Positions 1 to 64,000 of a stretch of DNA of 64,000 nucleotides are shown one piece after another; position 1 is the stretch's first letter; each line of letters opens with the position of its first letter. The notes under the pieces were generated by a model. That model had not been told where the DNA came from. It did not search any database and saw nothing but the letters and a program-made list of their open reading frames with translations. A program made the position numbers and the translations under genes. This stretch comes from Erysipelotrichaceae bacterium (lineage in GTDB: Bacteria > Bacillota_I > Bacilli_A > Erysipelotrichales > Erysipelotrichaceae): contig JAFULN010000026.1 of assembly GCA_017473335.1 (NCBI GenBank), positions 62,001 through 126,000 of the forward strand, written 5' to 3'.

Positions 1-3000
1 GTTCTTATGGAATTGATATGGAATTTCAGTTTGTAACACGACAAATTGAACTGGTAGAAAAAACAAAGGCACTTCCACAAATGGAAACAGCTTTAAAAGT
101 AGAAGTGAAAGAAAACACTGAATTTAAACGTCCTAAGAAACTGAAATATGAAGATTATGAAAAAGTTGTGATTGCACAGCTGAAAGATGAAGCAGATCAG
201 ATTCAATTTACAGGGACTGTATTTGATATTAATAACATTACTACTAGAAAGGGTACAATGATTCAAACACTTATGGTATTTGATGATACAGACGCTCTTT
301 CAGTAAAACGATTTGAAGGAAGATATACGTCCAAAGAAGATATTGAATCGATTAAAAAAGGAGATACATGTATTTTCTATGGACGTATGGGATATGACAA
401 TTTTGCCAAGGAAGTGACATTTACTGCAGAAGCTGTTGTTAAAACAGAAGGCAAAAAGAAAAAGCAGGATACTGCAGATGAAAAGCGTGTAGAACTTCAT
501 CTTCATTCCAATATGTCTGAAATGGATGGTGTGTGTGAAGTAAAAGATTTGATTACACAGGCTTTTGAATATGGACATCGTGCTGTAGCTGTTACTGATC
601 ATATGGTTGTACAGGCTTTCCCACAGGCTCAAAGTGCGTGTGGAGCATGTCGCAAGAAAGATCCTGAACGTGATTTTAAGGTGTTGTATGGCGTTGAAAT
701 GAACATGGTCGATGATCATCTTACTATCTTAAGAAATCCTGTCGATACGAAACTAGATGAAGCAGTGTACTGTGTCTATGACTTAGAAACAACAGGACTT
801 TCCAACAATTATGACCATACGATTGAATTTGGAGGTGTAAAAGTACGTGGTGGAGAAATTATTGATACCATGCAGACATTTATCAAACCTCCTCGACCAA
901 TCAACTCATTTATCGCTGAAAAAACCAATATTACCAATGCAGTAGTTGCCAATGCGCCAGCTATTGAAGATGTTATTGATCAGATTTTGGAATTTATTGG
1001 TGATTGTGTGCTTGTTGCCCATAATGCTACGTTTGACTTTGGTTTTATTAATTCAGAACTAGAGAGATTAGGCAGAAAACCACTCACAAATCCAGTCATC
1101 GATACTTTGGATCTGGCACGTGCCATTCATAAAGATAGACGTACTTATCGTTTAGGAAATATCGCTAGACATTATCGTGTTGCCTATGATGAAGATGTAG
1201 CACATCGTGCCGATTATGATGCGAAGGTACTTTCTGATGTGTTTATGCTGATGGTACAGGACTGCAAAAAACGTGGTGCTGTGACTGTTTCTGACTTGGA
1301 TAAACTTCAGTCTGAAGATGCCTATATCAAAGTCATGAAGCGACATATTACTGTTTTAGCTAAAAATAAACCAGGATTAAAGCGTCTGTTTCAGCTGATT
1401 ACTACTTCACATACAAAAACATTAGCACTTTTTGGAAAGGCCAACTCAAAGTCCAACGGTGAAGAATTCATGGCTGAACCTCGTATTTTAAGAACAGAAC
1501 TGATGAAAGACAGAGAGAATCTGTTGTTTGGTACTGCTTGTTATAACGGGGAAATCTTTGAAATTGCCGCAAACCGTTCTCAAAAAGAACTTGAAGAAGC
1601 ACTTTCGTTCTATGATTATGTAGAAATACAGCCACTAGAAAACTATCGTCCTCAAATAGAAGGACACGTTGTTTTTGATGTTGAACGTTTAAAAGATATT
1701 TTAAGAAATATTATTGATACAGCTAAAAAATTAGGAAAGATTGTAGTTGCTACTGGTGATGTTCATTACAATACACCAGATCAAAAAATTTTAAGAGATA
1801 TTTATATTTCTACACAGGGAATTGGCGGTGTACGTCATCCTTTGCATATTTATGATGCAGAACGACGCAGAAAAACAATCAATCCGGATCAGCATTTCCG
1901 TACAACTGATGAAATGCTGGAATGTTTCAGCTGGCTGCCACCTCAGGAAGCTTATGAACTAGTTGTAGAAAATACCAATAAAATCGCCGATATGTGTGAA
2001 TTCATCAAGCCTGTCCATGACAAGCTGTACACACCGGTCATTGAAGGTGCAGACCAGAAACTGACAGATATTTGTTACGAAACAGCTCATCAGATATATG
2101 GAGAAAACCTTCCTGAAATCGTTGATGCACGCTTGAAGCGAGAACTTAATTCCATCATTGGAAATGGATTTGGTGTTATTTACTATATCTCTCACTTGTT
2201 AGTTAAGAAATCAAATCAGGATGGATATCTTGTAGGTAGCCGAGGATCAGTAGGAAGCAGCTTTGTTGCGACAATGTCTGGAATTACTGAAGTAAATCCA
2301 TTAGCTCCACACTATGTTTGTTCAAAATGTCATCATTCTGAATTTATTACGGATGGCTCTGTTGCCTCTGGTTTTAATCTGCAAAATAAACCATGTCCTC
2401 ACTGTGGAACAATGATGATTCCAAATGGCCAGGATATTCCATTTGAAACTTTCTTAGGTTTTGAAGGCGATAAAGTACCTGATATCGACTTAAACTTCTC
2501 AGGTGAATATCAGCCAAATGCACACGCATACACAAAAGAAGTATTTGGTGAAGATTATGTTTATCGTGCAGGTACAATCGGTACTGTTGCTCAGAAAACA
2601 GCTTTTGGTTATGTATCAGGCTATTGTGAAGAACGAGGCATTGAAAATATGCGTCAGGCGCAAAGAGTCCATCTATCGATGGGATGTGAAGGTGTAAAAC
2701 GTACAACAGGTCAGCATCCAGGAGGAATCATCGTTATTCCAAACTATATGGATGTACACGATTTTACTCCAGTCAATTATCCTGCCAACAACCCTCAAAG
2801 TGAATGGAAAACAACCCATTTTGACTTCCATGCGATTCATGACAATGTCTTAAAATTTGATATTTTAGGACATGTAGATCCAACTGTCATGCGTATGTTC
2901 CAGAATATTTCTGGTATTGACCCAAAGACCATTCCAATGAATGACTTAGATACCATGTCTCTTTTCTCAAGCAGTGACGCACTTCATGCAGATCCTAAAC

Positions 3001-3923
3001 TGTTCCAGGAAAAGACTGGAGCCATTGGATTGCCTGAATTTGGTACGAAATTTGTGCGAGGTATCCTTGAGCTGACACAGCCAAAAACATTCTCGGATCT
3101 TGTAATTATCTCAGGTCTTTCTCATGGTACTGACGTATGGCTGAATAATGCCAAAGACTTAGTTGAAAAAGGCATTCCGCTGCAGAAAGTTATTGGATGT
3201 CGAGATGATATTATGACTTATCTGATTCATCGAGGACTTAAACCAAAAGATGCATTCTTTATCATGGAATCTGTCCGAAAAGGAAAAGGGCTCAAGCCAG
3301 AATGGGAAGAAATCATGAAGCCTGTTGTGGATGACTGGTATATTGATTCATGTAAGAAAATCAAGTACATGTTCCCAAAAGCACATGCCGTAGCTTACGT
3401 AATCATGGCCATTCGTATTGCCTGGTTTAAGGTTTATCATCCTTACTGGTATTATGCAGTATATTTCTCACTTCGATGTGATGCTTATGAAATTGATACG
3501 ATGGTCAAAGGATATGATGCAGTCGCAGCCAGAATGGATGAAATCCACAGAAAGATGGCAGATCCAGAGCTGAAGCGTGAAGTCACTCCAAAAGACAGTG
3601 CACTCATCACAACTTTTGAAAGTGTACTTGAAATGTATGCTAGAGGCTATAAATTCTCTAACATTGATATGGAGCTCTCTGAAGCAACAGAATTTAAAGT
3701 CATGCCAGGCGATAAAACAACAATTATTCCACCATTTACAACTGTGGATGGTTTAGGAGAAAACGTTGCCAAGTCTATCGTTGAAGCAAGAAAACAATGT
3801 CCATTCTTGTCAAAGGAAGATATCCTGACAAGAACACAGCTTTCTGCAACACTGTTAAAGAAACTTGAAAAGCTTGGCTGTCTGTCACATCTGCAGGAAG
3901 AAAACCAGATGTCATTATTTTAA
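1..3923 (+). CDS. polC: DNA polymerase III alpha subunit, Gram-positive type PolC (5' partial)
   Basis: This is the replicative polymerase with built-in proofreading. The frame is open to the left edge (codons from base 3), so roughly the first 100 residues lie outside the window. Counting from the Met at 18, I see an OB-fold region (about 40-140), a PHP domain starting ELHLHSNMSEMDG (about 160), a DEDDh exonuclease inserted in it (YDLETTGL about 253, HNATFDF, HRADYDAK about 395), a zinc-binding CSKC/CPHC pair near 767-795 and the catalytic PDIDLNFSG motif near 820. Domain order is that of PolC, not DnaE. A hairpin terminator follows, and rimP, its usual neighbour, is displaced by about 2 kb. 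Confidence 0.97.
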   Translation, partial: SYGIDMEFQFVTRQIELVEKTKALPQMETALKVEVKENTEFKRPKKLKYEDYEKVVIAQLKDEADQIQFTGTVFDINNITTRKGTMIQTLMVFDDTDALSVKRFEGRYTSKEDIESIKKGDTCIFYGRMGYDNFAKEVTFTAEAVVKTEGKKKKQDTADEKRVELHLHSNMSEMDGVCEVKDLITQAFEYGHRAVAVTDHMVVQAFPQAQSACGACRKKDPERDFKVLYGVEMNMVDDHLTILRNPVDTKLDEAVYCVYDLETTGLSNNYDHTIEFGGVKVRGGEIIDTMQTFIKPPRPINSFIAEKTNITNAVVANAPAIEDVIDQILEFIGDCVLVAHNATFDFGFINSELERLGRKPLTNPVIDTLDLARAIHKDRRTYRLGNIARHYRVAYDEDVAHRADYDAKVLSDVFMLMVQDCKKRGAVTVSDLDKLQSEDAYIKVMKRHITVLAKNKPGLKRLFQLITTSHTKTLALFGKANSKSNGEEFMAEPRILRTELMKDRENLLFGTACYNGEIFEIAANRSQKELEEALSFYDYVEIQPLENYRPQIEGHVVFDVERLKDILRNIIDTAKKLGKIVVATGDVHYNTPDQKILRDIYISTQGIGGVRHPLHIYDAERRRKTINPDQHFRTTDEMLECFSWLPPQEAYELVVENTNKIADMCEFIKPVHDKLYTPVIEGADQKLTDICYETAHQIYGENLPEIVDARLKRELNSIIGNGFGVIYYISHLLVKKSNQDGYLVGSRGSVGSSFVATMSGITEVNPLAPHYVCSKCHHSEFITDGSVASGFNLQNKPCPHCGTMMIPNGQDIPFETFLGFEGDKVPDIDLNFSGEYQPNAHAYTKEVFGEDYVYRAGTIGTVAQKTAFGYVSGYCEERGIENMRQAQRVHLSMGCEGVKRTTGQHPGGIIVIPNYMDVHDFTPVNYPANNPQSEWKTTHFDFHAIHDNVLKFDILGHVDPTVMRMFQNISGIDPKTIPMNDLDTMSLFSSSDALHADPKLFQEKTGAIGLPEFGTKFVRGILELTQPKTFSDLVIISGLSHGTDVWLNNAKDLVEKGIPLQKVIGCRDDIMTYLIHRGLKPKDAFFIMESVRKGKGLKPEWEEIMKPVVDDWYIDSCKKIKYMFPKAHAVAYVIMAIRIAWFKVYHPYWYYAVYFSLRCDAYEIDTMVKGYDAVAARMDEIHRKMADPELKREVTPKDSALITTFESVLEMYARGYKFSNIDMELSEATEFKVMPGDKTTIIPPFTTVDGLGENVAKSIVEARKQCPFLSKEDILTRTQLSATLLKKLEKLGCLSHLQEENQMSLF

Positions 3924-3933
3924 TCAAACAAAA

Positions 3934-3967
3934 GGGAGAATTAGGTAATCTTAATTCTTCTTTTTTA
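3934..3967 (+). terminator. Rho-independent terminator of polC
   Basis: The arms AGAATTA (3937-3943) and TAATTCT (3952-3958) form a stem with an 8-base loop and are followed by a T-rich run. It separates polC from the accessory module that follows. Confidence 0.7.
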
Positions 3968-4110
3968 TTTGTCAAAATAACCTCAAAACAGCCGTGTCAA
4001 CAGCAAAAGTAACAAAAAACACACTTTTTTCTAAATTGTGTAAAAAATTTAAATGTCAAAAAAGCCTTATTTTATAGGACAAGCATTTTACTTTTATTTT
4101 GTCAAGTAGG

Positions 4111-4143
4111 TAATGTTCCAGAACAGTACCGTATTGAACATTA
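4111..4143. promoter_or_regulatory. 8-bp inverted repeat over the -35 of the module promoter (candidate operator)
   Basis: TAATGTTC (4111-4118) and GAACATTA (4136-4143) are perfect inverted repeats spaced 17 bases apart. A second GAAC (4121-4124) lies inside. The right arm covers the -35 hexamer at 4134-4139, a position suited to control by a DNA-binding protein. The HTH/TPR regulator at 4585 is the nearest candidate; that link is inference. Confidence 0.5.
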
Positions 4144-4161
4144 TATGAAAAAGTCTATACT
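4134..4161 (+). promoter_or_regulatory. Sigma-A-type promoter of the RNA/peptide/regulator module
   Basis: TTGAAC (4134-4139), a 16-base spacer and TATACT (4156-4161) predict a start near 4168. The transcript would begin with the structured leader and run into the Cys-rich peptide gene. Confidence 0.6.
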
Positions 4162-4167
4162 TATATA

Positions 4168-4330
4168 TGTAAATCAGGTACCAAATTTACACAGACACGG
4201 ACCCTGCGCGACGTTAGCGCCTTCATTAATTATATTAATCTGTCCGGTCTGATGGTCGTTATCCTTGACACCTTTCCATACACCACACAAATAGAAAGGT
4301 TCAGCCAACGTAAACGTCAAGGATAACGAA
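4168..4330 (+). ncRNA. Structured RNA leader of unknown class upstream of the Cys-rich peptide gene
   Basis: Several perfect or near-perfect helices nest here. Helix A pairs CAGAC-A-CGGAC (4192-4202, one bulged A) with GTCCGGTCTG (4242-4251). It encloses hairpin B (GCGC 4206-4209 with GCGC 4217-4220) and AT-rich hairpin C (ATTAAT 4225-4230 with ATTAAT 4234-4239). Helix D pairs CGTTATCCTTGAC (4257-4269) with GTCAAGGATAACG (4316-4328) and continues as ACCTTTC (4270-4276) with GAAAGGT (4294-4300), leaving a one-sided bulge at 4301-4315. The loop of B (ACGTT, 4211-4215) is complementary to AACGT (4307-4311) in that bulge, suggesting a kissing contact. I do not recognise a known riboswitch, and there is no T-box signature. 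The peptide gene's ribosome-binding site begins about 20 bases after helix D. It could be a leader or a free-standing RNA. Confidence 0.6.
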
Positions 4331-4363
4331 CATGAACATTGAAAAATAGAAAGGAGAGTTAGG

Positions 4364-4567
4364 ATGAAAAAGCTACTATCACTATTGCTTACACTTCTTT
4401 TGATTGTCAACACTTCAATCTCTATCTTGGCACATGAAGAAGACCCAGATTGCACTTGCAAGTGCGATGAATGCACTACTGAAGAATGCGAATGTCCATG
4501 TCATGAACCAGCCCCAAATTTTGGTGGGGATTATGGTGAAGATGAAGACTGGTACAATAAGGACTAA
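4364..4567 (+). CDS. Small secreted acidic Cys-rich peptide
   Basis: This 67-residue protein has a classical signal peptide: two Lys, a Leu-rich core and a likely cut after SISILA near residue 23. The mature part is about 44 residues and strongly acidic. Its seven cysteines have mirror-symmetric spacing, CxCxC-x2-C-x4-CxCxC, and the tail ends DWYNKD. A good ribosome-binding site (AAGGAG, 4351-4356) sits 7 bases before the ATG. I do not recognise a family. Next to an HTH/TPR regulator it could be a precursor of a signalling peptide; a metal-binding or disulfide-rich secreted peptide is the alternative. It lies inside an insert that splits polC from rimP. Confidence 0.7.
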   Translation: MKKLLSLLLTLLLIVNTSISILAHEEDPDCTCKCDECTTEECECPCHEPAPNFGGDYGEDEDWYNKD

Positions 4568-4584
4568 TTCTCCGATCTAATACT

Positions 4585-5796
4585 ATGAATAAAAACAATT
4601 TAATCGCAGGTTTCTTTAGGTACCATCGTGAAAAATTGAATTATTCTCAAAGAGGGCTTATCAATGACAGCAGTCCTGTCAAAGAAAGCTCTTTATGTGA
4701 TTTTGAGAATGGTAAAAGAATGTTAAATGAAGAACAGCTGGTATATCTGTTTCGACAGATTGGATTTGATTATTTTGATGTTCTAAACTCTTATGATTTT
4801 TCAAATGAATATAATCATATTATTACTGAAATTCTTAATGGAAATATCAATAATGCAGAAGCTTTATATTTAGAGTGTGTTAATAAAGATGTATATAATA
4901 CTTTAGGCACATTGTTATTTTCACTTATAGCATATTTGTTAGGTATTCTTACAAATTTTAATAAAATTGAATTGAACGATTGCATCTTAAAATTACGAAA
5001 TCATCTTGATGATGATCATGTTGCTATATTGAATATATGTGAAGCAAAAATGTTGATTAATAATGGAAAATTTAATGAAGCTATTATTTTGTATAATAAT
5101 TCGTTATCATTGACTTTTGATAATAATTTGCGTTCCTGGATTTTTCTGATGCTAGGTAATACTTATTCAAAAAATGGAGATTATTACAACGCACAAAAAC
5201 ATATAGAAAATGCTTTATCTATTTATTCTCAGAATTTAAATTTTAGGAAAATGATTCAAGCAAATTTGAGTATTGGAACAATTTGTATGTTAACCAATTC
5301 CATAGAGAATGCAGAAACATCTTATATGAAGGCATATAAAGCATCACTTGATTTAAATGATTCAAATAAAATAATTACTAAATGTTTTCACTGTTTATGC
5401 TGGTTATACTTTAAAACAAATCAGTATGAAAAAGTAAAAGATATGCTTAATAATAAACCACAAGATCTAATTTTTAATAAAAATACTTATTTTGTAATAG
5501 CTTGGGCAAATTATAAATTAGGTAATGTTGATAAAACTGTTAAATATTGCCGTGAAGCTAAAGAGAAATATCCTGATTATGAATATGCTTGCATTGTTTA
5601 TGAGTATATAGAAAGAGCTGTTTTGGGGAAGAAGAGTGGTCAGGATACGCTGTTAAAGAAGGCGATTACGATGGAAGATTATGAACATAATAAAGAAATC
5701 GATGAACTGTTTACTTTAGAGTTAATTGATATCTATGAACGTCGTAAAAATTATGAAAAAGCTTATAAATATACAAGAAAACTCTTGAATCGTTAA
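4585..5796 (+). CDS. HTH/TPR transcriptional regulator, RRNPP-like
   Basis: This 403-residue protein has an N-terminal XRE-type helix-turn-helix (about residues 5-65, with SQRGL and LCDFENGKR) and then helical repeats of TPR type to the end, for example LGNTYSKNGDYYNAQKHIEN. That layout is shared by Rgg, PlcR, NprR and other receptors that bind short secreted peptides inside the cell. The gene is visibly more AT-rich than its flanks, with many AAT/ATT/TTT codons, suggesting transfer. No strong ribosome-binding site precedes the ATG, so translation may depend on the peptide gene 17 bases upstream. Ligand and targets are unknown; autoregulation through the 4111-4143 dyad is a guess. Confidence 0.75.
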   Translation: MNKNNLIAGFFRYHREKLNYSQRGLINDSSPVKESSLCDFENGKRMLNEEQLVYLFRQIGFDYFDVLNSYDFSNEYNHIITEILNGNINNAEALYLECVNKDVYNTLGTLLFSLIAYLLGILTNFNKIELNDCILKLRNHLDDDHVAILNICEAKMLINNGKFNEAIILYNNSLSLTFDNNLRSWIFLMLGNTYSKNGDYYNAQKHIENALSIYSQNLNFRKMIQANLSIGTICMLTNSIENAETSYMKAYKASLDLNDSNKIITKCFHCLCWLYFKTNQYEKVKDMLNNKPQDLIFNKNTYFVIAWANYKLGNVDKTVKYCREAKEKYPDYEYACIVYEYIERAVLGKKSGQDTLLKKAITMEDYEHNKEIDELFTLELIDIYERRKNYEKAYKYTRKLLNR

Positions 5797-5813
5797 TGAA
5801 TTTCGTGTATATT
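5785..5813 (+). promoter_or_regulatory. Promoter of the rimP-nusA-infB operon
   Basis: TTGAAT (5785-5790), a 17-base spacer and TATATT (5808-5813) fit the sigma-A consensus. The -35 lies within the last codons of the preceding regulator gene. Transcription would start near 5820, just ahead of a strong hairpin. Confidence 0.65.
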
Positions 5814-5830
5814 AAAGGCGCATACAAAAC

Positions 5831-5862
5831 AAGGAGCGGAGAACCGCTCCTTCAATTTTGTT
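5831..5862 (+). terminator. GC-rich hairpin in the rimP leader (terminator of the regulator gene or attenuator)
   Basis: AAGGAGCGG (5831-5839) and CCGCTCCTT (5844-5852) pair perfectly around an AGAA loop and are followed by CAATTTTGTTT. It lies after the predicted start of the rimP operon, so it can end read-through from the regulator and may also attenuate rimP-nusA expression. Confidence 0.6.
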
Positions 5863-5876
5863 TCAAGGAGAGGAAT

Positions 5877-6344
5877 ATGGATCAAATTGAGAAGATTGTA
5901 GAATGCATCAGCCCTGTCCTTGAGGAGTCTAATGTTGCTTTGTATGAAGTAAAATGGACGAATCAGGGTAAAAACAAAGTACTCCAGATTGCGATTATGC
6001 ATGAAGATGGCACAATGGATCTGGAAACCTGTGCAACAGTATCAGAGAAGATTTCTGAAGTACTGGATGCAAAGGATATGATCAGCTTTGAATACTTTCT
6101 TGAAATCTGTTCACCTGGGGCAGAAAGAAAGCTGAGAAGTCATGATGAAATTGTTTCTTCTACAGGAAAGCACGTTTATGTTCGTTTTAAGAAGGCAGTA
6201 AAATCGATGAATGATGTTACTGGTGATTTGGAAAAAGTGGATGGAAATGAACTGACGATTGCTTATCGTGACAAAGCTGCTGTACGACGTGTTACTTTCG
6301 ATGAAAACAATATCGATTTGATTCGTCTTGCAGTCAAACTGTAA
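5877..6344 (+). CDS. rimP: Ribosome maturation factor RimP
   Basis: RimP helps assemble the 30S subunit. I start it at 5877 because AAGGAG lies just upstream; the frame is open further left but without a suitable start signal. The 155-residue product matches the family: an N-terminal alpha/beta domain with ALYEVKWTNQG, the conserved YFLEICSPGAERKL segment near residue 78, and a C-terminal SH3-like barrel. It is the first gene of the rimP-nusA-ylxR-ylxQ-infB-rbfA operon, the standard Bacillota order. Confidence 0.93.
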   Translation: MDQIEKIVECISPVLEESNVALYEVKWTNQGKNKVLQIAIMHEDGTMDLETCATVSEKISEVLDAKDMISFEYFLEICSPGAERKLRSHDEIVSSTGKHVYVRFKKAVKSMNDVTGDLEKVDGNELTIAYRDKAAVRRVTFDENNIDLIRLAVKL

Positions 6345-6364
6345 TGGAATAAGGAGAAAAGAAA

Positions 6365-7969
6365 ATGGATTTTAAAGCGATTTACAGAGCGATGAATCAG
6401 CTGGAGGACAATCGTAAGATTTCAAAGGAAATCGTGATTGAAGCTCTGAAAGAAGCCATGGCTAAAGCGTATCGCAAGCACATCGATATTCCTGATGTAC
6501 TGGTACGTGTTGAAATTAACGAAAAGACTGGTGAGATGAAGCTTTATCAGCAGTATACAGTTGTTGAAGAAGTGGAAGATGACGAACTTGAAATTTCATT
6601 GGCAGAAGTGAAGCATTTAGGTTTGAACCTGGAGCTTGGCGAACTTCATGAAATTCAGAAGCCTATTGATGATCTTGGTCGTGCTGCTGCACTATTGGCT
6701 AAGAACGTTATGAAGCAGAAGATTCGTGAAGCTGAAAAGCAGTCAGTATATGATGAATATATTGATTTGCTGGATGAAATGGTGATTGGTCTTGTTGAAA
6801 GCGTTGAAGAAAAATTTGTTGTTGTAAACTTAGGTAAGACAATGGCATTGATGCCACGTGCTGCTCAGATTCCAGGTGAAGTTTATCGTGAGGGTCAGAA
6901 CATTCGTGTTGTGATTACTGAAGTGAATAAAGAAACGAAGGGTGCTCAGGTTTTAGTGTCTCGTGCAGATTCTAAACTTGTAAAGCGTTTGTTTGAAAGA
7001 GAAGTTCCTGAAATTTATGAAGGTGTTGTTGAAATTAAGGCAATTGCACGTGAAGCTGGTGAACGCTGCAAAATGGCTGTATATTCATCAGATCCTAATG
7101 TAGATCCTATTGGATCATGCATTGGGCCTCGTGGTGCACGTGTTTCATCAATCATTGAAGAACTTCATGGTGAAAAGATTGATATCTTTGAATGGAGTGA
7201 AAATGTACAGGAACTGATTAAGAATGCTTTGGCTCCTGCACAGGTGCTGGGTGTTATTCCATCTAGTGACAAGAAGTCACTGATGGTCATTGTTGAAGAT
7301 AATCAGCTGTCTTTGGCAATTGGTAAGAAGGGTAAGAATGCTCGTCTTGCAGTCAAGCTGACTGGCAAGAAGATTGATATTAAGACTCAGTCTGATGTAG
7401 AGGCTTCTGGTATTGACTGGAAGCTGGCAATGATTGAATTTGCAGCTGAACAGCAGCGTTTGGCTCGTGAAAAGGCAGCAGCTAAACTGATGGAAGAAAT
7501 GGCTAGAGAAGCTGAAGAAGAAGCAGTGGAAGAAGTTGTTGAAACTGTTGAAGAAACTGTTGTTGAAGCAGTTGAAACAGTGGTAGAAACTGTAGAACCT
7601 GTTGTAGAAACAGTTGTTGTAGAAAAGCCAGTAGTGAAGGAAGAAGTCAAGGAAGAAAAGGCTGAAGAACCTGCTAAGCGTGTGAAGAAGCCTGTTACTA
7701 AGAAAGATACATATGTATCTAAGTTTGAAAAGATTTTTGACAATAAGCCTGCTCAGAGTGAATCTGCGCCTAAGAAGCGTAAAAATAAACAGGATGAAGA
7801 TCGCAAGCTGCGTCCTGCTGAATTGAAGAAAGACAAGGATTATGAATTCAAGCCAATTTATTCTGAAGAAGAATTGGAAGAAATCAAGCGTAACGAAGAA
7901 ATCGATGAATATGAATTCTATGATGATATCGATTACGATGAATATGATGAATTCTACGATGAAGATTAA
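6365..7969 (+). CDS. nusA: Transcription termination/antitermination factor NusA with a long acidic tail
   Basis: NusA binds RNA polymerase and modulates pausing and termination. The first 370 residues hold the usual N-terminal domain, an S1 domain (about 130-200) and two KH domains (SCIGPRGARV near 248 and AIGKKGKNARL near 318). The remaining 160 residues are unusual. They form a Val/Glu-rich repetitive stretch of VVETVEET type (about 385-425), then a Lys-rich segment, and a final run dominated by Asp, Glu and Tyr. B. subtilis NusA stops near residue 371, so this tail is an extension. A good AAGGAG site precedes the ATG. Confidence 0.96.
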   Translation: MDFKAIYRAMNQLEDNRKISKEIVIEALKEAMAKAYRKHIDIPDVLVRVEINEKTGEMKLYQQYTVVEEVEDDELEISLAEVKHLGLNLELGELHEIQKPIDDLGRAAALLAKNVMKQKIREAEKQSVYDEYIDLLDEMVIGLVESVEEKFVVVNLGKTMALMPRAAQIPGEVYREGQNIRVVITEVNKETKGAQVLVSRADSKLVKRLFEREVPEIYEGVVEIKAIAREAGERCKMAVYSSDPNVDPIGSCIGPRGARVSSIIEELHGEKIDIFEWSENVQELIKNALAPAQVLGVIPSSDKKSLMVIVEDNQLSLAIGKKGKNARLAVKLTGKKIDIKTQSDVEASGIDWKLAMIEFAAEQQRLAREKAAAKLMEEMAREAEEEAVEEVVETVEETVVEAVETVVETVEPVVETVVVEKPVVKEEVKEEKAEEPAKRVKKPVTKKDTYVSKFEKIFDNKPAQSESAPKKRKNKQDEDRKLRPAELKKDKDYEFKPIYSEEELEEIKRNEEIDEYEFYDDIDYDEYDEFYDED

Positions 7970-7990
7970 TGTCAGAAAGGATTTGATTCT

Positions 7991-8251
7991 ATGAAGAAAA
8001 TCCCAATGAGAAAGTGTGTTGCAACGGGTGAGCAGTGTCCTAAAAAGGAACTGCTCAGAGTTGTACGTACCCCTGAGGGCAATGTTTGTGTTGATACTAC
8101 AGGCAAAGCCAATGGTAGAGGGGCATATTTGAAAAAGAGCATGGAAGCGCTGGAAGCAGCGAAGAAGAAAAACGTGCTCGAACGTGCTTTGGAATGTCAG
8201 ATTTCACAGGACGTTTATGAGGAAATCAGGAAGGTTATTGCGGGTGAGTAA
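7991..8251 (+). CDS. ylxR: YlxR/RnpM family RNA-binding protein
   Basis: This 86-residue basic protein carries the family's marks: MRKCVATGE near the N terminus, LLRVVRTPEG, and the GRGAYLKKS motif near residue 40. Members sit between nusA and infB in Bacillota, as here, and have been linked to RNase P modulation. Its last codons overlap the GTG start of the next gene by 8 bases. Confidence 0.9.
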   Translation: MKKIPMRKCVATGEQCPKKELLRVVRTPEGNVCVDTTGKANGRGAYLKKSMEALEAAKKKNVLERALECQISQDVYEEIRKVIAGE

Positions 8252-8567
8252 GGCATTGAATATGCTTGGACTTGCTTGTCGTGCAAGAAAAACTGCAATT
8301 GGTGAAACTTGCATGCATGCAGTGACATCCAGAAAGGCGTATGTTGTCTTTTTGGCTTCTGATGCTTCAGAAAGAACAAAAGATAAGGTATTGCACACCT
8401 GCAATTCGTGTGGAGTTCCTTGCGTGACGCAGTTTACATCCATCGAAATCAGTTCTGCCATAGGTCAATATGGCCGAATGATGATTTCTGTTAATGATGC
8501 TGGATTTGCGAAACAGATATTGAATTGCTTGAAAAGAGGTGGAAATTATGGCGAAAGTGCAGAATAA
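8244..8567 (+). CDS. ylxQ: L7Ae-family ribosomal protein YlxQ
   Basis: This 107-residue protein belongs to the L7Ae/L30e fold that binds RNA kink-turns. The marks are [17 protein letters not shown] at the N terminus, [16 protein letters not shown], and a C-terminal FAKQI helix. I place the start at the GTG at 8244, overlapping ylxR, because the family starts just before the LNMLG segment; an in-frame start at 8184 would lie deep inside ylxR. It overlaps the start of infB by about 20 bases, indicating translational coupling. Confidence 0.88.
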
Positions 8568-10410
8568 GAAAAAAACGGGAAGCAATAACAAACGTCCGAA
8601 TAACAACCATCGTAATAACAATGGTGGTAATCAGAAGCGTTTTAGTTCCCGCGCTGAAGCAGTCACAGCCATCACTTATGAAGAGGGCATTACTGTTTCT
8701 GAACTTGCGACAAAATGCAATAAAAACGCAAGTGATATCATCAAGCTCCTTTTCATGTTAGGAAAGATGGTCACCATCAACAGCAACCTCGATGATGAAA
8801 TGGTTGATTTAGTATGTCTTGAATGGGGCATTGAAGCGACAAAAGAAGTTCCTGTGGATGAAGATTCACTGGAAGACAATGAAATTGATGATCCAGAAAA
8901 TCTGGAAGAACGTCCTCCAATTGTTACAATCATGGGTCATGTTGACCATGGTAAAACTACACTTTTGGATACAATTCGTAAAACACGTGTTGTTGATGGA
9001 GAATTTGGTGGAATTACTCAGCATATTGGGGCTTATCAGGTTTCTGTACAGGGTAGAAAGGTAACATTCCTGGATACTCCTGGTCATGAAGCATTTACTG
9101 CAATGCGTGCACGTGGTGCTAAAGTTACTGACTTGTGTATCATTGTTGTTGCAGCTGATGATGGTGTAATGCCTCAGACAAAGGAAGCTGTAGACCATGC
9201 AAAAGCTGCTGGTGTTCCAATTATTGTTGCGGTCAACAAGATGGATAAGCCAACTGCAAATCCTGATCGCGTCATGAATGAAATGAGTGATTTAGGAATC
9301 ATGCCTGAAGAATGGGGCGGAGATACAATCTTTGTGCGCTGTTCAGCTAAACAGGGTGAAGGTATTCAGGATATTCTGGAAACAATTCTGGTTGTTTCTG
9401 AAGTACAGGAACTCAAGGCAAATCCTAATCGTATGGCAACAGCTACTGTTATTGAAGCGAAGCTGGATAAGGGACGTGGTCCTGTTACAACACTTTTAAT
9501 TCAAAATGGTACACTGCGTACTGGTGATGCTATCGTTGTTGGTGCATGCTTTGGACGTGTACGTAAGATGGTGGATGACAGAGGCCGCGAAATTAAATCT
9601 GCAGGTCCTGCAACACCAGTTGAAATTATTGGTTTGAATGATGTTCCTGTTGCTGGGGACTTGGCAAAAGCATTTGAATCAGAAAAACAGGCACGTGCTG
9701 TTGCTGAACGCCGTGCACAGGCTAAGATTGAACTGGAACGCCGTTCATCAAGTGCTATGTCATTGGATGATTTAGCTCGTCAGATTGAAAGTGGAGATGT
9801 ACAGGAAATTCCTGTTATTGTTAAAGCTGACGTTCAGGGTTCTGCTGAGGCTGTAAAAGCTTCATTGGAAAAATTGGAAGTATCTGGTGTTAAGGTAAAT
9901 GTCATTCGTTCAACTGCTGGTGCAATTTCAGAATCTGATATTATGCTAGCTAGTGCTTCAAAAGCTGTTATTTATGGCTTTAATGTTCGTCCTGACGCTA
10001 ATGTAAGAAAGAAAGCCGAAGAAGAGGGTGTAGATATTCGTCTTCACACTATCATCTATAAGGCTCTAGAAGAAATGGAACTGGCAATGAAGGGGCTTCT
10101 GGCACCAGTTTATGAAGAAGTTGTTATTGGACAGGCAACAGTTCGTCAGACATTCAAAGTATCTAAGGTGGGTACAATTGCTGGATGTATGGTCAACGAT
10201 GGTAAGATTGTGAAGGATTGTGGTGTACGTCTGATTCGTAATGGTATTGTGGTTTACACTGGTAAACTGGGATCACTCAAACGTTTCCAGAATGATGCAA
10301 AAGAAGTTACTCAGGGCTATGAATGTGGTCTGACAATTGAAAACTTCAATGATATTAAGGAAGATGATATCATCGAAGCATACCAGGATCAGGAAGTTCC
10401 TCAGGTATAA
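8548..10410 (+). CDS. infB: Translation initiation factor IF-2
   Basis: IF-2 is the GTPase that brings initiator tRNA to the 30S subunit. The ATG at 8548 follows AGAGGTGG; a GTG at 8539 lies inside that site. The protein is 620 residues, a short form, with a brief Asn/Lys/Arg-rich N terminus and one IF2_N domain (about 45-95). The G domain shows GHVDHGKTT (about 131), DTPGHEAF and NKMD. Domains II, III (with GITQHIG upstream) and the C-terminal fMet-tRNA-binding barrel follow. Confidence 0.96.
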
Positions 10411-10425
10411 GGAGGACTGCTGATT

Positions 10426-10767
10426 ATGGCAATCAAACAGGAAAGAATGAATCAGATCATTCTTAAGGAAGTTACACAGATTATTCAGTTTGAATTGAAA
10501 GATCCTAATGTTGGATTTGTCACAATTACTGATGTACATGTGACCAATGACTTCTCTTATGCAACAGTGTATGTGAGCTTTTTAGGCAAGGAAGAACGCA
10601 ATGCTGCGGGATTAAAGGCTTTAAATCGCTCTAAAGGATTTATCCGTTCTACACTGGCTAAGCGTTTAACGATTCGTAAAACTCCAGAAATTATCTTTAA
10701 ATTGGATAAATCTTTGGAACAGGGTAAACGTATTGAATCTTTGATTCAGTCTATTAAAAAAGATTAG
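10426..10767 (+). CDS. rbfA: Ribosome-binding factor A
   Basis: RbfA is a KH-like protein needed for 16S rRNA processing and cold adaptation of the 30S subunit. At 113 residues it has the normal length and shows FVTITDVHVTNDFSYATVYVSF and the TPEIIFKLDKSLEQG ending. It is the last gene of the rimP operon. The truB gene that often follows is absent here, and a hairpin terminator overlaps the stop codon. Confidence 0.94.
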   Translation: MAIKQERMNQIILKEVTQIIQFELKDPNVGFVTITDVHVTNDFSYATVYVSFLGKEERNAAGLKALNRSKGFIRSTLAKRLTIRKTPEIIFKLDKSLEQGKRIESLIQSIKKD

Positions 10768-10793
10768 TGACTCATTCAATGAGTCACTTTTTC
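10766..10793 (+). terminator. Terminator of the rimP-rbfA operon
   Basis: AGTGACTCAT (10766-10775) and ATGAGTCACT (10779-10788) form a perfect 10-bp stem with a 3-base loop, followed by TTTTT. Its first bases are the last bases of the rbfA stop codon. Confidence 0.85.
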
Positions 10794-10800
10794 TATATAA

Positions 10801-10828
10801 CAAAAGGATGTTTCAAATGAAACATCCT
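10801..10828 (-). terminator. Terminator of nadK on the minus strand
   Basis: AGGATGTTTCA and TGAAACATCCT form an 11-bp perfect stem around AA. On the minus strand it is followed by TTTTG. The nadK stop codon (10827-10829) lies in the stem. Confidence 0.8.
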
Positions 10829-11603
10829 AGAAAACATTCTTTAAGCGTTTAAGATAACTGTATTGTTTGTATCGAGCAATTCTAACTTGATATGGACTGT
10901 TTTTAATGGTACATCCTGTACAGTGATCTAGCTGCATGGATTCATGGTCATAACACAAAAAGGTGTTGTTGAAGGTTTCTGGCTTAACACGTATTACTGC
11001 ATCTTCTTTAAGAATTAGACTTGATCTTAAAGATCTGTGTTTCCAGTGATGAACGCCTGCAATTTCACTGAGCTCTAATAGTGGAAGTCCATGTTGAATT
11101 ACTGCTCCTCCTAAAGAACGATTGACAGCAGTAGAACCAATCTGTGTACACAGACAGATGCCTGTTCCTTTAAACTTTTCAAAATACTCATCATTGATCC
11201 ATAAGTCCATAGTGAGGGTATTGATGATATTTTCGATACGAATTTCATTGAATGCGTAGATAGTTTTATTTAGGTTCTCGAGTTCGACCTGAAGCACAGA
11301 ATAGTTGAAAATTCTTGGCTGTTGATGAATAAACATTTCTAAAAGTTCATCGACATCTTCAATTTGATAGTCACACATAAATCCTAATGTTCCTGTATGA
11401 ATACCGATAAATTGAATTTCATTTAACTGTTCTGCATACTGATGGATTGCCTTAAGAAAAGTACCATCTCCGCCGACAACAAAGATTGTTTCTGGTTCTT
11501 CTTCGTTATAAAGATACCCTGCCTTGGATAAACGTGTTTCTATTTTGTCTTTGATGTTCAAAGAATTTTCATCGCCTCGAATGATGACTGAATAAGTTGG
11601 CAT
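10827..11603 (-). CDS. nadK: NAD kinase
   Basis: It phosphorylates NAD to NADP and so sets the NADP(H) pool. The 258-residue protein is short but complete for the Bacillota type. It has the GGDGTFLKA motif (about 44), GIHTGTLGFM, the FNEIRI segment that supplies the NE motif (about 117), and the Gly-rich IGSTAVNRSLGGA region. It lies upstream of the TetR gene in transcription terms on the same strand, close to an NADP(H)-type dehydrogenase cluster, which may or may not be a functional link. Confidence 0.93.
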   Translation of the reverse strand: MPTYSVIIRGDENSLNIKDKIETRLSKAGYLYNEEEPETIFVVGGDGTFLKAIHQYAEQLNEIQFIGIHTGTLGFMCDYQIEDVDELLEMFIHQQPRIFNYSVLQVELENLNKTIYAFNEIRIENIINTLTMDLWINDEYFEKFKGTGICLCTQIGSTAVNRSLGGAVIQHGLPLLELSEIAGVHHWKHRSLRSSLILKEDAVIRVKPETFNNTFLCYDHESMQLDHCTGCTIKNSPYQVRIARYKQYSYLKRLKNVF

Positions 11604-11624
11604 AATTTCACATCCTTAGAAATA

Positions 11625-12191
11625 TTATACATGATTCTTTTCATACTGGCTAATAAATTCATTTGTATGATAATAGGGTTCAGATTGTTGAAAAATAAGT
11701 TCAGCAAGAGTGTCACAAGATACAGGAAAATGACTTCTAACCCACTGGTTAATGATGGTAAAGAATGCAGCAGTATGATAGATTAATGAATAATTTTGAG
11801 GACTTCTAAACTCTGTTGATCCAAAACGTTGTGTAAAGAAATTCAGCATGTTTTTAACTAATAGATTGTTTTCATCGTTATAAAATAGTACATTGATATC
11901 TTCTTTATGGTCCTGGATATACTGAAGCATGCCAGTAATGACATTCTTTTTATCGTATGTATGATTTGTATTTAGGTTGTTAGAAATCATTGCTTCAAAT
12001 AAATCATAATGAATTTCTTTTAAACAGTCATCGATATGATCATAATTAGAATAAAAGGTAGAACGATTGAGTTTTGCAGTTGTGCAGAGTTCACAAATTG
12101 TGATTTGACTATAAAGTTTCTTTTTCATTAGTTGAAAAAGGGCAGATTTCATAGCATTTTTACTTTTCTTGATTCGTATATCTTGTTTCAT
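11625..12191 (-). CDS. TetR/AcrR family transcriptional regulator
   Basis: The 188-residue protein starts with a TetR-type helix-turn-helix (about residues 10-58: ITICELCTTAKLNRSTFYSNY). The C-terminal ligand or dimer domain is of the type seen in TetR regulators with an HFPVS-like ending. It is transcribed divergently from the first dehydrogenase gene at 12311, and their promoters overlap across a 119-base gap full of dyads. Control of that dehydrogenase and of itself is the simplest reading. The inducer is unknown. An AAGAGG site supports the ATG at 12191. Confidence 0.88.
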   Translation of the reverse strand: MKQDIRIKKSKNAMKSALFQLMKKKLYSQITICELCTTAKLNRSTFYSNYDHIDDCLKEIHYDLFEAMISNNLNTNHTYDKKNVITGMLQYIQDHKEDINVLFYNDENNLLVKNMLNFFTQRFGSTEFRSPQNYSLIYHTAAFFTIINQWVRSHFPVSCDTLAELIFQQSEPYYHTNEFISQYEKNHV

Positions 12192-12212
12192 AATCGACCT
12201 CTTATAAGATAA

Positions 12213-12226
12213 CCAACAAATGTTGG
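12213..12226. promoter_or_regulatory. Perfect palindrome CCAACAAATGTTGG, candidate TetR operator
   Basis: The 14-bp sequence has perfect two-fold symmetry (CCAACA-AA-TGTTGG) and lies 22 bases upstream of the TetR gene start, a typical place for an autoregulatory operator. Confidence 0.5.
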
Positions 12227-12236
12227 AATTTGTGGA

Positions 12237-12273
12237 TTGTATTTAAATTATCATGAAGTATACTTAAATACAA
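12237..12273. promoter_or_regulatory. Overlapping divergent promoters within a 10-bp inverted repeat
   Basis: On the plus strand TTGTAT (12237-12242), 16 bases and TATACT (12259-12264) would drive the dehydrogenase at 12311. On the minus strand TTGTAT (12268-12273), 17 bases and TAATTT (12245-12250) would drive the TetR gene. The two -35 elements are the outer parts of the perfect repeat TTGTATTTAA (12237-12246) and TTAAATACAA (12264-12273), so one bound protein could block both. Confidence 0.6.
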
Positions 12274-12276
12274 GAG

Positions 12277-12294
12277 TTGTGAAAAAAGTCACAA
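12277..12294. promoter_or_regulatory. Rex-like operator TTGTGAA-AAAA-GTCACAA
   Basis: The site differs at one position from the known Rex consensus TTGTGAA-N4-TTCACAA, the operator of the NADH/NAD+ sensor Rex. It also fits the Crp/Fnr half-sites TGTGA-N6-TCACA. It lies just after the predicted start of the dehydrogenase transcript, where binding would repress. Confidence 0.55.
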
Positions 12295-12310
12295 AAAGAA
12301 AGAGGTAAAT

Positions 12311-13069
12311 ATGAGATTAGAAGGTAAAAGTATTGTTGTTACAGGTGCTTCTGCAGGTATGGGTAAAGCAATCGTAGAAACATTTGTAAAACACGGGGCT
12401 AATGTTGTTGCAGTTGCAAGAAGAAAAGAAAGACTGGAAGCACTGGTTGAATCACTTAAAGATGCACCAGGGAAAGTGGTTGCATTTGCAGGAGATATTT
12501 CAAAACGTGAAGACAATGAAGCTATGATTGATCTAGCTGTTGCTGAATTTGGAAAGCTTGATGTATTAGTTAACAATGCTGGTGTTATGGATTCTATGGA
12601 ACCAATGGGACATGTAACAGATGAAAAATATGAATGGGTCATGAATGTGAATGTTTATGGTCCAATGTGTGCTATGAGAAAGGCTGTCAATGTTTTCCTT
12701 GAACAGGGCAATGGAGGTAATATCATTAACGTCGCATCTGTTGGTGCACAAAGAAGCTGTGCAGGTGCTGTTTATTGTGCATCTAAGGCTGCTTTGGTGG
12801 CAATGTCTAAGAATACATCGTTCATGTACAATCCTCAGAAGATTCGTGTAAATGTAATTGCACCTGGCGGAATTACAACTGAAATTGCATCTTCCATGGG
12901 GATGCCTGATATGGATGGCTATAATCGTACTAAACTGGTTATGGCTACAGCTCCAGCAATGGGTCAAGCTCAGGATATCGCAGATGCTGCACTTTTCCTT
13001 GCTAGCGATGAATCAAAATATGTCAATGGCGATGTGCTTGTTGTTGACGGTGGCTGGATTGCTGGATAA
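12311..13069 (+). CDS. Short-chain dehydrogenase/reductase (SDR 1)
   Basis: A classical SDR of 252 residues. The nucleotide-binding loop is TGASAGMG (11-18), followed by ARRKER after strand 2, where the basic residues point to NADP(H). It has NNAG near 87, the catalytic Ser in NVASVG (about 142) and the YCASK Tyr/Lys pair (about 155-159). The substrate cannot be read from the sequence; 3-oxoacyl, sugar and steroid substrates all occur in this family. It is divergent from the TetR gene, has its own terminator and is preceded by a Rex-like site. AAAGAGG precedes the ATG. Confidence 0.85.
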   Translation: MRLEGKSIVVTGASAGMGKAIVETFVKHGANVVAVARRKERLEALVESLKDAPGKVVAFAGDISKREDNEAMIDLAVAEFGKLDVLVNNAGVMDSMEPMGHVTDEKYEWVMNVNVYGPMCAMRKAVNVFLEQGNGGNIINVASVGAQRSCAGAVYCASKAALVAMSKNTSFMYNPQKIRVNVIAPGGITTEIASSMGMPDMDGYNRTKLVMATAPAMGQAQDIADAALFLASDESKYVNGDVLVVDGGWIAG

Positions 13070-13081
13070 TTTGATAAAAGA

Positions 13082-13115
13082 ACTCTTGATTTCAATGTCA
13101 AGGGTTTTTTCTTTT
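13082..13115 (+). terminator. Terminator after SDR 1
   Basis: ACTCTTGA (13082-13089) pairs with TCAAGGGT (13098-13105, one G-T pair) and is followed by a long T run. Confidence 0.75.
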
Positions 13116-13155
13116 TATGCTACTATGATAAAATAGAATCAAGGCAGGTGATAAG

Positions 13156-14604
13156 ATGAAAAAAGCTGCATTTTATCAAGGAACTTTAATGCTTGTTCCT
13201 GATGAGTTCGATTCATTTTCATCATTTGTAAAAGAAGTTCAAGAACATCCTCTTCAAGTTTTAGTGACACTTCATGAAAAAGATTGTTTGGTTCCATATT
13301 TTATTGAAGAGTACTGCGAAGTGAAAACAGTGTTGATTTCTCATCCTGAACAGTTGATTGAGATTGAAGTTGAAGTGTTAAAAAAAGAGGAATATGATCT
13401 CAGATTGACACAGAAAATGAAAGAACTTCGTTTATCTGAAAAATCTTTAGATGAAATAAGAAGTTCTATGACACTGGATGGAACTTTTTTAAGAGAATCT
13501 AATGCTTCATGTTATGATGAATCGATTAAGGAATTCTGGGATTGTTTCATGACAAAAGAAAAACTTTTGCGTGATGGAATGTCAGAAACATGTCTTCAGG
13601 ATGATGATATAAGAATGATGCTTCAGGTATACTGTGGGATTTCTTATCATCAGTGTCGTGTATATACGCGTAAGATTCGACATAAGCATATTTTAATGGT
13701 TACTTGTCTTGCGGATTCTTTGCTTCAGATTTTAGTGGATGCTGTGATTCATAAAGCACCAAAAGAATTGATGAAAACCTGGGAATTTCATTCTTTTTTA
13801 CCTAAACGTGTTTATCAGTATGTATCATCACTGGATGATTATGATGTTTCTAAAACACCTTGTACTCTAAAAATTAAAAAGACAGAATTTGATCATCTTC
13901 GTTATGATATAGAATTTGAGATTGAACCATATCATAATTTTGCCAAGGCATGTGAAGAGAACTATTTGTACATGTGCTCAATTTTAGGCGAAAACATGTT
14001 TCATGCAACTGTTCATCAGTTTTCATGGAATGCATTATCGAAACGTACAGGCATCACAGTACAGCAGTTTGATGAGAAATTGATGTCTTCGTTTAATCCA
14101 TTGCTGCTGGTACAGCTGGCAGGGCATATGCATCAGATAGGCCTTCGTTTAAAGAAGCAGGAGATTTTTTCTGAGCGTGGTTTTGATCAGCATATCATGA
14201 CACGATGTGTTGAATGTACAGATTGGTTTGTGCTTGAGAAACAATCAACAGATATCAATGAACTTCAGATGGATTTGAACATTGGCTTTTCTACACTGGT
14301 TTTTACTTTGCGCGATGATGAAGAGCGTGATATTCAACAAAAACATATTCTTTTGGATTTAATGAAACTTTTGGTAGAGAATACAAGCATGGAAATCATT
14401 GACTATTGTATTTCTGAACATAGAATTGATGTTGATTTTATGAACTTTGATTCTGCAAAGATGTTTAATGTGTTAAGAAAGAATGCTCCGCTATTTGAAC
14501 TTTATCAATGCAGATATGATGAACATACTGCAGAAGGGTGTGAACATTACCAAGTTTCTTATACTATGAGAAAGAAAAAACTAAGTTTTAATAGTTTACA
14601 TTAA
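13156..14604 (+). CDS. Protein of unknown function (482 residues)
   Basis: I do not recognise this protein. It has no signal peptide and no clear membrane segment and is probably cytoplasmic. It is rich in Cys, His and Met, with scattered pairs such as MTRCVECTDWF near residue 350, but no clean zinc-finger spacing. It looks like a largely helical protein with an acidic alpha/beta segment around residues 225-260. It lies between SDR 1 and SDR 2 with its own good ribosome-binding site (GGCAGGTG). A palindrome overlaps its stop codon. Its place suggests a link to the redox cluster, but nothing in the sequence shows what it does. Confidence 0.7.
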   Translation: MKKAAFYQGTLMLVPDEFDSFSSFVKEVQEHPLQVLVTLHEKDCLVPYFIEEYCEVKTVLISHPEQLIEIEVEVLKKEEYDLRLTQKMKELRLSEKSLDEIRSSMTLDGTFLRESNASCYDESIKEFWDCFMTKEKLLRDGMSETCLQDDDIRMMLQVYCGISYHQCRVYTRKIRHKHILMVTCLADSLLQILVDAVIHKAPKELMKTWEFHSFLPKRVYQYVSSLDDYDVSKTPCTLKIKKTEFDHLRYDIEFEIEPYHNFAKACEENYLYMCSILGENMFHATVHQFSWNALSKRTGITVQQFDEKLMSSFNPLLLVQLAGHMHQIGLRLKKQEIFSERGFDQHIMTRCVECTDWFVLEKQSTDINELQMDLNIGFSTLVFTLRDDEERDIQQKHILLDLMKLLVENTSMEIIDYCISEHRIDVDFMNFDSAKMFNVLRKNAPLFELYQCRYDEHTAEGCEHYQVSYTMRKKKLSFNSLH

Positions 14605-14613
14605 AATGTAAAC
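14594..14613. promoter_or_regulatory. 20-bp palindrome GTTTACATTAAAATGTAAAC
   Basis: The 9-bp arms are perfect around a central AA and span the stop codon of the preceding gene. No T run follows, so an operator for the SDR 2 promoter (its -35 begins 31 bases further on) is at least as likely as a terminator. Confidence 0.5.
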
Positions 14614-14632
14614 GCATACATGTGAAAAAGAT

Positions 14633-14713
14633 AAAAATAACCCTTGACTGATAAAAATTTCACAAGTATAATTTTTTTTGTGAAAACTTTAACGAAGAAA
14701 GAGGGTTATTTTT
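14633..14713. repeat. 11-bp inverted repeats flanking the SDR 2 promoter
   Basis: AAAAATAACCC (14633-14643) and GGGTTATTTTT (14703-14713) are perfect inverted repeats. They exactly bracket the promoter of SDR 2: the left copy abuts the -35 and the right copy ends one base before the ATG. A nested second pair, TTTCACAA (14658-14665) and TTGTGAAA (14678-14685), is nearly concentric. The left outer arm is not transcribed from this promoter, so the symmetry acts, if at all, at DNA level. Confidence 0.6.
14644..14672 (+). promoter_or_regulatory. Promoter of SDR 2
   Basis: TTGACT (14644-14649), a 17-base spacer and TATAAT (14667-14672) make one of the best promoters in the window. TTCACAA and TTGTGAA half-sites flank the -10, and TTGTGAA-N4-TTAACGA (14678-14695) is a weaker Rex-like match. 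Confidence 0.75.
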
Positions 14714-14714
14714 A

Positions 14715-15476
14715 ATGGGACGTTTAGACAATAAAGTTGCAATTATCACAGGAAGCAATTCAGGAGTAGGTGCTGCTGCAGCGAAACTGTTCGCAAAAGA
14801 AGGAGCTAAGGTTGTAATCAGCGCACGCCGTCTTCCTCAGCTTGAGGAAGTAGCTGCTGAAATTCGTGCTGCAGGCGGAGAAGTACTGGTTGTACAGACT
14901 GATGTATCTAAAGTAGAAGACTGTGAGAATTTAGTCGCAAAGACTGTGGAAACATTTGGTAAAGTTGATGTTTTGGTCAACAATGCTGGAGTGCTTGAGG
15001 CTGGTCTGAAACCAATTGATAAATACAGTGATGAAGATGTTGAATGGGTATACAACATTAACACAAAGGGTACTATGTACTGCACTCGCGCTGTATTAAA
15101 GAACATGATGGAAAACAATAGTGGTTCAATTATTAACCTGGACTCTGTTGCTGGTGCATTTGGATGCGGTGGTGCTGCATATGTTTCTTCTAAGGCAGCA
15201 ATCATTGGCTTGACAAAACATACTGCTATGCGTTTTACAGGTACTGGAATCAGATGCAACTCAGTCAATCCATCTACAATTTTGACTCCTATGTCAAAGA
15301 CAGATCCTGCAACTTTGGATCAGAATATGTTCGGTCAGATGATGAAGCATATGAATCTGCGTGTTCAGCCTTGTCTTCCTGAAGATGTTGCAAATATTCT
15401 GCTGTTCTTGGCTTCTGATGAGTCTAGAGCTTTGACAGGTCAGATTATCGTATCTGATTTCGGCGCAACTCTGTAA
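14715..15476 (+). CDS. Short-chain dehydrogenase/reductase (SDR 2)
   Basis: A classical SDR of 253 residues, with TGSNSGVG (12-19), ARRLPQ after strand 2 (NADP(H) likely), NNAG near 90, Ser in NLDSVAG (about 144) and YVSSK (about 155-159). It is about as far from SDR 1 as from SDR 3, so the three are not recent duplicates by eye. It heads the run SDR 2-SDR 3-nfnA-nfnB and has a strong, symmetric promoter. Substrate unknown. Confidence 0.85.
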   Translation: MGRLDNKVAIITGSNSGVGAAAAKLFAKEGAKVVISARRLPQLEEVAAEIRAAGGEVLVVQTDVSKVEDCENLVAKTVETFGKVDVLVNNAGVLEAGLKPIDKYSDEDVEWVYNINTKGTMYCTRAVLKNMMENNSGSIINLDSVAGAFGCGGAAYVSSKAAIIGLTKHTAMRFTGTGIRCNSVNPSTILTPMSKTDPATLDQNMFGQMMKHMNLRVQPCLPEDVANILLFLASDESRALTGQIIVSDFGATL

Positions 15477-15499
15477 GAAATAACTGTAAAAAAACTAAG

Positions 15500-15527
15500 A
15501 TTTGCTGTATAATTCATTACGGCAAAT
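15500..15527 (+). promoter_or_regulatory. Possible internal promoter and dyad before SDR 3
   Basis: TATAAT (15508-15513) lies inside a 6-bp inverted repeat, ATTTGC (15500-15505) and GCAAAT (15522-15527). The -35 match is poor, so an activated or weak promoter is possible. Confidence 0.35.
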
Positions 15528-15543
15528 AGAAAGGAAATACAAT

Positions 15544-16305
15544 ATGAAACAATTAAATGAAAAGGTTGCAATTGTTACTGGTGCTGGTCAAGGTATTGGT
15601 AAAGGGATTGCACTTTGTCTTGCAAAGCGTGGTGTCAAGGTTGTTTGTACTGGACGCAGACTTGAACCAATTGAAGCTACTGTAGCTGAAATTAAAGAAG
15701 CAGGTGGCGATGCATTCTGCATGACATGCGATTCTTCTGATCGTGCTCGTGTAAAGGAAGTTGTTGCTAAGACTGTTGAAACTTATGGTACTGTTGATGT
15801 TATCGTCAACAATGCACAGGCTGTAGCAAAATCAATGCCTGTTGAAGAAGTTACTTATGAACTGATGCATTTGGCTTGGTCTACAGGTACTATTGGTTCT
15901 TTGAACTTCATGCAGGAATGCTTCCCTTACTTTAAGGAACAGGGTGAAGGACGCGTTATCAACTTTGCATCTGCAACAGGTATGTTCGGATATGCAGGTA
16001 ACTGTGCTTATGGTTCTAATAAGGAAGCTGTTCGTGGTCTGACAAAGATTGCTGCAAAAGAATGGGGTCAGTATGGTATTACAGTAAACTGTGTACTTCC
16101 TGGTGCTGAATCTCCAGCTGCAAAAGAATGGGCTAAGAAGTTTCCTGAAAAGTATGCGGCAATTCTGCAGCAGCAGCCAATGCGTCGTTTAGGAGATGCT
16201 GAAAATGACATTGCTCCGGTAATCGCATTCCTTGCTGGTCCAGATTCATGCTACTACTCAGGTCAGTGCTTGCTGCTTGATGGTGCTTACTCAATTGCTC
16301 CATAA
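15544..16305 (+). CDS. Short-chain dehydrogenase/reductase (SDR 3) with NNAQ variant
   Basis: This 253-residue SDR has TGAGQGIG (12-19), GRRLEP after strand 2 (NADP(H) likely), Ser in NFASATG and YGSNK (about 156-160). The usual NNAG motif is NNAQ (about 90-93), a change next to the structural Asn of the active site that occurs in some SDR subfamilies. The ATG at 15544 follows AAAGGAAA; the open frame reaches 15502 without a start signal. It sits directly before nfnA, separated by an imperfect hairpin. Confidence 0.85.
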   Translation: MKQLNEKVAIVTGAGQGIGKGIALCLAKRGVKVVCTGRRLEPIEATVAEIKEAGGDAFCMTCDSSDRARVKEVVAKTVETYGTVDVIVNNAQAVAKSMPVEEVTYELMHLAWSTGTIGSLNFMQECFPYFKEQGEGRVINFASATGMFGYAGNCAYGSNKEAVRGLTKIAAKEWGQYGITVNCVLPGAESPAAKEWAKKFPEKYAAILQQQPMRRLGDAENDIAPVIAFLAGPDSCYYSGQCLLLDGAYSIAP

Positions 16306-16326
16306 GCAAACATAAGAAATACGTTA

Positions 16327-16370
16327 AACAGGAACACGAATCTGCTGTGCTCCTGTTGGTATTATTTTTA
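16327..16370 (+). other. Imperfect hairpin between SDR 3 and nfnA
   Basis: AACAGGAACAC (16327-16337) pairs with GTGCTCCTGTT (16347-16357) with one A-C mismatch, followed by GGTATTATTTTTA. It may be a partial terminator that lowers nfnAB relative to the dehydrogenases, or a stabilising stem. Confidence 0.45.
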
Positions 16371-16386
16371 AGATAGGAGAGAAACA

Positions 16387-17274
16387 ATGTTTAAAATTGT
16401 AAAAGCTGAAAAACTGGCTGATAAGATCTATCTGATGGATGTTGAAGCTCCACGTGTTGCTAAGAGCTGCTATCCAGGTCAGTTTATCATCGTTAAGATG
16501 GATGAAAAAGGGGAAAGAATTCCTTTGACTATCTGTGACTATGACCGTGAAAAGGGACTAGTAACTATCGTATTTCAGGTCGTAGGTGCATCAACGGAAA
16601 GAATGAGTCACTTAACAGTTGGTGATGCATTCCGTGATTTTGTGGGTCCATTAGGATGTGCAAGTGAACTGTGCCATGAAACTGCTGAAGAACTTAAACA
16701 GAAGAAAATTTTGTTTGTAGCAGGTGGGGTTGGTGCTGCTCCAGTTTATCCACAGGTCAAATGGCTGCATGCAATGGGTGTTGAATGTGATGTAATCACT
16801 GGTGCTAAGACAAAAGATATGCTGATTCTGGAAAAGGAAATGAGCGAAGCTGCTGGTAATTTCTATCCTTGTACAGATGACGGTTCTTATGGTCATGCTG
16901 GTATGGTTACTTCTATGATTGAAGAACTGATAAATGCTGGAAATCATTATGATTTAGTTGTTGCAATTGGTCCAGTTATCATGATGAAATTTGTTGCACT
17001 ATTGACAAAGAAGCTCGGTATCAAGACAATTGTATCAATGAATCCAATCATGGTTGATGGTACTGGTATGTGTGGTGCTTGCCGTCTTCAGGTTGGCAAC
17101 GAAATTAAGTTTGCTTGTGTTGATGGTCCAGAATTTGATGGACACCTGGTTGATTTTGATCAGGCAATGGCTCGTCAGAGAATTTACAAGACTCTGGAAG
17201 GCCGCAAGATGCTTAAAGAACTTGAAGGTAATACGCATCATGGCGGATGCGGACACTGCGGAGGTGACCACTAA
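16387..17274 (+). CDS. nfnA: NADH-dependent ferredoxin:NADP+ oxidoreductase, small subunit (NfnA-like)
   Basis: This 295-residue flavoprotein belongs to the dihydroorotate-dehydrogenase electron-transfer/sulfide dehydrogenase family. It has an FAD-binding barrel (YPGQFIIVK, ERIPLTICDYD), an NAD-binding domain with GGVGAAPVYPQ (about 112) and a [2Fe-2S] site in GMCGACRLQVG plus a later FACVDGPEF Cys (about 227-247). The C terminus carries an extra His/Cys/Gly-rich run, HHGGCGHCGGDH. The stop overlaps the next start (TAATG), and together the pair matches NfnAB, which interconverts NADH, ferredoxin and NADPH by electron bifurcation. Without biochemistry it could also be a plain NADPH-linked reductase. 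Confidence 0.85.
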   Translation: MFKIVKAEKLADKIYLMDVEAPRVAKSCYPGQFIIVKMDEKGERIPLTICDYDREKGLVTIVFQVVGASTERMSHLTVGDAFRDFVGPLGCASELCHETAEELKQKKILFVAGGVGAAPVYPQVKWLHAMGVECDVITGAKTKDMLILEKEMSEAAGNFYPCTDDGSYGHAGMVTSMIEELINAGNHYDLVVAIGPVIMMKFVALLTKKLGIKTIVSMNPIMVDGTGMCGACRLQVGNEIKFACVDGPEFDGHLVDFDQAMARQRIYKTLEGRKMLKELEGNTHHGGCGHCGGDH

Positions 17275-18659
17275 TGGATGTATTGAAGAGAGTTCCTATT
17301 GCTGAACAAGATCCAAAAGTACGTGCTACAAACTTTGAAGAAGTTTGTCTGGGTTATACAGCTGAAGAAGCGGTTGCTGAAGCTCAGCGCTGTATTGGAT
17401 GTAAGAATGCACGCTGCATTCAGGGATGTCCTGTATCTATTCAGATTCCTGATTTTATTGCGAAAGTAAAAGAAGGCAACTTTGAAGAAGCTTTCCATAT
17501 TATTCATGCTTCTTCTTCACTGCCTGCAGTATGTGGACGAGTTTGCCCACAGGAAAATCAGTGCGAAGGTAAGTGTATCCGTGGTATTAAAGGTGATCCG
17601 GTTGCGATTGGTAAACTGGAACGCTTTGTTGCAGACTATGCTTTAGCTAATGGTATTGGTCCTAAGAAACCAGAAAACAGCAATGGACGTAAAGTTGCAG
17701 TTATTGGTTCTGGTCCTGCAGGGTTGAGCTGTGCAGGTGACTTGGCAAAATATGGCTATGATGTTACTGTATTTGAGGCTTTGCATGAACTGGGTGGGGT
17801 ACTTGTTTATGGTATTCCTGAATTCCGTCTTCCTAAGCACAAAGTTGTTGCTAAAGAAATCGAAGAAGTTAAAGCTTTAGGTGTTAAATTTGAAACAAAC
17901 GTAGTTATTGGTAAGGCAACTACAATTGATCAGCTGATGGATGAAGAAGGCTTTGAGGCTGTGTTCATTGGTTCAGGTGCTGGTCTTCCTAAATTTATGG
18001 GTATTCCTGGTGAAAACGCAAACAACGTTTTCTCTGCAAATGAATACCTGACAAGAAGCAATCTGATGAGAGCATTTGATGACAATTATGATACTGTGAT
18101 GCTGCCTGGTACAAAAGTAGCAGTTGTTGGCGGTGGAAACGTTGCAATGGATGCGGCTCGTACTGCACTTCGTCTAGGTGCTGAAACTCATATCGTATAT
18201 CGTCGTTCTGAAGCAGAACTTCCTGCTCGTGTTGAAGAAGTTCATCATGCTAAAGAAGAAGGCGTTATCTTTGATGTTTTGACAAATCCAATTGAAATTC
18301 TTGTGGATGATGCTGGAAATATCACAGGCATGAAGTGTGTAAAGATGGAACTGGGTGAACCAGATGCATCTGGAAGAAGACGTCCTGTTGCTGTTGAAGG
18401 TTCTGAATTTGTCATGGATGTTGATACTGTTATCATGTCTTTGGGAACATCTCCAAACCCACTGATTTCTTCTACAACTGAAGGACTAGACATTAATAAG
18501 TGGAAATGTATCGTTGCTGATGAAAACGGTAAGACAACTAAAGAAGGTGTCTATGCTGGTGGTGATGCTGTTACAGGCGCTGCTACAGTTATTCTGGCAA
18601 TGGGTGCTGGCCGTCAGGCTGCAGCAGGTATTCACGAATATCTGTCAAACAAGAAATAA
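17274..18659 (+). CDS. nfnB: NADH-dependent ferredoxin:NADP+ oxidoreductase, large subunit (NfnB/GltA-like)
   Basis: This 461-residue protein is the partner of NfnA and is related to the glutamate synthase small subunit. The N terminus carries two iron-sulfur sites (CIGCKNARCIQGCP about 40-55; CGRVCPQENQCEGKC about 86-102). An FAD domain with GSGPAGLSCAG (about 145) and an NADP-binding domain with GGGNVAMDAARTA (about 286) follow, and it closes with GDAVTGAATVILAMG. No glutamate synthase large subunit is nearby, which favours Nfn. GGAGGTGA inside the nfnA end drives translation. It ends the SDR/Nfn cluster. Confidence 0.87.
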   Translation: MDVLKRVPIAEQDPKVRATNFEEVCLGYTAEEAVAEAQRCIGCKNARCIQGCPVSIQIPDFIAKVKEGNFEEAFHIIHASSSLPAVCGRVCPQENQCEGKCIRGIKGDPVAIGKLERFVADYALANGIGPKKPENSNGRKVAVIGSGPAGLSCAGDLAKYGYDVTVFEALHELGGVLVYGIPEFRLPKHKVVAKEIEEVKALGVKFETNVVIGKATTIDQLMDEEGFEAVFIGSGAGLPKFMGIPGENANNVFSANEYLTRSNLMRAFDDNYDTVMLPGTKVAVVGGGNVAMDAARTALRLGAETHIVYRRSEAELPARVEEVHHAKEEGVIFDVLTNPIEILVDDAGNITGMKCVKMELGEPDASGRRRPVAVEGSEFVMDVDTVIMSLGTSPNPLISSTTEGLDINKWKCIVADENGKTTKEGVYAGGDAVTGAATVILAMGAGRQAAAGIHEYLSNKK

Positions 18660-18662
18660 CAG

Positions 18663-18694
18663 AAAAGGGTGCATTGTGATGCACCTTTTCTTTT
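18663..18694 (+). terminator. Terminator of the SDR/nfnAB cluster
   Basis: AAAAGGGTGCAT (18663-18674) pairs perfectly, apart from the final bases, with ATGCACCTTTTC (18679-18690), followed by TTTT. Confidence 0.85.
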
Positions 18695-18725
18695 GGAGTA
18701 CACATTTCAGTGATATACTAATGCT

Positions 18726-21365
18726 ATGAAAAAATTAATGCTTATTCTATTTTTTCTGATGAACTTGTTTATTACAGTTCATGCAGAGAATGAACAATAT
18801 GATGTGATACATACAAGTGATCATTCAGTGATTGCTTCTTTTGGTGATTATTCAGAAGCAGTTGAATTGATGAATGAGAATATCGATTATGCGGTAATTT
18901 ATAAGGATCAAATGATTGCGATGCATGAGGGTGTAGTTGTACTTGATCATAATCAGTGCACTGTCAATATTGATGTAATTTATGAAAAGACAGATGAACA
19001 CGGATATATTAATGGATGTTATGGAAATGATGGTCTGTATTTACAGACGAATAGCACTGGGAAATGGATCTTAATGCTTCAGTCTGGCGCAAAGGTTTGG
19101 GTACATAGAGATGATATTACTCTTGTACCATACAGTGATGATTTACTTTTAAGCAGTTATTTTGTCAAAGGTGATCATTTATATCATCAGATTAGAACAC
19201 GCTGGAATACGAATGAATATGGCTCACTGATTGATTTAGGACCTGCTCCTGAACAACTAAATGAAGATATTATGTATTTTAGTTATGACGGACACAGTTT
19301 TTATGATGATTTTAGATTCATGAGTCAAGATATGAAATCAGAGAATGACAATCATGCAGTAAATTCTAATTCTCCATATTATAATTACTTCATGATGCTT
19401 CCTCATCGTAGTTATTCTTCAATTACACTCAATGAAGTGAATGAGTTGTTTACATCGATGAAGATGACTTCAAAACCTGTTTTTTATCTGGATGAAAATC
19501 AGGATTCTATCAATGATATTTTGACTTGTTCACAATATGTGAATTCATTAGACAGCTTCCTTTATACTCAATCAGAATATGGCACAAATGCACTTTTGAT
19601 GTTGTCCCTTTCTATAAATGAGAGTGCATCTGGAAGAAGTTCATTGGCTTATCGCAGAAATAATTTGTTTGGGCATGCAGCTTTTGATAGTGATGTTGAA
19701 GGCAATGCTAGACGGTATCTGAATGTTGAATCAAGTGTCATCTCACATGCGAAAAATTACATATCCCTTTCTTATGCAAATCCTGAAAAATTTACTTATC
19801 ATGGTTCATTTTTTGGTGATAAATCGTGTGGAATGAATGTGAGTTATGCTAGTGATCCTTACTGGTCAGAAAAGGCTGCACAGTATGCTTATGAACTTGA
19901 TGAAAAGCTTGGAGGCAAGGATTACAACTCAGAAGCTTTAGCTATTGTCAAAGATGAAAAAGATATTATTATTTTTGATGAAACACTTGATGATGGTTTA
20001 GCTGCGATTGAAAATCAGACGACGATGAGTTTTGTAATTCTAGATGAAATAGATGATTATTATTTAGTTCAGATTGATGAGAGTATTTATGGATTTGAAA
20101 ATCAAAAGGGAAGTTATGATTTTAGATTGAATACAGGTTATCTTGAAAAAAGCATCGTTGACATTGTACTGAATGAAAAGATGATTCATCAAAGTGAGTT
20201 TGATTTCATCTTATTTGATGCTGATACAGGCGTGTTTAAAGATGGGAACAATACAAAGATGCTTCAGTTTAAAATAGGCTCAGAAATCATTTGTGAGACT
20301 CCTGTGAAGGAACATGCAGTCTTTGAAAGATGGAATCAACTCACTGACAACACCTATCAGGCTCAGTATCGAGAGATAGATCATATTGAAATGGGGCAAA
20401 TGCCGCCGCAGATTGTAGAATTGAATGTTCCATTGGATTTATCCAATGGAAGCATACAAGTTATTTATAAAAATGGTGATACTGAAGTGATACCATTAAC
20501 AATGTCCATGGTTCAAGGTTATGATCTTTCAAATGCTGGTGAACAGATTGTTACTGTCACTTATGGAGGAAGTTCATGCAGCTATCCTCTTGTTGTAAGT
20601 GAAAATTTAGATATAGTTCGAAAAGAAATCATGTCACTTGTTGAAAGAGTACTTTCTTACGATATAGAGACAGAAAGAACAGAAGAGGAAATTCAGACAC
20701 TGAAATATTTAAATGATTTACTCATTGATGAATTTTATCCAGTTTTTACTATGAAACAGATTACTGCTTTGGATAAAGTTTATGAAACGCTGTTACGTGA
20801 TAACTATTCAGTCATTATTAAAGAGAATGAATATGATTTAGCGGTTAGTGGTTTGTTTTTTGCGAATAACTTCGATTTATCCACTGCTGATATCTTTAAA
20901 GATACAATTCATTTATCAATTTTACCAGCAAAGAGTCCTGACTTATTGAAAGAAACAGCTGTTTCTCAAGGATGGGAAATTGTTGACGGGTTTACATTAG
21001 AAATGAGTTTGAATCGTAATAAAACTGCATGGAAAGGACCAATGATTTTCTCTATTGCACGTCCTTTAGAAAAGAATAAAACATATTCAGTGCTATATCT
21101 TTCAAATGATGATGTCATTCATTGTCATACTTCATTGTATCTGGATCGTATACGGTTTAAAGCACTTGAGCCTGGTGAATATCTGCTTGTATCTAAAGAT
21201 ACAGTCAATGAATATAATAATTTGGCACCTGTAGAAGTTTTCACGTATAAGCATAATGGATTGGATTATGATTTGTTGATTAAATCTGGAAGTTTTGTTT
21301 CTATTATTGTTTTGATCTTTCTAATAGGCATTGTTTTAAATTTAAAATCCAAATTTAGAAAATAA
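18726..21365 (+). CDS. Secreted, membrane-anchored N-acetylglucosaminidase (LytD/LytG-like)
   Basis: This 879-residue surface protein probably cuts the glycan strands of peptidoglycan. It has a signal peptide (1-20, ending TVHA), SH3-like regions (about 80-140), then a glucosaminidase domain (about 240-400) with INESASGRSSLAYRRNNLFG, where the Glu near 297 is the expected acid catalyst. Further SH3-like segments, a bacterial Ig-like domain (about 565-630) and a long C-terminal part follow. A final membrane helix (about 855-873) and KSKFRK tail anchor it. It has its own terminators on both sides and precedes the dacB-spmAB genes. Confidence 0.85.
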   Translation: MKKLMLILFFLMNLFITVHAENEQYDVIHTSDHSVIASFGDYSEAVELMNENIDYAVIYKDQMIAMHEGVVVLDHNQCTVNIDVIYEKTDEHGYINGCYGNDGLYLQTNSTGKWILMLQSGAKVWVHRDDITLVPYSDDLLLSSYFVKGDHLYHQIRTRWNTNEYGSLIDLGPAPEQLNEDIMYFSYDGHSFYDDFRFMSQDMKSENDNHAVNSNSPYYNYFMMLPHRSYSSITLNEVNELFTSMKMTSKPVFYLDENQDSINDILTCSQYVNSLDSFLYTQSEYGTNALLMLSLSINESASGRSSLAYRRNNLFGHAAFDSDVEGNARRYLNVESSVISHAKNYISLSYANPEKFTYHGSFFGDKSCGMNVSYASDPYWSEKAAQYAYELDEKLGGKDYNSEALAIVKDEKDIIIFDETLDDGLAAIENQTTMSFVILDEIDDYYLVQIDESIYGFENQKGSYDFRLNTGYLEKSIVDIVLNEKMIHQSEFDFILFDADTGVFKDGNNTKMLQFKIGSEIICETPVKEHAVFERWNQLTDNTYQAQYREIDHIEMGQMPPQIVELNVPLDLSNGSIQVIYKNGDTEVIPLTMSMVQGYDLSNAGEQIVTVTYGGSSCSYPLVVSENLDIVRKEIMSLVERVLSYDIETERTEEEIQTLKYLNDLLIDEFYPVFTMKQITALDKVYETLLRDNYSVIIKENEYDLAVSGLFFANNFDLSTADIFKDTIHLSILPAKSPDLLKETAVSQGWEIVDGFTLEMSLNRNKTAWKGPMIFSIARPLEKNKTYSVLYLSNDDVIHCHTSLYLDRIRFKALEPGEYLLVSKDTVNEYNNLAPVEVFTYKHNGLDYDLLIKSGSFVSIIVLIFLIGIVLNLKSKFRK

Positions 21366-21388
21366 GACCTTTATGGTCTTTTTTCTTT
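21364..21388 (+). terminator. Terminator of the glucosaminidase gene
   Basis: AAGACC (21364-21369) and GGTCTT (21375-21380) form a short stem followed by TTTTC, beginning directly at the stop codon. Confidence 0.7.
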
Positions 21389-21420
21389 GTTTTGTTCATA
21401 GGATTTATTGAGGTGATTTT

Positions 21421-22416
21421 ATGAAAAAAATCCTCTGTATTCTTATATGTTTGTTTTTTATGATAGAACATGTTCATGCAGAAAACTATATTGTGATGAG
21501 TGATGATAACCGCATTCTATTTTCTAAAAATGAACATGAACCGAAAAGTATTGCGTCCATTAGTAAAATTATGACTGCTGTTATTTGCTTAGAAAAAGGT
21601 GATTATATTGATGTATGGACAGTTGGATCTGAAGTTTTATCTGCAGATGAAAAGAGGATTTATTTAAAAGAAGGTCAACAGGTTTCAATGCGCTCTTTAT
21701 TGTATGGATTGATGCTTGAAAGTGGTAATGATGCTGCAATTGTTCTTGCAAAAAGAGTGGGAGGTACAGTTGAGCGGTTTGTAGAATTGATGAATAACAA
21801 GGCTCAGGAATTAGGGATGAATCATACTGTTTTTCATAATCCTCATGGTTTAGATGTTTATGAAGATGGGAATATTTCAACTTGTTATGACATGGCACTT
21901 TTAATGAATTATGCATTAAAGAATGATGTCTTTTGTGAAATTATCAAAACGTTAGAATATACATCCGAATGGGGAAGTATCTTTCATAATTCAAACAAGC
22001 TGTTAACTGCCTTTCCCTTTACATTAGGAGGGAAGACGGGATATACATCAAAAGCAGGAAGAACACTTGTCAGTGCAGCACGAAAAGATAATTTAACACT
22101 GCTTTGTGTGTCTTTTCAAATTCATGATCATTTTAATTTTCATCAAACTAAGTATACAGAAGCAATGAACTTATATCAAAAAATGACACTAATGAAAACA
22201 GGTGATTATCACTGGAATCAAAGGGTGGTTCATGTTGATGAAGAATTTGCGGTAACCTGTTCATTAAATGAATTATCAGAAGCTGAAATACGTTACGACT
22301 ATAATGAAAGTACAGGAGAATTTCTGGTTCAATTTTCTTTAGATGATTATGTCGTTCATAAAGCATATTCTACAAGTTCTTCAAAGAATTACTGTATTCT
22401 GGGGTATTGTTTATGA
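21421..22416 (+). CDS. dacB: D-alanyl-D-alanine carboxypeptidase (DacB/DacF type)
   Basis: A penicillin-binding protein of the S11 family that trims the terminal D-Ala of wall or cortex stem peptides. It has a signal peptide (1-20, ending VHAE) and the three active-site motifs: SISK (about 46-49), SGN (about 101-103) and KTG (about 205-207). At 331 residues the C-terminal part is shorter than in B. subtilis DacB (about 380). It overlaps spmA by ATGA, and the order dacB-spmA-spmB-rluB equals that of B. subtilis, where DacB acts in spore cortex maturation. Confidence 0.9.
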   Translation: MKKILCILICLFFMIEHVHAENYIVMSDDNRILFSKNEHEPKSIASISKIMTAVICLEKGDYIDVWTVGSEVLSADEKRIYLKEGQQVSMRSLLYGLMLESGNDAAIVLAKRVGGTVERFVELMNNKAQELGMNHTVFHNPHGLDVYEDGNISTCYDMALLMNYALKNDVFCEIIKTLEYTSEWGSIFHNSNKLLTAFPFTLGGKTGYTSKAGRTLVSAARKDNLTLLCVSFQIHDHFNFHQTKYTEAMNLYQKMTLMKTGDYHWNQRVVHVDEEFAVTCSLNELSEAEIRYDYNESTGEFLVQFSLDDYVVHKAYSTSSSKNYCILGYCL

Positions 22417-22988
22417 ATAAACTATGGTTATGCTTATGTGGTTTTGCGCTAATCTACGGGATGGTAAATCATAATATAGAATCATTAAATCAAGTTCTAA
22501 TGAATGTCGGGACAGATACTCTTGATTTTGCGATTCCGATTATTTTAACAACCTGTTTTTTTGAAGGAATCATGGAAATGGCGAAAAGATGTGGAGTGCT
22601 TAATGGACTTCAGAGATGGTTAAGTCCTATATTGTTGAAAGTATTTCCTGATTTAGATTCTGATGATGAAGCTTTAAGCTATATTAGTGCAAATGTTGTG
22701 ATTAATATGTTTGGATTGGGTTTTGCGGCGACTCCATCAGGATTAAAGGCGATGGAACATCTTCAAAAGAAAAACAAAGAAAAAACAACTGCAAGTCGTT
22801 CAATGGTCACATTTCTAGTATTGAATACAGCTGGAGTAACACTTATTTCTGCTAATATTATTGCTGCACGAACTGCAGAGGGTTCAAATTTTCCAACGAT
22901 GTATATGCCCTTAGCGATTGTAAGTACTGCATGTGCTTCTATTGCAGGATTATTGTTAGACAGGTGGTGGAATTATCGCAGATCTTAG
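22413..22988 (+). CDS. spmA: Spore maturation protein A
   Basis: A 191-residue membrane protein of the nucleoside-recognition (Gate) family, with the LSPILLKVFPDL and NMFGLGFAATPSGLKAM segments typical of SpmA. I start it at the ATG that overlaps the dacB stop; a TTG two codons earlier is less likely. With SpmB it contributes to spore core dehydration in Bacillus. Its stop lies inside the probable start region of spmB. Confidence 0.92.
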   Translation: MNKLWLCLCGFALIYGMVNHNIESLNQVLMNVGTDTLDFAIPIILTTCFFEGIMEMAKRCGVLNGLQRWLSPILLKVFPDLDSDDEALSYISANVVINMFGLGFAATPSGLKAMEHLQKKNKEKTTASRSMVTFLVLNTAGVTLISANIIAARTAEGSNFPTMYMPLAIVSTACASIAGLLLDRWWNYRRS

Positions 22989-23487
22989 TATATGGATAAT
23001 TCCATGCTTTGTGCTGTGGCTTATTCTTTTATGTATCATAAAAGGTGTGAATGGATATGATGCTTTTACTGATGGTGTTAAAGAGGGAATTAAATTATCT
23101 GTTTCTATCTTTCCAGGCATGATGGCTATGATATTAATGATTAATCTTCTTCAGCATGCTGAAGTCTTTGTCCTATTATCTGATTTCATTTCTCCGCTGA
23201 TTGACTTTCTTCCATCGGAAGTGCTGGCAATGTGCTTTTTTCGTCCTGTTTCTGGTGGAGCATCTATGGCATTAATGCGTCATATCTTATCTTTGTATGG
23301 CCCTGATTCACTTTATGGCATGATGGCATCTGTGATACAAGGGTCTACAGACACTACAATTTATGTGATTGCCTTATATTTTTCTTCAGTAGGGATCAAA
23401 AAAATCAAAAATGCAATGTGGATTGGTTTATTTGCGGATTTAGTTGGTATTTCAGTTGCGATATTTCTGACTGTTCAATTCTTTTAA
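22975..23487 (+). CDS. spmB: Spore maturation protein B, probable non-ATG start
   Basis: A 170-residue membrane protein with the SpmB marks FPGMMAMILMI, CFFRPVSGGASMALM and IQGSTDTTIYVIALYFSSVG. The only ATG/GTG/TTG in frame near the 5' end is GTG at 23011, which has no ribosome-binding site and would cut into the first membrane helix. A strong AGGTGG (22962-22967) instead precedes ATT (22972) and ATC (22975), which would restore the family's LSxWIIP opening. I therefore prefer an AUC or AUU start; 23011 is the conservative alternative. Confidence 0.85.
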   Translation: MADLSIWIIPCFVLWLILLCIIKGVNGYDAFTDGVKEGIKLSVSIFPGMMAMILMINLLQHAEVFVLLSDFISPLIDFLPSEVLAMCFFRPVSGGASMALMRHILSLYGPDSLYGMMASVIQGSTDTTIYVIALYFSSVGIKKIKNAMWIGLFADLVGISVAIFLTVQFF

Positions 23488-23524
23488 TTCATGATAAGAT
23501 TATTCAAGTTAAGGATGTGACAAA

Positions 23525-24253
23525 ATGGAAAGATTACAAAAAGTGATTGCGCAAAGCGGAGTTGCTTCAAGGCGCAAGGCTGAAGAATTAATGAAACAGG
23601 GAAGAGTAACTGTAGATGGTGAAGTTATTACCGAAATGGGATATCAGGTAAAACAAGGGGCTAAAATCATGGTAGATGGTCAGCCAATTGTTCGTGAAAA
23701 TAAAGTGTATTATGTAATGAATAAGCCTAAAAAGACATTATGTACACTCAATGATGAACATCAGCGTACAACTGTTGTTGATTTGGTAGATATCAAAGAA
23801 CGTGTATTTCCTGTAGGAAGACTGGATTATGATACAACAGGTGTTTTGATTTTGACAAATGATGGTGAGTTTGCAAATGAAATCATTCATCCTCGTTACC
23901 ATATTCCTAAGACTTATGAACTGATTATTAACGGTATTTTAAAAACACCTGAAATCAAGCAATTAGAAGCTGGTATTGAACTAGATGGTGTTAAAACATT
24001 GCCATCCAAGGTTTGGGTAACCAATAAAGATTTTGATAAAAATCAGACTTCACTTGAATTAACTATCATGGAAGGCCGTAATCGTCAAGTAAAGCGTATG
24101 ATGGAACATTTTGGTTATGAAGTACGTAAACTTAATCGTAAATCACTAGGGTTTCTATATGTTAATGATTTAAGACCTGGGGAATACCGACTTTTAAAGC
24201 CGTTTGAAGTAAAACAGTTAAGGCGTCTTGCAAAAGAAGGTAAAATGAAATAA
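23525..24253 (+). CDS. rluB: 23S rRNA pseudouridine synthase RluB
   Basis: A 242-residue RsuA/RluB-family enzyme with an N-terminal S4 RNA-binding domain (1-60: LQKVIAQSGVASRRKAEELM) and a catalytic domain with GRLDYDTTGVL (about 98), whose Asp is the nucleophile. It ends with the family's RNRQVKRMMEHFGYEV segment. AAGGATG precedes the ATG. It follows spmB as in B. subtilis. Confidence 0.92.
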   Translation: MERLQKVIAQSGVASRRKAEELMKQGRVTVDGEVITEMGYQVKQGAKIMVDGQPIVRENKVYYVMNKPKKTLCTLNDEHQRTTVVDLVDIKERVFPVGRLDYDTTGVLILTNDGEFANEIIHPRYHIPKTYELIINGILKTPEIKQLEAGIELDGVKTLPSKVWVTNKDFDKNQTSLELTIMEGRNRQVKRMMEHFGYEVRKLNRKSLGFLYVNDLRPGEYRLLKPFEVKQLRRLAKEGKMK

Positions 24254-24290
24254 AAAGATCGAAGCTTAGAGATAAGCTTCGATTTCTTTA
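24253..24290. terminator. Bidirectional terminator between rluB and rqcH
   Basis: ATCGAAGCTT (24258-24267) and AAGCTTCGAT (24274-24283) form a 10-bp stem flanked by AAAAA on the left and TTTCTTT on the right. The stop codon of the convergent rqcH gene (24266-24268) is inside the hairpin. Confidence 0.8.
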
Positions 24291-25903
24291 AATTCTGGAT
24301 CTATGTAAATGGTTTTATATGTGGTTATTGAGACAAAACCGGGTTTCATGCCAGGGACTTTCTTAAGGTTTTTTACTGGACACCAGTCAACTGGAACGGA
24401 GCTTGACAAACGTCCTTTTGAATAATAGGCAGCAATATGTGCACCCAGGCGTATCATTTCTTCAGTTGGATTTGAGTTTTTAATGACAACATGTGCTCCG
24501 TGATAATCTTTGGCGTGCATCCAAATATAATCTTTTTTTGCGAGTTTGAATGTTAAATAATCATTTTGCAGATTGTTTTTTCCAAAGAGTATTTGTGTTT
24601 GTTCATCAAATTGAATCACATTAATAGAAGGGGTATTGTCCTTCTTTTTCTTTCTGATTTTTTTAACGGTTTCTTTTAAATAACCTTGCTGAACAAGTTC
24701 GTCTCTAATTTCTGCTGCATCTTTGAAATCTGCGATTTCAAGCTGCTGATCCAATGCTTCAAAGTATTCTATTTCTTTTTTGCACAAATCAATTTGTTCT
24801 TCCAGATAAATCTGTCCTTTTTTTCCTTTTGTATACTTTTGAAAGCACTTTTTTGCATTTTGCCTTCCATCTAGTTTTGGATCTAGAGGAATTTTAATTG
24901 TACTTTCTCCATCAAAACGTTCTAGTTCTATCGATGTTTCTCCTTTTTTAACCATCCAGGCATATGCGTGAAGATAATCTCCATATTCCTGCCACTTTTG
25001 ACAGTCTAACGCTTCACGATAAGAGTCTTCCAGTTTAGGGAGTTTTGTCTTATGATGCTTCAGCTGAGCTCGTACTAGTTTAAATAAATCTCCAGTAATT
25101 TGACGGATACGATCTTTTTCTTCTTTGTGATAATACAGAACATCCATACCTTCCATAAATGGATAGTGTTCAAATGTATCTGAACAATGTGTTAAAGGAA
25201 TAACATGATATTGTATTTCTCCTTTATCTTCACAAAGGTAAAACTCTTTTGAGTTTTCGATTTGTTTCATAATATCTTCAAAAGGTTCATTCTTGGATAA
25301 GCGATGCATCACTTCTTTGGACAAAAGAGGACTGAATCCATGAAGCTGAGATGTTAATGATGCATTCAAGTCAAGTGTGCAGTTATCAAATGGATTTTGT
25401 TTGCCTTCCTGAGCTTTTGGTTTTTTAAATAAAGCACCTGGCTGAATCGTACGCTGATTGTTTTGGAAAGGTGGAATACGTTTAAGGGCATCCAGGATTT
25501 TTCCGTGTTCATCAACTAAAATAACATTGGCATATTTTCCCATCAGTTCAACATAGAGGTGGCGCTCAACTTTATCTCCAATTTCATTGCGTATCATAAT
25601 TGTGATATCCAGCCATCTGTCTAAACCGCCTTGCTCAATGGAAACCATCATGCCATTTTCAAGATGTTTTCTTAACAGCATCACAAATGGACTAGGAGAT
25701 TCTGGGGTAGGATAGGTACGTTTGGTATAAGAGATACGATTGTATTGAGAGTGTGCAGAAATCAAAAGGATTACTTTTTCTTTGCCTCTACAATGAAAAA
25801 GCAGTTCGGTATTTGATATCTGATAAATCTTATTGATTCGTAATGGAAGGGGTTCTTTGAGCTCTTTGACAAGCTGTGCAAGAATAATTCCATCTAGTGC
25901 CAT
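24266..25903 (-). CDS. rqcH: NFACT-family ribosome quality control protein RqcH (Rqc2 homologue)
   Basis: It binds stalled 50S subunits carrying peptidyl-tRNA and adds C-terminal alanine tails in the family members studied. The 545-residue protein starts at MALDGIILAQLVKEL (25903); the open frame reaches 25942 but AGAAAGAAG fits the inner ATG. It shows the NFACT-N domain, a middle coiled coil (about 290-400) and the NFACT-R domain with WMHAKDYHGAHVVIK and DWCPVKNLKKVPGMKPG. Older annotations call this family fibronectin-binding protein. Confidence 0.92.
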   Translation of the reverse strand: MALDGIILAQLVKELKEPLPLRINKIYQISNTELLFHCRGKEKVILLISAHSQYNRISYTKRTYPTPESPSPFVMLLRKHLENGMMVSIEQGGLDRWLDITIMIRNEIGDKVERHLYVELMGKYANVILVDEHGKILDALKRIPPFQNNQRTIQPGALFKKPKAQEGKQNPFDNCTLDLNASLTSQLHGFSPLLSKEVMHRLSKNEPFEDIMKQIENSKEFYLCEDKGEIQYHVIPLTHCSDTFEHYPFMEGMDVLYYHKEEKDRIRQITGDLFKLVRAQLKHHKTKLPKLEDSYREALDCQKWQEYGDYLHAYAWMVKKGETSIELERFDGESTIKIPLDPKLDGRQNAKKCFQKYTKGKKGQIYLEEQIDLCKKEIEYFEALDQQLEIADFKDAAEIRDELVQQGYLKETVKKIRKKKKDNTPSINVIQFDEQTQILFGKNNLQNDYLTFKLAKKDYIWMHAKDYHGAHVVIKNSNPTEEMIRLGAHIAAYYSKGRLSSSVPVDWCPVKNLKKVPGMKPGFVSITTYKTIYIDPEFKEIEAYL

Positions 25904-25941
25904 ATCATCACTTCTTTCTAAATCATGATGATTATACCACA

Positions 25942-25955
25942 ACTGAATTCAGTTC
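25942..25955. promoter_or_regulatory. Palindrome AACTGAATTCAGTT in the rqcH promoter
   Basis: The 14-bp perfect palindrome lies 5 bases upstream of a minus-strand extended -10 (TGGTATAAT, -10 at 25932-25937), where a spacer is expected. It is a candidate operator for rqcH. Confidence 0.4.
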
Positions 25956-25979
25956 ACACCTAAAACAGTTATGTTTGAT

Positions 25980-26009
25980 TGACAAGAGGTATATGCCTTT
26001 AGTAAAATT
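25980..26009 (+). promoter_or_regulatory. Promoter of kduI
   Basis: TTGACA (25980-25985), an 18-base spacer and TAAAAT (26004-26009) match sigma-A promoters. A GGAGG site at 26023-26027 precedes the kduI ATG. Confidence 0.65.
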
Positions 26010-26032
26010 AAAGAAATCTATAGGAGGATATT

Positions 26033-26875
26033 ATGGATATTCGTTATTCGTGCAATCAGCGCGATTTTAAACGCTATACTACTCAGGAAATTCGTGATGA
26101 ATTTTTGATTACCGATCTGTACAGACCAGATGAGGTTGTATCAGTCTATTCGCATGTTGACCGTATGGTTACTTTTGGATGCATGCCTGTTTTTGAAACT
26201 GTATCCATTGATAAGGGTCTTGATGTATGGGCTAATTTTGGCAATCATTATGTATTGGAACGTCGTGAACTTGGTATTTTTAATTTAGGCGGATCAGGTA
26301 AAATTACTGTTGATGGCAAAGAATATAATCTGGGATATAAAGATTGTCTGTATGTAACACAAGGTTCAAAAGAAGTGCTGTTTGCTTCTGATGATGTACA
26401 ACATCCTGCAAAGTATTATATGGTTTCTGCACCTGCGCATTGTACTTATGAAACTAAACTGATTACTATTGAAGAAGCTGCAAAGCGTACTTTAGGTGCT
26501 GTTGAAACTTGCAATAAGCGTGTTATCAATCAGTTTATTCATCCAGCAGTATTAAAGACATGTCAGCTGACAATGGGAATGACGGCTTTGGAAACTGGCA
26601 GCAACTGGAATACAATGCCATGTCATACACATGAAAGAAGAATGGAAATCTATACTTACTTTGAAATTCCTGAAAATCAAGTTGTATTCCATATGATGGG
26701 TGAAGCAGAAGAAACTCGTCATATTGTGATGAAGAACTTTGATGCAGTGATCAGTCCTTCTTGGAGTATTCATTCTGGTGTTGGTACATCAAATTATACG
26801 TTTATTTGGGCAATGGGTGGAGAAAATCAGGAATTTGATGATATGGACAACATTGCATCTGTTGATTTGAAATAA
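26033..26875 (+). CDS. kduI: 5-dehydro-4-deoxy-D-glucuronate isomerase
   Basis: KduI converts 5-keto-4-deoxyuronate, released from unsaturated uronides of pectin or glycosaminoglycans, to 2,5-diketo-3-deoxygluconate. The 280-residue length is that of the family. The double-cupin protein has the zinc-binding HTHERRMEIYTYFE motif (about 198) and the DRMVTFGCMPV opening segment. No kduD, lyase or uronide transporter is beside it, so the rest of the pathway must lie elsewhere. It is followed 20 bases later by gmk. Confidence 0.93.
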   Translation: MDIRYSCNQRDFKRYTTQEIRDEFLITDLYRPDEVVSVYSHVDRMVTFGCMPVFETVSIDKGLDVWANFGNHYVLERRELGIFNLGGSGKITVDGKEYNLGYKDCLYVTQGSKEVLFASDDVQHPAKYYMVSAPAHCTYETKLITIEEAAKRTLGAVETCNKRVINQFIHPAVLKTCQLTMGMTALETGSNWNTMPCHTHERRMEIYTYFEIPENQVVFHMMGEAEETRHIVMKNFDAVISPSWSIHSGVGTSNYTFIWAMGGENQEFDDMDNIASVDLK

Positions 26876-26895
26876 ATTTTAGTGAGGGGTAGAAG

Positions 26896-27465
26896 ATGAA
26901 ACGTGGAAAATTAATTGTGATCAGTGGGCCTAGTGGAGTTGGAAAAGGTACGATTGTTAAGGAATTTATTAATGATCCTGAATTAAAATTATCTTATTCT
27001 GTGTCTATGACAACTCGTTCAATGCGACCTGGTGAAGTGGATGGAGTCAATTATGATTATGTATCCAAAGAAGAATTTAAACAGGCGATTGAAAATGATG
27101 AACTTCTTGAATATGCGGAATTTGTTGGAAACTTCTATGGAACACCGCTGAAGAATGTAAATCGTCTTTTGGATGAAGGCAGAAATGTTCTTTTGGAAAT
27201 TGAAGTTCAGGGTTGTATGCAGGTTCAGAAAAAAGTGCCTGATGCATTAAGCATTTTTATTACACCTCCAAGTATGGAAGAGCTTGAACGTCGTATTCGT
27301 GGACGTGCTACTGAACCTGAAGAAATCGTTCAGCAGCGTTTAAGCAAAGCACAGAAAGAGATGGAGCTTGTTGGGAAGTATAAGTATGCCATCTGCAATG
27401 ATGATGTTGCACTGGCTGCAGAACTTGTAAAAACAATTATTCGTTATTACTCAAACAAAGAATAA
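26896..27465 (+). CDS. gmk: Guanylate kinase
   Basis: It phosphorylates GMP to GDP. The 189-residue protein has the P-loop GPSGVGKGT (about 10-18), SYSVSMTTRSMRPGE for GMP binding and the IFITPPSMEELERRIRGR lid. rpoZ, often next to gmk, is not present; a terminator follows at once. Confidence 0.96.
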   Translation: MKRGKLIVISGPSGVGKGTIVKEFINDPELKLSYSVSMTTRSMRPGEVDGVNYDYVSKEEFKQAIENDELLEYAEFVGNFYGTPLKNVNRLLDEGRNVLLEIEVQGCMQVQKKVPDALSIFITPPSMEELERRIRGRATEPEEIVQQRLSKAQKEMELVGKYKYAICNDDVALAAELVKTIIRYYSNKE

Positions 27466-27489
27466 CTGGAGCAATCCAGTTTTCTTTTT
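27465..27489 (+). terminator. Terminator of gmk
   Basis: ACTGGA (27465-27470) and TCCAGT (27475-27480) form the stem, followed by TTTCTTTTT. Confidence 0.75.
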
Positions 27490-27496
27490 AAAACAC

Positions 27497-27522
27497 AAAA
27501 AAAGTCCCATTGGGACTTTTTA
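27497..27522 (-). terminator. Terminator of rpsD (symmetric, works both ways)
   Basis: AAAAGTCCC and GGGACTTTT pair around ATT. Flanking A and T runs allow termination of rpsD on the minus strand and of read-through from gmk. Confidence 0.8.
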
Positions 27523-27531
27523 AGTTCGAAC

Positions 27532-28134
27532 TTATCTGTTGTAGAATTCGACGATCAGCTGTTCGTTGATTTCAGCGTTCAGTTCATTACGTTCAGGAAG
27601 GCGTACGAATGTACCTTTCTTGTTGTCTTTGTCAACTGTAACGAATGCCTTAGGGCTCAGGTTAGCTTCCAATGCTTCATTGATGCTAGCCATGTTTCTT
27701 GACTTTTCCTTAATGCTGATTTCGCATCCTGGAGTCATGATTGCTGATGGGATATCAACTTTCTTACCGTTAACCAGTACATGACCATGGTTAACCAGCT
27801 GTCTAGCACCGCGGCGAGTTCTTGCGAAGCCCATACGGTAAACCAGATTATCCAGACGGCTTTCCAGAGTGAACAGCAGGTTGTGACCTACTACACCAGC
27901 CATCTTAGATGCTTTTGCATAAGTGTTTGCGAACTGACGTTCATTCAGTCCATACATGTTTCTTACGCGCTGTTTTTCGCGCAGCTGAGTACCATAGTTG
28001 CTCAGTTTGATTCTCTTAGTTGGTCCATGCTGACCAGGGGCGTAAGTGCGCTTCTGAAGCTCTTCACCTGTTTCCAGAATAGAGAAGCTCAGACGGCGGG
28101 AAACCTTCCAAACAGGTCCTGTGTATCTTGCCAT
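27532..28134 (-). CDS. rpsD: 30S ribosomal protein S4
   Basis: S4 is a primary 16S rRNA-binding protein. The 200-residue sequence starts [15 protein letters not shown], contains the S4 RNA-binding domain (about 92-150, [21 protein letters not shown]) and ends LIVEFYNR. There is no zinc-binding Cys set, so it is the Cys-free form. It is a single-gene unit with a consensus promoter and a 180-base leader, as expected for an S4 gene that regulates itself. Confidence 0.97.
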
Positions 28135-28312
28135 AAAACGTTTTTCCTCCTATATTGTTTTATTGCCATAAAACAATAACAGGTACAAATCATGCCGCAG
28201 GGTGTTGAAACTAGTGCTTTTTCGCCAATCAGCAGCAGGTTACTTAAGCCTCAGATTTCTCTGATTTCAACGCGTTCTGCAGCAACTTTGTAAGCTGCTA
28301 TGTTTAACGCTA
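28135..28312 (-). promoter_or_regulatory. rpsD leader RNA, probable S4 autoregulatory element
   Basis: The untranslated leader is about 175 bases. On the minus strand it has a GCAGC/GCTGC hairpin near its 5' end (28279-28298) and, just before the AGGAGG site, a perfect hairpin ATTGTTTT/AAAACAAT (about 28155-28178). Bacilli regulate rpsD through an S4-binding leader, and this leader is likely to do the same, though I could not match the fold in detail. Confidence 0.5.
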
Positions 28313-28316
28313 GGAT

Positions 28317-28345
28317 ATTATACAAAAATGACTGATGATTGTCAA
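28317..28345 (-). promoter_or_regulatory. Consensus promoter of rpsD
   Basis: On the minus strand TTGACA (28340-28345), 17 bases and TATAAT (28317-28322) match the sigma-A consensus at all 12 positions. Confidence 0.9.
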
Positions 28346-28456
28346 AGGTTTCTGTCTATATTTTATGAAAAATTTTCAGATAAAACTAAAAAAACAGTGA
28401 AGAAAAACAGACAGTTCTGTGATACAATAAGAAAGTATTAGTAAGGGTGGTTTTTA

Positions 28457-30211
28457 ATGGATAATGAAACTTTAATGAATACTGAAACTATGCAAGAGAT
28501 TCTCACAATGCCTGAAGTATGGATTGGTGTATCAGCTTTTGTAATATTGTTTATTTTGATTTTAGTGATGCGAAGTTCTAATCTTAAAAAGGCTAAGAAG
28601 CATCTTCAGGAGCTAGAAGTTCGCTACAATTCCCTGAAGAGTGTACCATTGTCATTTAAATTAAATAAGTCTGTTGCGATTGCGCGTTTGAATGAAGAAA
28701 CAATGAATTCTGTAACTCACTGTAAAGATGACTTTGATTTGTGTCAGTCGAATCTGAAACAAATTGCAGCTATGCTTGCTGATGTTGAAGATTCAGTGTC
28801 TATGAAAAAGATGAAAGGTGTTAAGGATGACTTGACAGACCTTGATAATTTGTGTGATTTGGCTGAATCGCAGATTAAAAAGCTGGAAGAATTCCTGGAT
28901 AAGATTCTTGAAAAAGAAAGTGCTCAACGTGCAGAAGTAACTCGCATGAAAGAAGAATTCAGACGAGTAAAACAGCTTTTAAATGACAAGAATGGTCAGC
29001 TTTCTTATTGCTGGGATATGATTGAATTTAAAGTGACTGAATGTGAAAAACAGTTTACTTTATTTGAAGAGTGGATGTATGCATCAGAATTTGAAAAAGC
29101 TGGTGCTGTTCTTGAAATTATTCATGATAAAGTTGATGAACTTTCTATGATTGCTAATGAATTCCCTTTGTTACTGCAAGAAGCTCGAGGTTTTATTCCT
29201 AATTTAGTGGATGAAGTGATTCATCGCTATACTGCTGAAACAAATCGTGGTGTTTATCTGCAGCATCTTGAAATCAGAAGAAATACTGATTTGATTACTT
29301 CGTCGCTCCAAGAAGATCTTGGCTTGATTCGTGCTGGTCAGATTGAAAATACTCAGTCACATCTAGAAGATTATAAGATTCGTTTGAATCAGCTTCTTCA
29401 GCAGATTGATCGTGAATCGATGAGTTTTGATGAAGTAGCTAAAAATCAGGATCGTGCTGTGTCCCTGATTGAAGATTCCAAGCAGCTTCAGGAATATGTT
29501 TTGAGTATGCATGATGTTGCGAAAGAACGTTTTGGTCTTGCTGATATGACTGAAATGATTCAAGAAAAAGATAAGAAAGTTGATGAAATCAGCCGCTTGT
29601 GTGCTCGTGTTCTTCAGATGGTAAAGAGTTCTAATGTGCCTTCAAGTACTGTATTGATTTCATTAAAGGAACTTGTTCAAAATGCTGAAATTGTAAATGG
29701 TGAATATCGTGCTTTGAAAGATAAGCTGGATACTGCTCGTGCTGATGAAGAACGTGCGAAAAAACAGCTTTTGAAGCTTCAGCTGATTATGAATGAAATG
29801 GAAGTTAAAATTAAAAAGAATAAACTTCCAAGCATTTCAGGGAAATATCAAGATGATTTACAAAAAGCATATCATTATGTGACGAATGTTGAACATCAGC
29901 TGGATATGACTCCGCTGGATATTTCAAATCTGAATGCTACTTTGGCAGAAGCTATTGACTATATCTATAAGCTTTACAACAATGTGAACAATATTGTTGG
30001 TATGGCAATCATGGTAGAAAATACGATTGTGTTTGGTAATAAATATCGTTCTACATATCCTGATATTGATTCTGAATTGACTCGTGCGGAACTGTGTTTC
30101 CGTAATGGTGAATATACACAGGCTTTAACGATTGCGATTAGCACAATTGAAAAAATCTTCCCTGATACTTATGAAAAACTGATTAAGGAGAATGCGAAGA
30201 GTGCAGCATAA
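28457..30211 (+). CDS. ezrA: Septation ring formation regulator EzrA
   Basis: EzrA is a membrane-anchored spectrin-like protein that restrains FtsZ ring assembly and links division to wall synthesis. This 584-residue protein has a short extracellular N terminus, one membrane helix (about 22-40) and then long coiled-coil repeats to the end, with the family-typical closing segment YTQALTIAISTIEKIFP. The order ezrA-iscS-thiI is that of Bacilli. It overlaps the start of the next gene. Confidence 0.88.
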   Translation: MDNETLMNTETMQEILTMPEVWIGVSAFVILFILILVMRSSNLKKAKKHLQELEVRYNSLKSVPLSFKLNKSVAIARLNEETMNSVTHCKDDFDLCQSNLKQIAAMLADVEDSVSMKKMKGVKDDLTDLDNLCDLAESQIKKLEEFLDKILEKESAQRAEVTRMKEEFRRVKQLLNDKNGQLSYCWDMIEFKVTECEKQFTLFEEWMYASEFEKAGAVLEIIHDKVDELSMIANEFPLLLQEARGFIPNLVDEVIHRYTAETNRGVYLQHLEIRRNTDLITSSLQEDLGLIRAGQIENTQSHLEDYKIRLNQLLQQIDRESMSFDEVAKNQDRAVSLIEDSKQLQEYVLSMHDVAKERFGLADMTEMIQEKDKKVDEISRLCARVLQMVKSSNVPSSTVLISLKELVQNAEIVNGEYRALKDKLDTARADEERAKKQLLKLQLIMNEMEVKIKKNKLPSISGKYQDDLQKAYHYVTNVEHQLDMTPLDISNLNATLAEAIDYIYKLYNNVNNIVGMAIMVENTIVFGNKYRSTYPDIDSELTRAELCFRNGEYTQALTIAISTIEKIFPDTYEKLIKENAKSAA

Positions 30212-31343
30212 TCGAGTTTATCTGGATTATGCCAGTACGACTCCTGTACATCCTGAAATTCTAAAGGCCTATAAAGGCCTTTTAGATGTATGGTTTGTAA
30301 ATAGTGAGTCTTTGTATCAGGAAGGTGCTCAGCTTCATCAGCTGATGGAAAAAAGCCGTGCACAGACGGCGTCTTTACTCAATGTGCGTCCTAATGAAAT
30401 TATCTTTACAAGTGGTGCATCTGAGGCAAGCTCAATGGCGATCAAGGGCGTTGCTTTTCGACATCTTGAAAAAAAAGGGCATTTGATTACAACACAGGTT
30501 GAGCATTCAAGTGTAACAAACTGTTTTAAGCAGCTGGAAGAATTAGGATTTGAAGTGACATGGCTTTCTGTTGATAAAAGAGGATGTATATCAATGGATG
30601 AACTAAAAAAATCTGTTCGTCATGATACACTTCTTGTATCGATTATGATGGTCAATAACGAAGTTGGTGCAATCAATCCAATCAATGAAATTAAAGCATA
30701 TCTAAAGAATCATTCTCATGCATTGCTTCATGTAGACTGTGTTCAGGCACTGGGGAAAATACCTGTTGATTTGAAAGATATTGATATGGCTAGCTTTTCA
30801 GCGCATAAGATTCATGGACTGAAAGGATCAGGTGTTCTTTTCTGTCGTCAGCATATTGACTTAATGCCGCTTGTTTGCGGTGGTCAGCAGGAATTTGGAA
30901 GACGTGGCGGTACTGAAAATGCACTTGTAAATCTAATGTTTGCGAAGACTTTAAGACTTGCGCTTGAAGGTCAAAAGAATGGCTATGAACATGCAAAAAT
31001 GCTGAATGAGTATTGTATTGAACAACTGTCTAAAATGCCTGAGATTGAACTGAATTCAAGCTCAGAGGGGCTGCCTCATATTTTAAATTTCTCTTGTTCA
31101 ACCATGCTTTCTGAAGTTTTAATGAATGCTTTGAATACACGTGGATTTTGTGTCAGTGCACAAAGTACATGTCATTCTAAATCGAAAGCTCCGTCTTTTG
31201 TTTTGAAGGCAATGGGATACTCTGATCAGCGTGCTTTATCTAGCATTCGTTTAAGTTTTTCTTATGAAACTACATTAAAGGATGTTGAGTCCTTTATACA
31301 TACTTTGAAGGAGTGTACACAAAAATATGGAACTCGTTTATGA
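30201..31343 (+). CDS. Cysteine desulfurase, IscS/NifS family (partner of ThiI)
   Basis: It takes sulfur from cysteine for tRNA thiolation and probably thiazole synthesis. PLP binding is shown by FSAHKIHGLKG (Lys near 200), and the active-site Cys lies in AQSTCHSK (near 323). I start at GTG 30201 because AAGGAG (30185-30190) is correctly spaced for it and almost touches the ATG at 30192. It overlaps ezrA by 11 bases and thiI by 17. The coupled thiI and, further on, mnmA are the expected sulfur acceptors. Confidence 0.9.
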   Translation: MQHNRVYLDYASTTPVHPEILKAYKGLLDVWFVNSESLYQEGAQLHQLMEKSRAQTASLLNVRPNEIIFTSGASEASSMAIKGVAFRHLEKKGHLITTQVEHSSVTNCFKQLEELGFEVTWLSVDKRGCISMDELKKSVRHDTLLVSIMMVNNEVGAINPINEIKAYLKNHSHALLHVDCVQALGKIPVDLKDIDMASFSAHKIHGLKGSGVLFCRQHIDLMPLVCGGQQEFGRRGGTENALVNLMFAKTLRLALEGQKNGYEHAKMLNEYCIEQLSKMPEIELNSSSEGLPHILNFSCSTMLSEVLMNALNTRGFCVSAQSTCHSKSKAPSFVLKAMGYSDQRALSSIRLSFSYETTLKDVESFIHTLKECTQKYGTRL

Positions 31344-32517
31344 TCACATTTTAGTCAGATATGGTGAATTATCGACAAAAGGTAAAAACAGAAAAGACTT
31401 TATTCGTCGTTTGACATCCAATATAAAACTGGCTTTATCTGGTTTTGATCAGTTGACTTATGAACAGACATTTGATCGAATCTATATTCATCTTCATGGA
31501 ACTCCATTTGATGAAGTATCACCGATTTTAAAGGAAGTATTTGGTATTAGCAGTTTTTCTCCAACTTTAAAAGTTGAAAGTGATTTAAATACTATCAAGG
31601 AAGCTGCATTAATGGTAGCAAATTCTACAAATGGTCATACATTTAAAATGGAAACACGTCGTCATGACAAGAAATTCCCACATCGTTCTGATGAAATCAA
31701 TCGTGCTTGTGCTGGAAAGATCCTTGCCAATACAGAATGGAAAGTAGATGTTCATCATCCTGATTTGCATCTTCGTGTTGAAGTTCGTGAAAAAGCGACT
31801 TACATTATGCCGCTGGTTGTACAGGGGGCTGGTGGATATCCAACTGGTATTGGAGGCAAGGCAATGCTTCTTTTGTCAGGTGGAATTGATTCTCCAGTTG
31901 CAGGATATTTGACAATGAAACGCGGTATTGAAATTGAAGCAGTTCATTTTTCAAGTCCGCCATATACTTCAGATTTAGCAAAAGGGAAAGTCCTTGATCT
32001 GGCATCACAGATTTCAGTTTATCAGGGGCAAATTAAGGTACATGTTGTTCCTTTTACAGATTTACAGCTTGCTATTTACAAAAACTGCAATGAAAGCTAT
32101 GCTATTACAATTATGCGACGTATGATGGTACGTATTGCTGATCGCTTGGCTCAGCGCAGAAACTGCATGGCATTAGTAACTGGTGAAAGTGTGGGTCAGG
32201 TTGCATCACAGACATTGAATTCAATGCAGACAATCAATGATGTAACCACAATGCCAATTCTTCGTCCGGTTGTTACTTATGATAAATTGGAAATTATTGA
32301 TGTTGCGAAAAAGATAAACACTTATGAGACATCAATTCTTCCTTATGAAGACTGCTGTACGATTTTTACGCCAAAAAATCCTGTAACTAAGCCTACTATT
32401 AAACGTGCAGTTGAGATGGAAAGTCATTTTGATTTTGAACCTCTGATTGAAGAATGTCTAAATAACATAGAAACTGTTATCATGACAGTCAAAAAACAAG
32501 AAGAAGACCTGTTTTAA
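31327..32517 (+). CDS. thiI: tRNA 4-thiouridine synthase ThiI
   Basis: ThiI adds sulfur to U8 of tRNA. The 396-residue protein has an N-terminal ferredoxin-like domain, THUMP (about 60-165), and a PP-loop ATPase domain with LLSGGIDSPVAGY (about 182). It lacks the C-terminal rhodanese domain of E. coli ThiI, as in Bacillus, so sulfur must come directly from the adjacent desulfurase. PYEDCCTIFTPKNP near the end carries the conserved Cys region. Confidence 0.95.
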   Translation: MELVYDHILVRYGELSTKGKNRKDFIRRLTSNIKLALSGFDQLTYEQTFDRIYIHLHGTPFDEVSPILKEVFGISSFSPTLKVESDLNTIKEAALMVANSTNGHTFKMETRRHDKKFPHRSDEINRACAGKILANTEWKVDVHHPDLHLRVEVREKATYIMPLVVQGAGGYPTGIGGKAMLLLSGGIDSPVAGYLTMKRGIEIEAVHFSSPPYTSDLAKGKVLDLASQISVYQGQIKVHVVPFTDLQLAIYKNCNESYAITIMRRMMVRIADRLAQRRNCMALVTGESVGQVASQTLNSMQTINDVTTMPILRPVVTYDKLEIIDVAKKINTYETSILPYEDCCTIFTPKNPVTKPTIKRAVEMESHFDFEPLIEECLNNIETVIMTVKKQEEDLF

Positions 32518-32530
32518 TCAGGTCTTTTTT
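32503..32530 (+). terminator. Terminator of ezrA-iscS-thiI
   Basis: AAGACCTG and CAGGTCTT pair around TTTTAAT, which includes the thiI stop codon, and are followed by TTTT. Confidence 0.85.
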
Positions 32531-32556
32531 GTCCATATTATTACTGAGGTGAAAAT

Positions 32557-32727
32557 ATGGACAAGAAACGTGCCTTAATGGATGAGATATCACAAAAGAT
32601 TGCGGATACTGAATTAGCCTTTGAATACGAACTTGGTGTTGAATATCAAAAACAGCTTATAAAGCATAGAGAAAACCTTTTGAAACGTTTAGAAAAGAAA
32701 AAAGAAGGGGACAGCTCACAAAAGTGA
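32557..32727 (+). CDS. Small coiled-coil protein (56 residues)
   Basis: The reading frame starts MDKKRALMDEISQKI with a GAGGTGAAA site 5-10 bases upstream and ends at TGA 32725. It is highly charged and wholly helical in appearance, with a heptad-like pattern and a basic KRLEKKK tail, and no signal peptide. I do not recognise it. Its last eight codons form the left arm of the hairpin that terminates the convergent trpS gene. It may be cotranscribed by read-through from thiI. Confidence 0.6.
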   Translation: MDKKRALMDEISQKIADTELAFEYELGVEYQKQLIKHRENLLKRLEKKKEGDSSQK

Positions 32728-32741
32728 GCTGTCTCCTTCTT
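32702..32741 (-). terminator. 18-bp stem terminator of trpS, inside the end of the convergent small gene
   Basis: Bases 32702-32719 pair with 32724-32741 around AAAA with a single G-T pair. On the minus strand a T-rich run follows. Both the small gene's stop and the trpS stop (32740-32742) lie at or in the hairpin. Confidence 0.85.
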
Positions 32742-33732
32742 AACGTTTACGAATTTCAATTCCAATTTTTCTTTGAATTTTACTTAGTTTTCTAGATGCG
32801 ATTCTGCGAGCTTTGTTTGCTCCATCTTCTAGTACTGCTTCAATCTGTCCTGAAGCAATAACGTCTTTGTATGCTGCTTGTATTTTAGACAGTTCTTGGC
32901 ATACAACATCTGCCACTGCTTTTTTAAATTCACCATATCCCGAGTTTTCAAACTGTTTCACCAGATCATCAATGCTTACACCGCTTAAACTAGAGTGAAT
33001 CTGAAGCAAATTTGAGATACCTGGCTGATTAACTGGGTCAAACTGAACTTTTGCAAGAGAATCAGTAACTGCAGACATAATCTTTTTACGAGCTACATTT
33101 AAATCATCTAGCAGATAGATACATCCTTTATCACCATGATCTGATTTAGACATTTTCTTTGTTGGATCAGATAAAGACATGATACGAGCTCCTACCTTTG
33201 GGACCAGCGGTTCTGGAACTTTGAAAGTATCACCGTATTTATGATTGAAACGGATAGCAGTGTCACGACAAAGTTCTACATGTTGTTTCTGGTCTTCACC
33301 CACTGGGACATAATCAGCATCATACATAAGAATATCTGCACTCATTAATGTTGGATAAGTATAAAGACCTGCAGTTAAATTGGTTTCACCTTTAGCTTGT
33401 TTATCCTTAAACTGTGTCATGCGATTCAATTCACCCATATAAGTGTTGCATGACATGATAAATCCTAACTGTGCATGTTCAAGAACATCCGTTTGTAAGA
33501 AGACTGTAGCTTTATTAGGGTCTAGACCACATGCTAAATATAATGCAACGGCATCCTTTAGGTTTTTCTTTAATTCCTGAGGGTCCTGATATACAGTAAT
33601 ACAGTGAAGATTTGCGATGAATGCAATCATTTCATACTCATCCTGATAGGCCACAAAGTTTTTTAATGCACCAATGTAATTGCCAAGTGTCAGCTGACCA
33701 GTTGGCTTAATTCCGCTTAACATTCTTTTCAT
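32740..33732 (-). CDS. trpS: Tryptophan-tRNA ligase
   Basis: This class I synthetase charges tRNA-Trp. The start is at MKRMLSGIKPTGQLTLGNYIG (33732), after AAGGAGG; the open frame extends upstream into the T-box leader but is not coding there. The 330-residue length fits. GNYIGALKN carries the HIGH-like motif and KMSKSDHGD the KMSKS motif. A tRNA-sensing leader controls it. Confidence 0.96.
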   Translation of the reverse strand: MKRMLSGIKPTGQLTLGNYIGALKNFVAYQDEYEMIAFIANLHCITVYQDPQELKKNLKDAVALYLACGLDPNKATVFLQTDVLEHAQLGFIMSCNTYMGELNRMTQFKDKQAKGETNLTAGLYTYPTLMSADILMYDADYVPVGEDQKQHVELCRDTAIRFNHKYGDTFKVPEPLVPKVGARIMSLSDPTKKMSKSDHGDKGCIYLLDDLNVARKKIMSAVTDSLAKVQFDPVNQPGISNLLQIHSSLSGVSIDDLVKQFENSGYGEFKKAVADVVCQELSKIQAAYKDVIASGQIEAVLEDGANKARRIASRKLSKIQRKIGIEIRKR

Positions 33733-33749
33733 TTTTATATCCTCCTTGC

Positions 33750-33971
33750 TAAAAAGAAAAACGCCCCTGTGAAGGGACGCTGAATACGTGGTACCACCCG
33801 ACTTACTCATAATTATGAGTCACTTTACGGGATAACGGTTTTCTCCGGATGACGACTTGTGCCGCATCAGCTCCAAAGACCCACTTCTTTGCAGGAAATG
33901 CTGCAGTTTTCACCAGCCACTGCATCTCTTAAGTCATTTTCTTACAAATACTTCTTCTTTTTCTAAGCTCT
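33750..33971 (-). promoter_or_regulatory. T-box riboswitch of trpS
   Basis: On the minus strand the T-box core CGGGTGGTACCACG (33787-33800) is intact, and a terminator GCGTCCCTTCACAGGGGCG plus T run (33752-33780) follows. Stem I occupies the 5' part and contains TGG triplets that can serve as the Trp specifier; I cannot assign the exact one. Uncharged tRNA-Trp would favour the antiterminator and permit trpS expression. Confidence 0.93.
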
Positions 33972-33977
33972 GCATTT

Positions 33978-34006
33978 ATTTAAACATTTTTTTTGACAGG
34001 AATCAA
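33978..34006 (-). promoter_or_regulatory. Promoter of the trpS T-box transcript
   Basis: On the minus strand TTGATT (34001-34006), 17 bases and TTAAAT (33978-33983) place the start near 33971. Confidence 0.6.
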
Positions 34007-34083
34007 GTGATTATGAGAATCAATGTTTGTAAGTTGAAATAAAAAGGATTATAATTCTTTTGTTAAACTGTAAGGAGTTATGT

Positions 34084-35406
34084 ATGTCAGTATGTAAAGA
34101 AAGAGCGTGGAAAACGCTTGAAGAATTAAGCTTTATTCGTGTAGCAGGAACACAAGAAGAATTAAAAGCGGCTCAGTATTTGAAAAATGAATGTGAAAAA
34201 GCTGGTATTAATGCAGAGATCGAAGAATTTGAAATTGATATGCCTGTGATTTCGAAAGCTACTTTTGAAGTTCTTGAACCTTATAAGAAAGAGTATCATG
34301 TGATTGGTATTGGCAAAAGTGGTACTACTGATGAAAATGGCATTGAAACTGAACTTGTTTATATAGAAAATGCTGTTGATGTTCATTTGAATCATGTAAA
34401 AGGTAAGATTTGTCTTCTTCATGGTAGATTAAATCCTGAATTATCTGAAAAATTGATAAAAGCAGGTGCTGTAGGTACAATTTCTATTGCAGGAAGTTTT
34501 TATGATGAAAAGTCTATTGCTGATGAACTTCGTCCAAGAAATACATTTGGAAAGGGTGGTCAGCTTCCAGGATTAGTGATGCATATTTCAGATGCGGAAG
34601 AACTTGTTCGATCTCATCCAGCAAAAGTGAGGATGGTACTGCTTCAGGATGCTGAAAAGAAGGGAATTTCACATAATGTTGTTGCGACGATTGAAGGTTC
34701 TGATTTAAAGGATGAAATATTGACTTTGAGTGCACATTATGACTCAGTGCCATATTCAAAAGGTGCTTGGGATAATGCTACGGGAAGCATTACAGTTCTT
34801 GAGATGATGCACTATTTTGCGAAACATCAGCCTCGTCGTACAGTTAAAGCTGTATGGTGCGGAAGTGAAGAAATTGGTTTGGTTGGATCTAGAAAATACT
34901 GCGAAACTCATAAAGATGAAATGGATAAGACAATCTTTAATATCAATTTTGATATGACTGGGGTTACTTTAGGGCATGAAATCTGTTGTGTCAGTGCATC
35001 AAATGATGTTATGCATGCAATTGAATACCTTGCAAAACTAGAAAACAATGCATTAGAATGTAAATTGGATACTTATTCTTCAGATTCAACAAGTTTTGCT
35101 GGTGCAGGTGTGCCTGCATGTACTTTTGCAAGACTTGCACCTATGGGTGGAGCGCAAATTCACAATCATTATGATACAATGGAACATTTGGATCCTGATT
35201 CATTTATGATTACTTTAAATTTTGCACTTCATTTCGCTAAACAGCTTGTTAATACGACGACTAATCTGATTCCTAGAAAATTTGATGAGGTCATTACAAA
35301 GAAACTGGAAGAAAGAAAGAAATGGTTCTCTGAGGAAAAGGACGAAAAAAAGAAAGAATCAGAAGAGAATAAAGACGAAAAGACTAAAGAAGAAGAAAAG
35401 AAATAG
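34084..35406 (+). CDS. M28-family metallopeptidase (aminopeptidase-like)
   Basis: A 440-residue zinc peptidase without a signal peptide. It has a PA-type insert (about 110-200) and the M28 core with LSAHYDSVPYSKGAWDNATG (about 218, His and Asp ligands), CGSEEIGLVGSRKY (about 260, catalytic Glu), NINFDMTG and the last His ligand in HNHYDTMEHLD (about 360). The end is a Lys/Glu-rich tail of about 40 residues. The ATG at 34084 follows AAGGAG. Substrate unknown, probably peptides. Confidence 0.88.
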   Translation: MSVCKERAWKTLEELSFIRVAGTQEELKAAQYLKNECEKAGINAEIEEFEIDMPVISKATFEVLEPYKKEYHVIGIGKSGTTDENGIETELVYIENAVDVHLNHVKGKICLLHGRLNPELSEKLIKAGAVGTISIAGSFYDEKSIADELRPRNTFGKGGQLPGLVMHISDAEELVRSHPAKVRMVLLQDAEKKGISHNVVATIEGSDLKDEILTLSAHYDSVPYSKGAWDNATGSITVLEMMHYFAKHQPRRTVKAVWCGSEEIGLVGSRKYCETHKDEMDKTIFNINFDMTGVTLGHEICCVSASNDVMHAIEYLAKLENNALECKLDTYSSDSTSFAGAGVPACTFARLAPMGGAQIHNHYDTMEHLDPDSFMITLNFALHFAKQLVNTTTNLIPRKFDEVITKKLEERKKWFSEEKDEKKKESEENKDEKTKEEEKK

Positions 35407-35474
35407 TAGTGGGTGTTTCTTTTCAGAGCTTTGAATTTGATTCAAAGAATGTTATACTGTTAGAGGTGATATCA

Positions 35475-35909
35475 ATGATCGTTGTTTATACTTCTCCTGG
35501 CTGTGCTTCTTGTCGTAAGGTAAAAGCATGGCTGAAGGAAAGAAATTTGAATTATATTGAAAAGAATATCTTTAAGACGATTTTAAATCCAATTGAAATC
35601 AAACATCTTCTTTCTCGATGTGAAAATGGAACAGAGGATTTGATTTCGAAACGTTCAAAGATTATGCAGGAGCTGAATGTAGATATGGAAGAGATGAGTG
35701 TGAATGAATTAGTTGATTTCATTCAGAAGAATCCTTCTGTTTTAAAGCGTCCGATTATTTTAAATGAACGTGTTTTTCAGGTTGGATATGACCAAGAAGA
35801 AATTGACGCATTTGTTCCTGCTGAACTGAGAGCGTTAGCTCTTAGCAGCTGCAACAATCACTGTCCAAATTATGAAGGATGCGGCAAATGCCGTAAAGAA
35901 TTGCATTAA
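35475..35909 (+). CDS. Spx/ArsC-family protein with extra C-terminal Cys cluster
   Basis: The 144-residue protein begins MIVVYTSPGCASCRKVKAWL, with the CxxC redox switch (residues 10-13) of Spx, the RNA polymerase-binding regulator of thiol stress. LKRPIILNE (about 95) is the conserved Arg-Pro-Ile site. After the Spx core it adds about 20 residues with four more cysteines, CNNHCPNYEGCGKC, suited to metal or disulfide sensing. The start at 35475 follows GAGGTGATA. Whether it acts as Spx or as an MgsR-like paralogue is not clear. Confidence 0.82.
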   Translation: MIVVYTSPGCASCRKVKAWLKERNLNYIEKNIFKTILNPIEIKHLLSRCENGTEDLISKRSKIMQELNVDMEEMSVNELVDFIQKNPSVLKRPIILNERVFQVGYDQEEIDAFVPAELRALALSSCNNHCPNYEGCGKCRKELH

Positions 35910-35930
35910 AAAGCACATTTGTGCTTTTTT
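35908..35930 (+). terminator. Terminator of the spx-like gene
   Basis: AAAAAGCAC (35908-35916) and GTGCTTTTT (35921-35929) pair around ATTT. Confidence 0.8.
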
Positions 35931-35954
35931 CTATCCTGCTAGAGGAGGTAGATT

Positions 35955-37106
35955 ATGAAAATACTTGTTGGGTTATCAGGCGGAGTTGATTCTGCCATTG
36001 CAGCACATCTTTTAAAACAACAGGGACATGATGTAACATGTTGTTTTATGCGTAACTGGGATAGTGCTGCCAACAATGATACGTTAGGGAATCCAACCCT
36101 GAATCAGGATGTATGTCCTCAGGAAATGGATTACAACGATGCCAAGAAAGTTGCTGATGCATTAGGGCTGCAACTTCTTCGTATTGATTTTATTAAGGAA
36201 TACTGGGATTATGTATTCTCAAGCTTTATTGATGAATATAAAAAGGGTCGTACACCAAATCCTGATATTTTATGTAACAAATACATTAAATTTTCTAGTT
36301 TTATGGATTTTGCCAAGTCTCATGGATTTGATTGGGTTGCTACTGGGCACTATGCACGTGTTGAACATCATGAAGATTCATCTGTAATGTTAAAAGCAAA
36401 GGACTTAAATAAAGATCAGAGTTATTTTCTTTGTCAGATTTCAAAGGATGCTTTATCTCATACACTGTTTCCTTTGGGTGAAGTCAGCAAACCTGAAGTA
36501 CGAAAGATTGCTCATGAACTGAATCTTCCGATTGCGGATAAAAAGGATTCTACTGGTATCTGTTTTATTGGAGAACGTGATTTTCGTGAATTTTTAAAGA
36601 ATTATCTTCCTGCGAAAAGCGGTAATGTCATTGATGTCACTTCAGGACGTATTTTAAAGCAGCATGAAGGTGTTTTGTATTATACGATTGGTCAAAGAAA
36701 GGGGCTTGATATTGGTGGCCCTGGTGGACCTTGGTTTGTTGTAGGAAAGAATGTACAGACGAATGAACTGTATGTTGCACCACAATCTCATGATGAACTT
36801 CTTTATTCTGATGCATGTATTGTAGATGGTGTCAACTGGCTGTATGATGTTGATGATGAAAAAGATTGCATGGCAAAGTTCAGATATCGTCAGAAAGATA
36901 ATTCAGTTCATTTAAAGAAGCTGTCAGATTCAAAAGTTCTTGTCAGCTATCCTCAGAAAGTTGCTGCAGTAACTTGTGGTCAGGAAGCAGTTTTCTATGA
37001 TGGAGATATTTGTCTTGGCGGAGGCGTTATTGAACAGGTATTTGTCAATGGCAAAGATATGAATGATGTCATTGAGGATACTCTTAAAGGAACCAAACAT
37101 GAATAA
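35955..37106 (+). CDS. mnmA: tRNA-specific 2-thiouridylase MnmA
   Basis: MnmA thiolates U34 of tRNA-Lys, -Glu and -Gln. The 383-residue protein has the PP-loop GLSGGVDSA (5-13), PNPDILCNKYIKF with the first catalytic Cys (about 98) and STGICFIGERDF with the second (about 199), and ends with the beta-barrel. It has a perfect GAGGAGGT-like site. The ezrA-linked desulfurase 4 kb upstream is a likely sulfur donor. Confidence 0.96.
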   Translation: MKILVGLSGGVDSAIAAHLLKQQGHDVTCCFMRNWDSAANNDTLGNPTLNQDVCPQEMDYNDAKKVADALGLQLLRIDFIKEYWDYVFSSFIDEYKKGRTPNPDILCNKYIKFSSFMDFAKSHGFDWVATGHYARVEHHEDSSVMLKAKDLNKDQSYFLCQISKDALSHTLFPLGEVSKPEVRKIAHELNLPIADKKDSTGICFIGERDFREFLKNYLPAKSGNVIDVTSGRILKQHEGVLYYTIGQRKGLDIGGPGGPWFVVGKNVQTNELYVAPQSHDELLYSDACIVDGVNWLYDVDDEKDCMAKFRYRQKDNSVHLKKLSDSKVLVSYPQKVAAVTCGQEAVFYDGDICLGGGVIEQVFVNGKDMNDVIEDTLKGTKHE

Positions 37107-37782
37107 GCAGCAGTCAATAACTTTATGTTTCTTGTATTGTTTTATTTATCTGATTGGATTTCCTCTTTTTGAAATGACTGTATTAAGTCTATTTCAATCA
37201 GATTTTACTATTCGATTTCTTAATGCGTTTGAATGGGCTTTTTATTTAAGCTTTCCTATGATTATGCTGAAACAGGTATATCATTGGATACGTAAAGAAT
37301 TTTATATATTTCTTAACAAACCGTTTAAAAACCTCTTAGCTATTTTAAAAAACTATGGACTGATGATGCTTTCATCTATTTGTCTTAACATGATTTTGCT
37401 TCTTGTATTTCGTTTGGAGAATTCTGGAAATCAGACTCAGCTGATAGAAATGTATGCATCTCAGCCATGGAAAGTAATTTACGCATCTCTTGTATTTGCA
37501 CCAATTGTTGAGGAACTTGTCTTTCGTGGTGCTTTGTTTTCACCGTTTCGCAAAAAGAACATATATGCTGGATATTTGATTTCCTCAGCTGCTTTTGGAT
37601 TTTTACATGTGTATCAGTCATTGTTTAGCGGCAATTTCAAAGATCTTTTGTTTATATTAAGTTATGGATTGCTTGGCAGCTATATGTGCAAGACTTATCA
37701 TGAAACGGATAGTATTATTTCATCAATGATGCTTCATTTTATAAATAATTTTATTTCAGTCATTTTAACTTTTATGATTTAA
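37099..37782 (+). CDS. CPBP-family intramembrane metalloprotease
   Basis: A 227-residue membrane protein with about seven hydrophobic segments. It has the CPBP motifs: VEELVFRGALF (about 140, EExxxR), FGFLHVYQ (His) and HFINN near the end. Members process prenylated or membrane proteins or act in bacteriocin immunity; the substrate here is unknown. Its ATG at 37099 lies within the last codons of mnmA. Confidence 0.85.
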   Translation: MNKQQSITLCFLYCFIYLIGFPLFEMTVLSLFQSDFTIRFLNAFEWAFYLSFPMIMLKQVYHWIRKEFYIFLNKPFKNLLAILKNYGLMMLSSICLNMILLLVFRLENSGNQTQLIEMYASQPWKVIYASLVFAPIVEELVFRGALFSPFRKKNIYAGYLISSAAFGFLHVYQSLFSGNFKDLLFILSYGLLGSYMCKTYHETDSIISSMMLHFINNFISVILTFMI

Positions 37783-37798
37783 GATTGGAGGTGTCTGC

Positions 37799-39991
37799 AT
37801 GTCTGATTCGATTGTCTGCCGATTTGTGTCGATGATCTTTCATTCGGATGCGACCTCTTTTTCTGTTGGACGTTTTCAGCTGTATGAAGTTGAAGAACGT
37901 CAAATGATTGTAACTGGTTATTATCATATTTTAGAAGCTGATACACTTTATCGATGTACAGGCGAATATGTTGAACATCCTAAATATGGAATGCAGTTTA
38001 AGGCTGAAAGAATAGAACGTGTACTGGCTTCAGATGAAGATTCTCTTGTACGTTTTCTTTCTGGCCCATTGTTTCCTGGGATTGGAAAGAAATTTGCACA
38101 AACGATGGTTAATGTTCTAGGTACTGATTTGCTTGATCAGATTCGACAGAATGAAAATGTGCTTGAACTTGTCCCGAAAATGACAGAAAAGAAAAAGAAA
38201 TCTATTTTACAGGGAATCGCAGCTTCTGAAAATCAGTTAGAAAAAACAATTTCATTTTTGTCAAGTCATGGGTTGGGAATTCGCAATATCATGCGTTTGG
38301 ATCGTGTTTATGGTGAGAAAGCATTGGAGCTAATTACCGAAAATCCATATCGAATGATTGATGAAGTGGATGGAATTGGTTTTGCCACTGCAGATAAACT
38401 TGCAATGTCTTTAGGTTTTTCACATGAAAATCCTGTACGTATTGAAGCTTGTCTTGTTTCACTTGTCATGGAGATGTGCATGTCTACTGGTGACACTTAT
38501 GTCAGCTATGAAAAAATAAAACCTGCTCTTGAAAAAAAGCTTGGTTTTGAAATAGAAGATTTTGATGAAATATTATTTTCTGCATTAAGCAGAGGACTTT
38601 TAGAACATGAAGAAGGCAGAATATATCACCATTCGCAGATGAATGCAGAAAAGGCAATTGCATTATTTTCATCAACATTTCCCCTTGTGCCTTTAGAACC
38701 TTATGATACAAAGAAATATATGGAAGAGCTTTCTCTTTTCCAGGATAGTATTTCAATACACTATGATCAAAAACAAATTGAAGCGATTGATAGTTTCTTT
38801 GATCATGATTTGACTATTTTAACTGGTGGTCCTGGTACAGGGAAAACAACGGTTGTAAGAGGTATGGTGAACTTATTTCGAGAATTATATCCTGATCGAA
38901 TGATTGCATGTTGTGCACCAACAGGACGAGCCGCAAAACGCTTGGCAGAATTGACGAAGGTAGAATGTCAGACGATTCATTCTTTGCTGAAATGGGATCT
39001 TGAAACAAATACGTTTGGAATGAATGAGGAATCACCATTAAGTGTGGATTGTTTGATTATTGATGAGTTTTCCATGGTGGATGCTTACTTGTTTGCAGCT
39101 TTATGCAAAGCATCATCACAAATCAAAAAAATAGTGATTATTGGAGATGAAGATCAGCTGCCTTCTGTAGGACCTGGCTGTGTTCTTAAAGATTTGATTG
39201 AATCAAATTTATACCCTGTAACACGTTTGAAAACTATTTTTAGACAAAAAGAGGGTAGTGATGTAATTTCATTAGCTCATGCGATTCAAAAGCGTGATAT
39301 TGAACATCTAAAATACACAGGAGATGTTGCATTTTTTGAATGCTCACAATATGACATAAAATCACTTGTGCTTCAAATTGTACAGTCTGCACTAGAAAAA
39401 GGATATCATTTAAGCGATATTCAGCTTCTTGCCTGCAAATATTCTGGGGTTGCAGGAATTGATCGTTTGAATGCGGCACTGCAGGAGTGTTTTAATCCTC
39501 ATGATCCGTTATTAAAAGAATGGAAAGTAGGACATCGTATTTTTAGAGAAAACGATAAAATACTTCAGCTTAAAAATCAAATAGATGATGGCGTATATAA
39601 TGGTGACATTGGTCTTTTAACTGAAGTGATTGATCCTGATGAAGATTTCAATCATCAGGCTCGATTGATTGTGGATTTTGATGGTATTTTTGCGGAATAT
39701 ACTTCGGAATCTTTTCAGAATATTACTCATGCTTATTGCATTTCTGTACATAAATCGCAAGGATCAGAATATCCAATAGTTATTTTACCGATTGTTCCTG
39801 AAGCTACCTTTATGCTTCAAAGACGTTTAATCTATACTGCTGTATCACGTGCTAAAAAGTCTTTGATTCTTTTAGGAAGTAAAGAATTATTTGAGAAAGC
39901 AGTTTTGAAAGAAGAAAAAACTTTGCGTCATACAACTTTAAAAGAGCGAATGAATAAAATACAAAGTGAACGTATATTTGCACTGGAGTAA
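37799..39991 (+). CDS. recD2: RecD2-type DNA helicase
   Basis: A 730-residue superfamily 1B 5'-3' helicase of the RecD2/YrrC type, which works without RecBC. The N-terminal part has helix-hairpin-helix regions (PGIGKKFA, VDGIGFATADKLA), and then come Walker A GGPGTGKTT (about 343), IDEFSMVD, GDEDQLPSVGPG, FRQKEGSD and SVHKSQGSEYP (about 650). It is implicated in DNA repair and replication-fork maintenance. GGAGGTG precedes the start. Confidence 0.95.
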   Translation: MSDSIVCRFVSMIFHSDATSFSVGRFQLYEVEERQMIVTGYYHILEADTLYRCTGEYVEHPKYGMQFKAERIERVLASDEDSLVRFLSGPLFPGIGKKFAQTMVNVLGTDLLDQIRQNENVLELVPKMTEKKKKSILQGIAASENQLEKTISFLSSHGLGIRNIMRLDRVYGEKALELITENPYRMIDEVDGIGFATADKLAMSLGFSHENPVRIEACLVSLVMEMCMSTGDTYVSYEKIKPALEKKLGFEIEDFDEILFSALSRGLLEHEEGRIYHHSQMNAEKAIALFSSTFPLVPLEPYDTKKYMEELSLFQDSISIHYDQKQIEAIDSFFDHDLTILTGGPGTGKTTVVRGMVNLFRELYPDRMIACCAPTGRAAKRLAELTKVECQTIHSLLKWDLETNTFGMNEESPLSVDCLIIDEFSMVDAYLFAALCKASSQIKKIVIIGDEDQLPSVGPGCVLKDLIESNLYPVTRLKTIFRQKEGSDVISLAHAIQKRDIEHLKYTGDVAFFECSQYDIKSLVLQIVQSALEKGYHLSDIQLLACKYSGVAGIDRLNAALQECFNPHDPLLKEWKVGHRIFRENDKILQLKNQIDDGVYNGDIGLLTEVIDPDEDFNHQARLIVDFDGIFAEYTSESFQNITHAYCISVHKSQGSEYPIVILPIVPEATFMLQRRLIYTAVSRAKKSLILLGSKELFEKAVLKEEKTLRHTTLKERMNKIQSERIFALE

Positions 39992-40020
39992 TTCATACTA
40001 ACCATGTAAGGAGTGATACA

Positions 40021-40170
40021 ATGAAACAGTGTCTGCTTGGTTTAGCTGCTGGTTTATTGGCTGGCATGGCTTTAGCTCATACATATGAGGATGAACTTGA
40101 CAATGCCTGTTATAAAGCTAGCCGAACAAAAAAGAAAGTCATGAGAAAATTTCATGAGTTGAGTGAATAA
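40021..40170 (+). CDS. Small membrane-associated protein (49 residues)
   Basis: The frame MKQCLLGLAAGLLAGMALAH... has a good AAGGAGTGA site and a hydrophobic Ala/Gly/Leu segment (about 4-20). An acidic stretch and a basic RTKKKVMRKF tail follow. It looks like a YtxH- or small-membrane-protein-type peptide anchored by its N terminus. It lies between recD2 and an AI-2E-type permease and is followed at once by a terminator. Family unknown. Confidence 0.65.
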   Translation: MKQCLLGLAAGLLAGMALAHTYEDELDNACYKASRTKKKVMRKFHELSE

Positions 40171-40194
40171 CCCTTTTAAGGGTTATTTCTTTTC
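40167..40194 (+). terminator. Terminator after the 49-residue gene
   Basis: AACCCTT and AAGGGTT pair around TT directly at the stop codon, followed by ATTTCTTTT. The next gene's ATG begins 1 base later. Confidence 0.75.
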
Positions 40195-41136
40195 ATGAGA
40201 AGTAAACATCGTTTAATCGTTTTGCTGGAAGTATTACTTATATGTACTCTCAGCATTCATTTGTTGAATCAATTGCAGCTCTTTTCATTATTTATCACTT
40301 TTTTTGAACTTCTTTATACGATTTTAATTAGTTTGTGCTTCGTATTTATATTTGAACCTATTATTGAAAAAGTACCTTTTAAAAAACGCGGAATCCAATG
40401 TACTGTTGTCTATTTTTTTCTTTTTGTTCTTGTTTTTTTGATAGGTGTATTATTTATGCCAGTTATTGTAAATGAGTGGGAAAAGCTAAAAGAACTGTTT
40501 CAAAAAGTCATTTCTATGGCAACTTCAGAAACTGAACTTGTATTTTCTTATCAGAATGCCTTTGATTCGACCTTAACTTTCCTACAAAAATTTACAGATA
40601 TTTCTTTATCTTATTTACTGGGATATTTTATTTCACTCGAATATTTAGAACTAAAGAATTATTTGTCAAAGAATCTTAGAATAAATCAAATTTTTAAACT
40701 TTATGATGATTTTAAAGAAATGATTTTTTTATATATCAAAGCTCTTGTGTTTGATTTAGGGATTTTACTGACTGCTCAGACATTGGTTTTAAACTTGTTT
40801 CATGTTCGTTATGCATTTTCTTTAGCGTTTGGTTTAGCAGTACTTAATATTATTCCTTATTTTGGTTCAGTGTTTGGTCAAATCATCATCTTTTTTATTG
40901 ATTATTTGACCACCGGTACATTTCGATTCAGTATGATTATGAGTGTATTTGTTGTACAGCAGATTGAATCAAATTGTCTTCAACCGATTCTCTATGGGAA
41001 AGTAATGCATTTAAAGCCTTTATATATATTTATCAGCATTTTATTCTTTGGATCATTTATGGGACTAATAGGTGTTTTGTTTGCACCAGTATTTGCAATT
41101 GCAATTCAACATTTTCTACAACATTTAAAACAGTGA
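40195..41136 (+). CDS. AI-2E family (UPF0118) membrane transporter
   Basis: A 313-residue integral membrane protein with two N-terminal helices, a middle extracytoplasmic segment, and C-terminal helices with the family's LAVLNIIPYFGSVFGQII and QQIESNCLQPILYGKVM motifs. Family members export small molecules or ions (for example AI-2 or Na+/H+); no substrate can be inferred. No clear ribosome-binding site precedes the ATG, which lies right after a terminator, so the true start could be slightly downstream. Confidence 0.85.
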   Translation: MRSKHRLIVLLEVLLICTLSIHLLNQLQLFSLFITFFELLYTILISLCFVFIFEPIIEKVPFKKRGIQCTVVYFFLFVLVFLIGVLFMPVIVNEWEKLKELFQKVISMATSETELVFSYQNAFDSTLTFLQKFTDISLSYLLGYFISLEYLELKNYLSKNLRINQIFKLYDDFKEMIFLYIKALVFDLGILLTAQTLVLNLFHVRYAFSLAFGLAVLNIIPYFGSVFGQIIIFFIDYLTTGTFRFSMIMSVFVVQQIESNCLQPILYGKVMHLKPLYIFISILFFGSFMGLIGVLFAPVFAIAIQHFLQHLKQ

Positions 41137-41187
41137 TTTATGGGAAGAATTGAAATGATATGAGTTCTCGAAAGAGATTTTCTTTTC

Positions 41188-41215
41188 TTGCATAAAAGGA
41201 AAAGTGTGCTATAAT
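41188..41215 (+). promoter_or_regulatory. Promoter of the alaS T-box transcript
   Basis: TTGCAT (41188-41193), 16 bases and TATAAT (41210-41215) predict a start near 41222. Confidence 0.7.
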
Positions 41216-41221
41216 CAATAA

Positions 41222-41440
41222 GTAAATCGTAATGGTTGATGAGTAGTTGAACTAATGTTTTTAGAGACAGGGTGGCTGGTGAAAATCCTGAGCAGAATTC
41301 AATGAAGCTGCTTCCATAGAGTGACTAATCCTCACCGTGACTTCGCGTTAAGAAGAATTAAGGTGCATATCGAAAGATATGAAGATGGATGGTACCGCGT
41401 AAATTACGTTCCTTCAGTTTTTGAAGGGACTTTTTTTGTT
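41222..41440 (+). promoter_or_regulatory. T-box riboswitch of alaS
   Basis: The core TGGATGGTACCGCG (41386-41399) is intact, and a terminator GTTCCTTCA/TGAAGGGAC with T run (41409-41437) follows. A GCT triplet at 41307-41309 within stem I is the probable Ala specifier. Uncharged tRNA-Ala would allow read-through into alaS. Confidence 0.93.
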
Positions 41441-41454
41441 AGGAGGATAATGAA

Positions 41455-44076
41455 ATGAAGAATCTTACAGGAAATCAGGTTCGTCAGATGTTTTTGGATT
41501 ATTTTGCATCCAAAGGTCATATGATTGAACCAGGTGCATCACTTGTACCGCACAACGACCCAACTCTTTTGTGGATTAATGCAGGGGTTGCGGCACTGAA
41601 AAAATATTTTGATGGTTCTGAAAAACCTAGATGCAATCGTATCTGCAATGCACAGAAAAGTATTCGTACCAACGATATTGAAAATGTAGGGAAGACAGCA
41701 CGTCACCATACATTTTTTGAAATGCTTGGTAACTTCTCAATTGGAGACTATTTTAAGGAAGAAGCACTGCAGTATGCATGGGAATTTTTGACAAGTCCTG
41801 AATGGATTGGATTTGACAAGAACCGTATGTACGTCACTGTATATCCAGATGATGAAGTTGCATACAACACTTGGGTAAATAAATGTGGAATTGACCCTAG
41901 TCATATTTTAAAAACACCAAATAACTTCTGGGAAATTGGTGAAGGGCCAGGTGGACCTGACAGTGAAATTTTCTATGACCGTGGACCAGAATTCGATCCA
42001 GAAGGTCTTGGAGAAAGAGCATTCTTTGAAGAACTTGAAAATGACCGTTATATTGAAGTATGGAATGTAGTATTCTCTCAGTATGACTGCAAACCAGCAG
42101 AATTGGATAGAAAAGACTACAAGGAACTGCCGCAGAAAAACATTGATACAGGAATGGGTCTTGAACGTTTGACTTGTCTGATTCAAGGCGGAGAAACTAA
42201 CTTTGATACTGACTTGTTTTTACCAGTAATTCGTGCAACTGAAAAATTAGCTAAATATCCTTATGACGGAGAATATAAGATGGCATATCGTGTTATTGCG
42301 GACCATATCCGTACAGTAACATTTGCATTAGCTGATGGTGCTAATTTCTCTAACGAAGGTCGTGGATATGTATTGCGTCGTGTACTGCGCCGTGCTGTTC
42401 GTTTTGGAATTAAACTGAATATTGAAGGTGCATTTATGTACAAGCTAGTTGAAATCGTTGCTGAAAACATGAAGGATTTCTATCCTTATGTAACTGAAAA
42501 GGTTGCATTGATTTCTCGACTTGTTAAAAATGAAGAAGATACATTCCACAGTACTTTGGCAAATGGTGAAAAACTGTTGATGAATGCTTTGGATGAAGCT
42601 GAAAACAAGATTCTTGATGGGACTGTCATGTTTAAATTGTACGATACTTATGGTTTCCCTAAAGAGCTGACTGCTGAAATCGCCGAAGAACGTGGCTTTA
42701 CAGTTGATATGGATGGCTTTAATGCTGAAATGAGTAAACAGCGTGAACGTGCACGTGCAGCTCGTGAAGATGAACAGTCAATGAGTTCACAGTCTGCTGA
42801 TTTGATGGATTTTGAAGAAAATTCAGATTTCCTTGGCTATGAAACACATTCTATGGATGCAAAAGTGCTTGCATGTTTCAAAAATGGTGTACGTGTATTG
42901 TCAATTGAAGATGAAGGTGACGTAATTTTATGTCAGACTGCATTCTATGCTGAAAGCGGTGGTCAGATTGCGGATACTGGCGTATTGTACAATGATGTAA
43001 TGAAAGCTGAAGTTGTTGATGTGAAGAAAGCACCTCACAAACAACATCTCCATCATATTAAAGTTAATAAAGGTACTGTATCTGAAGGGGATGTTCTGCA
43101 TGGCCAGATTGATTCTGCACGTCGTGTTCGTATTATGGGAAATCACTCTTCACTGCATCTATTGCAGTCTGCATTAAGAGAAATTATTGGTGATCATATT
43201 CATCAGGCTGGATCTTATGCGGGAGATACATATGGACGTTTTGACTTTACTCACTTTGAAAAAGTAACTGAAGAACAGCTTCATCAAATTGAAGAACGCG
43301 TTAATCAGATGATTATGGAATCAAATCCTGTTGTGACGCAGGTTCTTTCTATTGAAGATGCTAAGAATACTGGTGCTATTGCATTGTTTGATGAAAAATA
43401 TGGTGACTCTGTACGTGTTGTCTCTATGGGAAATGTTTCTAAGGAATTCTGTGGTGGTACTCATGTATCAAATACTCAGGAAATCGGTGTCTTTAAGATT
43501 GTTTCAGAAGAATCGATTGGTTCAGGTATTCGTCGTATGACAACAAAGACAAAACTGGAAGCTTACCATGATTTTGTAGAACGTGAAAATACTTTACGCA
43601 TCATCTCTGAAATGCTGAAGATGAATTCTATCTTAGGTGTTGAAGAAAAGGTTCAGGGTGTAATTGAAGATAATGCTGCATTGCGTAAGGAAATTGCTCG
43701 ATTGAATCAGAAGATGATGATGTTGGAAGCTGATGAAATGGTACATTCTGCAAAGAATATCAATGGCATTAATGTGATTATCAAAAAGCTTGAAAATGCT
43801 GATTCTGGCTCATTGAAGGCACTTGCAGAAACATTACGTAACAAGTGTGAAGATTCTTTTGTACTGCTTGCAAATCATGCTGGTGAAAAGGTAGTCTTTG
43901 TTGCTGCAGCATCAAAAGCTGCTATTGCAAAGGGTATTAAGGCTGGAGATATGGTGAAGCTTGCTGCATCTGTCTGCGGTGGTAATGGCGGTGGACGTCC
44001 AGATCTGGCACAGTCTGGTGGTAAAGATGCTTCTAAGATTGATGAAGCTATTGAACAAATTGAATCAAAACTTTAA
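41455..44076 (+). CDS. alaS: Alanine-tRNA ligase
   Basis: A full-length class II synthetase of 873 residues. It has the catalytic core ([36 protein letters not shown]), the editing domain with [13 protein letters not shown] and the zinc-binding CGGTHVSNT (about 666), a coiled coil (about 720-760) and the C-Ala domain with [18 protein letters not shown]-box leader controls it. Confidence 0.97.
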
Positions 44077-44132
44077 AAACTTGTTTCTTTTTCAAGAAGC
44101 ATAGGGTAAAATATCCTTATAAGGAGGAGATC

Positions 44133-44396
44133 ATGATGGCAAGAGATAACACAGAAACTATGGCATTTCGCTCTGATGAACTTAGACGCGACAATATTAA
44201 ACAGGTTCTTCGTTTGACGAAAGAGGCTTTGGAAGAACGAGGGTATAATGCGGTGAATCAGCTGGCTGGCTATCTGATTTCCAATGACCCTGCATACATA
44301 TCATCTCATCGCAATGCTAGAAGCATTATTCAATCGGTGGAACGATATGAAATTATTGAAGAACTTGTACGTTCTTATCTGGAAGAGAAGAAATAA
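44133..44396 (+). CDS. ireB: IreB-family regulatory protein (UPF0297)
   Basis: An 87-residue helical protein of the IreB/YrzL family. In Enterococcus it is phosphorylated on N-terminal Thr residues by the IreK kinase and affects cephalosporin tolerance. Thr residues occur near the start here (DNTETMAFR). AAGGAGGAG precedes two adjacent ATG codons (44133, 44136). The order ireB-ruvX-yrzB-mltG is that of Bacillus. The stop overlaps the ruvX start. Confidence 0.92.
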
Positions 44397-44815
44397 TGGA
44401 GAGAGTATTAGGACTTGATCTTGGCAGCCGTACATTAGGGGTTGCGGTTTCTGATCCGTTAGGGATGATTGCAAGAACTGTTGAAACGTTTCGCTTCGAA
44501 GAAGATGATTATGATGCAGCACTTAAGCGTACTGGAGAATTGATTAAAGAATATTCCGCAAAACGTATTGTTTTAGGTCTTCCTAAACATATGAATGGAG
44601 ATATTGGAATTCGTGGTGAAATTTCTATTCAGTTTAAAGCATCACTGGAAGAAATGTTTAACATTCCAGTTGAACTAGTGGATGAGCGTTTAACAACAGT
44701 TGTTGCACAAAAGATGCTGATTAGTGCTGATGTATCACGTAAAAAACGTAAAAAAGTGGTAGATCAGATTGCTGCAGTTCAAATTCTACAGGGGTATCTT
44801 GATAGAAAACATTAA
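44396..44815 (+). CDS. ruvX: RuvX/YqgF family pre-16S rRNA nuclease
   Basis: A 139-residue RNase H-fold protein of the YqgF family, involved in maturation of the 16S rRNA 5' end. It has LGLDLGSRTLGVAVSDPLG at the N terminus with the catalytic Asp, VLGLPKHMNG, and VDERLTTVVAQKML. Its start overlaps the ireB stop, and a terminator overlaps its own stop. Confidence 0.93.
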   Translation: MERVLGLDLGSRTLGVAVSDPLGMIARTVETFRFEEDDYDAALKRTGELIKEYSAKRIVLGLPKHMNGDIGIRGEISIQFKASLEEMFNIPVELVDERLTTVVAQKMLISADVSRKKRKKVVDQIAAVQILQGYLDRKH

Positions 44816-44841
44816 AAGACGGTGAAATCCGTCTTTTTGTT
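44814..44841 (+). terminator. Terminator of alaS-ireB-ruvX
   Basis: AAAAGACGG (44814-44822) and CCGTCTTTT (44829-44837) form a 9-bp stem with a 6-base loop, followed by TGTTTTG. Confidence 0.85.
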
Positions 44842-44913
44842 TTGTTGAGAGTGAAAATCAAGATTATTTGTGTTAAAATTAATGAAGGTATTAGTACCAA
44901 AAGGAGATTTCAT

Positions 44914-45189
44914 ATGATTGAATCAAATAAGATGATTGTAAAGGATGAAAATGGACAAGAAAAAGAAATGGAAATCTTGTTCACATTTGAAAGTGATGAA
45001 CTGAATACTCAGTATGTAGTATTTGTGGATCCAGAAGATGAAAGCGGAGAAGTATTTGCTTCACGTTATACAGATGATGGAGGTCTTGAACCAATTGAAA
45101 CTGAAGCAGAATGGGCAATGGTCGAAGAAGTTGTCGGTGCCTTTTCTGATGAAATGAATGACTATGAAGAAGAAACAGACGGGCAGTAA
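44914..45189 (+). CDS. DUF1292 family protein (YrzB-like)
   Basis: A 91-residue, very acidic protein with the family's ILFTFESDELNTQYVVFVDPE segment. Function unknown in all members known to me. It occurs in this gene neighbourhood across Bacillota. AAGGAGAT precedes the ATG at 44914; the open frame further left has no start signal. mltG begins inside its last codons. Confidence 0.88.
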   Translation: MIESNKMIVKDENGQEKEMEILFTFESDELNTQYVVFVDPEDESGEVFASRYTDDGGLEPIETEAEWAMVEEVVGAFSDEMNDYEEETDGQ

Positions 45190-46240
45190 GCATTTAGGTT
45201 TTAAATTATTTTTATGTCTTATTCTTATTGCAGTAATTGGACTATTCAGTGCATTTATGATTTATCACAATCAGCTAAAAGCTGTTTCAGATGATAATAC
45301 TGAAATCATTTTCGAAGTAAACAAAGGTGAAACATTGAATACTGTTTTACCACGACTTGAAAACGAAGGTTTGATTAATAGTGCTTTGTTTGCAAAACTC
45401 TATGTTAAATTGAATGATTCAGGCAGTTTAGCGGCAGGTAAATTTTCATTGAATGCTGCGATGGATACTGCTGAAGTCATTGCAACGATCACTGATTCTA
45501 CTCAATTGATTCATGATGATATTACGATTACTTTTATTGAAGGTGAATGGCTGAAGCATATGTCTGAAAAGTTCGAACAGGAACTAGGTATTCAGTCGGA
45601 TGAATTGATGAGTTTATGGAATGATGAACAGTACATTCGTTCACTGATGGATCGATATCCATTTTTAACAGAAGAAATCTTTAATGAAGATTCACGTTAT
45701 TATCTGGAAGGTTATCTGATGCCAAATACTTATGCTTTTGCGAAAGGTTCAGACGCAAAAACTGTGACTGAAAAAATGCTGGATCAGACTTTGAAAGTAT
45801 ATAACAAATTTAAAGATACAATGAATGCTCATGAATTGAGTGTTCATGAACTATTTACATTAGCATCAATTGTTCAGTATGAAGCTAGTAAGATTGAAGA
45901 TATGAAGATGATCGCAGGCGTATTCTATAATCGTATGGACATCGGCATGAGATTACAAAGCAGTGTGACTGTATGTTATGCAATTGATATTGAGAAAAGT
46001 GACAGCTGGAAAAGCTGTGAAGTAAATCCAACCTATAATTCACCTTACAACACCTATATGGTAGAAGGTCTTCCACCAGGACCTATATTAAACCCTGGTG
46101 TTGATGCGATTGAAGCTGTATTAAATCCAACGGAAAGTAATTATTACTACTTCATGGCAGATGTGTATGGAGATGGTACTGTATATTTTGCAGAAACCTA
46201 TGCTGAGCATCTGGCACTTGTCAATAAATATCTGAAATAG
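45158..46240 (+). CDS. mltG: Endolytic murein transglycosylase MltG
   Basis: MltG cuts nascent glycan strands during wall synthesis. The 360-residue protein has a cytoplasmic N terminus, one membrane helix (about 14-35), a LysM-like subdomain (about 45-110) and the YceG catalytic domain with LASIVQYEASK (catalytic Glu near 244), FYNRMDIGMRLQSS and YNTYMVEGLPPGPI. The start overlaps the preceding gene; ATG 45158 or 45164 are both possible and neither has a strong site. Confidence 0.93.
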   Translation: MTMKKKQTGSKHLGFKLFLCLILIAVIGLFSAFMIYHNQLKAVSDDNTEIIFEVNKGETLNTVLPRLENEGLINSALFAKLYVKLNDSGSLAAGKFSLNAAMDTAEVIATITDSTQLIHDDITITFIEGEWLKHMSEKFEQELGIQSDELMSLWNDEQYIRSLMDRYPFLTEEIFNEDSRYYLEGYLMPNTYAFAKGSDAKTVTEKMLDQTLKVYNKFKDTMNAHELSVHELFTLASIVQYEASKIEDMKMIAGVFYNRMDIGMRLQSSVTVCYAIDIEKSDSWKSCEVNPTYNSPYNTYMVEGLPPGPILNPGVDAIEAVLNPTESNYYYFMADVYGDGTVYFAETYAEHLALVNKYLK

Positions 46241-46252
46241 GGGGAAAAGTCT

Positions 46253-46882
46253 ATGAAACCAATTCTGATTGGCATTGCAGGTGGCAGTGCTTCTGGAAAA
46301 AGTTCTATTGCAGCTAGACTGAAAGAAGAATTCAGTTTGACCAATTCTGTTGTGATTATTCGTCAGGATGACTATTATAAAGATCAGACACATCTGACCA
46401 TGGAAGAAAGAGTTAAAACAAACTATGATCATCCATTTGCGTTTGATAATGATTTATTGATTGAACATTTGCATAAGTTAATGAATGGTGAATCTATTGA
46501 AAAACCAACATATGACTATACTGTACACAATCGTTCAGATGTAACAGAAACAGTGACACCTTGTGATGTAATTGTTTTGGAAGGATTGTTTGTGCTTGAA
46601 AGTGAAAAACTAAGAGATTTACTGGATATGAAGATTTATGTTGATACAGATGCAGATATTCGCTTTATTCGCCGTATGATACGTGATGTTAAAGAAAGAG
46701 GAAGATCACTGGATTCAGTGGTTTCTCAGTACACAACAACAGTTCGTGTGATGCATGATTTGTTTATCGAACCATCTAAACGTTATGCGAATCTGATTAT
46801 CCCAGAAGGCGGTCATAATGAAGTTGCGATTGACCTTTTGACGACAAAAATCAATAGTATTATTCACAAAAGTGTGTTATAA
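46253..46882 (+). CDS. udk: Uridine kinase
   Basis: It phosphorylates uridine and cytidine in pyrimidine salvage. The 209-residue protein has the P-loop GGSASGKSS (about 10-18), [26 protein letters not shown] and the [15 protein letters not shown] lid. It follows mltG by 12 bases and precedes greA, as in Bacillus. Confidence 0.95.
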
Positions 46883-46905
46883 TCTAACCCGTTAGGAGTG
46901 AAACT

Positions 46906-47373
46906 ATGTCAGAAAAGATTTATGTAACTCAAGCTGGTCTTGAAGAATTAAAAAGAGAATATGAAAATTTAATTCACGTTGTACGTCAGGAAGTAATTGA
47001 AGACTTAAGAGCTGCTCGTGCTCAGGGGGACTTGTCAGAAAACGCTGATTATGATGCTGCACGTGATCGCCAGGCTCAGGTAGAAGCACGTATTTCTCAG
47101 CTGGATGTTATGCTGAAGAATGTAGTGATTATTGGAGAAGGAAATGGTCAGACAGTTCAGTTAGGTTCTACATTTACGATTGAAGAACAAGATACTGGTG
47201 ATAAAGGGACGTATACTATTGTTGGTTCTGTTGAAGCTGATCCGCTTTCAGGAAAGCTTTCTAATGCGACTCCATTGGCAATTGCCGTGATGGATCATGC
47301 AGTTGGAGAAGTAGTCACTGTTGAATGTGATGAACCATATCAGGTTAAAATTGTAGACATTCTTACAAAATAA
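46906..47373 (+). CDS. greA: Transcription elongation factor GreA
   Basis: GreA stimulates transcript cleavage by backtracked RNA polymerase. The 155-residue protein has the N-terminal coiled coil with the tip acidic residues in LSENADYDAARDRQ (about 43) and the C-terminal FKBP-like domain with LSNATPLAIAVMDHAVGEVV. TTAGGAGTGA precedes the ATG. Confidence 0.96.
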   Translation: MSEKIYVTQAGLEELKREYENLIHVVRQEVIEDLRAARAQGDLSENADYDAARDRQAQVEARISQLDVMLKNVVIIGEGNGQTVQLGSTFTIEEQDTGDKGTYTIVGSVEADPLSGKLSNATPLAIAVMDHAVGEVVTVECDEPYQVKIVDILTK

Positions 47374-47382
47374 ACACGAGAA

Positions 47383-47413
47383 ACAATCTGAGAAATCAGA
47401 TTGTTTTTTTAAT
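47383..47413 (+). terminator. Terminator of mltG-udk-greA
   Basis: AACAATCTGA and TCAGATTGTT pair around GAAA, followed by TTTTTT. Confidence 0.88.
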
Positions 47414-47654
47414 TTCTTAAAAATTAAATTATGTATCTTAATAATGAAATATATACATGCTATTTTAATAGTAAATACATCTTCAAAGAAGCATAAAACA
47501 TACTAAAAAAACAAGACTTACTCTTATATAAATTATAATTTATCATTTACACACATAAAGAAGCATTAAGTGTTGAAGGTTATTTAGAATCCGCATTTCA
47601 AAACGATACGCTTCTTTTTTCTTTCTTTAGATGAAGTCATTAATTGGAGGAATT
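47414..47654 (+). other. AT-rich gap before comEA with palindrome and terminator-like hairpin
   Basis: No gene is seen. The gap holds a 16-bp palindrome ATAAATTATAATTTAT (47527-47542) and two copies of AAAGAAGCAT (near 47487 and 47557). A two-tier hairpin is also present: AAAGAAGC (47557-47564) with GCTTCTTT (47610-47617), plus GTGTTGAA (47570-47577) with TTCAAAAC (47597-47604), followed by TTTCTTTCTTT. It may be an attenuator for comEA-comEC or the end of a small RNA. I found no convincing -35. Confidence 0.45.
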
Positions 47655-48116
47655 ATGAGAAAAATACTTTTATGTATCTTTGTATTATTGATTATGCTTC
47701 CTGTAGATAGTCAATGGATTTCATTCAATGATATCAATTCTCAGATGATATCTGTAGAAATCAGGGGGAATGTTCAAAATGAAGGTATTTATGAATTAAA
47801 AAGAGGAACAACGATTCAAGAAGCTTTACAGATAGCTGGATTATTAGAAAATAGCAGTATTGAAGGAATTAATCAGACTCAGATTCTCCATCATCAAGAT
47901 GTCATTACAATTACAAAAATTGATGGTCATTTGATTCATATTAATAGTGCAACAATTGAAGAACTTATGCGTCTTCCTGGTATTGGAGAGAAAACCGCTC
48001 AAAAAATTATTGAATATCGTTCTTTGCATTTATTTCAATCATTAGAAGAATTAATGGAGGTAAGCGGTATTGGTAAAAAGAAATTTGAATCTCTTGAAGG
48101 TTTGATTGGTTTATGA
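47655..48116 (+). CDS. comEA: Competence DNA-binding protein ComEA
   Basis: A 153-residue protein with an N-terminal membrane or signal segment, an SLBB domain (about 35-85: VEIRGNVQNEGIYEL) and a C-terminal helix-hairpin-helix DNA-binding domain (about 95-153: INSATIEELMRLPGIGEKTAQKIIEY). In competent cells ComEA pulls DNA through the wall. The ATG at 47655 follows GGAGG; the frame is open to 47631. It overlaps comEC by ATGA. Confidence 0.92.
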   Translation: MRKILLCIFVLLIMLPVDSQWISFNDINSQMISVEIRGNVQNEGIYELKRGTTIQEALQIAGLLENSSIEGINQTQILHHQDVITITKIDGHLIHINSATIEELMRLPGIGEKTAQKIIEYRSLHLFQSLEELMEVSGIGKKKFESLEGLIGL

Positions 48117-49978
48117 GTTCTTTATTTATAATTTTTCTGTTTTTCTTTTTTACTCAGCATTTGTTGTTTGAAATACGATTGATATTTGTAATCATCATTT
48201 GTACATATTTATTGACTAAAAGACAATTTAAAGTGTTAATACTTGTTATTTTAATGTTAATAAGAATACTCATAAATGTTCAAATGCCGGATCCTTGTAT
48301 TGTAGATGGGAAAATTATTAAATTGTATGAACAGTCTTTCTTAATGAAAAGCAGATATGGGAATATACTTGTTGTCAGTGATGATAGGTTTCTTGTTGAT
48401 ACTATTGTTCAAGTTGAAGGAAAGGTATTTAAAGATGATTCATCTCCACATTTTTTTACTCCTACAAAGATAGCTAATATTACTATTGCAGCAAGTGATA
48501 TTAGGATATTGCATCAAGGACAAACACTACGCTCCTGGATTCATCGTAAATCTATTCACATGGAAAAAAACGAAAGAGAGTTAATCCAGAAAATACTGCT
48601 TCGTTTTTCGATTGATGATAGTTATCTTCAATCTATTTCTGCATTACAAATTCTATTTATGTTAGGTATCATTAAAAAAGTGTTAAAGTGTTTCTTTTAC
48701 GAAAAGAAAGTAGATAAGATAGAAGCGTTTGTATGTTGTTTTCTTTGTTATTTATGGAATCAATGGTTTGTTTGTTTTCGTTATTTCTTTTTCAAATTCA
48801 TGAAGAAAAGGAAGTGTTCTTTATATGAATCATTAGGTTATTTTTGTTTATTTTGTTTTCTATATGATCCAGCATTAACAGAAAGTGCATCTTTTTGGTT
48901 TATAGTACTTCTTCGTTTATCAACAAAAATTTTCTATGATAAAAAATTAGGGTTTGTCTTTACAATGATTGTGGTAAGCTGTTGTTTTTATGCATCGTGT
49001 GATTTATTACAACTCTTTTTTTATCCATTGAATCAGTTGATTTCTTTTCTATCTTTCATTTTAGCTATGTTAAGAGTACTGTTTCCAATTTCGTTAAATT
49101 TCTGGATTTATATATTAAATGTTCTTTCTGAAATCACTGTATCTATTGAACTTCATGGAACATTGTCTTTCAGTACGCTTTTTGCATTAATAATGTTTTT
49201 GTCGGCCTTGGATCATATTCGTCAAAGAATTGTTATGTTTGCAAGTATTGCTGCTATTGCATTATGCAGCTGTAATCCATTTGGCCGCATAGTCTTTTTT
49301 AATGCTGGGCAAGGGGACTGTACACTAATACATTTTCCTCTATTTTTCAAAACAGTTCTTATAGATACAGGTCCTCCTTCAAGTTATTATCAGCTTCAAA
49401 AATCTTTATATTCACACTCTGTCTATGAGATTGATTTGTTGATTTTAAGCCATGGAGACAGTGATCATAGTGGTAATATGGAGCAAATCATAAAAGATTT
49501 TAAAGTGAAAGAAATATGGGATAATACAATGAATATGAAAACACATGATTTACTAAAAATGGTTCAAATAAATAGTTATGATATGCAACAAGATGAAAAT
49601 GATAAAAGCTTAGTGCATATGTTTTCATTAAATCATTTGAATTATTTGTTTCTTGGGGATGCAAGTATTGAACAGGAAGAAGTCTTTCTTGAAAGAATCA
49701 GCGACTCTATAGATGTCTGCAAAATTGGTCATCATGGATCAAAAACATCGACTTCATGGAAACTTTTGGATAAAGCTGGCTGCAGGATTGCAGTAATTTC
49801 TGCAGGTGTAAACAACCGATACAATCATCCTCATGTTGATGTAGTTGAACGATTACAAAAAAATGGGAGTATAATTCTAAATACGCAATATCAAGGTGAT
49901 ATTCAAATTATCATGTCACGATTTTTTAATCTTGTTACGACAAGTAATCATGAATTTGGTATAATATTCAAAGAGTAG
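48113..49978 (+). CDS. comEC: DNA internalisation channel ComEC/Rec2 (short form)
   Basis: A 621-residue membrane protein, shorter than B. subtilis ComEC (776). It starts with hydrophobic helices and a small OB-like region (about 60-125), has a reduced and divergent competence channel domain (about 150-390), and ends with a metallo-beta-lactamase domain that keeps NAGQGDC, LSHGDSDHSGN (about 440), IGHHGSKTS and NNRYNHPH. The catalytic residues look intact. AT content is higher than in neighbours. Whether the channel still transports DNA is open. Confidence 0.85.
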   Translation: MSSLFIIFLFFFFTQHLLFEIRLIFVIIICTYLLTKRQFKVLILVILMLIRILINVQMPDPCIVDGKIIKLYEQSFLMKSRYGNILVVSDDRFLVDTIVQVEGKVFKDDSSPHFFTPTKIANITIAASDIRILHQGQTLRSWIHRKSIHMEKNERELIQKILLRFSIDDSYLQSISALQILFMLGIIKKVLKCFFYEKKVDKIEAFVCCFLCYLWNQWFVCFRYFFFKFMKKRKCSLYESLGYFCLFCFLYDPALTESASFWFIVLLRLSTKIFYDKKLGFVFTMIVVSCCFYASCDLLQLFFYPLNQLISFLSFILAMLRVLFPISLNFWIYILNVLSEITVSIELHGTLSFSTLFALIMFLSALDHIRQRIVMFASIAAIALCSCNPFGRIVFFNAGQGDCTLIHFPLFFKTVLIDTGPPSSYYQLQKSLYSHSVYEIDLLILSHGDSDHSGNMEQIIKDFKVKEIWDNTMNMKTHDLLKMVQINSYDMQQDENDKSLVHMFSLNHLNYLFLGDASIEQEEVFLERISDSIDVCKIGHHGSKTSTSWKLLDKAGCRIAVISAGVNNRYNHPHVDVVERLQKNGSIILNTQYQGDIQIIMSRFFNLVTTSNHEFGIIFKE

Positions 49979-49991
49979 GAGGAAAACAATC

Positions 49992-50972
49992 ATGAATTAT
50001 CTTTTGATTGGAAATGAAAGTTATTTGATCAAAAAGAAAATGAATGAAATCATTAAAGAATGGGCAAAAGATGATTTAGAATTGAGTGTTGTAACCTATG
50101 ACGCATCTTCATCTTTGTTTAGTATTTCAATGCTTGTAGAAGATGCTTCAACGATTCCTTTCTTTACTCAGAATAAAATACTTGTTGTTAAAAATTGTAC
50201 TTTTTTAAGCACTTCAGGAAGTTTGAATGAACAAGATATAAAAAGTCTTGAAAACTATCTTAATCATCCTTGTGAAACTTCTGTACTTATTTTTGTGCTT
50301 GAAAATGAAAAACTTGATGCACGAAAGAAAATTGTTAAGACAATAAAGAAAGCTTGTCGAGAATATAAACTGGATGCACTTCAGAATGATGAATTTTCTT
50401 CTGTGCTTCGTAATTCATTGAGACAACGTAATATTTACTTGGACAATGATGCATTGAATGAACTTGAGACTCGTTTAGCTGGATCTTTAGCTTTAATGGA
50501 AACTGAACTGGATAAATTAATGCTTGTAGAAAAACATCTTTCTAAAGAGGATATTGAGCTTCTAGTAAGCAGACCATTAGAAGATAAAGCATTTGATTTA
50601 GTGAATGCAGTTCTTCATGGGAAAATGAAACAAGTATTTCGTATTTGGAAAGATTTACAGGTTTCTAAGACTGACCCAATCTTATTGAACACTTTGATTG
50701 GGCGACAGTTTCATCTGATTTATCAGGTAAAACTATTGTCCAAAACAGGTAAGAGTGAACAGATAATGGCTCAAATCTTGGGGGTTCATCCATATTCTGT
50801 TAAACTTGCTCATCAAAACTCACGCAGCATAAGTACGAAGCTTCTTCAGCAGCTTATACAGGACTGTGCTGAACTTGACCAGAAATTTAAAAGTGGTCAA
50901 ATTGACAGAACTTTAGGATTTGAACATTTTCTAATACATACAGCAGGGAGAATGAACACATGCAGACTTTAA
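49992..50972 (+). CDS. holA: DNA polymerase III delta subunit
   Basis: The delta subunit opens the beta clamp during loading. The 326-residue protein begins MNYLLIGNESYLIKKKMNEII and has the AAA-like layout of HolA without a P-loop. It ends with the LDQKFKSGQIDRTLGFEHFLI helix region. It follows comEC as in B. subtilis. AGGAGG precedes the start, and its end overlaps the serine dehydratase start by 13 bases. Confidence 0.93.
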   Translation: MNYLLIGNESYLIKKKMNEIIKEWAKDDLELSVVTYDASSSLFSISMLVEDASTIPFFTQNKILVVKNCTFLSTSGSLNEQDIKSLENYLNHPCETSVLIFVLENEKLDARKKIVKTIKKACREYKLDALQNDEFSSVLRNSLRQRNIYLDNDALNELETRLAGSLALMETELDKLMLVEKHLSKEDIELLVSRPLEDKAFDLVNAVLHGKMKQVFRIWKDLQVSKTDPILLNTLIGRQFHLIYQVKLLSKTGKSEQIMAQILGVHPYSVKLAHQNSRSISTKLLQQLIQDCAELDQKFKSGQIDRTLGFEHFLIHTAGRMNTCRL

Positions 50973-52186
50973 AAGAACTTTATAAAATTGGACCTGGACC
51001 TTCCAGTTCTCATACATTAGCTCCATATCGAGCTTCAAAACTGTATCTTGAAAATTATCCTGAGACACATTCAGTTAAAATTAAGCTTTATGGTTCTTTA
51101 TCATTGACTGGTAAAGGACATTATACAGATCAGATTATTATTGATACTTTTTCACCTAGAAAATGTGATGTCGAATTTATGCTGGATTGGGATTACCCTT
51201 TTCCAAATGGTTTTACAATTGATGGTTATGATAAACGAGGTCTTCATACAGCTCACTGGACAGTTTATTCATTGGGGGGAGGCAGTATTCAAATTGTAGA
51301 AAGACCTGATTTGGTTGTTCAAACACCATATAGAGAAGAAAATATGACTGAAATCATTCGAGTTTGTACAGAAAATCATTGGTCATTTGTGGACTATGTT
51401 TTTGAACATGAGGATGATGAGCTTTATGAATATTTGAATGAAATTTTAGATTCTATGTTGAAATGTGTAGAGCGTGGTTTAAATAAAACAGGTGTTTTAC
51501 CTGGGAAACTTGGTATTGAACGTTGTGCGAAAAACATGTATCTGAAGTCAAAATCAATTGATGATCCTCATGAAGAAGCGAAAGTTCGTTTAATGTCATA
51601 TGCTTATGCAGCAAGTGAAGAAAATGCTTCTCATGGTGAAGTTGTAACTGCACCAACACTTGGTGCCTGCGGTATTTTAGCAGCATATATGTATATGATG
51701 TACTATGATGAAAAGATCTCCAGAAAGAAACTGATTCATTCGCTTGCGGTTGGTGGCTTATTTGGAAATGTGATTAAACATAACGCAACGATTTCTGGTG
51801 CTGTTGGCGGATGTCAGGCTGAAATAGGTGCTGCATGCTGTATGACTGCAGCAGCGGCGGCATATTTGAATGATTTAAATTTAAAACAAATTGAATATGC
51901 TGCAGAGATTGCAATGGAGCATCATCTTGGTTTAACCTGTGATCCTGTTGGTGGTTATGTCATTATTCCTTGTATTGAACGAAATGCGGTTGGCGTATTA
52001 AGGGCTGTAGATGCAATGACACTTTCTAAATATATGAGCAAGATTAAAGAAAATGTTGTTAATTTTGATACAGTAGTGCGTACAATGATGTATACAGGTC
52101 AAAAGCTTGCCCTTGAACTTAAAGAAACATCTCTGGGTGGTCTTGCACAGGAAGTGATTATCAAGCAGGAGAAGCATCATGATTAG
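50960..52186 (+). CDS. sdaA: L-serine ammonia-lyase (iron-sulfur, single chain)
   Basis: It deaminates L-serine to pyruvate with a [4Fe-4S] cluster. The 408-residue protein joins the beta and alpha domains in one chain. It has YKIGPGPSSSHTLAP at the N terminus, ASHGEVVTAPTLGACGI (about 215), SGAVGGCQAEIGAACC (about 278) and LTCDPVGGYVIIPC (about 325), which supply the cluster cysteines. It is somewhat shorter than E. coli SdaA (about 454). It is translated in overlap with holA and the U32 gene. Confidence 0.9.
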   Translation: MQTLKELYKIGPGPSSSHTLAPYRASKLYLENYPETHSVKIKLYGSLSLTGKGHYTDQIIIDTFSPRKCDVEFMLDWDYPFPNGFTIDGYDKRGLHTAHWTVYSLGGGSIQIVERPDLVVQTPYREENMTEIIRVCTENHWSFVDYVFEHEDDELYEYLNEILDSMLKCVERGLNKTGVLPGKLGIERCAKNMYLKSKSIDDPHEEAKVRLMSYAYAASEENASHGEVVTAPTLGACGILAAYMYMMYYDEKISRKKLIHSLAVGGLFGNVIKHNATISGAVGGCQAEIGAACCMTAAAAAYLNDLNLKQIEYAAEIAMEHHLGLTCDPVGGYVIIPCIERNAVGVLRAVDAMTLSKYMSKIKENVVNFDTVVRTMMYTGQKLALELKETSLGGLAQEVIIKQEKHHD

Positions 52187-54434
52187 GCCTGAACTCCTTG
52201 CGCCTGCAGGATCAATGGAAGCTTTAAAAGCTGCTGTTTGTTCTGGTGCAGATGCTGTTTATCTGGGGGGTATTCGTTTTGGTGCAAGAGCTTTTGCATC
52301 TAACTTTAACGAAGAAAATCTTATTGAAGCTGTTAAATATTGTCATCTTCGTCAAGTGAAAGTTTATGTGACTGTGAATACACTTGTTTATGAACATGAA
52401 CTTGAAGATTTAAGAAACTATTTGAGATTCTTATATGATGTGAATGTGGATGCTGTGATTGTACAAGATTTTGGGGTATTTCAAATTTTGAAAACTGAAT
52501 TCCCTGATTTCGAAATTCATTGCTCAACACAGATGCATATTCACAATCTTGCGGGTGTACAGTTTATGAAAAAAATGGGTGCACAGCGTATTGTCCTGGC
52601 AAGAGAAACACCTATTGAGCTTATCTCAGAATGCACAAAAGAAGGGCTTGAAATTGAAGCTTTTGTACATGGTGCACTTTGTGTTTGCTACAGTGGGCAA
52701 TGTTTATTTAGTTCATTCCATGGAGGGCGCAGCGGAAACCGTGGTGAATGTGCTCAGCCTTGCCGAAAAAAGTATCAATTAATAAATCAAGATTCGCATG
52801 AAATTGTTGAGACAAAAGGTGAATATTTATTGAGTCCTAAAGATTTATGGACTATTGATCATGTTGAAGAACTAATTCATGCAGGTATCTCTAGTTTTAA
52901 AATTGAAGGTCGTATGAAACGTCCTGAATATGTAGGTGAAATTGTACGTGTTTATCGAAAGGCTATTGATGATGTTTTATTGAAAAGATTGTCTTCAGTT
53001 ACTGATGAAGATCGCCAAAGTGTATTGAAACTATTCAATCGTCAAATGACAACTGGTCATTTGTTTCATCAAACTGGATATGATTTGATGAATCCTGTTC
53101 GTCCAAATCATATAGGCATTCCTTTAGGAAAAGTTCTTAAAGTTTCTAAAGGTCGCATTAAAATCGAATTATATCATGATCTTCATCAAAATGACGGTAT
53201 ACGAATTTTGTCAAAACCGGAAGATATGGGATTATTAGCTGGTAAAATTGTTCAGCATGGGCGATTAGTAAATCAGGCTAAAGCAGGGGACATTATTGAA
53301 CTGGAAACATCATTGAAAATTACATGTAAAGCATATGACGAAGTGGTGTTGACGACAGATAGGCTTCAGTGTGAGAGTATTGCCAAGCAGATTCAAACTG
53401 AACTACATTTTCCTGTAAGCATGTATTTTGATGCAAAAATCAATCATCATGCAGAACTTATCATGAGTGATGGAGTACATACTATATCTGTTACAAGTGA
53501 AGAACTGATTCAGCAGGCACAAAGACAGCCTGTAAGTAAAGAGAAAATTGCTGCACAGCTTTCTAAGCTGAATGATACAATTTATGTTCTTGATCATATT
53601 GAAATTACTGGAGATGTAAATATATTCTTTAGTTTAAAAATGCTGAATCAAATGAGACGTGAAGCAGTAGAGCTTATGAGTCAAAAACGCCTTGAATATA
53701 AACGTACTTATATTAATTATCCTAAGTCTCAAATAAATAATATTAAACAGATGAATGGTATTCTTTATGAAGTGGTCAATGAAGATCAGCTGACAGTTTT
53801 TTCTGAAAATGATTCTTTATTTTCTAGTGTTATCAGAAATACTAAAGTGCATCCAAAAGGGAAAAGAGTTGATGAGATGTCGCGTACTCTTCCTGGATTA
53901 AAGAAAATTCATACCCAAATAGGAACACTTTTATCGAAGAAAGATGAAAATGAATTATGGATTGCGGATGCAAGTTTTAATGTTACAAACAGTTATGCGA
54001 TTGAGTTTTTATTAGAACAGAAAGTTGACGGTATTATTGTTTCACTAGAGGCAGATGACAATGAGATTGAATCAATGATTAAAGGATATTATAAACGTCA
54101 TCAAAGAACACCAAATATCGGAAAAGTAGTTTATGGAAGACGTGAACTGATGATTATGAAAGCCTGCTTAATTAATGCTGCTTTAGGTAATGGTAAAAAG
54201 ACACACTGTACATTATGCCGAAATCAGCATTTTGCATTAGTTGATGAAAAGGGTAAAATTTTGCCGCTACGTCAGGATGGCGAGTGTCATCCGATTATCT
54301 ATGAATCTGAGATATTGAAAGAATCACAATTCAGTGATAAAATTTCATTCATAGTTGTACGATTCACAGATGAGTCCAACCAAAAATGTAAGGAGATAAA
54401 GAAGTATTATGAAAACATTTTTAGAAGAATTTAA
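52179..54434 (+). CDS. U32 family peptidase-like protein (RlhA/YrrO type)
   Basis: A 751-residue protein with the U32 TIM-barrel domain: LLAPAGSMEALKAAVCSGAD, STQMHIHNLAGVQF, VLARETPIELI and the Cys-rich AFVHGALCVCYSGQC-GECAQPCRKKY (about 162-200). A DUF3656-like region follows, and then a C-terminal repeat with HCTLCRNQHFALVDEKG. Relatives such as E. coli RlhA hydroxylate 23S rRNA C2501, and others modify tRNA, so an RNA hydroxylase is more likely than a protease. It overlaps sdaA by 8 bases and mscL by 26. Confidence 0.87.
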   Translation: MIRPELLAPAGSMEALKAAVCSGADAVYLGGIRFGARAFASNFNEENLIEAVKYCHLRQVKVYVTVNTLVYEHELEDLRNYLRFLYDVNVDAVIVQDFGVFQILKTEFPDFEIHCSTQMHIHNLAGVQFMKKMGAQRIVLARETPIELISECTKEGLEIEAFVHGALCVCYSGQCLFSSFHGGRSGNRGECAQPCRKKYQLINQDSHEIVETKGEYLLSPKDLWTIDHVEELIHAGISSFKIEGRMKRPEYVGEIVRVYRKAIDDVLLKRLSSVTDEDRQSVLKLFNRQMTTGHLFHQTGYDLMNPVRPNHIGIPLGKVLKVSKGRIKIELYHDLHQNDGIRILSKPEDMGLLAGKIVQHGRLVNQAKAGDIIELETSLKITCKAYDEVVLTTDRLQCESIAKQIQTELHFPVSMYFDAKINHHAELIMSDGVHTISVTSEELIQQAQRQPVSKEKIAAQLSKLNDTIYVLDHIEITGDVNIFFSLKMLNQMRREAVELMSQKRLEYKRTYINYPKSQINNIKQMNGILYEVVNEDQLTVFSENDSLFSSVIRNTKVHPKGKRVDEMSRTLPGLKKIHTQIGTLLSKKDENELWIADASFNVTNSYAIEFLLEQKVDGIIVSLEADDNEIESMIKGYYKRHQRTPNIGKVVYGRRELMIMKACLINAALGNGKKTHCTLCRNQHFALVDEKGKILPLRQDGECHPIIYESEILKESQFSDKISFIVVRFTDESNQKCKEIKKYYENIFRRI

Positions 54435-54825
54435 GAAATTTGCATTGAGAGGCAATGTCATTGATATGGCTATTGGTGTTGTGATTGGTTCTGCATTTTC
54501 AAAAATCACTAGCTCACTTGTTAATGACTGCATTATGCCATTTTTCGCTATGCTTTTAGGCGATACAAACTTCACTGCTTTGAAGCTTGTTCTGAAAGAG
54601 ACAGTAGCTGCTGATGGTACTGTTACACAGATTACATTGAATTATGGACAGTTCATTCAGAATATTGTTGATTTTTTACTGATCGCTTTTGTGTTGTTCC
54701 TTGTTGTTAAGTTTATGAACAGCTTAAAGAAGAAAGAAGAAGCTCCAGCACCTGCGCCAGCTCCTGTCAAATCTGATGAAACCGTACTTCTAGAAGAAAT
54801 CAGAGACTTGCTGAAAAAGAACTAA
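54409..54825 (+). CDS. mscL: Large-conductance mechanosensitive channel MscL
   Basis: A 138-residue channel that opens under hypo-osmotic shock. It starts FLEEFKKFALRGNVIDMAIGVVIGSAFSKI with the pore helix TM1, has TM2 at about 80-102 and a cytoplasmic helix, preceded by an Ala/Pro-rich linker (EEAPAPAPAPV). AAGGAGAT within the end of the U32 gene drives translation, so expression is coupled to it. Confidence 0.94.
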   Translation: MKTFLEEFKKFALRGNVIDMAIGVVIGSAFSKITSSLVNDCIMPFFAMLLGDTNFTALKLVLKETVAADGTVTQITLNYGQFIQNIVDFLLIAFVLFLVVKFMNSLKKKEEAPAPAPAPVKSDETVLLEEIRDLLKKN

Positions 54826-54831
54826 ACCTTA

Positions 54832-54862
54832 ATGAAAAAGCCATTTTATGGCTTTTTTCTCT
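54832..54862 (+). terminator. Terminator of the comEA-mscL run
   Basis: AAAAGCCAT and ATGGCTTTT pair around TTT, followed by TTCTCTATT. Confidence 0.82.
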
Positions 54863-54877
54863 ATTCTAAAAGGCTTA

Positions 54878-54890
54878 TTTTTGGTATAAT
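54878..54890 (+). promoter_or_regulatory. Extended -10 promoter of smc
   Basis: TGGTATAAT (TATAAT at 54885-54890) is an extended -10. The -35 region is poor. The ATG of smc follows 29 bases later, with AGGAGTG as ribosome-binding site. Confidence 0.55.
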
Positions 54891-54918
54891 AGTTTAATGC
54901 AGGAATAGGAGTGAATTT

Positions 54919-57861
54919 ATGTTCTTAAAGCGAATCGAAATGCAAGGGTTCAAGTCGTTTGCGGACAAAGTTGTCATTCACTTTGATCATTCTGTCACTG
55001 GTGTAGTAGGTCCTAATGGCTGCGGTAAAAGTAATATTACAGATGCAGTACGCTGGGTTCTTGGAGAACAGTCTGTTAAGAACATGCGTGGAAACACTAT
55101 GACAGATGTCATTTTTTCTGGAAGTGCTGATAGAAGACCTGTTGGCATGGCAGAAGTGACTTTGGTGTTTGATAACAGTCAGCATTTTCTGCATACTCAA
55201 AACGATGAAGTTGAAATCACTCGTAGACTCTATCGCAGTACAGGTCAAGGGGACTATTTCATTAATCGTGTTCCTTGCAGACTGAAAGATATTGTTGAAC
55301 TGATTTTAGATACTGGTTTAGGTAAAGATTCACTGTCAATGATTTCACAGGGAAATATCAGTTCATTTGCGGAAGCAAAACCAGTAGATCGACGTGGTAT
55401 TTTTGAAGAAGCCGCTGGTGTCAGCAAGTACAAAAAAAGAAAAATTGAATCGTTAGGTAAACTTGAACGTACCAAGAATAATCTTGATAGAACCAATGAC
55501 ATTTTAACAGAACTTGAACGCCAGGTGACTCCGTTAAAGCGACAAGCTCATAAAGCTGAGATTTATCGTGAAAAGAAGGCTCGTCTTGAAAAGATTGAAA
55601 TTGCTGTTTTAGTTGAAGATATCGCTTCATTGAATCAGAATATTGAAGAAACTGATAAAACACTCTTTGATATTGAGACTGAAACAACTATGAAGCAGAT
55701 GACAATTGAAGTTCATGAAACACAAAATGAAGAAAATCGTAAAGAACTACGTCGTAAAGATGAACGTATTCAATTTCTTCAAGATGAACTTATGCATGTA
55801 GTGAATGAAATTCAAATTCTTGAAACACGAAAAATTGAAATTGATGAAAAGCGTAAATATGCGATTGAAATGGGTTCTTCAGAAGAAAAACTGAAAGAAT
55901 TGACGATTTCTGTTGAAGAAGCTCGTATTGAATATGAAGATAGAAAACAGCGATTTGAGATGCTGAATACTGAAATTGATTTGTTGACGACTCGTTTAAC
56001 AAAGACTGCATTAAAGATTGCAGAAGCTTCATCAAATGCGGAGCAGCAGAGTCATTTGCTTCGTAAATATCAAAATCGCAGAGATGTTTTAGAAAATATC
56101 ATTCGCCAGCCATTTACATCACAGGCTGGTGTAAAAGCTGTGATGGACAATAAAAATGCACTGAAAGGTGTTATGGGTGTTGCTGGATTGAACCTAAAAG
56201 CGATGGATGGTTATGAGGAAGCTATTTCTGTTGCATTAGGTGGTGCAATGATGAACATTGTAACTACAGATGAAGCAGCAGCTCGTAATGCAATTGGTTT
56301 TTTAAAGCGTAATCAAAGCGGTAGAGCAACATTTCTCCCTTGTAGTGTATTAAGACCACGTGAACTTTCTATGCAGCAGAAATTGATTTGTGAAAGTGCT
56401 GAAGGGTATCTTGGTGTTGCTTCTGAGTTTGTGACATGTTGTAAAGAGTTTGATATTGTAAATCGTGCATTGCTTCAGAATGTTGTTGTTACCGATAATC
56501 TTGAACATGGCAATGAAATTGCATCATTAACAAATCACACTCTAAAGATTGTTACTCTTGATGGTGATGTGATTCATAAAGGCGGTTCAATGACAGGTGG
56601 TAAAGTAAAGAATTCAACTTCATTGGTAACTGCTGAAAAGGAATTCAATCAAATGAAGCAAAGTATTCTTTCACAGTCTGCAGCTGTAACATTGGCAGAT
56701 CAGGCACTCGCTGAATTAAAGCGTGAAAGAAATAATACTGAACAGCAACTTATGTCTAAGCGTATTCAGCATGCACAGCTAGAACCAGTATTAGATGCTA
56801 AACGCGCCAAATATGAACGACTGAAAAATGATATGGAAATGATTGGTCCTTTGGACAATGAATCATCTTTCCATGAAGAATCCTTTGCAGATCAGCTGAT
56901 TCATCAGCTCAATGAAGCATATGGCAAACGTGATGAAACAACAGCTGCCATTAAAATTACTCGTGAAGAAAGACTGAAACTGTCTGCAGAATCTGAACGT
57001 AAAGAACAGCAGATACGTCAGATGAGAAAAGAACTTGATCGTGCCAATGAGTCAAAACGACTGATTGAAATTGATCGAGCTAAACTTACAACTAAATTAG
57101 ACAGTGTTCTAGAACGTCTTGCTTCTGAATATCAAATGACTTTTGAGTTTGCAAAAACTCAGGTCATGGAAGAAAAAATTGAAAATGCACGTGAAGAAGT
57201 CTCTTCACTGCGTCATGAAATCGAAGCACTTGGCAATGTGAATATGAATGCTCCAGAAGAGTATTCTGAAGTCAATGAGCGCTATGAATTCATGAAGAAA
57301 CAAATGGATGATTTGATTGCCAGCCGTGATAAGATTCTCAATGCCATTGATGAAATGGATGATGTAATGAAGCGTCAGTTCAAGGATATGTTTGATAAAA
57401 TCAATGCTGAACTAAATGATACATTTAGAGCACTCTTTGGGGGAGGAAAAGCTAAGCTTATATTGGAAGATCCAAATGATTTACTGAACACAGGCATTGA
57501 CATTGATGTTCAGCCTCCAGGTAAACAAGTTCAAAACATTCGTTTATTCTCTGGGGGAGAAAAGAGTTTAATTGCGATATGTGTTCTTTTCTCTATTCTT
57601 AAAGTTCGACCAGTTCCGCTTTGTATTTTTGATGAAGTAGAAGCGGCGCTTGATCAGGGCAATGTTGAAAGATTTGCCCGTTATCTCAAAAATTTCAGTG
57701 AACAGACACAGTTCATTGTTGTAACACATCGTCCAGGTACAATGGAACAATGTGATGTACTTTATGGTGTCACAATGCAAAAACAAGGTGTTTCCCAGAT
57801 GCTGAAGGTTCATCTGACGGATGCCATTGATCTTGCAGAAGAAAGTGAGGCAAATGCATAA
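54919..57861 (+). CDS. smc: Chromosome segregation ATPase SMC, short-arm form
   Basis: SMC dimers compact and segregate the chromosome with ScpA and ScpB. The ATPase head is intact: Walker A GPNGCGKSNI (about 32) and, at the C terminus, LFSGGEKSLIAI (about 878) and VPLCIFDEVEAALD with Walker B. The hinge (about 400-562) shows GVMGVAGL and GGSMTGGKVK. The protein has only 980 residues against 1186 in B. subtilis. Each coiled-coil arm is about 200-230 residues instead of about 330, and both halves are shortened by a similar amount. ftsY follows with overlapping codons. Confidence 0.95.
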   Translation: MFLKRIEMQGFKSFADKVVIHFDHSVTGVVGPNGCGKSNITDAVRWVLGEQSVKNMRGNTMTDVIFSGSADRRPVGMAEVTLVFDNSQHFLHTQNDEVEITRRLYRSTGQGDYFINRVPCRLKDIVELILDTGLGKDSLSMISQGNISSFAEAKPVDRRGIFEEAAGVSKYKKRKIESLGKLERTKNNLDRTNDILTELERQVTPLKRQAHKAEIYREKKARLEKIEIAVLVEDIASLNQNIEETDKTLFDIETETTMKQMTIEVHETQNEENRKELRRKDERIQFLQDELMHVVNEIQILETRKIEIDEKRKYAIEMGSSEEKLKELTISVEEARIEYEDRKQRFEMLNTEIDLLTTRLTKTALKIAEASSNAEQQSHLLRKYQNRRDVLENIIRQPFTSQAGVKAVMDNKNALKGVMGVAGLNLKAMDGYEEAISVALGGAMMNIVTTDEAAARNAIGFLKRNQSGRATFLPCSVLRPRELSMQQKLICESAEGYLGVASEFVTCCKEFDIVNRALLQNVVVTDNLEHGNEIASLTNHTLKIVTLDGDVIHKGGSMTGGKVKNSTSLVTAEKEFNQMKQSILSQSAAVTLADQALAELKRERNNTEQQLMSKRIQHAQLEPVLDAKRAKYERLKNDMEMIGPLDNESSFHEESFADQLIHQLNEAYGKRDETTAAIKITREERLKLSAESERKEQQIRQMRKELDRANESKRLIEIDRAKLTTKLDSVLERLASEYQMTFEFAKTQVMEEKIENAREEVSSLRHEIEALGNVNMNAPEEYSEVNERYEFMKKQMDDLIASRDKILNAIDEMDDVMKRQFKDMFDKINAELNDTFRALFGGGKAKLILEDPNDLLNTGIDIDVQPPGKQVQNIRLFSGGEKSLIAICVLFSILKVRPVPLCIFDEVEAALDQGNVERFARYLKNFSEQTQFIVVTHRPGTMEQCDVLYGVTMQKQGVSQMLKVHLTDAIDLAEESEANA

Positions 57862-58826
57862 TGGGTTTTCTTGATAAATTAAAAGAACGATTTACAAAAA
57901 AAGAAGACAGTGGTCAGTATTTGTCAGGTTTCAGCAAGACCAAAGAGTCATTTGCGAAAAAGTTATCTCGTTTTGCCTTTGGTTTTAAAGGTGTCGATGA
58001 TGAATTTTTAGAAGAATTGATGATTGTACTTCTTGAAGGTGATGTTGGTATTGAAACAGCTGATACAATCTGTGAAGAATTACAGAAACGCATGAAAAAA
58101 GTGTCTCATCCTTCATTTGAAGATACTATGGATGGATTAATGGAAATAATGCACGATTTGTACAATGAAGTACCTGATCCTTGTATTCAAATGAATCCAA
58201 ATGGCACAACTGTGATATTAATGGTTGGAGTCAATGGAAGTGGAAAAACTACTTCTACAGCTAAGCTGACAAAACATTATTTAGATCAAGGGCTGTCTGT
58301 TGGTGTTGTGGCTGCAGATACCTTCCGTGCAGGGGCTATTGATCAGCTTAAACGCTGGGCAGAAAAATTGAATGTACCATGTGTCGCAGGTAAAGAAGGC
58401 GCCGATCCAAGCAGCGTGCTTGTAGAGGGATGCCGTTATGCAAAAGAACATCAGTTAGATGTCTTAATCTGTGATACTGCTGGACGCCTTCAAAATAAAG
58501 TAAACTTAATGAAAGAACTTGCTAAAATGAGAAAAGTCGTTTCTCGTGAAATTGAAGGTGCACCTCATCATGTTTGGCTTGTCATTGATTCAACAACAGG
58601 TCAAAATGGAATTTCACAGGCAAAGCTCTTTAAGGAAGCTACAGATGTTACAGGTATGATTCTAACGAAAATGGATGGTACTGCCAAAGGTGGTATTGTC
58701 TTAGCCATCAAACATGTCCTCTCGATACCAGTTTATTTTATTGGACTTGGTGAAAAAGAAGAGGATTTAAGACCGTTTGATCTGGAATCTTATCTTTACA
58801 GCATCTGTGAAGGGTTAAATTCATGA
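57861..58826 (+). CDS. ftsY: Signal recognition particle receptor FtsY
   Basis: FtsY is the membrane-side GTPase that receives ribosomes from SRP. The 321-residue protein has a short charged A region, an N domain (about 30-105) and a G domain with GVNGSGKTTSTAKL (about 123), DTFRAGAIDQL, DTAGRLQNKV and TKMDGTAKGG (about 270). The smc-ftsY-ylxM order is that of Bacillus. Confidence 0.95.
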   Translation: MGFLDKLKERFTKKEDSGQYLSGFSKTKESFAKKLSRFAFGFKGVDDEFLEELMIVLLEGDVGIETADTICEELQKRMKKVSHPSFEDTMDGLMEIMHDLYNEVPDPCIQMNPNGTTVILMVGVNGSGKTTSTAKLTKHYLDQGLSVGVVAADTFRAGAIDQLKRWAEKLNVPCVAGKEGADPSSVLVEGCRYAKEHQLDVLICDTAGRLQNKVNLMKELAKMRKVVSREIEGAPHHVWLVIDSTTGQNGISQAKLFKEATDVTGMILTKMDGTAKGGIVLAIKHVLSIPVYFIGLGEKEEDLRPFDLESYLYSICEGLNS

Positions 58827-59137
58827 TTGACAAAACCGAACGAATTAATCATTTAATGGATTTCTATGCACCTTTATTAACAGAAAAACAGCTGGAGGTG
58901 CTGGAATATGCATTTCGAGAAGATTATTCTCTCTCGGAAATTGCAGAAATCATGGAGGTATCACGAAGTGCTGTCCATGATTTACTAAAACGCTGTGAAG
59001 CTACACTGGAACATTATGAAGAAAAACTTCATCTTTTTGAAAAGTTCCAGAAACGTCTTCACATCTATGACAGAATCAAACAGCTTGGCACCCCTGAAGT
59101 TGCTGAGCTGGTTGAAGAATGTATACTTACTGAATGA
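58823..59137 (+). CDS. ylxM: YlxM family helix-turn-helix protein
   Basis: A 104-residue protein with a sigma-70 region-4-like helix-turn-helix (YSLSEIAEIMEVSRSAVHDLLKRCE, about 35-60). Members usually lie upstream of ffh and associate with SRP in some species. Here it overlaps ftsY by 4 bases, but the next gene is ackA, not ffh. Confidence 0.9.
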   Translation: MIDKTERINHLMDFYAPLLTEKQLEVLEYAFREDYSLSEIAEIMEVSRSAVHDLLKRCEATLEHYEEKLHLFEKFQKRLHIYDRIKQLGTPEVAELVEECILTE

Positions 59138-59155
59138 ATACAGGAGGAAAAATTT

Positions 59156-60352
59156 ATGAGCAAAGTCATTTCAGTCAACGCAGGATCATCATCTCTTAAA
59201 TTCCAGCTTTTCAACATGCCATCTGAAGAAGTAATCTGTTCAGGCGTATTCGAAAGAATCGGTCTTGAAGAAGGTATCTTCACAATCAAAGTGAATGGAG
59301 AAAAGCACGTTCACAATCAGCCACTGCCTGATCATGATACAGCAGTAAATATGCTTTTAAAAGCATTGATCGATTATAAGTGTGTAGAATCACTGGATGA
59401 AATCAAGGGTGCTGGTCACCGTGTTGTTCAGGGTGGTTCTTACTTCCAGGACAGTGCAATTGCGAATGAAGAAACTGCAGCTAAGGTTCTTGAACTAGCA
59501 GAACTTGCTCCACTTCATAATCGTGCTAATGCTGGTGGATACTTTGCGTTTAAGAAAGCTCTGCCTGAATGTGGTAATATTTTTGTGTTTGATACTGCAT
59601 TCCATCAGACAATGGAACCAGGTGTTTATATGTATGCAGTACCATATGAATGGTATACAGATTATCAGGTACGCCGTTATGGTGCACATGGTACTTCACA
59701 TATGTACGTTTCTCAGCGCACTGCTGAACTGATGGGAAAAGATGTGAAGGATACTCGTATCATTACATGCCATTTAGGAAACGGAGCTTCTATTACTGCT
59801 GTTAAGGGTGGCAAATGTGTAAATACATCTATGGGATTTACTCCACTGGGCGGTATCATGATGGGTACTCGCTGCGGTGATATCGACCCTGCAATTTTGC
59901 CATACATCATGAAAAAGACTGGTATGTCTCCAGCAGAAATGGATACTGTTTTGAATAAGAAGAGTGGTATGCTGGGTATTTCTGGAATTTCAAGTGACGC
60001 TCGTGACGTTGAAGCTGGTATCGAAGCAGGTAATGAACGCGCTGCATTGACTCATGAAATCTATGTAAACCGTGTAGTTAACGTTGTTGGTGGTTATGTT
60101 GCACAGATGGGCGGTGTAGATGCGATCGCATTTACTGCTGGTCTGGGAGAAAATGACGTTGTTTTGCGTGAAAAAATCTGCAAGGGCTTAGAAGAAGCAT
60201 TTGGTCTTTCAATGAACTATGAACTAAACAGAAAGTCACGTGGTGTAGATGTATGTGTTTCAAATCCAGATTCTAAAGTACAGGTTTGGATCGTTCCTAC
60301 AAATGAAGAACTGATGATTGCAAGAGATACAGTTCGTCTGCTTGGACTTTAA
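59156..60352 (+). CDS. ackA: Acetate kinase
   Basis: It makes ATP from acetyl phosphate, the last step of acetate fermentation. The 398-residue protein has VNAGSSSLKFQLF (about 5), GAHGTSHMYVSQ (about 180), CHLGNGASITAV (about 204), and FTPLGGIMMGTRCGDIDPA. Length and motifs are normal. AGGAGG precedes the ATG. Phosphotransacetylase is not in the window. Confidence 0.97.
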   Translation: MSKVISVNAGSSSLKFQLFNMPSEEVICSGVFERIGLEEGIFTIKVNGEKHVHNQPLPDHDTAVNMLLKALIDYKCVESLDEIKGAGHRVVQGGSYFQDSAIANEETAAKVLELAELAPLHNRANAGGYFAFKKALPECGNIFVFDTAFHQTMEPGVYMYAVPYEWYTDYQVRRYGAHGTSHMYVSQRTAELMGKDVKDTRIITCHLGNGASITAVKGGKCVNTSMGFTPLGGIMMGTRCGDIDPAILPYIMKKTGMSPAEMDTVLNKKSGMLGISGISSDARDVEAGIEAGNERAALTHEIYVNRVVNVVGGYVAQMGGVDAIAFTAGLGENDVVLREKICKGLEEAFGLSMNYELNRKSRGVDVCVSNPDSKVQVWIVPTNEELMIARDTVRLLGL

Positions 60353-60358
60353 TGAGTG

Positions 60359-61282
60359 ATGAAAAAACAAATTCTCGCTGCGATTGAATCATATTCAATC
60401 ATCACAATTTTTCGCCATGGGCATCCAGATCATGATGCCCTTGGCTCACAGTTTGGCTTAAGACAATGGATAAAAGACAATTATCCTGATAAGCAGGTAT
60501 ATTGCCTAGGCGAAGAAAGAAACAACAGTTTTGAATATCCATACAGTGATTTCGTTTCTGATGAAATGATTCAACACTCATTAGCAATTGTAGTGGATAC
60601 TGCAGGGATGAATCGTGTTGATGATGCAAGATTCAAAGATGCTCAAATGAAAATTCGTATTGATCATCATCCTCAATTTGATGAAGGCTACGATCTTCAG
60701 CTTGTTATTGAAGAAGCAGGGAGCTGCAGTGAAATTCTTACAGAATGTATGATTGAATGGAATAAAACTGTTTCAGATTTGACTGCAGAAACTTTAATGC
60801 GAGGTATTTTAGCTGATACTTTGGGATTTAGAACAACCAATACATGCGCGAACACACTTCGAATGGCTGCTTATCTTTCGGAAAGAAATATTGATCTTCC
60901 TAAATTGAACAGAGATGTTTTTGATGTTCCTAAACGACGTTTTGAATTAGGAACAGAATTTAGAAAAATTGCCAATATCGAAGACAATGGTTTAACTACT
61001 GTGATATTAACTTATGAGAAATGTCTTGAATTAGGCATTTCATCATCAACAGCTAAAGAACTTGTTTCACAGTTTGGAGGCGTCATCGATTTTGAAGTCT
61101 GGGCTATTTTTGCACAAACTGAAGAAGGTCTGTATGAAGGCTCTCTTCGCTCAAAAACACTTACTATTAATGATATTGCCTTTGAATTTGGCGGAGGCGG
61201 TCATAAGAATGCGTGTGGTGTAAAAGCTTTAAGCGAAGAAAGAATGCACCAGTTATTAAATAAAATCAGAGAAAGGCTGTGA
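60359..61282 (+). CDS. nrnA: DHH-family phosphoesterase, NrnA-like
   Basis: A 307-residue enzyme of the DHH/DHHA1 family that degrades very short RNA or 3'-phosphoadenosine phosphate (pAp) in Bacillus. It has RHGHPDHDALGSQ (about 20), VVDTAGMNR, RIDHHPQFD (about 100) and the C-terminal GGGGHKNACG (about 281). The ATG at 60359 is 3 bases after a GTG; no strong site is seen, so coupling to ackA, which ends 6 bases before it, is likely. Confidence 0.9.
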   Translation: MKKQILAAIESYSIITIFRHGHPDHDALGSQFGLRQWIKDNYPDKQVYCLGEERNNSFEYPYSDFVSDEMIQHSLAIVVDTAGMNRVDDARFKDAQMKIRIDHHPQFDEGYDLQLVIEEAGSCSEILTECMIEWNKTVSDLTAETLMRGILADTLGFRTTNTCANTLRMAAYLSERNIDLPKLNRDVFDVPKRRFELGTEFRKIANIEDNGLTTVILTYEKCLELGISSSTAKELVSQFGGVIDFEVWAIFAQTEEGLYEGSLRSKTLTINDIAFEFGGGGHKNACGVKALSEERMHQLLNKIRERL

Positions 61283-61287
61283 AGTCC

Positions 61288-62943
61288 ATGACACAACAAT
61301 TCCATTTTGGAAATTTCAACTTCAAGCGACCTGGAATGGCTCCGAAAAAAGCACATTTCATCTCGCTTTTTCTAACTATCATACTATGGGTATGTACAGA
61401 TTATTTGTTTTTACCAGCTTATAATCTTCATGATGCTGGCTTTATAGTCTATATGTTCTTTTTACTTGGAGTATTTACTTTATTAGATACTCTGTTATCC
61501 TTACGTTTTACAAAAGTAAACAAAACATGTGCACTTGTATTAGTAATCATTACAGCATTATTTTTTGTGCTTCAGTTTTTAAGCAGTGAGTTTTTAAATG
61601 CGAAACGTTATCGTGATCAAATTCAGATTACTGAAGTCTCAGACTTTTCACAGGAATTTGATGCGATCTCTATTGACAGTATTCCTGTTGTCGATAAAGA
61701 TACAGCAATTCGTTTAGGTGAAAAACAAATTGGTAAACAAGCTGGTCTTGGTTCGCAATATGATGTTTCTGAAACTTATACTTTAATTAGTTCGGGTAAA
61801 GATTTACTGCGTATTTCTCCATTGGAACATCAGGATTTTTATAAATGGTTTCAAAACAGTGATGCAGGGATTCCTGGATACATTCGTGTTAATGTGCGTG
61901 ATGCAAATGATGTTGAGCTAGTTATGCTTGATGAAGGAATTATTTATTCTCCAACTGCATATTTTCACCAGAATCTTTTGCGTCATGTTCGTTTTAGCTA
62001 TCGTACAGAAATATTTTCTGATTATTCTTTTGAACTAGATGATGAGGGCAATCCATATTGGATTATATCAGTCGTTGAACCTGAAATCGGCTGGTTTGGA
62101 GGCCTAGACGCGACTGCTGTAATTGTTGTAGACCCTTTTACTGGAGAGATGATAAAATACGAAGAACCAGATATTCCATCTTGGATTGACCGTGTTCAGC
62201 CAACTGATTTAGCATGGGCTCAGATTGATAACTGGGGTTACTATGTGAATGGATTATTGAATACATTCTTTGGTCAAAAAGATATGATTCAAACAACTGA
62301 TGGTTACAATTATGTCAATATTGATACAGATACATATATTTTCTCAGGATTAACTTCTGTAGGCTCTGATCAATCGATAAGCGGGTTTGCGCTAATTAAT
62401 CTTCGTACTAAGGAGGCTAGCTATATTAAAGTTGGTGGTGCTAATGAATATTCTGCGATGAGTTCTGCAGAAGGGCAGGTTCAGCATTTAGGATATCGCG
62501 CAACATTCCCAATTCTATTAAATGTTGGCTCTGAAGCAACCTATTTCATTTCTTTGAAGGATGCTGAAGAACTTGTTAAAATGTATAGTTTTGTAAATGT
62601 ATCGGACTATTCAATTGTAGGTGTTGGAGAAACAGTGAATAAAGCATATACAGACTATATTAAAAAACTTTCTCAGGCTGGAAAAGATAATTTAAATCAC
62701 TCAGATGTCATGAAAGAGATAAAGGGTACTATTTCATCAGTCAATACAGCGATTATTGATGGATCAAGCTGGTACTACATTACACTTGAAAATACTGATG
62801 TTTTATATATGGGGTCTATTGAATTATCTAATGAACTTCCTTTAACAAAAGTCGGAGATCAAGTAAAAATGTCATATATTGAAACTGAGAAAAACGTTGT
62901 AAATTTGGACAGTTTTGACAATCTTTCAGCAGATTATCAGTAG
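61288..62943 (+). CDS. Membrane protein of unknown function with large exported domain
   Basis: I do not recognise the family firmly. The protein has about 551 residues, a short cytoplasmic N terminus and three membrane helices (about 22-42, 48-66, 78-98). A long extracytoplasmic part follows with IPVVDKDTAIRLGEKQIG, EIGWFGGLDATAVIVVDPFTGE (a PepSY-like look) and a final OB-like barrel (about 480-550). A GTG at 61279 overlaps the preceding stop; the ATG at 61288 is 11 bases after GAAAGG. It ends the ackA-nrnA run before hup. A wall-related role is possible but unproven. Confidence 0.75.
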   Translation: MTQQFHFGNFNFKRPGMAPKKAHFISLFLTIILWVCTDYLFLPAYNLHDAGFIVYMFFLLGVFTLLDTLLSLRFTKVNKTCALVLVIITALFFVLQFLSSEFLNAKRYRDQIQITEVSDFSQEFDAISIDSIPVVDKDTAIRLGEKQIGKQAGLGSQYDVSETYTLISSGKDLLRISPLEHQDFYKWFQNSDAGIPGYIRVNVRDANDVELVMLDEGIIYSPTAYFHQNLLRHVRFSYRTEIFSDYSFELDDEGNPYWIISVVEPEIGWFGGLDATAVIVVDPFTGEMIKYEEPDIPSWIDRVQPTDLAWAQIDNWGYYVNGLLNTFFGQKDMIQTTDGYNYVNIDTDTYIFSGLTSVGSDQSISGFALINLRTKEASYIKVGGANEYSAMSSAEGQVQHLGYRATFPILLNVGSEATYFISLKDAEELVKMYSFVNVSDYSIVGVGETVNKAYTDYIKKLSQAGKDNLNHSDVMKEIKGTISSVNTAIIDGSSWYYITLENTDVLYMGSIELSNELPLTKVGDQVKMSYIETEKNVVNLDSFDNLSADYQ

Positions 62944-62965
62944 GCACAAAAAGCTTAAAAACTGA

Positions 62966-62994
62966 TTGTATGCAAAAAGATTCGATGATATAAT
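62966..62994 (+). promoter_or_regulatory. Promoter of hup
   Basis: TTGTAT (62966-62971), 17 bases and TATAAT (62989-62994) precede a GGAGG site and the hup ATG. Confidence 0.75.
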
Positions 62995-63023
62995 AATCAA
63001 GTACAAATTGGAGGTAATTTGAA

Positions 63024-63308
63024 ATGAGTACAGTAATGAATAAAAAGGCTTTGGCTGAAGCGGTAGCAGTACAGACTGGTATGACTAAGAAAGCTGCAAC
63101 TGAAACAGTTGAACTTGTATTTGATATGATGGCTGAAACTTTAAAAAACGGCGGTAAAGTTGATATCAGCGGTTTTGGCAAGTTTGAAGTTAAAACACGT
63201 GCAGAACGTGTAGGAATTAATCCTGCAACAAAGGAAAAGATTACAGTTCCTGCAAGCAAGATTCCTGGATTTAAGGCATCTAAATCTTTGAAAGACGCTG
63301 TAAAATAA
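63024..63308 (+). CDS. hup: DNA-binding protein HU
   Basis: A 94-residue histone-like protein that bends and compacts DNA. It has MNKKALAEAVAVQTGMTKKAA, the ISGFGKFEVKTRAERVGINP beta arm and the VPASKIPGFKASKSLKDAV end. It is a single-gene unit with a good promoter and terminator, as expected for an abundant protein. Confidence 0.97.
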   Translation: MSTVMNKKALAEAVAVQTGMTKKAATETVELVFDMMAETLKNGGKVDISGFGKFEVKTRAERVGINPATKEKITVPASKIPGFKASKSLKDAVK

Positions 63309-63310
63309 GA

Positions 63311-63338
63311 AAGAAGCTTCGGCTTCTTTTTTTTTACA
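63311..63338 (+). terminator. Terminator of hup
   Basis: AAGAAGC and GCTTCTT pair around TTCG, a stable tetraloop, followed by a run of T. Confidence 0.88.
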
Positions 63339-63411
63339 TCAAATAATTATTGTTAAAAAGAATATTCATTGATTTGTGGTATACTAGTTATGTCAGAAAG
63401 GGTGAGATACC

Positions 63412-64000
63412 ATGGATATGATTATCTATTTAGCTGCAATGGTTCTTGTGATATGGGCTCAGGTTAAAGTAAATGGTGCATATCAAAGATATAGAAATGT
63501 TGCAACACGAAAAGGTTATCGCGGAGTTGATGTTGCTAGAAAAATATTGAATCGATATGGTCTTAATGATGTACAGATTGAAATGGCCAGTGGTGGAATG
63601 CTGTCGGACCATTACGATCCTAAAACAAATACAGTTCGATTAAGCAAAGACATTTACTACAACGATTCCATTGCGAGTATTAGTGTTGCTGCACATGAAG
63701 TGGGTCATGCGATTCAGCATGCTACAAACTATTCGATGATAGCATTGCGTACTAAAATACTTCCTATCGCAATGATATCAAGTTCTTTAGGCTGGACCGT
63801 TACAATTATGGGATTAATGTTTAGCATAGATTCACTGTTCTATGTGGGAGTAATGATGCTTGGTTTAATTGCTTTGTTTCAGTTGATTACTTTACCTATT
63901 GAACTCGATGCATCAAAGCGTGCATTAACTATTTTAAATGAAGAAGCAATTATTGTACCTGATGAATATGTTGACTGCAAGGCAATGCTTTCTGCAGCTG
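63412..64000 (+). CDS. Zinc metallopeptidase, YugP family (3' partial)
   Basis: The gene runs off the window; about 196 residues are visible. It has an N-terminal membrane helix (about 4-20), GVDVARKILNRYGL, MLSDHYDPKTNTVRLSKD, the zinc motif AAHEVGHAIQHA (about 94-105), two further membrane helices (about 115-170) and LPIELDASKRAL with the third ligand region. This is the membrane zinc protease family PF04298, function little known. GGGTGAGATACC precedes the ATG. Confidence 0.9.
   Translation, partial: MDMIIYLAAMVLVIWAQVKVNGAYQRYRNVATRKGYRGVDVARKILNRYGLNDVQIEMASGGMLSDHYDPKTNTVRLSKDIYYNDSIASISVAAHEVGHAIQHATNYSMIALRTKILPIAMISSSLGWTVTIMGLMFSIDSLFYVGVMMLGLIALFQLITLPIELDASKRALTILNEEAIIVPDEYVDCKAMLSAA

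What the first reader, a model, noticed from the sequence alone, without database searches (positions are those of the whole stretch)
4111..5796. RNA/peptide/TPR-regulator module inserted between polC and rimP
polC and rimP are next to each other in many Bacillota. Here about 1.9 kb separates them and holds a dyad-covered promoter, a complex structured RNA, a secreted Cys-rich peptide and an AT-rich HTH/TPR regulator of RRNPP type. A secreted peptide beside such a receptor is the classic layout of peptide signalling. An RNA of this complexity ahead of the peptide gene is not part of any RRNPP system I know.
Basis: partly seen in the sequence, partly recalled or inferred. Interest (0 to 1): 0.8.

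Follow-up and report, generated by a model that had tools for sequence, protein, structure and literature searches.

The report
Peptide-signalling cassette with RNA leader
Between two housekeeping genes of a gut Erysipelotrichaceae bacterium lies a small cassette that looks like a bacterial peptide-communication system (a secreted cysteine-rich peptide and a receptor that would switch genes), with a conserved folded RNA of unknown type ahead of the peptide gene that we found in only three species.

Summary
Between polC (stop 3923) and rimP (ATG 5877) lies a 1.95-kb cassette: a 75-bp palindromic promoter element, a structured RNA leader, a 67-aa Cys-rich peptide with a signal-like N-terminus, and an AT-rich HTH/TPR protein of 403 aa. 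The same cassette sits at the same place in two other species of the genus; a fourth (G003) has a bare 97-bp gap. The RNA folds alike in all three, with 10 two-sided compensatory pairs among only three sequences. It matches no Rfam family and no other genome searched.

The regulator's predicted fold is closest to Rap and NprR, so it belongs with the RRNPP receptors. Elsewhere in the family, 17 of 47 profile hits have a signal-like Cys-containing peptide directly upstream, against 19 of 238 control ORFs (p = 3e-6). HTH and C-terminus are conserved; the central TPRs are only 29-43% identical, like a receptor diversifying with its signal. The promoter element recurs only ahead of one xre-type gene, in two of the three species.

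Best reading: an RRNPP-type quorum-sensing pair with a Cys-rich propeptide, plus an orphan RNA leader. Pheromone identity, DNA binding and RNA function are inferred, not shown.

The parts
4065..4139 (+). 75-bp regulatory element ending at the -35 hexamer; roughly palindromic core GTCAA-n-GGTAnTGTTC-nn-GAACAnTACC-n-TTGA; probable operator of the cassette
   Evidence: Aligned without gaps in three species' cassettes and two further copies ahead of an xre gene; only three full copies in the own genome
4134..4161 (+). sigma-70-like promoter TTGAAC-16-TATACT
   Evidence: Consensus scan; hexamers at the same place in the relatives by eye. Transcription start near 4167 is inferred
4167..4333 (+). structured RNA leader: P0 (GUAAAU/AUUUAC), P1, P2 (GCGC hairpin with GUUA loop), long P3 with inner P3b (ACCUUUC/GAAAGGU) and invariant UUCAGCC strand
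   Evidence: Fold z -4.1; relatives -2.3 and -3.1; covariation; model R1 finds three species only
4364..4567 (+). 67-aa secreted Cys-rich propeptide (signal-like N-terminus, Cys core CTCKCDECTTEECECPCH, variable tail)
   Evidence: Homologues 63-68% identical in two species; no Pfam or PHROG match
4585..5796 (+). 403-aa HTH/TPR regulator of RRNPP type, AT-rich (26.5% GC)
   Evidence: TPR matches, NprR/Rap3T by profile, Rap/NprR by fold
5831..5852 (.). terminator-like hairpin between regulator and rimP, readable on both strands; boundary of the cassette
   Evidence: kept in the relatives

Best explanation
A complete RRNPP-type peptide quorum-sensing cassette. Shown by sequence and model: promoter element, folded leader, peptide gene and receptor gene follow each other on one strand without a terminator between leader and peptide, and the receptor has an HTH plus a Rap/NprR-like TPR superhelix. 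Inferred: the Cys-rich propeptide is exported by Sec, its C-terminal tail is released and re-imported, and it binds the TPR groove. The receptor then changes its grip on the 75-bp palindrome at its own promoter and at the xre gene elsewhere, giving autoregulation and a small regulon. The RNA leader would gate peptide translation or transcript stability, so that the signal is made only under a condition the RNA senses; its ligand or partner is unknown.
For: Receptor fold: best 14 PDB matches are all Rap proteins, NprR follows (model pLDDT 83); profile matches Rap3T and NprR along the TPR region. Adjacent small signal-like peptide, repeated across the family: 17 of 47 regulator hits against 19 of 238 control ORFs, Fisher p 3e-6. 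Conserved HTH (70%) and C-terminus (74%) around a variable middle (29-43%) while host genes flanking it are about 80-95% identical in DNA. Same cassette and place in three species, absent together in a fourth. Operator-like element at the cassette promoter and one other gene only. Leader under structural selection.
Against: Pfam gives no HTH for this protein on its own and designed TPR proteins outscore RRNPP proteins by sequence. A 7-Cys propeptide is unlike the short Cys-free pheromones known to me. About half of the family's regulator hits showed no such peptide under the rule used. The AlphaFold alignment had only three sequences. No binding, secretion or expression data. The variable middle could also reflect relaxed constraint.
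Confidence: 0.68

Rival explanations
1. A metal- or redox-handling module: the Cys/His-rich secreted peptide binds Zn or Cu (or senses oxidation by disulfides), the TPR protein reads its state, and the RNA is a metal- or stress-responsive leader. No quorum sensing is involved.
For: Seven Cys and one His in a metallothionein-like core, all Cys kept in three species; relatives carry CTHVHDEECGY-type Cys/His motifs.
Against: The receptor is of the Rap/NprR fold, whose known ligands are peptides; no metal transporter or reductase in the cassette; several relatives have only two or three Cys; the tail and the TPR groove region are the variable parts.
Confidence: 0.14
2. The peptide is an effector (bacteriocin-like or cell-surface active) and the regulator merely controls it; peptide and receptor do not interact.
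For: Secreted, Cys-rich and variable; a similar pair in the own genome stands ahead of an RHS/AHH nuclease toxin with an Imm11 immunity gene.
Against: No immunity or export gene in the cassette; the small gene is regularly placed just ahead of RRNPP-fold receptors, the published propeptide layout (PMC9765709).
Confidence: 0.12
3. The RNA is a translational switch with an internal Shine-Dalgarno mimic: in P3b ACCUUUC pairs GAAAGG, and it could instead pair the peptide's own GAAAGG ribosome site as a pseudoknot. (A sub-hypothesis about the leader; compatible with the best explanation.)
For: GAAAGG stands both in the P3b 3' strand and in the ribosome site in all three species; duplex energies -8.1 to -9.3 for the site against -9.9 to -10.3 kcal/mol for the mimic. 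Only 2 of 27 genes with a clear site use GAAAGG.
Against: Control: about a dozen of 42 other genes pair the same strand at least as well as the peptide's site, so the match is not exceptional. No alternative structure was shown.
Confidence: 0.2
4. The 75-bp element is bound by the xre-type protein or by a third regulator, and the cassette is a downstream target rather than the source of control.
For: The element stands ahead of the xre gene in two species; XRE repressors are often autoregulated (general knowledge).
Against: G001 has cassette and element but no xre orthologue was found (the genome is 93% complete); the element is absent from G003, which lacks both.
Confidence: 0.3

Closest known systems
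RRNPP/RRNPPA quorum-sensing systems, NprR/Rap side (NprR-NprX, Rap-Phr)
   Same: HTH plus TPR superhelix of the Rap/NprR kind; small KK-hydrophobic propeptide gene immediately next to the receptor gene, as described in PMC9765709
   Different: Propeptide carries a Cys-rich core; a structured RNA leader precedes it; lineage Erysipelotrichaceae, where no RRNPP paper was found in the library; peptide binding untested
PlcR-PapR
   Same: Receptor with HTH and adjacent propeptide; palindromic operator at its own promoter (known for PlcR, from general knowledge)
   Different: Longer TPR array (403 aa); different palindrome; no PlcR match among the best structure hits shown
Orphan riboswitch candidates (structured leaders without a known ligand)
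   Same: Multi-helix 5' leader with invariant loops and covarying stems directly ahead of an ORF
   Different: No Rfam match, only three species, precedes a small secreted peptide instead of a metabolic or transporter gene

Membership tests
RRNPP/RRNPPA quorum-sensing receptor | Receptor of about 250-500 aa with a peptide-binding TPR domain (RRNPP_detector criterion, PMC10075063) | tested here: met
   403 aa, several TPR families above cut-off
RRNPP/RRNPPA quorum-sensing receptor | TPR superhelix of the RRNPP kind | tested here: met
   AlphaFold model pLDDT 83; best 14 PDB matches are Rap, NprR lower; profile covers NprR and Rap3T
RRNPP/RRNPPA quorum-sensing receptor | N-terminal HTH (transcription-regulator branch) | tested here: met
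   No Pfam HTH for the single protein, but the family profile matches HTH proteins at its N-terminus (9sf2, 8ezt, 2mez) and the model has helices there (pLDDT 61-80)
RRNPP/RRNPPA quorum-sensing receptor | Small propeptide with export signal immediately adjacent | tested here: met
   17 bp upstream, MKK plus hydrophobic stretch; export predicted by rule only, SignalP not available
RRNPP/RRNPPA quorum-sensing receptor | Mature short peptide re-imported and bound in the TPR groove, changing activity | not testable with these tools
   Needs binding and reporter assays
RRNPP/RRNPPA quorum-sensing receptor | Conserved groove residues contacting the peptide backbone | not tested
   No residue-level superposition was made
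Riboswitch / cis-regulatory leader RNA | Conserved secondary structure with covariation ahead of an ORF | tested here: met
   97.3% of cells pair, 10 pairs changed on both sides in three sequences
Riboswitch / cis-regulatory leader RNA | Expression platform (terminator or sequestered ribosome site) | tested here: inconclusive
   No terminator in the leader's 3' part; possible pairing with the ribosome site is not exceptional
Riboswitch / cis-regulatory leader RNA | Specific ligand | not testable with these tools
   Needs probing
Known Rfam RNA family | Match above the gathering score | tested here: not met
   Only two T-boxes elsewhere in the window; permissive scan of 3900-4600 gave only low-scoring hits far below gathering

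The most novel reading that the evidence does not exclude
A quorum-sensing cassette in which pheromone production is gated by a dedicated riboswitch-like RNA, so that a cell signals only when it also senses a metabolite or stress, with the Cys-rich core of the propeptide acting as a second sensor or processing gate. No such RNA-gated RRNPP system turned up in the papers searched.
Probability: 0.3. Interest if true: 0.85.

Novelty: new variant of a known kind. Interest (0 to 1): 0.57.

Why it matters
Peptide quorum sensing in Erysipelotrichaceae is barely documented in the literature searched: no paper in the library joins RRNPP with this family, and RRNPP_detector was run on complete genomes only (PMC10075063). 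The family-wide pattern of an HTH/TPR receptor preceded by a small signal-like Cys/His-containing peptide gives many testable pairs, several per genome in G026. One pair in the window's own genome sits ahead of an RHS nuclease toxin, which would tie signalling to bacterial competition in the gut. The covarying RNA ahead of the peptide is a concrete new structured-RNA candidate, and it raises the question of whether a signal peptide can be put under riboswitch-type control.

Tried and rejected
Single-sequence scans with the regulator in genome contigs and viral contigs found nothing, nor did tblastn in phages and plasmids, so no sign of phage or plasmid carriage was found. The 8-row profile A6 was too diverse for a viral scan. 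DNA patterns of the RNA core in viral contigs: 0 matches for the P3b pattern; 52 for the P2 pattern, which I take for chance given the size of the collection. Known RNA families rejected. The SD-mimic switch was tested against other ribosome sites and is not exceptional. Whether structured leaders precede the peptides elsewhere in the family: most do not; a few strong z-scores (L065, L089, L094) were not examined and may be upstream terminators. Operator search by short pattern gave mostly chance hits (the control orientation also hits); only the 75-bp profile was specific. Weak profile hits overlapping coding genes in G028 were discarded. The plain three-species alignment of the RNA misaligned G001 and was replaced by a structure-based one. 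That alignment is fitted to the structure, which favours it; the independent folds of each species are the check.

Full report
WHAT IS THERE. polC ends at 3923 and rimP begins at 5877. In between lie, on the + strand, a 75-bp promoter element (4065-4139), a promoter (4134-4161), a structured leader (4167-4333), a 67-aa peptide gene (4364-4567) and a 403-aa regulator gene (4585-5796); a hairpin at 5831-5852 that looks like a terminator on both strands closes the cassette. The regulator gene has 26.5% GC against 36.1% for the window and 38% for polC; the RNA and peptide gene are near 40%.

CO-OCCURRENCE. The genus has four genomes in the collection. G001 and G002 carry the same cassette in the same gap (regulator 49-52% identical, peptide 63-68%). 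G003 has polC and rimP 97 bp apart and none of the parts at that place. Names from a second collection show that the G001 and G002 contigs are from Erysipelotrichaceae metagenome bins of water-buffalo and goat caecum. In G002 two contigs end inside the cassette with different peptide tails but a nearly identical regulator start. This means either two tandem cassettes or two strain alleles; it cannot be settled here. In 29 other family loci with rimP, polC was found within 1.5 kb upstream in 10, with gaps of 92-117 bp in seven and 427-555 bp in three.

THE RNA. The leader folds with z -4.1 in the window, -2.3 in G001 and -3.1 in G002, and the separate MFE folds agree on P1, P2, P3 and P3b. A covariance model from two species finds the third at E 4e-21 to 1e-19. 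On the resulting alignment 97.3% of cells pair, with 10 pairs changed on both sides, against at most 2 for slid versions and 4.8 +/- 1.4 for shuffles. The changes lie in P1, P3 and the base of P3; P2 and P3b never vary and P0 nearly never, and the strand UUCAGCC is invariant. The RNA is absent from 270 other family genomes and from the rest of a 295-genome order sample, from Rfam and, by its core pattern, from viral contigs. No terminator separates it from the peptide gene, so a cis leader is the simplest reading. A switch in which ACCUUUC leaves its partner GAAAGG for the ribosome site GAAAGG is possible in all three species, but other ribosome sites in the window pair as well, so I do not rely on it.

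THE REGULATOR. Pfam sees only TPRs. A profile of eight relatives matches Rap3T (E 3e-14) and NprR (E 1.4e-10) along nearly the whole TPR region, and HTH proteins at the N-terminus; designed TPR proteins score higher on repeats alone. The AlphaFold model (pLDDT 83, three-sequence alignment) has Rap structures as its best 14 PDB matches, RapI with TM 0.63/0.70, and NprR further down. Between the three species, identity is 70% at residues 1-70, 29-43% at 71-240 and 74% at 351-403, while flanking host genes are mostly 80-95% identical in DNA. This is the pattern expected if the peptide groove diverges with the signal while the DNA-binding part is kept; relaxed constraint is not excluded.

THE PEPTIDE AND ITS FAMILY. 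The peptide has a lysine doublet, a hydrophobic stretch, a plausible signal peptidase site (ILA/HEE, by eye), a core with seven Cys and a variable tail. Related regulators are spread across the family (60 of 268 genomes at E <= 1e-10) and often have a similar small gene directly upstream, for example CTHVHTEECGENGINCKHECYHVTLLNDEHAPN, CTHIHDEDCGPNGENCTHICTENNPYRFEEPDL and CTHVHTEECGEDGVNCTHTCEECVEPYNKKWPDE (signal parts left off here). With one rule applied to all ORFs of the fetched regions, 17 of 47 regulator hits and 19 of 238 other large ORFs have such a neighbour (odds 6.5, p 3e-6). The regulators are related to each other, so the p-value overstates independence. Most relatives lack a structured leader. 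The propeptide position, size and KK motif match the published description of RRNPPA systems (PMC9765709).

THE OPERATOR. The dyad TGTTC-nn-GAACA is the centre of a 75-bp element aligned without gaps in the three cassettes. In the own genome two more full copies stand in tandem 0.1-0.5 kb ahead of a 290-aa xre-type gene (L113). The orthologous xre gene of G002 has one copy at the same place (E 9.2e-11). In G001 no xre orthologue was detected, and G003 has neither xre nor cassette. The element therefore tracks the cassette and defines a candidate two-promoter regulon. Because G001 keeps the element without the xre gene, the cassette's own regulator is the likelier binder, but G001 is an incomplete bin (93%).

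HOW IT MOST LIKELY WORKS. Shown: gene order, conservation, RNA fold, receptor fold class. Inferred: the receptor binds the palindrome and controls its own operon and xre; the exported peptide, cut to its tail, returns and modulates the receptor; the RNA adds a second input on peptide synthesis. What the RNA senses and what the Cys core does are open.

KNOWN OR NEW. As a receptor-propeptide pair it works like, and by the features tested is a member of, the RRNPP systems; peptide binding and import could not be tested. I found no paper joining RRNPP with Erysipelotrichaceae. The one hit for RRNPP with cysteine-rich is a Legionella structure paper, and the three RRNPP papers that I word-searched do not mention cysteine. 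The library holds open-access papers only, so absence there is weak evidence. The RNA leader is the new part; hence 'new variant of a known kind'.

Noticed in passing
L060 (own genome, C83:14000-30000), 3920-15426: A 396-aa regulator-like gene, then a 54-aa signal-like Cys-rich peptide (CDCYENHVESEECPCECHG), then a 3125-aa RHS-repeat protein with an AHH nuclease end and an Imm11 immunity gene: a polymorphic toxin with a similar peptide ahead of it.
   Followed up: partly
L113 8271-8345 and 8559-8633 (-), own genome C3; L150 (G002 C45): Tandem copies of the cassette's 75-bp promoter element ahead of a 290-aa xre-type gene; one copy ahead of its orthologue in G002.
   Followed up: yes
L061-L064 (G026): One genome with at least four receptor-peptide pairs whose peptides share a CxHxH..CG..C core and differ in their tails; a good set for testing cross-talk.
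   Followed up: partly
L024 1-20 (G002 C204) and L025 1-200 (G002 C95): Two different peptide tails with a nearly identical regulator start at two contig ends: tandem cassettes or strain alleles.
   Followed up: partly
window 33770-33974 (-) and 41218-41416 (+): Two T-box leaders.
   Followed up: no
L089, L094 and L065, 200 bases upstream of the peptide genes: Strongly folded upstream stretches (z -4.1, -3.7, -2.9) ahead of more distant relatives of the peptide; could be terminators of the preceding genes or unrelated leaders.
   Followed up: no
L154 (G002 C163:1709-1767): A weak further match to the promoter element (E 0.008) between a large open reading frame and a LysR-type gene.
   Followed up: no
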